Both the position numbers and the translations under genes were made by a program. Below are positions 1 through 28,425 of a stretch of 28,425 bases of DNA, in pieces. Each line of letters starts with the position of its first letter. The stretch's first letter is position 1. Origin of the DNA: a virus; IMG/VR virus record IMGVR_UViG_3300047277_000288, positions 1 to 28,425 of that record; one strand, given 5' to 3'. The notes under the pieces were generated by a model, which saw nothing but the letters and a program-made list of their open reading frames with translations, was not told the origin of the DNA and did not search any database.

Positions 1-134
1 TCCAATTCTCTAGTAATCGTGCTTTTATCTCGACCTAAATCTTGGGCTATTTGACCAGCGGAAACTTTTTTCTTATGTTCTATGTAGATATGGTATCTTT
101 CTTCTTGGGTTAGATGGGTAAATGTTGTTCGCAT
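1..134 (-). CDS. IS30-family transposase, N-terminal part (runs off the left edge)
   Basis: The reverse strand from ATG at 134 reads MRTTFTHLTQEERYHIYIEH and continues through a helix-turn-helix (GQIAQDLGRDKSTITREL) to the window edge, about 44 residues. This LTQEERYxI...STITREL pattern is the DNA-binding N-terminus of IS30-family DDE transposases, which bind the inverted repeats of the element. The catalytic domain lies outside the window, so intactness cannot be judged. The element sits against the 5' side of a late phage gene that has no start of its own. Confidence 0.88.
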   Translation of the reverse strand, partial: MRTTFTHLTQEERYHIYIEHKKKVSAGQIAQDLGRDKSTITREL

Positions 135-230
135 TTGGCACCTCTTTAGTTTTTTGTTTTGGTTGACGGAAACTATACCATCTAACCTTTTTAGGTAGTG
201 GTGCATTTATTATATGAATTCGGGAAGTTA
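1..230 (-). mobile_element. End of an IS30-family insertion sequence
   Basis: This segment holds the transposase start (134) and about 100 bp upstream of it, where the inverted repeat of the element must lie. The phage reading frame that follows opens only inside this segment (GTG at 198), so the element has cut into that gene. The exact junction cannot be set without the other end; somewhere between about 190 and 235 is my estimate. No target duplication can be checked because the far side is outside the window. Confidence 0.7.
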
Positions 231-2222
231 AAACAAATTGAAGATAGTGATTACACCCAGCAAGGGCTAGATAGTGCCGCCGAACACCAAGCGCTATTAG
301 ATGCTGATAACGCAGGGCGTCTTGCAACTACGGGCCACAGAGAGCCTGCTAGAAAATTAGCCGATCAACGCAAAGCTATGCAGGAATCAGCCACAGCACT
401 AGGGGAAGCAGTAAGGCAAGAAGACATGCAGCCGCATCATGATAGCTTAAGCCGCCTTAATGAAATGCTCGCTAAGGATGATGAGGCAAGAGCTGCGCAT
501 AGTGAAATATCAAGGCTTGAACAACAACATTTATTAGATAATGGATTTATTCAGCATCCAGAAGTTAAGCCTCGCTATGAAGCAGCGCTACAAGATGAGG
601 TTCAATCAGCAACTAATAATAATATCCAGCCATTAGGCGCAGATAATCCAGCGCCTACGCAAACCCTTGATGCTTTGGTTGAGCAGCCTGCAAAAGTTGA
701 GGCAGTTCAAGAATCGCCAACTATGGATATGGGCGAGCAGGGCTTTACCTCAGAGACTACGCAAGACATTAATGCCAAAGACACCGCAGCACTGGCGGAT
801 AGCAACGAATTTGGTGATAAATCCGATATTGCTATGGGCATGCCTACTTTTAAAGGCAATAAAAGAACCGTGCTGGGCATGGCGGTTAATGCCCTAAAAA
901 CCCTAATAAATCGCCATGATATAACCCACATTGATGATTGGTTTGCCGGTGGCGGCATGTGGTCAACGTCGCTGGCTAACGCCATCCTGCCCAATGTTAA
1001 AAGCATTCGCTTGGGCGAGCTAAACCCGCTGCGCATCAAGCGCATCGAGTGGATGCATGAACGCGGCGATAAGCTGTTTGAAGATATGCAAAGCTCCGGG
1101 GCGCTGGAGGTTTATCGAAAACTGCTGGAGGAATTTAAAAACAATAAGGACACCGACGGCAGCGCCAAGCCTATCGTGTCGCCATCACCCTTCGATAAAA
1201 TAGGCCTTGAGCTGGCAGGCTTTGGCACGGGTAAAGGGGTAAATTTCAACCGTATGTTTACCTCAGGTGCAGACAAGCTCCCCGAACAGGGCAAGGTCTT
1301 GTTATCAGCACTGGGCGACTTGGCTTTTAATAATCGCGGTGTAAAAATCCATGAAGCCTCCACTATGACTTTGCCCGATGGCACAGTAGCGGACAAGTTT
1401 TTAGCAAAAGCCATCACCGAAATGGCCGCAGCACATAAGCAAGCCCAAGCCTTTAAAAGCCGAGGCGGCAAATATGAGTATATGCCAGCAGGCAGTAGTT
1501 TTGACAGCGTTGGCAGCAAGGTCATCAAAGGCAAGCATGTGCTGTCACTGGCTGATCCACCCTATTACAACACCACCGGTTATAAAGGCGCTGGCGATTT
1601 TGCCACGGGGGATAAATGGAACGCCAACGGTTATGCCGCCAGCCATGATTTACTGCAAACACTGGTGGCAAATGATAACCACATCTTATACACTGATGAA
1701 GCTTGGTGGCTTAAAGCTGAGCAAATGGCGGACAAGCACGCTGCTGGAGTCACCTTAACCAAAATAAACAATATGCTGAGCGATCTGCATGTTGCACCAC
1801 AACAAATAGGTAATCGTTATGAGCAACTCGGCATCCACAACCCAAGCCACGTTTCAGGGCAGACTGATAGCAGCGGCCTTAGTGGCAAAATTTACGCGGG
1901 AACAGCTGGAAAAGGAACTGACGGACGAGGAAGTGGGGACGATTCTGGACGTGCCACAGGACCAATGGCCGAAGGAACTGGAGAGCAAGGTAGAGTCGCT
2001 GCTAAATTATTAGAATCCCCAGAAATAACCTCAGCGCGTGAGGCTCTATCCAGCATGGATGCCTCACGTCAGATTGAAATACCTAATGATGATGGCACGG
2101 TAGATACAGGCACAGCCTCTGAGCTTATGGCAAGGGCTGATGAAGATATGGCTTTTGCTGAACAATCCGAAGCGGCGACAACGTCAGCGATTAGTTGCTT
2201 CTTAAAGTTTGGTGGCTTATGA
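198..2222 (+). CDS. C-terminal part of a virion polyvalent protein with a D12-class DNA adenine methyltransferase domain; 5' end removed by IS30
   Basis: The frame spans 674 codons but its first residues come from the IS end, so the natural N-terminus is missing. An acidic, coiled-coil-like region (about 1-210) precedes a methyltransferase domain. That domain has a SAM-binding motif DWFAGGGMW near 246-254 and the catalytic motif DPPY near 452-455 (LADPPYYNTTGY), as in Dam/D12 N6-adenine methylases. A Gly/Ser-rich linker (about 548-600) leads to a C-terminal tail, SELMARADEDMAFAEQ then CFLKFGGL, of a kind found at the ends of phage polyvalent proteins. Such proteins are packaged in the capsid and injected with the DNA, often to counter restriction. 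The position upstream of an internal virion protein fits this. Loss of the N-terminus by IS insertion may have inactivated it. Function is inferred from motifs. Confidence 0.8.
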   Translation: MVHLLYEFGKLKQIEDSDYTQQGLDSAAEHQALLDADNAGRLATTGHREPARKLADQRKAMQESATALGEAVRQEDMQPHHDSLSRLNEMLAKDDEARAAHSEISRLEQQHLLDNGFIQHPEVKPRYEAALQDEVQSATNNNIQPLGADNPAPTQTLDALVEQPAKVEAVQESPTMDMGEQGFTSETTQDINAKDTAALADSNEFGDKSDIAMGMPTFKGNKRTVLGMAVNALKTLINRHDITHIDDWFAGGGMWSTSLANAILPNVKSIRLGELNPLRIKRIEWMHERGDKLFEDMQSSGALEVYRKLLEEFKNNKDTDGSAKPIVSPSPFDKIGLELAGFGTGKGVNFNRMFTSGADKLPEQGKVLLSALGDLAFNNRGVKIHEASTMTLPDGTVADKFLAKAITEMAAAHKQAQAFKSRGGKYEYMPAGSSFDSVGSKVIKGKHVLSLADPPYYNTTGYKGAGDFATGDKWNANGYAASHDLLQTLVANDNHILYTDEAWWLKAEQMADKHAAGVTLTKINNMLSDLHVAPQQIGNRYEQLGIHNPSHVSGQTDSSGLSGKIYAGTAGKGTDGRGSGDDSGRATGPMAEGTGEQGRVAAKLLESPEITSAREALSSMDASRQIEIPNDDGTVDTGTASELMARADEDMAFAEQSEAATTSAISCFLKFGGL

Positions 2223-2504
2223 GAAAAAGGTCTTGATGACAATGGACATAACGCCAGCAATTAAGATGCCCATCATCCATTTAAGCGTTATTGAGTCAGC
2301 TTTTAAGACGGCCAGATCAGTTAATATGGGCGCAAGCTCTTTTTGAAACTTAGTGTCTAGGTATTCTTTAGTGACCAGCTCTTTTAGATTAACCTCAAGC
2401 GCCTCCGATAGCGCCTCTGCTTCGGCCTCTGCTTGCTTCTCAGGAACGCCAGCAGATTTAAGTTTATTAGCAAATTTTAAAGTATCAAAAGTAATGGTAG
2501 ACAT
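2217..2504 (-). CDS. DUF1640-like coiled-coil protein with C-terminal membrane segment
   Basis: From ATG at 2504 the product is 95 residues, starting MSTITFDTLKFANKLKSAGV. An acidic helical stretch (PEKQAEAEAEALSEAL) is followed by a coiled coil and a hydrophobic C-terminal segment (WMMGILIAGVMSIVIKTFF). This layout is that of the DUF1640/CCDC90-like family, whose bacterial role is unknown. The start at 2573 would add 23 residues unlike the family, so 2504 is preferred. The gene opposes the late genes on both sides and overlaps the end of the upstream frame by 6 bp, as expected of a moron. A relative lies at 18272-18508. Confidence 0.75.
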   Translation of the reverse strand: MSTITFDTLKFANKLKSAGVPEKQAEAEAEALSEALEVNLKELVTKEYLDTKFQKELAPILTDLAVLKADSITLKWMMGILIAGVMSIVIKTFFS

Positions 2505-2590
2505 GTGATTAAGCGCCCAATAAATAAGTTTATACCTGTCAATGTAGTCGTAAGTGCTACCTACTGTCAACACGGATTAACGAGTAAGTT

Positions 2591-5041
2591 ATGAGACCAG
2601 AATGTATCCAAGCCGTATCGCAAGCCTTAGGCCGACAAATTACCCAAGCCCAAGCCGACAAAATAGAACTGCGCATTAGATCAGCTCAAGAACAATTATG
2701 GCGCACCGATAGACAAAACATGATGGGCTTAAGTAAGCCACAGCAATTTAGACTTGCTGCCGAACAAGCCGCAAAAGATATTAAAGCCGAAGCTGCAAAG
2801 AAGCAGCAGCGTGTCGCCTTAACTATTATTAGTCATGACAAGCTCATGACTAGCTATGAGTCAGGCTTAGCTTCTGGCTTAAAACCCTTCGCCTCTGTAG
2901 CTAAGATACTAGATCAAGTAAGCAATTATTCAAAAGGCGTATCTAATGAATATTTTGCCAATCTTATGGATACGTTCCATGCGGTACACCCTAAGTTTTT
3001 AGGTATGGTTGAAGATGCCAAGCAAGCCAGCGATCTAGTACGTGAAGTCTTTGGTGAAGATTCAGGTAATGCCCTATCTAAAAAAGGTGCGCAAGCATGG
3101 TTAGCTACCGTTGAGTCTATGCGTCTACGGTTTAATGCTGCTGGTGGCGCTATAGGTAAGCTTGACTATGGTTACTTGCCACAGCCTCATGATGCTATTC
3201 GTGTGCTTAAATCGGGCGCAGAGGCTTGGATAAAAACCATCCTGCCACTACTAGATAGGTCTCGCTATCTTACTGATGATGGCATTAAGCTCGACGATAC
3301 CGCCATGACCGAGATGCTGAGCCATGCCTTTGAGACCATCACCACAGGTGGCTTAAATAAGCTTGAAGTCGGAAAGTTTCATGGTAATGGCATGAGAGCT
3401 AACCAAGGGGGTGAGCATAGGACCATTCATTTTAAGGATGCCGAAAGTTATCTAGCTTATGCGTCACAATTTAACCGAGGTGGCATTCTTTCAGCTATGC
3501 AGGGCCATGTATCCAAACTAGCCAAAGACATCGCGCTAGTCGAAGAAATGAGCCCTAACCCAACAGCACAATATAGTTACTTGCATGATGTAGCTACCAA
3601 AACCGGAGCAACTGATCTTGTTGGGCCTTGGTTAGTGACGACTAATAATATGTGGGATGTGCTTAATGGCAATGCTGGTCATGTTGCTAATGTGAAACTA
3701 GCCGAAGTGATGCAAGGTGCGCGTAATGTCGAGGTGTTCGGTAAACTTGGAAGCGCCTTGATATCCAGCATTTCAGATATACCCACCTATTTTGCCACGA
3801 CTGGGTATAACAAACTAGGCTTTGGCGAATCACTGACTAATTTAATCACCGCATTTGGTGGCGACTCTAAAGATTATGCCAATAGAGCTGGCTTAGTCTC
3901 AGAGTCCGTCATCAGTGATATGAATCGCTGGGCAGAATCTAATATTGGTAAGGGTTGGACGGGGAAACTCGCTAACGCTACCATGAAGGCTAGCTTATTA
4001 GAAGCGTGGACGGATGCGCTACGACGCGGATTTTCAGTCACTATGATGGGTGCGCTGGGTAAAATATCCCGTTTAGACTGGAGTGCATTAGAATCTGGCG
4101 ACAAATCAAGATTGATGGCTAAAGGTATTAATGAGACAGACTTTAAGGTCTGGCAGATGGCTACTCCTGAGGGTTGGCGAGGCAGTCAAATGCTGACGAT
4201 GCAGTCTCTTAGAAATATATCGCCAGAAGCGCTAGAAACAGCAGGGCTAACCTTAAGAGACCAACATAGAGCGGTATCAAAAATGCTGGGGATTATTGCT
4301 GATGAATCACAATATGCGTCTTTAGAGCAAGACTTACAAACTCGAGCAGCTGTTACCAGAGGCACACAAAAAGGCACGATTGAAGGCGAGACGTTACGAT
4401 CTCTTATGCTATTTAAGGGCTTCCCTATGGCTATGATCTCACGACATTGGGGCAGAGTCGCTGAGCAATGGCGTATGGGCGATAAGGCCTCATCTGTAGG
4501 TTATGGCGTAGGACTAACCACTGCCATCACAATATTCGGCGGTATTGCTTTAGAACTTAGCGATATGATAAACAGCAAAGACCCTCGTGATGCAACAACC
4601 GCTAAATTTTGGGGAGCAGCTATGGTAAAAGGTGGTGGCATCGGTATTTTGGGTGACGTACTCTATACAGGCTTAGGAGGTAATAACCGAGGTGGACAGC
4701 CTAACTGGGCTAGTTTAATCGGCCCAGTTGCTGGAAGCGCTATAGAACTGGCCAATTTAACCGTCGGAAATATAGGTCAAGCTGCACAAGGTAAAGATAC
4801 CTTTGCTGGAGCAGAAGCCTTACGCTTTGCAAAATCACACTTACCCTTCTTAAACCTATGGTATGCAAAGTCGGCCATCGATCACGCAGGGCTTCATGAC
4901 TTACAAGAACTACTATCGCCCGGCTATTTATCAAGAATGCGTCAATCAGCTCATAAAGACTGGGGACAAGATTATTACTGGCAACCCGGACAAAGCACAC
5001 CTGATCGCGGTCCTGACTTAACCAAAGCCTTAGGAAATTAA
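2591..5041 (+). CDS. Large internal virion (ejection) protein of podovirus type
   Basis: The 816-residue protein is mostly helical. It begins MRPECIQAVSQALGRQITQA, has a basic coiled-coil segment (about 55-75), a long middle region (SSISDIPTYFATTGYN near 390-405) and a C-terminal third with Gly/Ala-rich, weakly hydrophobic segments (about 640-730). It ends with the pattern LSPGYLSRMRQSAHKDWGQD. From memory, this C-terminal pattern occurs in internal virion or ejection proteins of podoviruses, encoded beside polyvalent proteins and endolysins. No transglycosylase motif was recognised. It lies 4 bp before the endolysin gene in a late operon. The exact role in DNA ejection is inferred. Confidence 0.65.
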   Translation: MRPECIQAVSQALGRQITQAQADKIELRIRSAQEQLWRTDRQNMMGLSKPQQFRLAAEQAAKDIKAEAAKKQQRVALTIISHDKLMTSYESGLASGLKPFASVAKILDQVSNYSKGVSNEYFANLMDTFHAVHPKFLGMVEDAKQASDLVREVFGEDSGNALSKKGAQAWLATVESMRLRFNAAGGAIGKLDYGYLPQPHDAIRVLKSGAEAWIKTILPLLDRSRYLTDDGIKLDDTAMTEMLSHAFETITTGGLNKLEVGKFHGNGMRANQGGEHRTIHFKDAESYLAYASQFNRGGILSAMQGHVSKLAKDIALVEEMSPNPTAQYSYLHDVATKTGATDLVGPWLVTTNNMWDVLNGNAGHVANVKLAEVMQGARNVEVFGKLGSALISSISDIPTYFATTGYNKLGFGESLTNLITAFGGDSKDYANRAGLVSESVISDMNRWAESNIGKGWTGKLANATMKASLLEAWTDALRRGFSVTMMGALGKISRLDWSALESGDKSRLMAKGINETDFKVWQMATPEGWRGSQMLTMQSLRNISPEALETAGLTLRDQHRAVSKMLGIIADESQYASLEQDLQTRAAVTRGTQKGTIEGETLRSLMLFKGFPMAMISRHWGRVAEQWRMGDKASSVGYGVGLTTAITIFGGIALELSDMINSKDPRDATTAKFWGAAMVKGGGIGILGDVLYTGLGGNNRGGQPNWASLIGPVAGSAIELANLTVGNIGQAAQGKDTFAGAEALRFAKSHLPFLNLWYAKSAIDHAGLHDLQELLSPGYLSRMRQSAHKDWGQDYYWQPGQSTPDRGPDLTKALGN

Positions 5042-5044
5042 CAA

Positions 5045-5476
5045 ATGAATGCACTAGACGTTTTACTACCATTGCTTAGAAAATCAGAAGGATGCAAACT
5101 AAAGTCCTATCAATGCCCTGCTGGAATATGGACAATTGGCTATGGCTGCACTGGCAAAAATATTGCTGAGGGGTTGGAATGGAATCAAGCGACAGCGGAT
5201 CTTGCTTTAATAAAGCTAGCAACACAGGCGATTAATGAGGCTTTGCGTGTAAGTCCAATTCTGATTCCGCATCCAAACAAAACCGCTGCTATAGCCGACC
5301 TAATATTTAATCTTGGTTTGGGCGGTTATGTAGGTCATTCACTTAAACCATTCGTCGATAAGGGCGATTGGGTTGAGGCTGCAAGTGAGATACAGTTATT
5401 CTGTAGAGCTGGTGGCAAAATTTTGGGTGGACTGCAAACTAGGCGGATGGCGGAGGCAAAGTTGTTAGTGAGTTAA
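5045..5476 (+). CDS. Endolysin, GH24 (T4/P22-type) lysozyme
   Basis: A 143-residue muramidase that cleaves the MurNAc-GlcNAc bond in peptidoglycan for host lysis. The catalytic signature E-8x-C-5x-T is visible as E15, C24 and T30 (SEGCKLKSYQCPAGIWTIGYG). Cys replacing Asp is known in this family. The FNLGLGG segment near 88-95 corresponds to the family's second conserved block. Length is normal. There is no signal peptide or signal-anchor segment, so export should need a holin, yet no holin is encoded next to it in this window. It follows the internal virion gene by 4 bp and ends at a bidirectional terminator. Confidence 0.93.
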   Translation: MNALDVLLPLLRKSEGCKLKSYQCPAGIWTIGYGCTGKNIAEGLEWNQATADLALIKLATQAINEALRVSPILIPHPNKTAAIADLIFNLGLGGYVGHSLKPFVDKGDWVEAASEIQLFCRAGGKILGGLQTRRMAEAKLLVS

Positions 5477-5511
5477 AAATCTCGTGGCTTGAATCTAAGC
5501 TGCGAGATTTT
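5476..5511. terminator. Bidirectional intrinsic terminator between endolysin and rep
   Basis: AAAATCTCG (5476-5484) pairs with CGAGATTTT (5503-5511). T-rich stretches lie on the 3' side in both directions. It separates the converging late operon and rep gene, and the rep stop codon lies inside the right arm. Confidence 0.8.
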
Positions 5512-6256
5512 ACTTTAGCGCCTCTTTTAGTTTAGACAGCCTGGCTTTTGCTTCTGTCTTAATTTCATTAGTACCGCCACTTTTATCTTTATAATCAAAT
5601 GAAAACTTTATTGATGTTATTTTTTTGCCCGTTTTAAGCACCTCGTAATTTGCGACAATATCTGAGCATTTAGAAATTTCTAAAATAGCAGGATCTATAA
5701 CCTTTTGCCTGACATTTGCAAATGCGGGGTACTTATCACTAATCTCTAGCTTGTCTTTAAGTTGAGCTATTGAAATAACGACCGATCTCTTTACTTTCCA
5801 TTGCATCAGCATTTCATAAATGCGAATCGAAAAAACTGATTTCATATCACTGATATGAACTAATTGGTATTTAGTAAATCGACCTTTTAGGTTTGACAGA
5901 AAGGGCGCAATGTCTTGAGAAAATCTAAGTCCAATGCTTTTATTAGGTAGCTCAGTAGTCTTCTTGGAAATCCACCTAAAATCCTCAATAGCCCCAGAAT
6001 CAAGTATAACTTTTATACTGCGATCATAAAGAAGCCTAATGGCGGCTTTCATTTCTCTAATAGCAGCGTCTTCGCTCATGCCGAAGGCGCATGAATACTC
6101 ACTTGCTGAAATTATAAAAATAATATTTTCATTTAATTTCTCTAATGAGTTTATTTGACTTATCGACATTAAGACAATTCTTTGCTCTTTAAGTGTTAGC
6201 TTATAACTTGCCTCAATAATGCGATTATCTTTACAAATCAAGTTCTTATTAGGCAT
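5510..6256 (-). CDS. Plasmid replication initiator, Rep_3 (RepB) family
   Basis: The 248-residue product starts MPNKNLICKDNRIIEASYKL and continues TLKEQRIVLMSISQI. This IEASYxLTLxEQRIxL block is the hallmark of Rep_3 initiators such as those of iteron plasmids. The family has two winged-helix domains; the second appears near 130-220 (KSVFSIRIYEMLMQW). It binds iterons and recruits the host replisome. Iterons spaced 21 bp lie directly upstream of the start, and a partial inverted repeat between gene and iterons suggests autoregulation. Finding this gene among phage genes is the main evidence for an extrachromosomal prophage. The shine-dalgarno is weak. Confidence 0.92.
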   Translation of the reverse strand: MPNKNLICKDNRIIEASYKLTLKEQRIVLMSISQINSLEKLNENIIFIISASEYSCAFGMSEDAAIREMKAAIRLLYDRSIKVILDSGAIEDFRWISKKTTELPNKSIGLRFSQDIAPFLSNLKGRFTKYQLVHISDMKSVFSIRIYEMLMQWKVKRSVVISIAQLKDKLEISDKYPAFANVRQKVIDPAILEISKCSDIVANYEVLKTGKKITSIKFSFDYKDKSGGTNEIKTEAKARLSKLKEALK

Positions 6257-6257
6257 T

Positions 6258-6290
6258 AACTATAACCAATTTATTTTAAAGTTATATAGT
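6258..6290. promoter_or_regulatory. Partial inverted repeat upstream of rep, probable Rep operator
   Basis: ACTATAAC (6259-6266) faces GTTATATAGT (6281-6290), an imperfect inverted repeat built from the iteron core GTTATA. In iteron plasmids such repeats over the rep promoter bind Rep dimers and limit its synthesis. Assignment rests on position and sequence alone. Confidence 0.55.
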
Positions 6291-6375
6291 ACAGGATAAA
6301 GGTTATATTTCTTACACGAAAAGTTATATTTCTTACAAAAAAACACACAATAGCCAGTATAAAGGTTATATTAAA
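6278..6375. repeat. Iterons (21-bp spacing)
   Basis: The core GTTATA(T) recurs at 6281, 6302, 6323 and 6365. The fuller form AAAGGTTATATTTCTTACA appears at 6298-6316 and, with one change, at 6319-6337. Starts are 21, 21 and 42 bp apart, so all copies fall on the same helical face, with one degenerate or lost position near 6344. Location directly upstream of a Rep_3 gene makes these its binding sites. Confidence 0.85.
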
Positions 6376-6480
6376 GTCTGTAATACTATGATTTAATAAA
6401 GGAATTAGCGTTCTAAAATAGATTAAAACAAGTTAAAACAAGATTAAAAAAGGCCGCAACGAATCACGACCTGTGTATAA
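6278..6480. other. Plasmid origin of replication (oriV)
   Basis: From rep outward the region holds iterons (6278-6375), an AT-rich stretch with three near-identical 10-11 bp repeats AGATTAAAACA / AGTTAAAACA / AGATTAAAAAA (6420-6451), and TGTGTATAA (6472-6480). The last is the complement of TTATACACA and fits the DnaA box consensus. Iterons, a duplex-unwinding element and a DnaA box in this order are the standard theta origin. No open frame crosses the segment. Confidence 0.8.
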
Positions 6481-6481
6481 C

Positions 6482-6886
6482 TTAAAACCCCAACAACTCA
6501 TCTAACAATTCATCGGCTATTCGCACGCTTTCGCGATAACCTTCGCAATCAATCAAAAAATTGTAACGATACTCTTCTGCACAAACCGTTATAACCTGCA
6601 ATGACATAAAGTATTTTGCTTTATCTGTCCTAAAATCACTTTGACCAATCAAAGCCTCAAGCAGCTTATTAAGTTTATGCGTATGCGGATAAGCCCCATA
6701 TAAACTTTTAGTTTCTAACAAATGCTTCATTAACATTTCTAGCATCTGCTGATAATGAAAACAGTGCATAGAACAATCTTTAAGCTTAGCTGTAGCCAGT
6801 AGATCAATCGCCACTGCATGTTCCCACGCTTTGCCACTTAAGTTTTCAATCTCAGCAAATCGGCTCAATCGTTCAGTGTAATTCAT
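6482..6886 (-). CDS. HEPN-domain-like small protein in the partition operon
   Basis: The 134-residue helical protein has a central segment CSMHCFHYQQMLEMLMKHLL followed by THKLNKLLEALIG. This resembles the core helix pair of HEPN proteins. The RNase motif R-x4-6-H of toxic HEPN proteins is not evident, so RNase activity is doubtful. Its ATG follows AGGGAA by a normal distance, and it lies 14 bp after the ParB-position gene on the same strand. No antitoxin of the MNT nucleotidyltransferase type is next to it. A role in plasmid maintenance or defence is inference from position. Confidence 0.55.
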   Translation of the reverse strand: MNYTERLSRFAEIENLSGKAWEHAVAIDLLATAKLKDCSMHCFHYQQMLEMLMKHLLETKSLYGAYPHTHKLNKLLEALIGQSDFRTDKAKYFMSLQVITVCAEEYRYNFLIDCEGYRESVRIADELLDELLGF

Positions 6887-6900
6887 AGTTATATTCCCTA

Positions 6901-7698
6901 TTATTTTTTCGGATATTGCCGATCCTGATAAACCGCAATAACTTCTTTAAGCAAAACGATGTTATCAGCAAAGCGTAAATCAAAACTGTCGATTAAATCA
7001 ACCACGCGCTCTTTGTAATTATCATCCCTAACCATAAGAGTTGGTTCGGGTTCTAAATAGTGCGCTGGTGGCTCGTTATTAATCATCCCTATACATTCAT
7101 CAGCATTATCCACTTGAGCCACATTAGCGACCACATCGATCGTATAAACTGGCTTAGCTTCGTAGTCGATAACTTCTGTAATACCTTGGTCGATTGTATG
7201 CACGACTGTTTCTTGATAAATAACCCGCTTAACTTCTTCAACCGGTAAGTTTTTATTAACGATATTACGCAATATCTTCTTTGCGACAGCCGTATCCTCC
7301 AGTTGAGATAAAGCTAATAATGATTTTTGATAAACCTTAATGCTACCCATATCATCAATGCGCGTTTCTTCACAAAATCGACCAATACTCACTAAGTTAG
7401 TAATTTGACTTTGGCTACTCGCCACTAAGTGGCGTGTAGAAGTAAGCCAAGCTTTTATATACTGCCCAAATTCTTTATCACTTGGATAGCGCTTTCGCAG
7501 CTCCCAGAGCAATCTGGACTTTAATAGCCATGATTGCGACTCAATAGCTTCAATACGATCTATTATTTCGTCATTCGATAATGCACTAATACGGTCAAGA
7601 GAAAATATATTGAGCTCAGTTATGTAATTGTCATCATGACTTGTCGGATTAAGTGATGCTTTTCTAGCGGCTGTCTCAGCATAAGGTTTAATAGCCAC
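6901..7698 (-). CDS. Probable partition partner of ParA (ParB position), no family recognised
   Basis: The 265-residue protein starts at GTG 7698 inside the end of parA (11-bp overlap), with GAGG 8-11 bases upstream. After a polar N-terminus comes a helical region with LLKSRLLWELRKRYPSDKEF (about 57-76) and a possible helix-turn-helix (ASSQSQITNLVSIGRFCEET). The C-terminal third is acidic and poorly structured, ending in a short helix. No ParB nuclease motif is visible. ParA genes are nearly always followed by the centromere-binding partner, so that role is inferred from coupling alone. It also resembles host-killing-associated or DUF3102-like DNA-binding proteins in its helical pattern. Confidence 0.55.
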   Translation of the reverse strand: MAIKPYAETAARKASLNPTSHDDNYITELNIFSLDRISALSNDEIIDRIEAIESQSWLLKSRLLWELRKRYPSDKEFGQYIKAWLTSTRHLVASSQSQITNLVSIGRFCEETRIDDMGSIKVYQKSLLALSQLEDTAVAKKILRNIVNKNLPVEEVKRVIYQETVVHTIDQGITEVIDYEAKPVYTIDVVANVAQVDNADECIGMINNEPPAHYLEPEPTLMVRDDNYKERVVDLIDSFDLRFADNIVLLKEVIAVYQDRQYPKK

Positions 7699-8344
7699 TT
7701 AGTACCTCACTTACCATTTCGGCTATTTCCCGTCTTGAGCTTGCTTCTGAAACACTTGAGCCAGACATCTCAACGACACCCATGCCTTCGCTCATGCAAT
7801 CTCTAAAGACCTTGCGATCATGAATCACAGACTTAACTAATTGAATGTCAGTGAATGGTTCAAAGTAAGCTACTGTAGCCGCTAATTCTTTCGCATTAGG
7901 CGTAGTTGGCGCAATAGACAATACTGCATAAGCTTTTAGCTTTTCGTTGATCCAGTGCGATTTTTTGATGACCGATACCATTTCTTCGGTAGTATCTAAG
8001 TCTGGTTGGCTAGGACGAAACGGCATTAACAGAATATCGGCGACTAATAACGCTGACTGCATTTCTTCAGACAGGTGGCCTCCGACATCGACTAGAACAT
8101 ATTCATAGCGATGACTGAAGTCTTTAATCGTTTTATTGATTGCGCCATAGCGTTGGGCGCAATGAATAACGGGAAGATCTAAAGTGTTTAGCTCTCGCTC
8201 TTGAATCCATTTTGATGATGTTGGCTGTCTATCAGCGTCGACGATTAAAACATCTTTGCCTTGCTGTGCTAGATAAGCTGCAAAATTACACGTTATTGAT
8301 GACTTCCCAACTCCGCCTTTTTGATTGGCGCACAAAATTATCAT
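7688..8344 (-). CDS. parA: ParA-type partition ATPase
   Basis: The 218-residue P-loop ATPase begins with the deviant Walker A box NQKGGVGKSS (7-16) carrying the signature lysine K9. It also has DADRQPTSSKW (about 36-46) and a Walker B-like segment YVLVDVGGH. It lacks an N-terminal DNA-binding domain, which matches short type Ib ParA proteins. Such proteins coat the nucleoid and move plasmid copies apart when bound to the partner-centromere complex. The ATG at 8344 has AGGGG at good spacing. It heads a leftward operon with the two genes that follow. Confidence 0.92.
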   Translation of the reverse strand: MIILCANQKGGVGKSSITCNFAAYLAQQGKDVLIVDADRQPTSSKWIQERELNTLDLPVIHCAQRYGAINKTIKDFSHRYEYVLVDVGGHLSEEMQSALLVADILLMPFRPSQPDLDTTEEMVSVIKKSHWINEKLKAYAVLSIAPTTPNAKELAATVAYFEPFTDIQLVKSVIHDRKVFRDCMSEGMGVVEMSGSSVSEASSRREIAEMVSEVLSGY

Positions 8345-8398
8345 GAGTTACCCCTAATTATTATTTTTTGAGGCACTACATTACGCTAAATTTCAGGC

Positions 8399-8429
8399 AA
8401 AAAAAAGTCCACTAAAAACAGCAGACTTT
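8399..8429 (-). terminator. Leftward intrinsic terminator after the antirepressor gene
   Basis: AAAGTC (8404-8409) pairs with GACTTT (8424-8429), followed on the reverse strand by a run of T (8 T in all, 3 in the stem). It lies between the antirepressor gene and parA, both leftward. The stem is AT-rich, so efficiency is uncertain. Confidence 0.5.
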
Positions 8430-8479
8430 GTTACTTTATAACACTTTGTAAATCACTACGCCCGATAACTCTAATTATC

Positions 8480-8508
8480 AAGCGTAACGAATTGACCTAT
8501 TTACGCTT
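8480..8508. repeat. Inverted repeat AAGCGTAA-N13-TTACGCTT upstream of parA, centromere candidate
   Basis: Perfect 8-bp arms lie at 8480-8487 and 8501-8508, with a further TTACGCT at 8381-8387 and a smaller inverted repeat GATAA...TTATC at 8463-8479. The right arm contains the stop codon of the antirepressor gene. No T-run follows, so a terminator is unlikely. Position 136-164 bp upstream of the parA start fits a partition or parA operator site. Confidence 0.4.
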
Positions 8509-9430
8509 CAAGTCTAGCTAGGAGATCGGCTTTCTTTAGAACAATATGCTCATCTTCAATTAGATCAACAATAAATTGTTCTTGAGTCTTAACTTGCTCA
8601 TTATCGTTAAGCTCCCGAAGAGCCAGATGATCCTGATGAACTCTGACTAAATAATCTTGGGTGGGATTATCGTTTTTGCCATTGAAGATAACATTAATAA
8701 CCCGTGTACCACCATTTAAGCTTATCGTAATGGTGTCCTCTGAAATAACCTGCTTAGGCATAACCTCACCAGAGACGCTTTTAATTCTCTCTGCTACAAG
8801 ATCTTCTAGTTGTTCAGGGGTAAATGACAGCGTGAACGGTTCAGCAGGAATGGCTGACTTTTTCAGGGGCAGTAATTTCATGCCTAAAAGTCGTGCGGCT
8901 TCTTCAAGCTTATTGGCAGGGATGTTTTTATAAGTGGTGATGCCGTAATGATCATAGGTTTTTCGATAAAGCACGGCGTAACTTTTGCTGTCACTTTTGC
9001 AATAAGCTTCAATAGACTTTTTAAACTGTGTGGCTTCGGATTCTGAGATGTAAAGAGACGGGGGGAGTTCTTTTAGTCCGGGTTGGGGCTTTGTTTGATG
9101 ATCCAGAATATCAAGAACCCACTTACGGAATTCTTTAGCGATTGCAGTTCTTGAGAACATTCCAACTAAATGACATCCTCGTGAGCTAAAAATACGTTGC
9201 TCACGCTGTAGGCCGCTAGATTCGCCCAGACCGTCAATTTGACCGTCTCGCAAAATGATAGACATATCATCATTAAACTCTTCTTTATTTCTATCGAAAA
9301 TTTTTGACACTGAGTCTGAACTCGCATATCCAAGGCACTTGGCAAGTTCGACAGATGTTAACCAGATTTGGTTATTGTGATTAACTGGAGTTAGATTGAT
9401 ATTGTTAAAGCTTAGTGCTAATGAAGTCAT
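8501..9430 (-). CDS. Phage antirepressor with N-terminal BRO/Ant domain
   Basis: From ATG 9430 the protein has 309 residues. The N-terminal BRO domain runs from about 8 to 110: IWLTSVELAKCLGYASSDSV, then SSRGCHLVGMFSRTAIAKEF and RKWVLDIL, typical of Ant/BRO proteins that oppose repressors. The C-terminal half has a helical region (SEATQFKKSIEAYC) and an acidic tail of unknown family. A TTG seven codons upstream is rejected because AGAGGA sits ideally before 9430. The region upstream carries a C4-like antisense RNA and its target sites, including the ribosome site itself, as for ant of P1. Expression should therefore be under antisense control. Confidence 0.85.
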   Translation of the reverse strand: MTSLALSFNNINLTPVNHNNQIWLTSVELAKCLGYASSDSVSKIFDRNKEEFNDDMSIILRDGQIDGLGESSGLQREQRIFSSRGCHLVGMFSRTAIAKEFRKWVLDILDHQTKPQPGLKELPPSLYISESEATQFKKSIEAYCKSDSKSYAVLYRKTYDHYGITTYKNIPANKLEEAARLLGMKLLPLKKSAIPAEPFTLSFTPEQLEDLVAERIKSVSGEVMPKQVISEDTITISLNGGTRVINVIFNGKNDNPTQDYLVRVHQDHLALRELNDNEQVKTQEQFIVDLIEDEHIVLKKADLLARLEA

Positions 9431-9439
9431 GATTTTATT

Positions 9440-9490
9440 CCTCTGTAACAAGTCTTAAACCTGCCACCAAAGAGACCAATCTATGGTGGC
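9440..9490 (-). promoter_or_regulatory. C4 target a2/b2 at the antirepressor ribosome-binding site
   Basis: On the reverse strand TTGGTCT (9479-9473) is shown in the loop of a 7-bp hairpin (GCCACCA 9490-9484 with TGGTGGC 9469-9463). ACAGAGG (9446-9440) holds the Shine-Dalgarno of the gene starting at 9430. These two segments can pair with AGACCAA and CCUUUGU of the C4-like RNA (one G-U pair), in the right antiparallel order. Confidence 0.7.
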
Positions 9491-9498
9491 AAGATGAA

Positions 9499-9548
9499 CG
9501 AGGTTGGTCTACCGTACAAAGGGAACGGCCAGTCTTGCGACTGCCTCG
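9499..9548 (-). ncRNA. c4: C4-like antisense RNA controlling the antirepressor
   Basis: The reverse strand folds into an outer stem CGAGG/CCTCG (9548-9544 with 9503-9499) that encloses two hairpins: CAGTC-loop-GACTG (9543-9530) and CCGT-loop-ACGG (9528-9512). The second loop holds CCUUUGU (b'), and the strand after it holds AGACCAA (a', 9510-9504). Complements of both occur in matching order upstream (a1/b1, 9637-9618) and downstream at the antirepressor ribosome site (a2/b2). P1, P7 and related phages use C4 RNA of this build to block ant expression. The 5' and 3' ends of the RNA are approximate. A weak TATTAT about 25 bp before the stem could serve as its own -10. Confidence 0.78.
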
Positions 9549-9586
9549 CTCACCCTGCCATAATATGGGGGTAAAGCGATGGACAT

Positions 9587-9637
9587 AAAAAAACCGCAAA
9601 TAGCGGCGTTTCTTACGCCTTTGTTCCGAGAGACCAA
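9587..9637 (-). terminator. Attenuator with C4 target a1/b1
   Basis: Reverse-strand order: TTGGTCT (a1, 9637-9631), ACAAAGG (b1, 9624-9618), hairpin GGCG/CGCC (9619-9616 with 9608-9605), then terminator CCGC-loop-GCGG (9606-9603 with 9597-9594) followed by seven T. The two hairpins share 9605-9606 and exclude each other, and b1 overlaps the first by two bases. Pairing of C4 RNA with b1 would break the first hairpin and let the terminator form. It also ends readthrough from the early operon. Confidence 0.65.
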
Positions 9638-9642
9638 TCCCG

Positions 9643-9696
9643 TGTAGTTATGTAACTACAGGGCATAGCATACTCGAAACATTTGGGGGTTGTCAA
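9643..9696 (-). promoter_or_regulatory. Leftward promoter with palindromic operator for the antirepressor region
   Basis: On the reverse strand TTGACA (9696-9691) and TATGCT (9672-9667) are 18 bp apart, a good sigma70 promoter. Just downstream lies the palindrome TGTAGTTA-TG-TAACTACA (9643-9660), placed to act as an operator at or near the transcription start. Its binder is unknown; it does not resemble the TATACG-type operators at 15.6 and 19.1 kb. Confidence 0.6.
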
Positions 9697-9730
9697 ATTA
9701 GAGCTTATCTAAGCCGCCTGTTCTTACTAA

Positions 9731-9762
9731 ATTCTGGAAAGGAATATCCTCCTTTCCAGAAT
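9731..9762. terminator. 13-bp perfect inverted repeat downstream of the early operon
   Basis: ATTCTGGAAAGGA (9731-9743) and TCCTTTCCAGAAT (9750-9762) form a perfect stem with a 6-nt loop, 26 bp after the last gene of the leftward early operon. T-tracts on either side are short, so it may be a terminator or a 3' stabilising hairpin. Confidence 0.5.
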
Positions 9763-9787
9763 ATTTCTAAGCTTCCTGTCTCTTTCC

Positions 9788-10141
9788 TTACTCATCATCT
9801 ACTCCAATACCGTGCTCTCTTTCTACCGCTCTAATCCAGCGCATAACCGCTCTAACTACGTTCTTACCAACAAAACCATTTACCTCATCATCAAGTTCGT
9901 ATATTTCCGCGTCACTCAAAGGCTCAGGCTTTGGCGGTGAATCTTGTTCGATCTGTTTTAGTTGATCTTCTAGCCAATTTATACGCTCAACCATACTCCC
10001 GACATCAGGAATATGGTCAGGTTGGGCGAGGTGTTCTTTTATTTCATTTTTTAATACATCCATCCCGCAAAAATCTAAGTATCCTTCCGCATTTCTTTCT
10101 AATACCTTTTCTAACAAATCTCTGGATTTAGTCACCTGCAT
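9788..10141 (-). CDS. Small modular early phage protein (EHGI-tail group)
   Basis: A 117-residue protein with an N-terminal helical part (MQVTKSRDLLEKVLERNAEG), a proline segment EQDSPPKPEPLSDAEIYELD and a C-terminal helix ending REHGIGVDDE. It shares the layout 'helix, LAQP, PPKxEPLSDxEI, helix, (K)AHGI' with the genes at 10292-10987 and 10984-11343, so these look like tandem relatives. The family is common in variable early regions of tailed phages and has no known function. It overlaps the preceding gene by 10 bp and is last in the operon. Confidence 0.75.
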   Translation of the reverse strand: MQVTKSRDLLEKVLERNAEGYLDFCGMDVLKNEIKEHLAQPDHIPDVGSMVERINWLEDQLKQIEQDSPPKPEPLSDAEIYELDDEVNGFVGKNVVRAVMRWIRAVEREHGIGVDDE

Positions 10142-10302
10142 ACCTCGTTTATTTCTAAGTAAGGCATGTTATGCTCAATAGCTTTATTCTTGCACTCAGC
10201 TATCTTGTAGACTGTGTATCCATGATCTATAACTAGACCCATACTCACAAATATAACTAACCCTACTCCAATCGTCATCAACAAATAATCCTCATCTCTC
10301 AT
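10132..10302 (-). CDS. Small single-pass membrane protein
   Basis: From ATG 10302 the product has 56 residues: MRDEDYLLM, a hydrophobic segment TIGVGLVIFVSMGLVI (about 10-25), then a basic and cysteine-containing tail. A longer frame from 10407 exists, but its first 35 codons overlap the upstream gene and look like a shadow, so 10302 is preferred. The start overlaps the upstream stop by 11 bp, suggesting coupling; no clear Shine-Dalgarno is seen. Function unknown. Confidence 0.6.
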   Translation of the reverse strand: MRDEDYLLMTIGVGLVIFVSMGLVIDHGYTVYKIAECKNKAIEHNMPYLEINEVCR

Positions 10303-10987
10303 TTCTAATACCGTGTGCTTTTTCCGCAAATTTAACGCCTGCTGTAAATGAGGATAAGCATGGCACTTTCTTCGATGGAGGCCACACGTTAAAAATTTCA
10401 TCTTCACTTAAAGGCTCACGCTTGGGTGGTGCTGTGTAGAGAGCCTCACCATCATTGTCATAACTTCTAAAAGAAAACCCGTGACCTGGATGTTCTTTAC
10501 GCCAAGCCACGGGCTCTTGTGAGTAGCTATCCTCACTCGATTTAAGCTCACAAAAAGGCTTACTCCTAGACTCTTGATTAAGCTCAGGCTCAGTCTCAAT
10601 CCGTTTTGGGGGTGCAGCGTATAGAGCCGTCCAATTTTCACTATATTTATTTCCATCAGATAGAAAACATCCACCAGAATCGTTCATCCAAGCCACATGC
10701 TCTTGTGCAACCATTACAGACTTTCTACCCTCTTCATAAGCATCATAGACATTGCCAACAGGAACACCATTAGACATAACAGCCATGCCAACAGAAACAC
10801 CATTAGGCATAACAGCCATGGAGGTTATAGTTAGTCCATTTGTCACAGGCTCAGGTTGGGCGAGCAGTTCTTGAGCAGTATGAAGTGTCTCCGCAACATC
10901 ACTGCTATCTTCAAACTTTCTAATTGTGATGCCACCTTTCGCAAAATGACTCATAATCTCTTTCAGCAGCTCTCTTTCTTTACTCAT
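10292..10987 (-). CDS. Modular early phage protein with internal repeats
   Basis: The 231-residue protein starts MSKERELLKEIMSHF, has AQELLAQPEP (about 37-46), then two copies of an 11-residue unit (MAVMPNGVSVG / MAVMSNGVPVG). Two 'VAW...LYxAPPKR' modules follow (HVAWMNDSGG to LYAAPPKR; PVAWRKEHPG to LYTAPPKREPLS), and it ends with AEKAHGIRNER. The VAW-to-YTAPPK unit recurs in variable proteins of many tailed phages with no known function. It overlaps the genes on both sides by a few bases. Confidence 0.78.
   Translation of the reverse strand: MSKERELLKEIMSHFAKGGITIRKFEDSSDVAETLHTAQELLAQPEPVTNGLTITSMAVMPNGVSVGMAVMSNGVPVGNVYDAYEEGRKSVMVAQEHVAWMNDSGGCFLSDGNKYSENWTALYAAPPKRIETEPELNQESRSKPFCELKSSEDSYSQEPVAWRKEHPGHGFSFRSYDNDGEALYTAPPKREPLSEDEIFNVWPPSKKVPCLSSFTAGVKFAEKAHGIRNER
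10754..10819 (-). repeat. 33-bp tandem duplication inside a coding region
   Basis: Positions 10754-10786 and 10787-10819 are two direct copies differing at two bases. They encode the paired 11-residue units of the gene at 10292-10987. The length keeps the frame, and the near identity suggests a recent duplication. Confidence 0.85.
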
Positions 10988-11343
10988 CGGTTCTCTCCTA
11001 TACCATGGGCTTTTTCTGCATCTTTAATACCTGACCAATAACTATCGGGGTGTATTGCCATTTTATTAGCGTGATACATGTCAGCAGTGTCTCCATCACT
11101 CAATGGATCACGTTTTGATGGTGATGTGTAGAGTGGTATGTCTCCATTAGCAGGTAATCTTGTTAAGTATCGTAATGCCCCATCTGGCGTGGCAATGGCT
11201 TGTTTATAATTTTCCGGGTCAATCCATAGCACATGCTCTTGCTCAGGTTTCGCGAGTAGTTGTTCAATTTCATAACCAATATGAACAGGCAGTGTGTGCT
11301 GAGTATCCAATATTCTTTGTAGTAACTCTCTTTCTTTATTCAT
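10984..11343 (-). CDS. Modular early phage protein (AHGI-tail group)
   Basis: A 119-residue product: MNKERELLQRILDTQHTLPV, then IEQLLAKPEQEHVLWIDPEN, a strand-rich middle ending PLYTSPSKRDPLSDGDT, and a C-terminal helix GIKDAEKAHGIGENR. The start MxKERELL, the LLAxPE segment, the YTxPxKRxPLS segment and the AHGI tail are all shared with the gene at 10292-10987, so the two are paralogues. It overlaps its upstream neighbour by 8 bp. Function unknown. Confidence 0.78.
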   Translation of the reverse strand: MNKERELLQRILDTQHTLPVHIGYEIEQLLAKPEQEHVLWIDPENYKQAIATPDGALRYLTRLPANGDIPLYTSPSKRDPLSDGDTADMYHANKMAIHPDSYWSGIKDAEKAHGIGENR

Positions 11344-11602
11344 TACTATAAACCCCTATTCTTGCGATATACTTTTCATACCACTTGATCCCAACCTTAA
11401 AAGCTTCCTTTTCCATGCCATAGTAGTGGTCTGGGCAAGCTTGAATTATAGCTCTGTTTGTCATTAACTTTTGCTCGGGTTGGGCGAGTAGTTCAGCTAT
11501 AGCCGCGTCAATCCGTTCATGTATGCCGATTGGAACAGCGTAATCAGACCAGTAATCTGAACACTCTTTTAGCTCTAGCAATACCGCTAATACTTTACTC
11601 AT
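11336..11602 (-). CDS. Small early phage protein
   Basis: An 88-residue product, MSKVLAVLLELKECSDYWSD, with IDAAIAELLAQPEQ (about 31-44) and a C-terminal helix KVGIKWYEKYIARIG. The AELLAQPEQ segment links it to the modular genes that follow, but it lacks the YTAPPK and AHGI parts. It overlaps the SleB-like gene before it by 4 bp and the next gene by 8 bp. Function unknown. Confidence 0.7.
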   Translation of the reverse strand: MSKVLAVLLELKECSDYWSDYAVPIGIHERIDAAIAELLAQPEQKLMTNRAIIQACPDHYYGMEKEAFKVGIKWYEKYIARIGVYSNE

Positions 11603-11976
11603 AACTCCCCCAGCATCGTATAAAAAACATGCTTGCCTATCTGGCGTGTTATATCTCCTTTCAAGTGCGGCTTAGTGCCGGTGTTCCAGCTGTCAGCGCT
11701 CAAGACCACGCTTTTTTTGCTGTTTAGCGTTGATCTAGCCAGCGCTTCAAAGTGGGGTTTAATATCAGCGGGGATCGGTTCTGATGTCACACCCTTCAAT
11801 TTGCAGATTGAAACACCTGATCTAACACTACGATTTTTAGACGCTGATGCGATTGCCAAAACACCCAACAGGCTTTCGCCCTTGGCCTCAGAAAACATGA
11901 TGCGTGATAAGCACTGGACTTCTGAGGCGCTAGAGGCTGATGAGACTAGCAGCAACGACAGCAATAGCCTTCTCAT
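11599..11976 (-). CDS. Secreted SleB-type cell wall hydrolase
   Basis: The 125-residue protein opens with a clear signal peptide (MRRLLLSLLLVSSASSASEV, cleavage likely after the SSA cluster). It continues CLSRIMFSEAKGESLLGVLA and IASASKNRSV, the first half of the Hydrolase_2 (SleB) fold with its conserved E in FSEAKGE. These enzymes cut peptidoglycan glycan strands. It lies in the early operon, far from the endolysin, so it may act in entry, superinfection control or envelope remodelling rather than lysis; that is inference. It overlaps neighbours on both sides by 4 bp. Confidence 0.78.
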   Translation of the reverse strand: MRRLLLSLLLVSSASSASEVQCLSRIMFSEAKGESLLGVLAIASASKNRSVRSGVSICKLKGVTSEPIPADIKPHFEALARSTLNSKKSVVLSADSWNTGTKPHLKGDITRQIGKHVFYTMLGEL

Positions 11977-12413
11977 AATGCGTACCTTGATTCTAATGAT
12001 TTAAGCTCCTGAGCCTTTCTATACTTAGCTGTTATGATCGATAATTCTGCATTGTCACGCATAAAATTAATGATCATTTCAAGCATTGGCATTGTCCACA
12101 GCGGCTCTGGGCCACTTAGTTTTTTTATATTAGCAAAGTATTCTTTATTAGCTAACTTCCACGCTTCGATCGATTCAATTGTGTAAAAACTATGGTTTAA
12201 ATCCAGTAGACCCCACACATTGCCTATGTTCCTAATTGATGACTCAATGTTTGTAAGCTGCTGAGTAGTAATATCTAAATAACAGGCGGCTTGTGATCTA
12301 GTCATCAAACCATTTGCTTCTGCATAGCGTCTAGCAGCTTGGTGACTCGCATTCTTAGCGCTGATTTCTTTTTTGTGCAGCTGATAATGTTTTTGTGCTG
12401 AAGTTTGTGGCAT
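11973..12413 (-). CDS. Hypothetical early protein with possible helix-turn-helix
   Basis: A 146-residue protein: basic N-terminus (MPQTSAQKHYQLHKKEISAK), then ANGLMTRSQAACYLDITTQQ (about 34-53), which could be a DNA-binding helix pair, and a helical C-terminal half with WTMPMLEMIINFMRD. No family is recognised. Its ATG follows AGGAGT at good spacing. A terminator lies between it and ssb upstream, so it starts a separate part of the operon or needs antitermination. Confidence 0.65.
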   Translation of the reverse strand: MPQTSAQKHYQLHKKEISAKNASHQAARRYAEANGLMTRSQAACYLDITTQQLTNIESSIRNIGNVWGLLDLNHSFYTIESIEAWKLANKEYFANIKKLSGPEPLWTMPMLEMIINFMRDNAELSIITAKYRKAQELKSLESRYAL

Positions 12414-12436
12414 AGTTATAACTCCTTATTTTTATT

Positions 12437-12461
12437 ACAAAAAAAGGGCTGTTACACCCTT
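12437..12461 (-). terminator. Leftward intrinsic terminator after ssb
   Basis: On the reverse strand AAGGG (12461-12457) pairs with CCCTT (12448-12444) around an 8-nt loop and is followed by a run of T. It lies inside the leftward early operon, between ssb and the next gene. Confidence 0.75.
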
Positions 12462-12483
12462 GTTAAGTTACGGTAGGCGACTC

Positions 12484-12888
12484 CTAGAAAGGGATGTCGT
12501 CATCAAAAGGCGCATCATCAACGTTATTACGCGGCTGGGCTGGTGCTTGCTGTGCTGGTGCTGAGCTTTCTTTTTTATTGCCTACCAAGTCGATGATATT
12601 AGCGTTTAACTCTAGGCTGAATTTTTTCCCCGACCCGTCTTTAGCATCGTACTCGTTAGTCGATAATTCACCAGAAACAAAGACTTGCTGACCTTTTTTC
12701 AAGTAATCTTTTAGCGAGCCCTCTGCCCGTTTACCGAATAGCACTACACGCACCCAGTTGGTTTTTTGTTTGTCACCAAAGCCAATATTATTGGCAACGG
12801 TCACATTTAGTATTGCCAGTCCTGCTGGTGAAAACCTGACTTCGGCATCGCGGCCAATAGTGCCGGTAAAGCTAAATACATTACTGAT
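12484..12888 (-). CDS. ssb: Single-stranded DNA-binding protein, with ATC in the start position
   Basis: The OB-fold sequence reads (start)SNVFSFTGTIGRDAEVRFSP, then LNVTVANN, NWVRVVLFGKRAEG and KKGQQVFVSGELS, with the acidic tail DDAPFDDDIPF that binds partner proteins. This is a complete SSB of 134 residues if translation starts at 12888. The codon there is ATC, not ATG. It sits 6 nt after a perfect AGGAG (12899-12895), and an in-frame TAA lies two codons upstream (12894-12892). The only conventional in-frame alternative near the front is GTG 12804, which would remove 28 residues including the first strand of the fold. Either a rare ATC start, a mutation or a sequencing error is present. 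It works with the ERF protein in recombination. Confidence 0.88.
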   Translation of the reverse strand: MSNVFSFTGTIGRDAEVRFSPAGLAILNVTVANNIGFGDKQKTNWVRVVLFGKRAEGSLKDYLKKGQQVFVSGELSTNEYDAKDGSGKKFSLELNANIIDLVGNKKESSAPAQQAPAQPRNNVDDAPFDDDIPF

Positions 12889-12930
12889 AAATTACTCCTA
12901 GTTTTGCGCCCATTGCTGAGCGCGTTAATA

Positions 12931-13767
12931 TTAGTTAAACTCAATTAAAATCAACTGTTCGGCTTGCTCGTTTGATATGTCAAATTCAAAAGCGATAGCT
13001 GATATTATTCGCCGTCTAATTGCGCTATTTTTTTGCGCTTTGAAAACAGTTGGCTCAATGATTCTGCTGTCATCTTTATGTGATAGCTCGGTCACTGAGG
13101 CACATAGACGTGCGGCTGTGTCATCGGATGCTTGCTTAGTTCTAGCATCCTCCGCTATCTGTGCCAATGCCACTTTTGCATCGACAGCCGCATCAAATAA
13201 GCGTTTATCTTCAATCGCTTTAGCTGCAAGACGGGCTTGCTCTACGGCTGCTTCTCTAGCCTTTCTAAGCGTTATTAGCTCGTCCATGTCTAAAGCGTCT
13301 TGATGGTCAAGCTCTAGCTTTTCAGCCGCTAGTCGCGCCTCTTCTCTGGCTAGTTGTTCAGCCTCAAGCCTTGCTTGCTCGTCTTCCCACTCTGTCAGCG
13401 GTAGGCGGTGATAAGCCGCTAATTCTCTAACACCAGTTTCAAAGTCACGCCTAAAAGACAGGTCTTGATTGACTATCTTTTTAGCCTCTGATGCCATACG
13501 TTTTGATTTATTAGCCGCTGGGGTTATGCAGCGGATAATACTAGCAGCATGAGATGAGCAGGCTTTTCGCTCTTTACTAGAGTTCATGTCACTAAACACT
13601 GCATAGCCAGCTTGAGCACTAATCAATGTTACAAGTGCGCTAGGCTCTTTGTGATACGTAGCTACTAAGCTAATATCTAATGTAATGGCTGGGGCTGTTT
13701 CAACCCTAACCATAACGTTTGCAGCTATCATTTCACCGGTTTCTTCATCGATCATAACGGCGCTCAT
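12931..13767 (-). CDS. Coiled-coil phage protein of the recombination operon
   Basis: A 278-residue protein between ERF and ssb. Residues 1-60 form a strand-rich start (MSAVMIDEETGEMIAANVMV), followed by a domain with basic residues. A long charged coiled coil runs from about 125 to 225 (EDEQARLEAEQLAREEARLA), and a small C-terminal helical part ends NEQAEQLILIEFN. Length and place next to a recombinase resemble the DUF1351-type proteins of tailed phages, but I cannot confirm the family. It overlaps the ERF stop by 4 bp (ATGA). Confidence 0.7.
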   Translation of the reverse strand: MSAVMIDEETGEMIAANVMVRVETAPAITLDISLVATYHKEPSALVTLISAQAGYAVFSDMNSSKERKACSSHAASIIRCITPAANKSKRMASEAKKIVNQDLSFRRDFETGVRELAAYHRLPLTEWEDEQARLEAEQLAREEARLAAEKLELDHQDALDMDELITLRKAREAAVEQARLAAKAIEDKRLFDAAVDAKVALAQIAEDARTKQASDDTAARLCASVTELSHKDDSRIIEPTVFKAQKNSAIRRRIISAIAFEFDISNEQAEQLILIEFN

Positions 13768-14366
13768 GCTGCTACTGCCTCAATTTTAGGGAATCTTTTG
13801 CCGACTTCACGCATGGCATCGGTATATTTTTCAACAAGTTCAGCGGGTATTTTTTTGCAATTTTCGACAAAATCACGACGACAGGTTGAACCGTTGAGTA
13901 GCTTTATATAATCAAAACCTTGATGCGCTTTCGGCTGCTCAGGCTGCTGGTATTTGGGTTCTGTCTTGGCTTGCTGACTTGCTGCATTACCATCGTCATC
14001 ATCAGCAGCGATGCCAGTGATCGCGCTAAACGCATAGCGTCTCGCGTAAGTGATAGCTGAGCCGACCGACTGAGGATCACTTTTTACTGGATTAATAGGG
14101 TATTTGCCACTAATCCACTCTCCTGATACGTGCATTAGCATTGTTTCCAGCACCATGATCCCTGCCTCGGTGACATCAACAACTTGCACAACACTCAAGC
14201 CATTATCAGCAAGTGGTTTTTTGGCGGCATCGATGATTGATGCAAGGTCGGCATATTTAGACTTAAAAAATGGATTTGATACGTCTTTTTTTGCGTGATT
14301 AAAAGCGCCCTGGGCTTTCGTTAAGCCTACCGCTAACTCTTTAATTGATTCTGATTTTTTACACAT
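13764..14366 (-). CDS. erf: ERF-family single-strand annealing recombinase
   Basis: From ATG 14366 the protein has 200 residues. It shows the ERF pattern: LAVGLTKAQGAFNHAKKDVS, then NPFFKSKYADLASIIDAAKK, GLSVVQ and the Gly/Ser-Tyr block SVGSAITYARRYAFSAITGI (about 104-123), followed by DDDDGNAA. ERF proteins anneal single strands during phage recombination and genome circularisation. A frame start at 14411 would add 15 residues, but AGGGG and AGGA precede 14366, so that start is chosen. Its partner SSB is two genes downstream. Confidence 0.9.
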   Translation of the reverse strand: MCKKSESIKELAVGLTKAQGAFNHAKKDVSNPFFKSKYADLASIIDAAKKPLADNGLSVVQVVDVTEAGIMVLETMLMHVSGEWISGKYPINPVKSDPQSVGSAITYARRYAFSAITGIAADDDDGNAASQQAKTEPKYQQPEQPKAHQGFDYIKLLNGSTCRRDFVENCKKIPAELVEKYTDAMREVGKRFPKIEAVAA

Positions 14367-14370
14367 CGTC

Positions 14371-14514
14371 CTATCCCCTGTTAAAATATGATTGACACTC
14401 ACCGACAGCATAAAGCCGTCCGTAGGTGTTTAAGTAAGTTTCATTTGTTATTTTTCTAGCTGGGCGATTCCGTCTAAAGTCACGTTCAGCTAGAAGTTTC
14501 ATAAATAACTTCAT
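14371..14514 (-). CDS. Short early gene, 47 residues
   Basis: ATG 14514 to TAG 14371 encodes MKLFMKLLAERDFRRNRPAR followed by a polar half ending CQSYFNRG. It overlaps the previous short gene by 4 bp (ATGA) and ends 4 bp before the ERF start, so it fits tightly into the operon. Basic charge suggests nucleic-acid contact. No family recognised. Confidence 0.55.
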   Translation of the reverse strand: MKLFMKLLAERDFRRNRPARKITNETYLNTYGRLYAVGECQSYFNRG

Positions 14515-14666
14515 GGCTTAACCCCAATGATTGCGGTGGCTGGATAGCCTATTCTTTTAAATTCAGCATACAAGTTAACGATGTCAAATTTGACTGACAT
14601 CCATCCTGAACGGTTAAGCTTGCCGCACTCTAAGATAAATGCGCGTTCTTTCTCTACCTGGGTCAT
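14511..14666 (-). CDS. Short early gene, 51 residues
   Basis: ATG 14666 to TGA 14511 encodes MTQVEKERAFILECGKLNRS, then GWMSVKFDIVNLYAEF and a tail ending IIGVKP. A strong GGGGGTGAG precedes the start, which overlaps the upstream stop as TGATG. It is coupled at both ends. No family recognised. Confidence 0.6.
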   Translation of the reverse strand: MTQVEKERAFILECGKLNRSGWMSVKFDIVNLYAEFKRIGYPATAIIGVKP

Positions 14667-14932
14667 CACTCACCCCCTGCTTGATCAACAAGGCTACAGA
14701 CAGCCACTTGGGCGCTGTATGCAGGTGTTGCTTTACTGTAAGCAAAGCTGGCGGCAAGTCCGCAGATGATAATAGTGGCCGCTGCTGCCAGCTTGCTAAT
14801 TTTTGCTTGAGAATGCTCACGATGCCAGTGTGCTTCGTGATCTTCGATTGACAACTTTGCAGAGCGATTTACAAAATCATACTTAACAAATTCTTGTTTT
14901 TTACTGCCTAAAATGCGTCTTAATAGACTCAT
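14666..14932 (-). CDS. Small membrane protein, first gene of the leftward early operon
   Basis: From ATG 14932 the product has 88 residues: MSLLRRILGSKKQEFVKYDF, a polar charged middle, and a hydrophobic segment near 52-68 (AAAATIIICGLAASFAYS). GGAA precedes the ATG at 7-10 bases; the ATG four codons further up lacks this. It is the first gene after the long structured leader. Function unknown. Confidence 0.65.
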   Translation of the reverse strand: MSLLRRILGSKKQEFVKYDFVNRSAKLSIEDHEAHWHREHSQAKISKLAAAATIIICGLAASFAYSKATPAYSAQVAVCSLVDQAGGE

Positions 14933-14951
14933 AAATAATTCCAAATAAGGT

Positions 14952-15519
14952 GCGCTAGAGCTGTCTAGCGCGACAGTGGATTGCTTATTTTATGACGGTA
15001 GCTTCGTCGCGCTTAACTCTCATAAGCGCTCCATTTCGTGCCTGTTTAAAGTCGGGCGGCAATGGATAAGATGGACTTTTAAAGCTGAGGACTATTAGCA
15101 CAATCATCAGTTTTAAAAGTCCCTAGCACTTAGCCGGCTAGGGTTAGCTTTTGCGGCATTGTTTAAAGTCATCACTAACTTAACTGCACCGGACTTATTA
15201 CAGAGCCGGTGGACTCTGGCCGCAATGACTGATGTCAATAGTTATGCTTAGATAAAGCTACATCAGTCACGATCTTTACTGATACACCAAGACCTTTTAA
15301 AACTTGATGTATCACTAAGGATGCTAGTTACGGTTCTAGCATTAACCGCTTTGAGCTCGGTTAATCGTCATGCAACTACCCACTGATTTTAGATCCCGCC
15401 AATAGCTGGGTTTGCATATAGATGGGCTTGCATGCTCGGTTTTTGTAAGGCCAATAAAGCCCCGACAACCGACTATTTACTTACGCCCTGTCCAGTGTCA
15501 CGTGTTATCACGACAGGGC
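14952..15519 (-). ncRNA. Gene-free, hairpin-rich leader of the leftward early operon
   Basis: No gene is seen from 14945 to 15800. The part downstream of the leftward promoter holds a chain of perfect inverted repeats: 15485-15519 (GCCCTGTC), 15342-15364 (TTAACCG), 15321-15342 (ATGCTAG), 15281-15313 (GATACA...TGTATC), 15227-15268 (GACTGATGT), 15151-15225 (TTGCGGC) enclosing 15187-15211 (CACCGG), 15121-15143 (CCCTAGC), 15073-15122 (GGACTTTTAAA), 15009-15029 (GCGCTT) and 14952-14971 (GCGCTAG). Such density is not expected by chance. Candidates are an antitermination RNA, a separate structured RNA or DNA-level sites. It matches no RNA family I can name. Confidence 0.5.
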
Positions 15520-15530
15520 TTACTAAATTC

Positions 15531-15554
15531 AAAAAAGCCCCGTATTGCACGGGG
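15531..15554 (-). terminator. Leftward intrinsic terminator close behind the early promoter
   Basis: On the reverse strand CCCCGT (15554-15549) and ACGGGG (15543-15538) form a GC-rich stem with a 5-nt loop, followed by CTTTTTT. It lies about 60-80 nt after the leftward promoter and before the whole early operon. It would stop most transcripts unless overridden. Confidence 0.85.
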
Positions 15555-15621
15555 TATAAAGTCCATCATCCTTGAAAATACATGAGGGCAAAACTAACAG
15601 GGTGCTGGGCTGTTGAGGGAT

Positions 15622-15663
15622 AATATACGCTAACGTATAAATTAATACAAACGAATTCGTATA
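15622..15663 (-). promoter_or_regulatory. Leftward early promoter with two repressor operators (OL-like)
   Basis: Reverse-strand TTGTAT (15650-15645) and TATATT (15627-15622) are 17 bp apart. Two operators overlie them: TATACG-ctaa-CGTATA (15624-15639, perfect palindrome) and CAAACG-aatt-CGTATA (15648-15663), centres 24 bp apart. The perfect one has the same arms as the operator in front of the Cro-like gene at 19083-19098, so one repressor should bind both regions. Confidence 0.75.
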
Positions 15664-15689
15664 TTATTTTAACAAAGCCCTACGAAAAC

Positions 15690-15753
15690 AGGCTAAGTGC
15701 TTGATAGCTAGGGGGATTTATTTTTAGGCAGGCACAAAAAAACCTTTTAAGCG
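15690..15753. repeat. Left copy of a repeat that flanks the toxin-antitoxin cargo
   Basis: Begins AGGCTAAG (15690), contains a T-rich part, then CAGGCACAAAAAAACC (15729-15744), and ends TTAAGCG. The same series of blocks occurs at 17711-17776 beyond the last TA gene, in direct orientation. Confidence 0.7.
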
Positions 15754-15800
15754 AGATAGAAAGTATTTTATTTATACGCTTTAGGAGTACAATAACGATC

Positions 15801-16115
15801 ATGTATACCATTATTGAAACCGCCATTTTTGAAAAATATGCCGCTGATGCTTGGGAAGCTGACGAGCTAGAGGCTTTTAAAGTATGGCTTGCGCTACATC
15901 CTTATGCGGGTGATGTCATTCCTAAGTCGGGCGGTTGCCGTAAGGTGCGTTGGTCGGCTACTGGCAAGGGCAAGCGAGGTGGGGCACGAGTCATTTATTT
16001 TAATCGGTTAGATAATGGCGTTATTGTGCTGCTGATTGTTTACACCAAAACCAAGTTTGATAATTTACCCACTGAGTTTTTAAAACAATTAAAAGAGGTC
16101 GCAGAGCATGGATAA
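15801..16115 (+). CDS. higB: HigB/RelE-superfamily toxin
   Basis: A 104-residue small basic protein: MYTIIETAIFEKYAADAWEA, then GCRKVRWSATGKGKRGGARV (about 49-68) and IYFNRLDNGVIVLLIVYTKT. The K-x-R...GKRGGxRVIY block is the core of HigB-type mRNA interferases of the RelE fold, which cut mRNA on the ribosome. AGGAG stands 13-17 bases before ATG 15801. Its stop overlaps the antitoxin start by 8 bp, with the toxin first, the usual higBA order. Confidence 0.88.
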   Translation: MYTIIETAIFEKYAADAWEADELEAFKVWLALHPYAGDVIPKSGGCRKVRWSATGKGKRGGARVIYFNRLDNGVIVLLIVYTKTKFDNLPTEFLKQLKEVAEHG

Positions 16116-16473
16116 CGAAATGATGCAGTTTTGTAACGATTTACTGGAGTCTGTTCGACAAATGAAGTCGGGGGAAAGTGCCAGAAAAACTGAGTTAGTT
16201 GCTCTTTCTGATGGCCGATTAAGACGATTGATAACGCGTGCGGATGGAACTATTGAACAGGATGATATATTGCCTATTATTGTGTCGACAAGATTACGCA
16301 CAGGCCTAACACAGGTTCAGTTTTCCCAGTTGTTAGGCGTATCAGTACGTACATTGCAAGGTTGGGAGCAAGGGCGTAAGCAACCATCAGGCGCAGCTAA
16401 AACCTTGTTAAAGATCGCCCAGCAACAACCTGATTTGTTAAAGTCGCTGGCTAATGATCAAGTAGCGGCTTGA
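16108..16473 (+). CDS. higA: HigA-type antitoxin with XRE helix-turn-helix
   Basis: The 121-residue protein has a C-terminal XRE domain (about 65-105): TRLRTGLTQVQFSQLLGVSV then RTLQGWEQGRKQPSG. The WEQGRxxPSGAAxxLL pattern is that of HigA antitoxins partnered with RelE-fold toxins. The N-terminal part (1-45) is expected to wrap the toxin. HigA proteins also repress their own operon. Coupled to the toxin by overlap. Confidence 0.9.
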   Translation: MDNEMMQFCNDLLESVRQMKSGESARKTELVALSDGRLRRLITRADGTIEQDDILPIIVSTRLRTGLTQVQFSQLLGVSVRTLQGWEQGRKQPSGAAKTLLKIAQQQPDLLKSLANDQVAA

Positions 16474-16536
16474 TAGGTAAATGGATATTTTGGAAGCAGC
16501 TATTAAACGTCAACTTGACTTAAAATAGGACTTATT

Positions 16537-16950
16537 ATGCTTGATTACCCTGTTATTTTGACCCCTGACCAAGGGGCTATATTGGTGACATTCCCTGATG
16601 TGCCAGAAGCCATTACCTTTGGCGCAACTATTGATGAAGCATTATTGCACGCTGTTGACGCGCTAGAGACAGGCTTGTCTTTTTATGTTGAGGCGCGTAA
16701 ACCTCTGCCAGAAGCTTCTGTTCGTCCTGAGTTGCCCACGGTTAGACCCTCTGTGCTTGAGGGCGTTAAGTTAGCGATCTATCGAGAAATGACCCTGCAA
16801 GGCATCCGTAAAGCCGACCTTGCTAGACGCTTAGGCTGGAAAGCGCCACAAGTCGACCGCTTATTTGATCTTAGCCACGCCTCTAGGCTAGATCAATTAG
16901 AGGCGGCAGCCAAAGCACTAGGTCGTCATATTAATTTGACCTTAGCTTAA
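16537..16950 (+). CDS. HicB-family antitoxin without an adjacent HicA
   Basis: The 137-residue protein has the HicB partial RNase H-like fold at the N-terminus (MLDYPVILTPDQGAILVTFP, DVPEAITFGATIDEALLHAV). A C-terminal XRE-like helix-turn-helix follows (GIRKADLARRLGWKAPQVDR, LFDLSHASRLDQLEAAAKAL). HicB normally neutralises HicA encoded just upstream, but the 63 bp between higA and this gene cannot hold one. It may be a lone antitoxin or regulator that guards against a related HicA. GGA lies 8-10 bases before the ATG. Confidence 0.85.
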   Translation: MLDYPVILTPDQGAILVTFPDVPEAITFGATIDEALLHAVDALETGLSFYVEARKPLPEASVRPELPTVRPSVLEGVKLAIYREMTLQGIRKADLARRLGWKAPQVDRLFDLSHASRLDQLEAAAKALGRHINLTLA

Positions 16951-16953
16951 TTT

Positions 16954-16969
16954 CAGGCACAAAAAAACC
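16954..16969. repeat. Core repeat CAGGCACAAAAAAACC, middle copy
   Basis: An exact third copy of the 16-bp core found at 15729-15744 and 17750-17765, placed between the lone hicB and hicAB. A shortened relative (CAGGCAAAAAAAAG) is at 8393. Each copy borders a gene cassette. Confidence 0.8.
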
Positions 16970-17044
16970 TGCAAGGGGTGATTGTTAATGCAATTGGATT
17001 AAGTATAGATTGATGCTTGATACTATATGCAATACTATATAAGC

Positions 17045-17293
17045 ATGAGCAAAGCCAATAAACTATTAGAACAGATGCGTAATAATCCCCGTGACTGGCG
17101 GATTGATGACGTTAAAACCGTAGCCGAACATTTTTTAGTGGATTGGCGTAGCGCGGGGGGTAGCCATCATGTCTTTGGTATTGCTGGGATTGCTAAAAAA
17201 GTCTGCGTACCGGCGCATCGGCCTATTAAACCCGCGTATATTCGTCAATTTGTACTGCTGATTGATAAAGTTAAGGAATTAAACCATGAGTGA
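17045..17293 (+). CDS. hicA: HicA toxin
   Basis: From ATG 17045 the protein has 82 residues: MSKANKLLEQMRNNPRDWRI, DDVKTVAEHFLVDWRSAGGS, then HHVFG and PAHRPIKPAYIRQFV. The catalytic histidine of this double-stranded-RNA-binding-like mRNA interferase lies in GGSHHVF. A start six codons upstream would add MQYYIS, which is not typical of the family. No good Shine-Dalgarno is seen. The stop overlaps the antitoxin start by 8 bp. Confidence 0.88.
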   Translation: MSKANKLLEQMRNNPRDWRIDDVKTVAEHFLVDWRSAGGSHHVFGIAGIAKKVCVPAHRPIKPAYIRQFVLLIDKVKELNHE

Positions 17294-17696
17294 ATTTGTC
17301 ATTAAGGCTATTAAACCGCCTTATGCGTTTGAGGCTTACGCCCATATTATTGAGCCCATTCCTGAAAATGAGGGCGGCGGATTCTTAATAAGCTTTCCTG
17401 ACTTACCGGGCTGTATGGCGGATGGCGCTACCGAAGCCGAAGCGCTTGAGATGGGGCGTGAGGCGTTTTTAAGTTGGGTATCTGCGGTGGCTGATATGGG
17501 TGATGCTATTCCTAAGCCTGTATTCACGACAGCCTTAGCACTTCCATTACCTTCATCAGGAAAGTTTGTGCAGCGCGTGCCTAAGTCCATTCACGCGCAA
17601 TTAGTCGCTAAAGCTAAGCAAGAGGGTGTTAGTTTAAATAGCCTGGTATTGTCTTTTATTGCTGATGGACTTGGTAGGCTAGATTTTAGGCCATAA
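17286..17696 (+). CDS. hicB: HicB antitoxin with C-terminal ribbon-helix-helix
   Basis: The 136-residue protein has the HicB fold in residues about 15-65 (GGGFLISFPDLPGCMADGAT, EAEALEMGREAFLSW). A C-terminal DNA-binding ribbon-helix-helix follows (FVQRVPKSIHAQLVAKAKQE, GVSLNSLVLSFIADGL). It pairs with the HicA just upstream and should repress the hicAB promoter. It differs from the lone HicB at 16537, which carries a helix-turn-helix instead. Confidence 0.9.
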   Translation: MSEFVIKAIKPPYAFEAYAHIIEPIPENEGGGFLISFPDLPGCMADGATEAEALEMGREAFLSWVSAVADMGDAIPKPVFTTALALPLPSSGKFVQRVPKSIHAQLVAKAKQEGVSLNSLVLSFIADGLGRLDFRP

Positions 17697-17699
17697 AAA

Positions 17700-17746
17700 C
17701 CCCACAAAATAGGCTAAGGGCTAGCTGGGTGTGGGGATATTTTTTC
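17700..17746 (+). terminator. Intrinsic terminator after hicAB
   Basis: CCCCACA (17700-17706) pairs with TGTGGGG (17730-17736), followed by ATATTTTTT. It closes the rightward TA cluster and partly overlaps the right flanking repeat. Confidence 0.85.
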
Positions 17747-17776
17747 CATCAGGCACAAAAAAACCGCCGTTAAGCG
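17711..17776. repeat. Right copy of the repeat flanking the toxin-antitoxin cargo
   Basis: AGGCTAAG (17711), GCTAG, a T run, CAGGCACAAAAAAACC (17750-17765) and TTAAGCG (17770-17776), matching the blocks of the copy at 15690-15753. The pair brackets higBA, hicB and hicAB. Confidence 0.7.
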
Positions 17777-17810
17777 TTTTTGGCTGGGTGTTTGGTGGGG
17801 TTAAATAGGC

Positions 17811-18275
17811 TTATTTGTCTTCTGGAAGCCAATCATGGGAAAGAATGTCTGTCATTACCCAAGGGCAGTAGTCGGGGAAGTCCCCTATGCCCGTTTCTTT
17901 GATAGCTAAGGTGATAGCATCTGACCAAACCACATCCAACCAGTCTGGGTCATTAAGTTTTTGCTTTAAGCTGGGAACTTGTTTTATATGCAGGTTTAAT
18001 GCTTTGCGCTGTTCTTTGATAGTACGCTGCCAACTGCTGCCGTTACGTTCTGGCTGATATTGACACTTTAACAGGTGCGCCATCAATACCGACATCCTAC
18101 TTGCTAATTCTCTTGCTTCACTTTTACCCACGTCGTCTATTTCATCCGCTATATGTTCTAAATCAAGCAGGTCAAAGCGCCCCGCACGGATAAGCTCGGC
18201 CTGTTCTTTAGCCCAAGCTACGACGTCTTGTCGATAGGTCGTTAAAGGTTTGGTATCAAAAGTTACGGTGGTCAT
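17811..18275 (-). CDS. DUF29-family protein
   Basis: From ATG 18275 the protein has 154 residues. It carries the DUF29 pattern: YRQDVVAWAKEQAELIRAGR, FDLLDLEHIADEIDDVGKSE, then SRMSVLMAHLLKCQYQPER and WQRTIKEQRKALNLHI. It ends with a conserved-looking DWLPED. DUF29 proteins are helical, common in cyanobacteria and gammaproteobacteria, and of unknown role. The start overlaps the DUF1640 stop (ATGA), so the two are translated together. Its first eight residues, MTTVTFDT, nearly copy those of its neighbour. Confidence 0.88.
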   Translation of the reverse strand: MTTVTFDTKPLTTYRQDVVAWAKEQAELIRAGRFDLLDLEHIADEIDDVGKSEARELASRMSVLMAHLLKCQYQPERNGSSWQRTIKEQRKALNLHIKQVPSLKQKLNDPDWLDVVWSDAITLAIKETGIGDFPDYCPWVMTDILSHDWLPEDK

Positions 18276-18508
18276 AAGAGTTTTACCAAGGCTGCAATAA
18301 CAGCGACTTGTGCCAGCATTAAAGCGCCTACCCATTTAACAATGTCCACTTTAAGCTCAAGTATTTCACGGTGTAAGTCGGCTTTTGTTGCCAACTCACC
18401 TTGTGCCTTTTTTAAAACAGCTATCACTGTTTCTGATTGCTCGCGCGTAAGTCCGCTACTTTCAAGCTCATTGACCAATTCATGTGTATCAAAAGTTATA
18501 GTGGTCAT
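18272..18508 (-). CDS. DUF1640-like small coiled-coil membrane protein
   Basis: From ATG 18508 (GGAG 6 bases after its last base) the product has 78 residues: MTTITFDTHELVNELESSGL, TREQSETVIAVLKKAQGELA, a coiled coil DLHREILELKVDIVKW and a C-terminal membrane segment VGALMLAQVAVIAALVKLL. An ATG two codons upstream is too close to the Shine-Dalgarno. It is first in a pair with DUF29 and resembles the gene at 2217-2504. Role unknown; a shared membrane job with DUF29 is inference. Confidence 0.8.
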   Translation of the reverse strand: MTTITFDTHELVNELESSGLTREQSETVIAVLKKAQGELATKADLHREILELKVDIVKWVGALMLAQVAVIAALVKLL

Positions 18509-18640
18509 ACTCATCTCCAGTGGCTGTTAATCAGCCTTTTTATTCATTATAACCCACACTATTCACAGATTGCACAGATCTCCTGGCTATAGCTATCTAG
18601 CAGTATGCGTTTATCCTGCGACTGGGTTTGCTGTATGGGC

Positions 18641-19027
18641 TCAGGCTGTTTTACCCCCCCCCCCCACATTTTCAGCAGGGGCTGTCAAGCTTTTATTTTG
18701 GGGTTTAGGCGGATTGGCTTGTGGCTGAGCTTGCACAAGAGTATTTACCATCTGCTCAATTAGCGCCTTATTTTCTTTGTTTAATTTTTCAATATTTTCA
18801 TAAAGAGGAACGGGCTTTTCAGCTTCTTCAAAGCCTCTTAGTGCGGCTTCTGTTGTGCCAAGTCCTTTAGCGAGTTTTTGAATTGTTCTGCTACGGGGGT
18901 CGCCATGCGTGCCTGATAAGAACCGTTGTATCGTTGGTTGTGGAACTCCTGATCTTTCAGACAATACTGTAGCGTTCCATCCCTTGGATTCCATTTCATT
19001 CTTTAAATTCTTACGTAATGTAGTCAT
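18641..19027 (-). CDS. XRE-family prophage repressor (CI-like)
   Basis: From ATG 19027 the protein has 128 residues. An XRE DNA-binding domain occupies about 1-66: LKNEMESKGWNATVLSERSG, VPQPTIQRFLSGTHGDPRSR, TIQKLAKGLGTTEAALRG. A helical segment (NIEKLNKENKALIEQMVNTL) and a Gln/Pro-rich tail follow. No S24 peptidase domain is present, so RecA-type autocleavage is not expected. The frame crosses a run of 12 G just before the end. The start overlaps a weak promoter with TATATT 6 bp before the ATG, suggesting a leaderless message. Divergent from a Cro-like gene with operators between, as in lambda. Confidence 0.85.
   Translation of the reverse strand: MTTLRKNLKNEMESKGWNATVLSERSGVPQPTIQRFLSGTHGDPRSRTIQKLAKGLGTTEAALRGFEEAEKPVPLYENIEKLNKENKALIEQMVNTLVQAQPQANPPKPQNKSLTAPAENVGGGGKTA
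18654..18665. repeat. 12-bp C (G on coding strand) homopolymer in the repressor gene
   Basis: Twelve consecutive C on the plus strand encode GGGG of the ending ENVGGGGKTA. Loss of one base would extend the frame by about 31 residues (VKQPEPIQQTQSQDKRILLD and on); gain of one base would stop it after GGGG. Either slippage during growth or a sequencing error could change it. Confidence 0.9.
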
Positions 19028-19035
19028 TTGACAAA

Positions 19036-19102
19036 TATACGGCTGATTACTTGATTGGTCGAATACGTTTGCGTTTGACAGGTATACGCTTTCGTATATA
19101 AT
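19036..19102. promoter_or_regulatory. Operator/promoter region between repressor and Cro-like gene (OR-like)
   Basis: Rightward promoter: TTGACA (19075-19080), 16 bp, TATAAT (19097-19102), a perfect consensus pair. Operators: TATACG-cttt-CGTATA (19083-19098) fills the spacer; AATACG-tttg-CGTTTG (19062-19077) overlaps the -35; and a half-site TATACG (19036-19041) lies over the likely repressor -10. Centres are 21 and about 26 bp apart. The start of transcription should fall at or within one base of the Cro-like ATG, giving a leaderless message. Confidence 0.82.
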
Positions 19103-19109
19103 AGAATCC

Positions 19110-19304
19110 ATGAACATACAAAACGCCTTAAATAAAATTAGAGATAGTGGTCTTACTGAGCTTGAAATAAGCGCTATTGTTGATATTCCACAGCCAACAA
19201 TCAATAGACTTAGGCACGGTGTTCATCGAGACACGTCATATAAAAGAACCGTAGCCATTGAAAAATTGGCTAAAGAAATCCGCCCCGACATCTTTGGAAA
19301 ATAA
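19110..19304 (+). CDS. Cro-like DNA-binding protein
   Basis: The 64-residue protein is a single helix-turn-helix: MNIQNALNKIRDSGLTELEI, SAIVDIPQPTINRLRHGVHR, then RTVAIEKLAKEIRPDIFGK. The PQPTINRLRHG recognition helix resembles PQPTIQRFLSG of the divergent repressor, so both likely read the same operators. Length and place fit a Cro role in early lytic control. The ATG lies 7 bp after a perfect -10 with no room for a Shine-Dalgarno, so translation should be leaderless. Confidence 0.85.
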   Translation: MNIQNALNKIRDSGLTELEISAIVDIPQPTINRLRHGVHRDTSYKRTVAIEKLAKEIRPDIFGK

Positions 19305-19306
19305 AC

Positions 19307-19504
19307 ATGGCTAGAGACATTACAACATCCGTCAGGCTTGATGAAATGCTCGATAAATTTCTGACAGGTATGGCAAAGAATGATCGACGTACAAAAGCAA
19401 CTTTGTTCTACATCATTCTCGAAGATTACGCTATCCAACATGATTACACAGAATGGTTAGAAGAAAACAGTGTACCTAGAATACCGAATAAGAAGTTTGA
19501 TTAG
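19307..19504 (+). CDS. Ribbon-helix-helix (Arc/CopG-like) protein
   Basis: A 65-residue protein, MARDITTSVRLDEMLDKFLT, with the strand ITTSVRLD and helices MLDKFLTGMAKND and RTKATLFYIILEDYAI typical of ribbon-helix-helix dimers. It follows the Cro-like gene by 2 bp, with GGAAAA upstream of ATG. It could be a second early regulator; its target is unknown. The palindrome TATACGTATA and a partial operator CGctaaCGTATA lie just after it. Confidence 0.75.
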   Translation: MARDITTSVRLDEMLDKFLTGMAKNDRRTKATLFYIILEDYAIQHDYTEWLEENSVPRIPNKKFD

Positions 19505-20103
19505 AAGCCGCTAACGTATAAAGCAAGCATCATTAGTATTTATACGTATAAGAAATTGAACTTTTTGAAAGTAGTAAAAAGCTCGTCAACTTAGACTTGG
19601 CAGCTTTAAAAGCATCAGCAGATTTCAGGTGAAACGCGTTCGGGCTGGTGTGATAGAGGGGAAGAAAGCGCAAGCCCCTGGCGGTGGGAATCATCCCAAT
19701 GAGTTATTGCAAATCGAGACGAAAAACGGAACTTCGGCCTAATAGCTAAAGGTGATCCGGTTTAGTCTGGCAGTAACTCAAGTGGACAACCAGAGACGCA
19801 GCGAGGCATCTACTATGGGTGTTAAGTCTGGTTAGCGGCAACAAAACATATCGAGAGGATTGCCGTCCTGAGTGCTGTGACACTCTAAGTAGATTCGAAT
19901 TATCCGATCATTTGGGTAAGGGGAATCTTTACCCCGAACACTGACTACATGAGGGTTTGGGTTTTCAGCCCTAACCATAAGAAAGTATAGGTGTTCGAGT
20001 TATCCACATTCAAACGAATGTATTTATCTATGGCTGGGGTGATGTTCGAAAGTAAGTAGATAGACAAAGAAAAGCCGCTCAATCCTTGCAGAAACAGCGG
20101 CTT
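19505..20103 (+). ncRNA. Gene-free structured region ahead of the rightward replication operon
   Basis: About 600 bp without a gene, more GC-rich than its surroundings. Complementary segments include: AGGGG/CCCCT and GGG/CCC hairpins (about 19657-19696), TCTGG/CCAGA (19766-19794), a long-range stem ATCTACT/AGTAGAT (19808-19814 with 19888-19894) enclosing CGGCAA/TTGCCG and GAGTG/CACTC hairpins, GGGTAA/TTACCC, CGAACAC/GTGTTCG (19935-19997) enclosing AGGG/CCCT, and ACATTC/GAATGT. It ends in AAGCCGCT/AGCGGCTT (20072-20103). A perfect DnaA box TTATCCACA lies at 20000-20008. This may be a large structured RNA, a leader, or the lytic origin. Confidence 0.5.
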
Positions 20104-20136
20104 ATTGAAACTAAATCCAACGAGAGAAATTATAAC

Positions 20137-20940
20137 ATGAGTAAAGAATTAGCACAAAGCAACAAGAAGTTAGTTATTGGCATTAATAAGACTTGGGAGT
20201 CGGCATTATCTGACTCTAAAAGCGCAATGAATAAATCAGTTTTGACTGGTGAAATGTTAGCAGAATTGAAGCTAAAAACAGAACATGGAAAGTGGGCGGC
20301 ACGATTTAAAAGCGGTTCAAATCCGACATCGAATGTCGGATTTGACTTTAATTTTTCTGTAGATCATGCGGCAAGATTAATAAGAATTTATGAAAATAAA
20401 GACTTAATAAGAATCACCTCAAATGGCGAAGTTTTAACTATTAATGAGATGACGCAGATAATTGCAAATATAACCCCTGAACAAATCGCCCAAGTTGAAC
20501 AGATCAAAAAAGACCAAGCTGATAAAGAAGCATTGGCAGAAGCTACTGCCGCACTCGCTGAAACTGCACGCATATTAAAAGCCGCGCAGGAAGATGAAGT
20601 GATCGAAGGCGTGTTTGAGGAAGTCAAAGCGCCTGTTGTTGAGCCTGAGATTATCGAGCGTCCAGTTGAAGATCCGTTTGATGTCCTGCAAGAAACCATC
20701 GAAATGCTAGAGACCGATAATACTGCCCTGCAAGCCGAAGTTGAAAGCATGGTTAAAGTATTTGAATCAAACGACCAACTAACCACCGCCTTAGCCGAAG
20801 TTAAAAAGTTTCAAGAATTAGCCAGAGTCTTAAAAGAAAGCTTAAACGGCTCTATGAACTCTGAGAACGCCGCTAAACGTCAAGCAAAAATGTGGAAAGC
20901 CAAATACGAAAAATTGGCTAAAGAGGTGGGTCGTGAATGA
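20137..20940 (+). CDS. DUF3102-like coiled-coil protein at the head of the replication operon
   Basis: From ATG 20137 the protein has 267 residues: MSKELAQSNKKLVIGINKTW, EMLAELKLKTEHGKWAARFK, DFNFSVDHAARLIRIYENKD. This N-terminal region resembles the DUF3102/KilA-type DNA-associated proteins of phages and plasmids. It is followed by a coiled coil with many Glu/Ala residues and an acidic segment (about 145-215). The start 17 codons earlier lies inside the terminal hairpin, and GAGAG precedes 20137, so 20137 is chosen. It overlaps the helicase start by 8 bp. Function unknown. Confidence 0.7.
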   Translation: MSKELAQSNKKLVIGINKTWESALSDSKSAMNKSVLTGEMLAELKLKTEHGKWAARFKSGSNPTSNVGFDFNFSVDHAARLIRIYENKDLIRITSNGEVLTINEMTQIIANITPEQIAQVEQIKKDQADKEALAEATAALAETARILKAAQEDEVIEGVFEEVKAPVVEPEIIERPVEDPFDVLQETIEMLETDNTALQAEVESMVKVFESNDQLTTALAEVKKFQELARVLKESLNGSMNSENAAKRQAKMWKAKYEKLAKEVGRE

Positions 20941-22483
20941 GTCACTGTTTATTGATTTCGATAAATTCAATTATGTCACCACCGACTTTCCAGAACCACG
21001 GCCTTTTCAAAGTGATGCTCATAGTAAATTAAGAGAAGGTGCGCTAGAGGGTCATAAGTCACAACTAATCATGGCCCCGACGGGCGCAGGAAAAACCTAT
21101 TTAGGTATGCGCATCATGAGCGAGGCGCTAAAGAAGGGTAAGAAAGCGCTGTTTGTTTGCGATAGAACGACACTGATCGATCAGACTAGCAATGTGGCTG
21201 ATAACTATGGCTTGTCAGCACATGGGGTGATTCAAGCGAATCACTGGCGTACTGATAAAAAGTACAAGTTACAGATAGCGAGTGTGCAGACTTTAGCGAA
21301 TCGTGGCTGGCCTGACGCAGATGTGATTGTTATTGATGAAGCGCATTGTCGCTATAAGTCATGGGTTGACCATATCAAAGACTGTTCGGCTAATGTGATC
21401 GGTTTAAGCGCTACGCCATTTTCTAAAGGTCTGGGCCTGCTGTTTTCGAATCTGATTAATGCAGCGACTATGCACCAGCTCACGGTCGAAAAGATATTAG
21501 TCCCGATGACGGTTTATAGCTGCACTCAGATTGACATGCAAGGCGTTGATGATAGTAAGCGCGAATGGTCAGACAATGACGCAGCCGCAAGAGGTATGGA
21601 TATTGTCGGCGATGTCGTCAGTGAATGGCAGACCTACGCGAACGGTAAGAAAACTATCGTCTTTGGGGCAACCATTGAGCATTGCGAGGTGATGGCTGAT
21701 AAGTTTAATCAAGCCGGTATTGTCGCCCATGTCTTTACTAGCCGGACTAAGCAAGAAGAACGTGACGTTATCCTGAAAGAGTACAAAAAACACGACTCTA
21801 ACATCAGGGTTTTAATATCGGTTGAGGCTTTAGCGAAAGGCTTTGATGTCAAAGACGTTGAGTGTGTTTGTGATTGTAGGCCGCTTAGAAAGTCTTTGTC
21901 TACTGCTATACAGATGTGGGGACGTGGCCTTAGGTCGTCACCTGATACTGGCAAGACTGAATGTATTTTGTTGGATTTTTCAGGAAACATCATTCGCTTC
22001 AGAGAGGACTTTGAAGAAATATATTTTAATGGTCTAGGTGCGTTAGATCATGGTGAAGAACTCGACAAAACTATTCGTGAAGATGACGAAGAAGGCGAGG
22101 ATAAACCAACGCCGTCATGCCCTGAGTGTGGCTCAGTGCCGTTTTTTAAGCATTGTATGTCCTGCGGCTTTGAGCGAGTCAGCCGAAGTTTAATTGAGCA
22201 TTTGCCGGGTGCAATGCAAGAGATAAAACTAGGTAAACAACATGCGGCTGATAATGAATTTGATCTCTATAAGCAACTTTGTACTTTAGCGCGGCAGTCA
22301 GGTAATCCAGACACTCAGAAGCAGCGCGCTTACTATTCATTTAGGGATATTGTCGGCCATGATCCGAGCTGGTCATTTGAGCATACGCCTAATGCGCCTG
22401 TCAGCAAGGCTGTCATTAATCAGATAAAAATGAAGAAGATAGCCTATGCCAAAGCCATGCAAAAGAAAAAGTCGGCAGCATGA
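20933..22483 (+). CDS. SF2 DNA helicase (ResIII type) with C-terminal zinc ribbon
   Basis: The 516-residue helicase has Walker A APTGAGKT (48-55), motif II DEAH (135-138), motif III SAT (159-161) and motif VI QMWGRGLR (near 327-334). It has an extra C-terminal zinc-binding pair CPECG...CMSCGF (near 396-412). These are the marks of phage SF2 helicases used in genome replication and recombination. It starts with GTG after AGAGG and overlaps the previous gene by 8 bp and the primase by 4 bp. Confidence 0.92.
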   Translation: MNESLFIDFDKFNYVTTDFPEPRPFQSDAHSKLREGALEGHKSQLIMAPTGAGKTYLGMRIMSEALKKGKKALFVCDRTTLIDQTSNVADNYGLSAHGVIQANHWRTDKKYKLQIASVQTLANRGWPDADVIVIDEAHCRYKSWVDHIKDCSANVIGLSATPFSKGLGLLFSNLINAATMHQLTVEKILVPMTVYSCTQIDMQGVDDSKREWSDNDAAARGMDIVGDVVSEWQTYANGKKTIVFGATIEHCEVMADKFNQAGIVAHVFTSRTKQEERDVILKEYKKHDSNIRVLISVEALAKGFDVKDVECVCDCRPLRKSLSTAIQMWGRGLRSSPDTGKTECILLDFSGNIIRFREDFEEIYFNGLGALDHGEELDKTIREDDEEGEDKPTPSCPECGSVPFFKHCMSCGFERVSRSLIEHLPGAMQEIKLGKQHAADNEFDLYKQLCTLARQSGNPDTQKQRAYYSFRDIVGHDPSWSFEHTPNAPVSKAVINQIKMKKIAYAKAMQKKKSAA

Positions 22484-23427
22484 AAGCCGACCTTAAAACT
22501 GAATGTGTAGGCCGTTGGTCATCAATTTTGACAAATTTAGGCATAAACGCACAGATATTTAATGGCAAGCATCAACCTTGCATCTTTTGCCAAGGCACTG
22601 ATAGAGCACGATGGGATAAAGCCAAAGAGTTTTACTTTTGTTCCCAATGTGGAAGCAAACAGCCAATAGACATGGCGATTGAATTTACTGGGATGTCATT
22701 CAAAGACACTGCACAACTTGTTAGGCCAAACATTATGAACGCAGCATTAAAAGTCGTTAAGCCAGCCGATACCCAGCAAGCCGAAGATCGGATTAAACGT
22801 ATTCATGCAGGATTAAAGCGCATTACACCGGAATCAATAGTTGCACTGTACTTAGCCAGGCGCGGCATCACCGTGTTGCCGGAACAAGATTGCTACCAAC
22901 ATGACGGTGTTGAGTATTGGCAGGATGGCGTTAAGTCGCTTCATCCTGCGATGGTATCGGTGTTTAGAACGGCAACGGGTGACGTATCAACTTATCACAT
23001 TACTTATTTAAGCACTGATGGCACGAAAGCGGAGGTGACTACGCCTAGAAAGATACTGCCAGTGATTAAACCATTGGTAGGGGCAGCTATAAGACTATTT
23101 AGCGTAGATGACATCCTGGCAATAGCTGAGGGCGTGGAAACAGCTTTAAGCGTGACAGCCGACACAGGACTGCAATGCTGGGCGACTGGATCAGCTAATA
23201 ACATGAAAGCGGTGGTGATACCTGAATCAGTCAAGACGGTATGGATCTATTTAGACAGTGACGATAGCTTTACCGGACAAGCCGCAGCTTATGAGTTGGC
23301 TAATCGTTTGAAAGTACGCGAGGGCAAGACAGTTAGAGTGGTGAATATCATCGACCAAAAACTAATTGAAGATTATGGCGCGAGCTATGACTTTAATGAT
23401 TACCTGATTTTAAAGACAAATTCCTGA
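22480..23427 (+). CDS. DNA primase with zinc ribbon and Toprim domain
   Basis: The 315-residue protein has a zinc ribbon with C34, C37, C54 and C57 (CIFC...CSQC) and a Toprim domain with AEGVETALS (near 214-222) and the acidic YLDSDDS (near 256-262). This is the layout of P4-alpha and phage Toprim primases lacking a fused helicase; the helicase is encoded just before it (ATGA overlap). It makes RNA primers for phage DNA synthesis. No replicative DnaB-type helicase or polymerase is seen in the window. Confidence 0.88.
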   Translation: MKADLKTECVGRWSSILTNLGINAQIFNGKHQPCIFCQGTDRARWDKAKEFYFCSQCGSKQPIDMAIEFTGMSFKDTAQLVRPNIMNAALKVVKPADTQQAEDRIKRIHAGLKRITPESIVALYLARRGITVLPEQDCYQHDGVEYWQDGVKSLHPAMVSVFRTATGDVSTYHITYLSTDGTKAEVTTPRKILPVIKPLVGAAIRLFSVDDILAIAEGVETALSVTADTGLQCWATGSANNMKAVVIPESVKTVWIYLDSDDSFTGQAAAYELANRLKVREGKTVRVVNIIDQKLIEDYGASYDFNDYLILKTNS

Positions 23428-23433
23428 CTGAAA

Positions 23434-23580
23434 ATGACAAATTTTATAGATGAGATAGAAAGCGCGTTCGGGCCTGCTAAAGCGAAAGCGATACAAATAA
23501 ACGGCAAGGTCGTCATGCACGAAGGGCAGTTTAATAAAGCGATGGATATGACGGTTAAGATTGTGGGTAAACGCTGGTGA
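23434..23580 (+). CDS. Short gene between primase and NinB, 48 residues
   Basis: ATG 23434 to TGA 23580 encodes MTNFIDEIESAFGPAKAKAI, then QINGKVVMHEGQFNKAMDMT and a basic end. It fits between the neighbours with a 6-bp gap before it and a 4-bp overlap (GTGA) after it. Composition is protein-like. No family recognised. Confidence 0.65.
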   Translation: MTNFIDEIESAFGPAKAKAIQINGKVVMHEGQFNKAMDMTVKIVGKRW

Positions 23581-24002
23581 AAGTTACTTTTAAGATTGAC
23601 GAACGTGGTGCTTTTCATGCGCAAAAAACCATAGGCGATTTACCGACTGATGGCAGTATGGAGGTCGTCATACAAAAGCACGTCAAGAAGCGTACAGGCG
23701 GCCAGAATCGTTATCAATGGAAAGCCATACTGGGTGACATATCGCGACAAGTGCGCATTGATGGCAAAGGCTTTACGCCTGCTGTATGGCATGAGCATTT
23801 AAAAGCATTGTTTTTACCGGATGAGGCAAGCGAGGAACTTACATTGCCTGCTTACGTTAAATATCAAGAAATGCCGGACGGTAAGTTGATGATGGTAGGC
23901 AGCACAACCAAACTGACGACTAAAGGCATGAGTTTATATTTTGAACAGTTATACGCTTATGCGGTGACTGAATTAGATGTAAGGTTTACGGCTAATGTCT
24001 AA
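23577..24002 (+). CDS. ninB: NinB-family recombination protein
   Basis: The 141-residue product begins (GTG start) MKVTFKIDERGAFHAQKTIG and carries KKRTGGQNRYQWKAILGDIS and FTPAVWHEHLKALFLPDEA. It ends with the block TTKLTTKGMSLYFEQLYAYA. This RTxxQNRxxWxxL and TTxLT...F...L pattern is that of NinB (lambda Orf), a mediator that helps load single-strand annealing proteins at recombination ends. The start overlaps the short gene before it as GTGA. Confidence 0.9.
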   Translation: MKVTFKIDERGAFHAQKTIGDLPTDGSMEVVIQKHVKKRTGGQNRYQWKAILGDISRQVRIDGKGFTPAVWHEHLKALFLPDEASEELTLPAYVKYQEMPDGKLMMVGSTTKLTTKGMSLYFEQLYAYAVTELDVRFTANV

Positions 24003-24267
24003 GCAAGCCACCGCTAAACAAAAACGCTGGTTTGATAGAGTAGCAGGGCTAGGCTGTTTGATATGCCGTAGCCCTGCAATTATTCATCACATAGAAACCC
24101 ATATGGGTGGAGGTCGTGACCATGACAAGGTTATCCCCTTATGTCCACGCCATCACCAATACGGTGGTGAAGGTGTATCGCTACATGACAATAAAACTAT
24201 TTGGCAGTCTATCTATGGGACTGAGCAAGAGCTTCTGGATAAGGTCAATGGATTACTTAAATCATGA
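23995..24267 (+). CDS. Ref-like HNH endonuclease
   Basis: A 90-residue protein: MSKQATAKQKRWFDRVAGLG, CLICRSPAIIHHIETHMGGG, RDHDKVIPLCPRHHQYGGEG. The C-x2-C, IHHI, LCPxHH and GVSLH elements match the Ref (P1 recombination enhancement) and related phage HNH nucleases, which cut DNA at RecA-made joints in P1. The catalytic HH and the zinc-type cysteines are intact. It is shorter than P1 Ref, lacking the disordered N-terminus. Overlaps both neighbours. Confidence 0.82.
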   Translation: MSKQATAKQKRWFDRVAGLGCLICRSPAIIHHIETHMGGGRDHDKVIPLCPRHHQYGGEGVSLHDNKTIWQSIYGTEQELLDKVNGLLKS

Positions 24268-24614
24268 TTGTCGAATTTGAAAAGCCAGATCCTAAGTTAT
24301 CGCCGAACCAACGCAACGGCCAGCACTGGAAAAGCACAAAAAAGTTAAAGGATGCGGCGAAAGAGTTAAGTTATTACCTAACTAGGGCTAAGATTTTCGA
24401 GATGGGCGGTATCCCTGCTATATCTACAGCACTACGAATTACATTTATCCATCCAACTAAACGTAATCATGATATTGATAACTCATTAGCCAGCGCTAAA
24501 GCCCACATTGACGGGTTTTCGCAAGCCCTGAAAATTGATGACGGGCATTTTACGACAATGATAATTACGAAAGAATATCAAAAAGGGGTAAGCAAGATGG
24601 TGTTTGAGATATGA
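24264..24614 (+). CDS. rusA: RusA-family Holliday junction resolvase
   Basis: The 116-residue protein has the N-terminal LSPNQRNGQHWKSTKKLKDA and the acidic centre RNHDIDNSLASAKAHIDGFS, followed by LKIDDGHF. The Asp residues in DIDN and DD correspond to the metal-binding acids of RusA nucleases. These resolve four-way junctions before packaging. Length is normal for the family. It overlaps the HNH stop by 4 bp. Confidence 0.92.
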   Translation: MIVEFEKPDPKLSPNQRNGQHWKSTKKLKDAAKELSYYLTRAKIFEMGGIPAISTALRITFIHPTKRNHDIDNSLASAKAHIDGFSQALKIDDGHFTTMIITKEYQKGVSKMVFEI

Positions 24615-24688
24615 GCTTAGAAGCAATTCCTTATGTACTGGGTATTATATATATGCTGCACGTCATGATAACGGCTGCAAGATGGTAG
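24611..24688 (+). CDS. Candidate 25-residue hydrophobic peptide
   Basis: ATG 24611 overlaps the rusA stop (ATGA) and the frame ends at TAG 24688. It encodes MSLEAIPYVLGIIYMLHVMI followed by TAARW, a single membrane-like helix. It fills exactly the gap before the small terminase gene. Such mini-genes are easily missed; expression is not shown. Confidence 0.4.
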   Translation: MSLEAIPYVLGIIYMLHVMITAARW

Positions 24689-24692
24689 AATC

Positions 24693-25097
24693 ATGACTCC
24701 CAAGCAAGCTAGATTTATAGAAGAATACTTGATCGACTTGAATGCAACTCAAGCCGCTATTAGGGCAGGGTATGCTGAAAGAAGCGCAAATGTTACAGCA
24801 TCAAAATTGCTAACAAAAGCTAATATTCAATCCGCTATCCAAAAGGCACAGGCTGCAAGGTCTGAGCGCACTCAAATTACCGTAGACAAAGTGCTTGATG
24901 ACATTGAACTCATTAAGCTGAACGCTATGCAACAGGAAGAAGACGGCAAGATGATTAACCATGCCGGGGCGCTAAAAGCTTGCGAGCTGCAAGGTAAGCA
25001 TTTGAAGATGTTTGTAGATAAGATTGAAGTTGAGTTGACCGATACCATTGCCGATAGACTACAGCGGGCTAGGGAGCGGGAAAAAGATGCGGGTTGA
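24693..25097 (+). CDS. terS: Terminase small subunit (Terminase_2 family)
   Basis: The 134-residue protein begins MTPKQARFIEEYLIDLNATQ and continues AAIRAGYAERSANVTASKLL, the standard T-x-K-Q-x-x-F-x-x-x-Y-L-x-D-x-N-A-T-Q-A-A-I-R-A-G-Y start of these DNA-recognition subunits. A helical region with KVLDDIELIKLNAM follows, and the C-terminus is basic (RLQRAREREKDAG). It binds the packaging site and guides the large subunit. It overlaps the large subunit start by 11 bp. Confidence 0.93.
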   Translation: MTPKQARFIEEYLIDLNATQAAIRAGYAERSANVTASKLLTKANIQSAIQKAQAARSERTQITVDKVLDDIELIKLNAMQQEEDGKMINHAGALKACELQGKHLKMFVDKIEVELTDTIADRLQRAREREKDAG

Positions 25098-26553
25098 TTT
25101 AGAAACTGAGCTGATTAATAAGATCGCTACCTTTACTCATGACCCGCTGGGCTTTGTGCTGTTTGCCTTTGATTGGGGTGTTGGCCCTCTAGTTGAGTTT
25201 CCTAATGGCCCTGATAGTTGGCAGCGAGAAATTTTAACGGAAATTGCTCAGCAACTTCGCGCCGGTATCTCGGCAACTGAGGCGATACAGATAGCGGTGG
25301 CATCAGGTCATGGTATCGGTAAGTCTGCCTTAGTGGCTTGGTTAATCGAGTGGGCGATGTCTACCTGTGAAGATTGCAAGGGTGTGGTGACAGCTAATAC
25401 AGAGAATCAGCTTAAAACTAAAACGTGGGCGGAGTTGGCCAAGTGGCATCGAATCTGTATTACCTCGCACTGGTTTAAGATGACCGCGACCGCATTGTTT
25501 GCTAAAGATCCTGCTCATGAAAAGACTTGGCGCATTGATATGGTGGCGTGGTCTGAGGCTAACACAGAAGCCTTTGCCGGGATGCACAATCTAGGTAAGC
25601 GCATTTTGCTGATTTATGACGAGGCTAGTGCTATTTCTGATTTAATTTGGGAGGTGTCCGAAGGGGCTTTGACCGACTCTAATACTGAAATCATTTGGTG
25701 TTGCTTTGGTAATCCTACCCAAAACATAGGGCGCTTTCGTGAATGCTTTGGTAAGTTCAAGCACCGCTGGACAACTAAACAAATTGATAGCCGTACCGTA
25801 AAGATTAGTAACAAGGGGCAGATTCAGAAATGGATTGATGATTATGGTGAAGATCATGACTTTGTAAGGGTACGGGTGCGTGGCGTCTTTCCTTCTACCT
25901 CAGCTAATGCGCTGTTTGGTATGGATGATGTAGAAGCTTCGATGGCTAGAATATCTCCGCTAAGCTCACAAGATCATGCCGCGACAATATTAGGGGTTGA
26001 TGTGGCAAGACAAGGCGATGACTCTAGCGCTATTGCTAGACGTAAAGGCATGGTGGCCTTTCCGATTCGACTGATGAAAATCCCAGATACTATGTTAGTG
26101 GCTACCCAAGTGAGTCAGGAAATCGATAAGCATGAGGCCGACGCCTGTTTTGTTGATGAGACCGGCGGCTACGGGGCGGGGGTGATTGATGCCCTTAGGC
26201 AAATCAATAAAGATCCTATCGGTGTGCAGTTTGGTGGCAAGGCGACAGATAGCCGCTATTTTAACAAGCGCTCCGAAATGGCCTTTGAGCTGTCAAAGTG
26301 GGTGACTTCAGGCGGTAATTTGCCGGACGACCTTGAGCTGAAGGAAGAACTCTGCGCTATGACCTACACTTTTCAAGGCGATAAATTTAGGTTATGCGCT
26401 AAGGACGATATTAAGGAAGCCATCGGTCGCAGTCCTGACAAGTTTGATGCCCTGATCCTAACCTTTGCTTATCCGGTATCACCTAAGCATGCCCTCCAAA
26501 ACAATAGACCGCGCACCGATGCTATGCGTGGACATGATCCCTTCGCGAGATAA
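25087..26553 (+). CDS. terL: Terminase large subunit (packaging ATPase and nuclease)
   Basis: From ATG 25087 (after GGGAAAAAG) the protein has 488 residues. Walker A is GHGIGKS (74-80) and Walker B is LLIYDEA (174-180). The C-terminal RNase H-like nuclease carries GVDVARQGDDSS (D near 305) and VDETGGYGAG (near 360). It drives DNA into the procapsid and cuts the concatemer. A frame 13 codons longer overlaps the small subunit and looks wrong. Sequence reads intact. Confidence 0.93.
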   Translation: MRVDLETELINKIATFTHDPLGFVLFAFDWGVGPLVEFPNGPDSWQREILTEIAQQLRAGISATEAIQIAVASGHGIGKSALVAWLIEWAMSTCEDCKGVVTANTENQLKTKTWAELAKWHRICITSHWFKMTATALFAKDPAHEKTWRIDMVAWSEANTEAFAGMHNLGKRILLIYDEASAISDLIWEVSEGALTDSNTEIIWCCFGNPTQNIGRFRECFGKFKHRWTTKQIDSRTVKISNKGQIQKWIDDYGEDHDFVRVRVRGVFPSTSANALFGMDDVEASMARISPLSSQDHAATILGVDVARQGDDSSAIARRKGMVAFPIRLMKIPDTMLVATQVSQEIDKHEADACFVDETGGYGAGVIDALRQINKDPIGVQFGGKATDSRYFNKRSEMAFELSKWVTSGGNLPDDLELKEELCAMTYTFQGDKFRLCAKDDIKEAIGRSPDKFDALILTFAYPVSPKHALQNNRPRTDAMRGHDPFAR

Positions 26554-26554
26554 T

Positions 26555-26917
26555 ATGATTAAATGGCTTAGAGCATCACACTGTGCAGTCCCCCTGTCTT
26601 ATCCATGCCTGATGCTGATGGAGTCTGGCGAGTCAGTCATTGGCGTATTTACCCCTAATATGAAGGTCATCGCTTGGACGGTAGTCAATCTGCCTGACTG
26701 GCTGATGCTAAAGAGGGGGCCGGGTACTGGAAAAGTTTGTGGCGAGGAGCATCCCAAGACGACCTTATCAGATGATGACTGCGCAACCATTAGGGCGGCA
26801 TACGATACTGGTTCATTCAGCTATCAACAATTGGCCGACAAGTTCGACTGCTCAAAGTCTACAATTAGAGACATCATCAAAGAGCGAACTCGCTTTAGTG
26901 AGCGCCTGCATAAATAG
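26555..26917 (+). CDS. Small protein with C-terminal helix-turn-helix, between terminase and head genes
   Basis: From ATG 26555 the product has 120 residues. A strand-rich first half (MIKWLRASHCAVPLSYPCLM, VIGVFTPNMKVIAWTVVNLP) is followed by a resolvase/HNH-type helix-turn-helix: LSDDDCATIRAAYDTGSFSY then QQLADKFDCSKSTIRDIIKE. The latter pattern often occurs as a DNA-binding tail of phage HNH nucleases, but no nuclease motif is seen here. It starts 1 bp after the terminase stop. Role unknown. Confidence 0.65.
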   Translation: MIKWLRASHCAVPLSYPCLMLMESGESVIGVFTPNMKVIAWTVVNLPDWLMLKRGPGTGKVCGEEHPKTTLSDDDCATIRAAYDTGSFSYQQLADKFDCSKSTIRDIIKERTRFSERLHK

Positions 26918-26949
26918 GTCGTGTGGATGATATGACATCGACGCATTAA

Positions 26950-26976
26950 ACTCTCATTAACTTTAAAAGTGAGAGT
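26950..26976 (+). promoter_or_regulatory. Hairpin that hides the ribosome site of the next gene
   Basis: ACTCTCA (26950-26956) pairs perfectly with TGAGAGT (26970-26976). The right arm contains the Shine-Dalgarno GAGAG, 6 bases before ATG 26982. Folding would limit translation of the downstream gene. Confidence 0.55.
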
Positions 26977-26981
26977 CAATT

Positions 26982-27194
26982 ATGTGTTCAGCCCCAGACA
27001 TCCCAGCGCCAGCTCCACCACCACCGCCACCACAATTAGCTCATGCGCCTGATGTAAAGGCAGTTGTGGCTGATGTAGGCACACAGAACGTAGCGCAAGG
27101 CGGTGGCGGAGTAACAACGACGCTATTAACCGGTGGCCAAGGTGATCCAGTTGCTCCTGGCACTTTAGCCAAGAAGACTTTGCTAGGCGCATAA
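26982..27194 (+). CDS. Proline-rich small protein upstream of the portal
   Basis: The 70-residue protein, MCSAPDIPAPAPPPPPPQLA, has a long proline run, then GTQNVAQGGGGVTTTLLTGG and TLAKKTLLGA. Short proteins of this kind, with a Cys near the start, Pro-rich front and LLTG...KTLLG end, stand before the head-tail connector in many podoviruses; their role is unknown. Its stop is directly followed by the GTG of the portal gene. Confidence 0.75.
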   Translation: MCSAPDIPAPAPPPPPPQLAHAPDVKAVVADVGTQNVAQGGGGVTTTLLTGGQGDPVAPGTLAKKTLLGA

Positions 27195-28425
27195 GTGGCA
27201 GAAGAAATCAAACTACTTAATAGCCGCTGGAACGCCCTTAAAATGGAGCGTTCTACTTGGCTACAGCAGTGGTCGGACGTAAGCCGTAATCTATTGCCAG
27301 TCAATGGTCGTTATTTCATTGGCGACAGAAACAAGGGCTTTAAACGCCACAATACCATTTATGACTCAACAGGCACTAGAGCACTTAGAGTCTTAGCGGC
27401 TGGCATGATGTCAGGCATGACTTCACCCTCACGGCCTTGGTTTAGATTATCCGTCACCGATACCGACTTGATGGCCTATCAGCCAGTTAAAGTCTGGCTT
27501 AATGCGGTATCCGATCAAGTTAGTGATGTGCTGGCTAAGTCAAACTGCTATCGCGTCTTACACTCCATGTATGAAGAGCTGGGCGCATTTGGTACGGCCT
27601 CTGCTTTAATTGCTGAAGACTTCAATAACATCATCCACTTACACGCCTTCACTATTGGTGAGTATGCCATCACGACCAACTGGAAGGGCGAGGTCAATAC
27701 TTTATATCGAGAGTTCGATAAGACCGTCGCTGAAATCGTAGGTGAGTTCGGTTTAGATAACTGCTCATCTGTGGTTAAGTCTGCTTATCAGCGAGGCAGT
27801 CTTGATCAGTGGGTCACTTTGATTCACGCCATCGAGCCAAGAGCTGATCGAGATCAGAGTAAAAAAGACAATCTTAATATGCCGTTCAAGTCGGTGTACT
27901 TCGAGCGTAATGCCGGTGATAAGAAGGTTCTACGTGAATCAGGCTATCAGACCTTCCCTTGTGTCTCGCCTCGCTGGACTACCGTGGGGGGTGATATTTA
28001 TGGCGTTTCACCAGGTATGGAAGCGCTGGGCGATATCAAACAGTTACAAGCACAGCAGTTTCGCAAGTCTCAAGCTATCGACTATCAAGCCAATCCCCCT
28101 ATTCAAGTGCCATCGAGCATGAAGAATAGAGAGATCGAGTTATTCCCCGGCGGTATCTCTTATTACGATGCGTCGTCTGGTACTCAAGGTGTTAAGACTG
28201 CCTTTGAGGTCACTCTTAATCTGCAAACCTTGCTTATGGATATTCAAGACGTGCGTACCCGTATTAATGGGGCGTTCTTCTCTGATATTTTCATGGCTAT
28301 CAGTCAGCAAGATACGCGCATGACCGCAACCGAAGTGGCTGCGCGTAATGAAGAAAAGATGCTGATGTTAGGGCCAGTGGTTGAGCGCCTTAATAATGAG
28401 CTACTTGATCCACTGATAGAAACAG
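27195..28425 (+). CDS. Head-tail connector (portal) protein, T7-type, incomplete at the right edge
   Basis: GTG 27195 opens a frame that stays open to the window end (410 codons). It reads MAEEIKLLNSRWNALKMERS, then TWLQQWSDVSRNLLPV, a block ALRVLAAGMMSGMTSPSRPW near 70-90 and WFRLSVTD. The GMxSGxTxPxRPWFxL block is the mark of the bacteriophage head-to-tail connecting (podovirus portal) family. The protein forms the dodecameric ring through which DNA is packaged and ejected. The C-terminal part lies outside the window. A GTG start touching the previous stop suggests translational coupling. Confidence 0.92.
   Translation, partial: MAEEIKLLNSRWNALKMERSTWLQQWSDVSRNLLPVNGRYFIGDRNKGFKRHNTIYDSTGTRALRVLAAGMMSGMTSPSRPWFRLSVTDTDLMAYQPVKVWLNAVSDQVSDVLAKSNCYRVLHSMYEELGAFGTASALIAEDFNNIIHLHAFTIGEYAITTNWKGEVNTLYREFDKTVAEIVGEFGLDNCSSVVKSAYQRGSLDQWVTLIHAIEPRADRDQSKKDNLNMPFKSVYFERNAGDKKVLRESGYQTFPCVSPRWTTVGGDIYGVSPGMEALGDIKQLQAQQFRKSQAIDYQANPPIQVPSSMKNREIELFPGGISYYDASSGTQGVKTAFEVTLNLQTLLMDIQDVRTRINGAFFSDIFMAISQQDTRMTATEVAARNEEKMLMLGPVVERLNNELLDPLIET

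What the first reader, a model, noticed from the sequence alone, without database searches (positions are those of the whole stretch)
9440..9696. C4-type antisense RNA circuit controlling the antirepressor
Seen: two short segments of a folded RNA (AGACCAA and CCUUUGU on the reverse strand, 9510-9504 and 9523-9517) have complements in the right antiparallel order at two places: perfect ones at 9637-9618, upstream of an attenuator, and at 9479-9440, where the second segment is the Shine-Dalgarno of the antirepressor (one G-U pair). The RNA has an outer stem and two hairpins. Known: P1/P7 use C4 RNA with a'/b' and a/b segments to silence ant. Inference: here C4 pairing both promotes termination (the antiterminator hairpin at 9605-9619 and the terminator at 9594-9606 exclude each other) and blocks translation. 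A P1-like immunity circuit in a podovirus-type element would be notable.
Basis: partly seen in the sequence, partly recalled or inferred. Interest (0 to 1): 0.85.

Follow-up and report, generated by a model that had tools for sequence, protein, structure and literature searches.

The report
P1-type C4 antisense immunity switch
A probable phage-plasmid carries the same kind of small antisense RNA switch that phage P1 uses to keep its antirepressor gene off during lysogeny; it is a sound new example of a well-known and widespread system, not a new kind of system.

Summary
Rfam finds a C4 antisense RNA at 9565-9482(-) (69.4 bits, cut-off 45), upstream of a Bro-N antirepressor gene (9430-8501). 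Both C4 recognition segments have complements at two places, in a leader ahead of an intrinsic terminator and at the antirepressor's Shine-Dalgarno; chance of all four about 1e-9. Across 30 C4 loci under 80% identical, these segments covary with both targets (0 of 1000 permutations reach the observed pairing, for each of the four targets).

The system is known. P1's own GenBank record annotates a1, b1, c4, a2, b2 in this order; Rfam has a c4-a1b1 family; N15, Gifsy-1, APSE-1/2 and TL-2011b carry C4 too (the last two podoviruses, from memory), so a podovirus-type element is no novelty.

The added value is the attenuator. In 27 of 27 testable leaders, P1 included, a nascent antiterminator hairpin overlaps both the end of b1 and the terminator's 5' arm (shuffles: mean 1.4, maximum 6). 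C4-driven termination, hence C4 autoregulation, is well supported by comparison but unproven; for Gifsy-1 it has been suggested in print.

The parts
9667..9696 (-). putative sigma-70 promoter: -35 TTGACA (9696-9691), 18-nt spacer, -10 TATGCT (9672-9667)
   Evidence: sequence; a TTGACA-like promoter sits at the same place in relatives; not tested
9638..9662 (-). 5' leader hairpin (place of hairpin 1 of the isrK/SeqA type)
   Evidence: fold of the leader; sub-threshold isrK match 9659-9587
9631..9637 (-). a1, first target of C4 (UUGGUCU)
   Evidence: perfect complement of a'; covaries with a' across loci
9618..9624 (-). b1, first target of C4 (ACAAAGG)
   Evidence: perfect complement of b'; covaries with b' across loci
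9605..9619 (-). antiterminator hairpin GGCGU-AAGAA-ACGCC, overlapping the last 2 nt of b1 and the 5' arm of the terminator
   Evidence: -6.1 kcal/mol alone; equivalent hairpin in all testable leaders
9587..9607 (-). intrinsic terminator: stem CCGC/GCGG plus seven U
   Evidence: fold with a1 and b1 blocked
9482..9565 (-). C4 antisense RNA; mature 5' end expected at 9559 (GGC, RNase P site by analogy with P1)
   Evidence: Rfam RF01695, 69.4 bits; own covariance model, 78.9 bits (the window is one of its 14 seed sequences); processing site inferred from PMC5320573
9516..9522 (-). b' segment of C4 (CCUUUGU), in the loop of hairpin 2
   Evidence: unpaired probability 0.65-1.0
9504..9510 (-). a' segment of C4 (AGACCAA), in the single-stranded junction
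   Evidence: unpaired probability 1.0
9473..9479 (-). a2, second target of C4 (UUGGUCU), just 3' of C4
   Evidence: perfect complement of a'; covaries
9460..9468 (-). GGUGGCAGG, a copy of the C4 5' arm that can pair with the C4 3' arm and put a2 in a loop; function unknown
   Evidence: 10-bp run in the window; weak covariation in relatives
9440..9446 (-). b2, second target of C4 (ACAGAGG), contains the ant Shine-Dalgarno
   Evidence: complement of b' with one G-U; b2 covaries across loci
8501..9430 (-). ant, Bro-N antirepressor, 309 aa, ATG start
   Evidence: PHROG anti-repressor 1e-40; Pfam Bro-N 1.9e-10

Best explanation
This is a P1-type (immI-like) secondary immunity circuit. One promoter makes a transcript that runs through a leader (a1, b1, attenuator), the C4 RNA and the antirepressor gene. 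C4 is cut out of the read-through transcript. Its a' and b' segments pair with a2 and with b2, which is the Shine-Dalgarno of ant, and stop antirepressor synthesis in the lysogen. The same segments pair with a1 and b1 on new transcripts. Pairing at b1 takes the bases that start the antiterminator hairpin, so the terminator forms; since the terminator lies upstream of C4, C4 also limits its own synthesis. When the element enters a naive cell there is no C4, transcripts read through, and Ant is made until C4 builds up. Shown here by sequence and comparison: C4 identity, the four paired segments, their covariation, and the conserved antiterminator overlapping b1. Inferred from P1: processing and translational block. 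Inferred only: the effect of C4 on termination and the autoregulation. The stated confidence is for the C4 circuit acting on ant; for the termination step alone I would say 0.5 to 0.6.
For: C4 match over the cut-off. ant is a Bro-N antirepressor. The P1 record annotates putative a1, putative b1, c4, a2, b2 in the same order, with a2/b2 noted as repressing icd ant translation. a'/b' covary with both targets over 30 distinct loci, 0 of 1000 permutations for each target. 27 of 27 leaders have a nascent hairpin overlapping both b1 and the terminator 5' arm; the same topology at equal or better stability appears in shuffles only 1.4 times on average, maximum 6. There are 19 different arm pairs (one row mis-picked), and both leaders left out also show a nascent hairpin at b1. 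RNase P processing and b' occluding the ribosome-binding site are established for P1/P7 (PMC5320573).
Against: No transcript data for this element. The antiterminator is weaker than the terminator (-6.1 against -7.8 alone; means -7.0 and -9.6), so it must act kinetically. By minimum free energy the whole window leader ends in the terminator with or without a1/b1 blocked. The hairpin topology alone, without the stability condition, is common in shuffles (mean 16.9 of 27). b2 itself looks largely sequestered in the predicted 5' UTR fold.
Confidence: 0.9

Rival explanations
1. The terminated leader RNA (IsrK-like, carrying a1/b1) is mainly a decoy that binds C4 in trans and relieves ant. C4 then acts only by translational block at a2/b2, and pairing at a1/b1 does not change termination.
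For: [quoted passage not shown] Gifsy-1 has a C4 RNA over the cut-off upstream of STM2616. a1 and b1 covary with C4 as this also requires.
Against: It does not explain why the antiterminator 5' arm overlaps the end of b1 in 27 of 27 leaders. The window leader only weakly resembles IsrK (31.9 bits, cut-off 50). The two readings can both be true.
Confidence: 0.25
2. The leader complements are relics: only a2/b2 at the Shine-Dalgarno is functional, as in the textbook P1 model, and the terminator is constitutive.
For: The P1 record calls a1 and b1 'putative' but not a2 and b2. Translational repression by C4 is the only step established for P1/P7 in the papers read.
Against: a1 and b1 stay complementary to C4 across diverse loci and change together with a' and b', which selection must maintain.
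Confidence: 0.08
3. Chance pairing or a decayed module.
For: Nothing beyond the absence of a C4 match in 46 records related by terminase, most of them fragments.
Against: C4 model score, intact ant reading frame, and chance of about 1e-9 for the four complements.
Confidence: 0.01

Closest known systems
Phage P1 immI operon (c4-icd-ant); P7 by literature
   Same: Order a1, b1, c4, a2, b2; one transcript; b2 next to the start codon; terminator-like hairpin and antiterminator between b1 and c4
   Different: No icd gene here: ant follows directly. Different a' and b' sequences, so a different immunity specificity is expected. P1's antirepressor is the Ant1/Ant2 pair; here it is a single Bro-N protein.
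Phage-plasmid N15 immA (C4-type RNA upstream of the ant genes)
   Same: C4 over the cut-off (78.8 bits), a1/b1, antiterminator, terminator, a2/b2; also an extrachromosomal prophage
   Different: N15 is a linear plasmid with a protelomerase; the window has Rep3 and ParA. In N15 the ant gene is separated from C4 by other genes.
Salmonella prophage Gifsy-1 isrK / STnc1160 / orf45 / anrP
   Same: Leader with terminator, C4 (69 bits) and same target layout; modulation of termination by the downstream RNA suggested in PMC4825925
   Different: Gifsy-1 has orf45 before anrP; the window leader scores below the isrK cut-off
APSE-1 and APSE-2 (phages of Hamiltonella)
   Same: isrK-type leader, C4 and Bro-N antirepressor in the same order; ant N-terminal domain 51% identical for APSE-1
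   Different: Different a'/b' specificity; rest of the genomes not compared in full
P4 CI RNA / seqA-seqC immunity
   Same: Processed RNA pairs with sites upstream and downstream of itself and causes termination (as cited in PMC4825925)
   Different: P4 controls replication genes, not an antirepressor; not tested here

Membership tests
C4 antisense RNA (RF01695) | Covariance model score above the gathering threshold, full length | tested here: met
   69.4 bits against 45, model positions 1-87 of 87
C4 antisense RNA (RF01695) | Exposed a' and b' segments complementary to the controlled mRNA | tested here: met
C4 antisense RNA (RF01695) | Processed from a longer transcript by RNase P | not testable with these tools
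   GG at the expected 5' cut (9559), followed by C rather than U or A; two Acinetobacter C4 RNAs also show GGC (PMC5320573)
P1-type immI circuit | C4 and antirepressor in one transcript, C4 upstream | tested here: met
   Order and spacing in sequence; co-transcription itself not shown
P1-type immI circuit | a2/b2 at the ribosome-binding site downstream of C4 | tested here: met
   P1 annotation
P1-type immI circuit | a1/b1 in the leader upstream of C4 | tested here: met
P1-type immI circuit | icd between C4 and ant | tested here: not met
   ant starts at 9430, directly after b2; the same holds in APSE-1/2 and others. Absence of icd is common among C4 loci and does not define C4, so the claim made is 'C4-type circuit', not 'P1 immI operon'.
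P1-type immI circuit | C4 represses antirepressor synthesis | not testable with these tools
   Inference from P1
isrK (RF01394) | Score above the gathering threshold | tested here: not met
   31.9 bits against 50, E 2.6e-5 in a 381-base search
c4-a1b1 (RF03163) | Score above the gathering threshold | tested here: not met
   Not among matches up to E = 1, though where related families of one clan overlap only the best is listed; it does match L006 and APSE-1

The most novel reading that the evidence does not exclude
C4-type immunity loci in general, P1 included, carry a riboregulated attenuator upstream of C4: C4 pairing at b1 destroys an antiterminator, so C4 terminates its own transcription and times antirepressor synthesis on infection. 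If so, the textbook P1 model, translational repression alone, is incomplete.
Probability: 0.5. Interest if true: 0.55.

Novelty: new member of a known kind. Interest (0 to 1): 0.32.

Why it matters
As a locus it adds one more immunity specificity to a known family. Its use is that following it up exposed a conserved antiterminator overlapping b1 in P1, N15, Gifsy-1, APSE and others. That makes the role of the putative a1/b1 sites, annotated in P1 but unproven in what could be read here, directly testable in standard laboratory phages.

Tried and rejected
Podovirus novelty: rejected. Filing the leader under isrK or c4-a1b1: rejected, below threshold. A conserved spacer hairpin between a2 and b2: no signal, mean z -0.2. 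The alternative hairpin between the C4 3' arm and the copy at 9468-9460: seen, but own pairing only slightly beats swapped arms (mean 7.5 against 6.9 bp), so no function is claimed. Near DNA relatives of the window in the phage and plasmid collections: none. C4 in 46 terminase relatives: none found, though most are fragments and the tool warns that nothing rang in its controls either. SPN1S, epsilon15, F116 and PfDIW6: no C4. Alignment A2 had two rows on the wrong strand and was redone as A3. Automatic terminator picking failed for L017 and L021, left out L023 and L246, and mis-picked L252; recheck these. The original P1 papers (Citron and Schuster 1992, Heinrich 1994) are not held, so what was proven about a1/b1 there could not be checked.

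Full report
What is there. On the minus strand, reading 5' to 3': a TTGACA/TATGCT promoter (9696-9667, 18-nt spacer), a leader with a hairpin, a1 (9637-9631) and b1 (9624-9618), an antiterminator hairpin (9619-9605) sharing bases with an intrinsic terminator (9607-9587), the C4 RNA (9565-9482), a2 (9479-9473), b2 containing the Shine-Dalgarno (9446-9440), and a 309-aa antirepressor gene (ATG at 9430, end 8501).

Is it C4? Rfam RF01695 matches over its whole length at 69.4 bits, cut-off 45, E 8.9e-12; it is the only Rfam hit over threshold in the 28-kb window. The isolated RNA folds into the C4 shape at -41.3 kcal/mol. In the context of the following 85 nt, a' is unpaired with probability 1.0 at every base and b' with 0.65-1.0. 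In shuffled flanks the four complements have separate probabilities of 0.0072, 0.0024, 0.0053 and 0.012 (b2 allowing one G-U), product 1.1e-9.

Does it covary? Relatives came from searches with the antirepressor and with the a1 sequence (107 stretches; of the 80 fetched loci nearly all have a C4). A covariance model from 14 of these C4 sequences, the window among them, found 106 C4 matches in two searches, reduced to 30 loci less than 80% identical. For each of the four target sites, each locus's own a' or b' pairs better than segments dealt from other loci, with 0 of 1000 permutations reaching the observed sum (earlier set of 19 loci). Examples of a': AGACCAA here, GUUCCAA, AGGUCAA, GUCUCAA, UUCCUAC, CUGUCAA (P1), each with matching a1 and a2. 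Loci share ancestry, so the permutation count is not a strict probability. Some of the loci were found by an a1 pattern and share the window's a' type, which tends to weaken the a' test rather than strengthen it.

The attenuator. I folded each leader up to, but without, the 3' arm of its terminator. In 27 of 27 leaders a hairpin forms that overlaps both the end of b1 and the 5' arm of the terminator. When the segment from b1 to the terminator is shuffled, the same topology at equal or better stability appears in 1.4 loci on average, maximum 6; topology alone appears in 16.9. So it is the stability, not the topology, that is unusual. The 27 leaders show 19 arm pairs, from AACGC/GCGUU and CGCA/UGCG to UGCGG/CCGCA in P1; the overlap with b1 is mostly 2 nt (where the L252 row is a mis-picked terminator; searches show its b1-overlapping hairpin). 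The two leaders left out also form a hairpin next to or over b1 in nascent folds. The window antiterminator (-6.1) is weaker than the terminator (-7.8), so control would have to be kinetic, and minimum-energy folding of the full leader gives the terminator in either case. Since the terminator lies upstream of C4, C4-driven termination would mean C4 autoregulation.

What is known. P1's record annotates putative a1 (48255-48261), putative b1 (48269-48276), C4 (48343-48419), a2 (48423-48429) and b2 (48452-48459). Weinberg et al. 2010 list C4 and c4-a1b1 as motifs (PMC2864571). C4 is cut at its 5' end by RNase P and b' occludes ribosome-binding sites (reviewed in PMC5320573). For Gifsy-1, Hershko-Shalev et al. 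2016 suggest that STnc1160, a stable RNA downstream of IsrK and very likely its C4 (my inference), may modulate termination at the IsrK terminator as P4 CI RNA does; they also show short IsrK acting in trans (PMC4825925). From memory and not verified here, N15 work by Ravin and colleagues also reported premature termination in this region.

The element. It encodes Rep3, ParA, Erf, helicase, primase, NinB, terminase subunits, endolysin and a virion protein. The virion protein is about 36% identical to that of SPN1S, Tyrion and vB_EcoP_ZX5 and the terminase about 48-52% to TL-2011b, ZX5 and PfDIW6, so a podovirus-like phage-plasmid is likely; SPN1S is classed as Uetakevirus in its record. Terminase relatives at up to 98% identity exist in IMG/VR but show no C4; the three closest contigs are only 6-9 kb. 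TL-2011b does have C4 beside a Bro-N gene, as do APSE-1/2. The C4-ant module therefore looks exchangeable between phages.

Verdict. Confirmed, well supported, and a new member of a known kind. Interest is modest for the locus; the conserved b1-overlapping antiterminator is the part worth testing.

Noticed in passing
window 5510-6256 (-), 7688-8344 (-): Rep3 replication initiator and ParA next to phage genes: the element is probably a phage-plasmid. Rep3 is about 40% identical to Acinetobacter RepM.
   Followed up: partly
window 198-2222 (+): 674-aa reading frame between phage genes with no PHROGs, Pfam or PADLOC match.
   Followed up: no
window 15801-16473 (+): Adjacent RelE-like (below the Pfam cut-off) and HTH genes, possibly a toxin-antitoxin pair; HicB-like proteins follow at 16537-16950 and 17286-17696.
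   Followed up: no
L220, L235, L236, L240, L277: IMG/VR contigs with two C4 RNAs on opposite strands 2.6-2.9 kb apart, with different b' segments (CCUUUGU and CCACUUAG types), so perhaps two immunity specificities in one prophage.
   Followed up: partly
window 8501-9430 (-), C-terminal half: Relatives of the antirepressor match mostly the N-terminal Bro-N part; in both the phage and plasmid collections no place covers 80% of the protein.
   Followed up: no
L122, L123, L124: Three short IMG/VR contigs with terminase 98% identical to the window's but a small terminase subunit only 57-58% identical beside it, a sharp mosaic boundary.
   Followed up: no
L036 upstream of 822: A C4-ant module whose leader (a1, b1, terminator) is replaced by unrelated sequence; C4, a2 and b2 are intact.
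   Followed up: no
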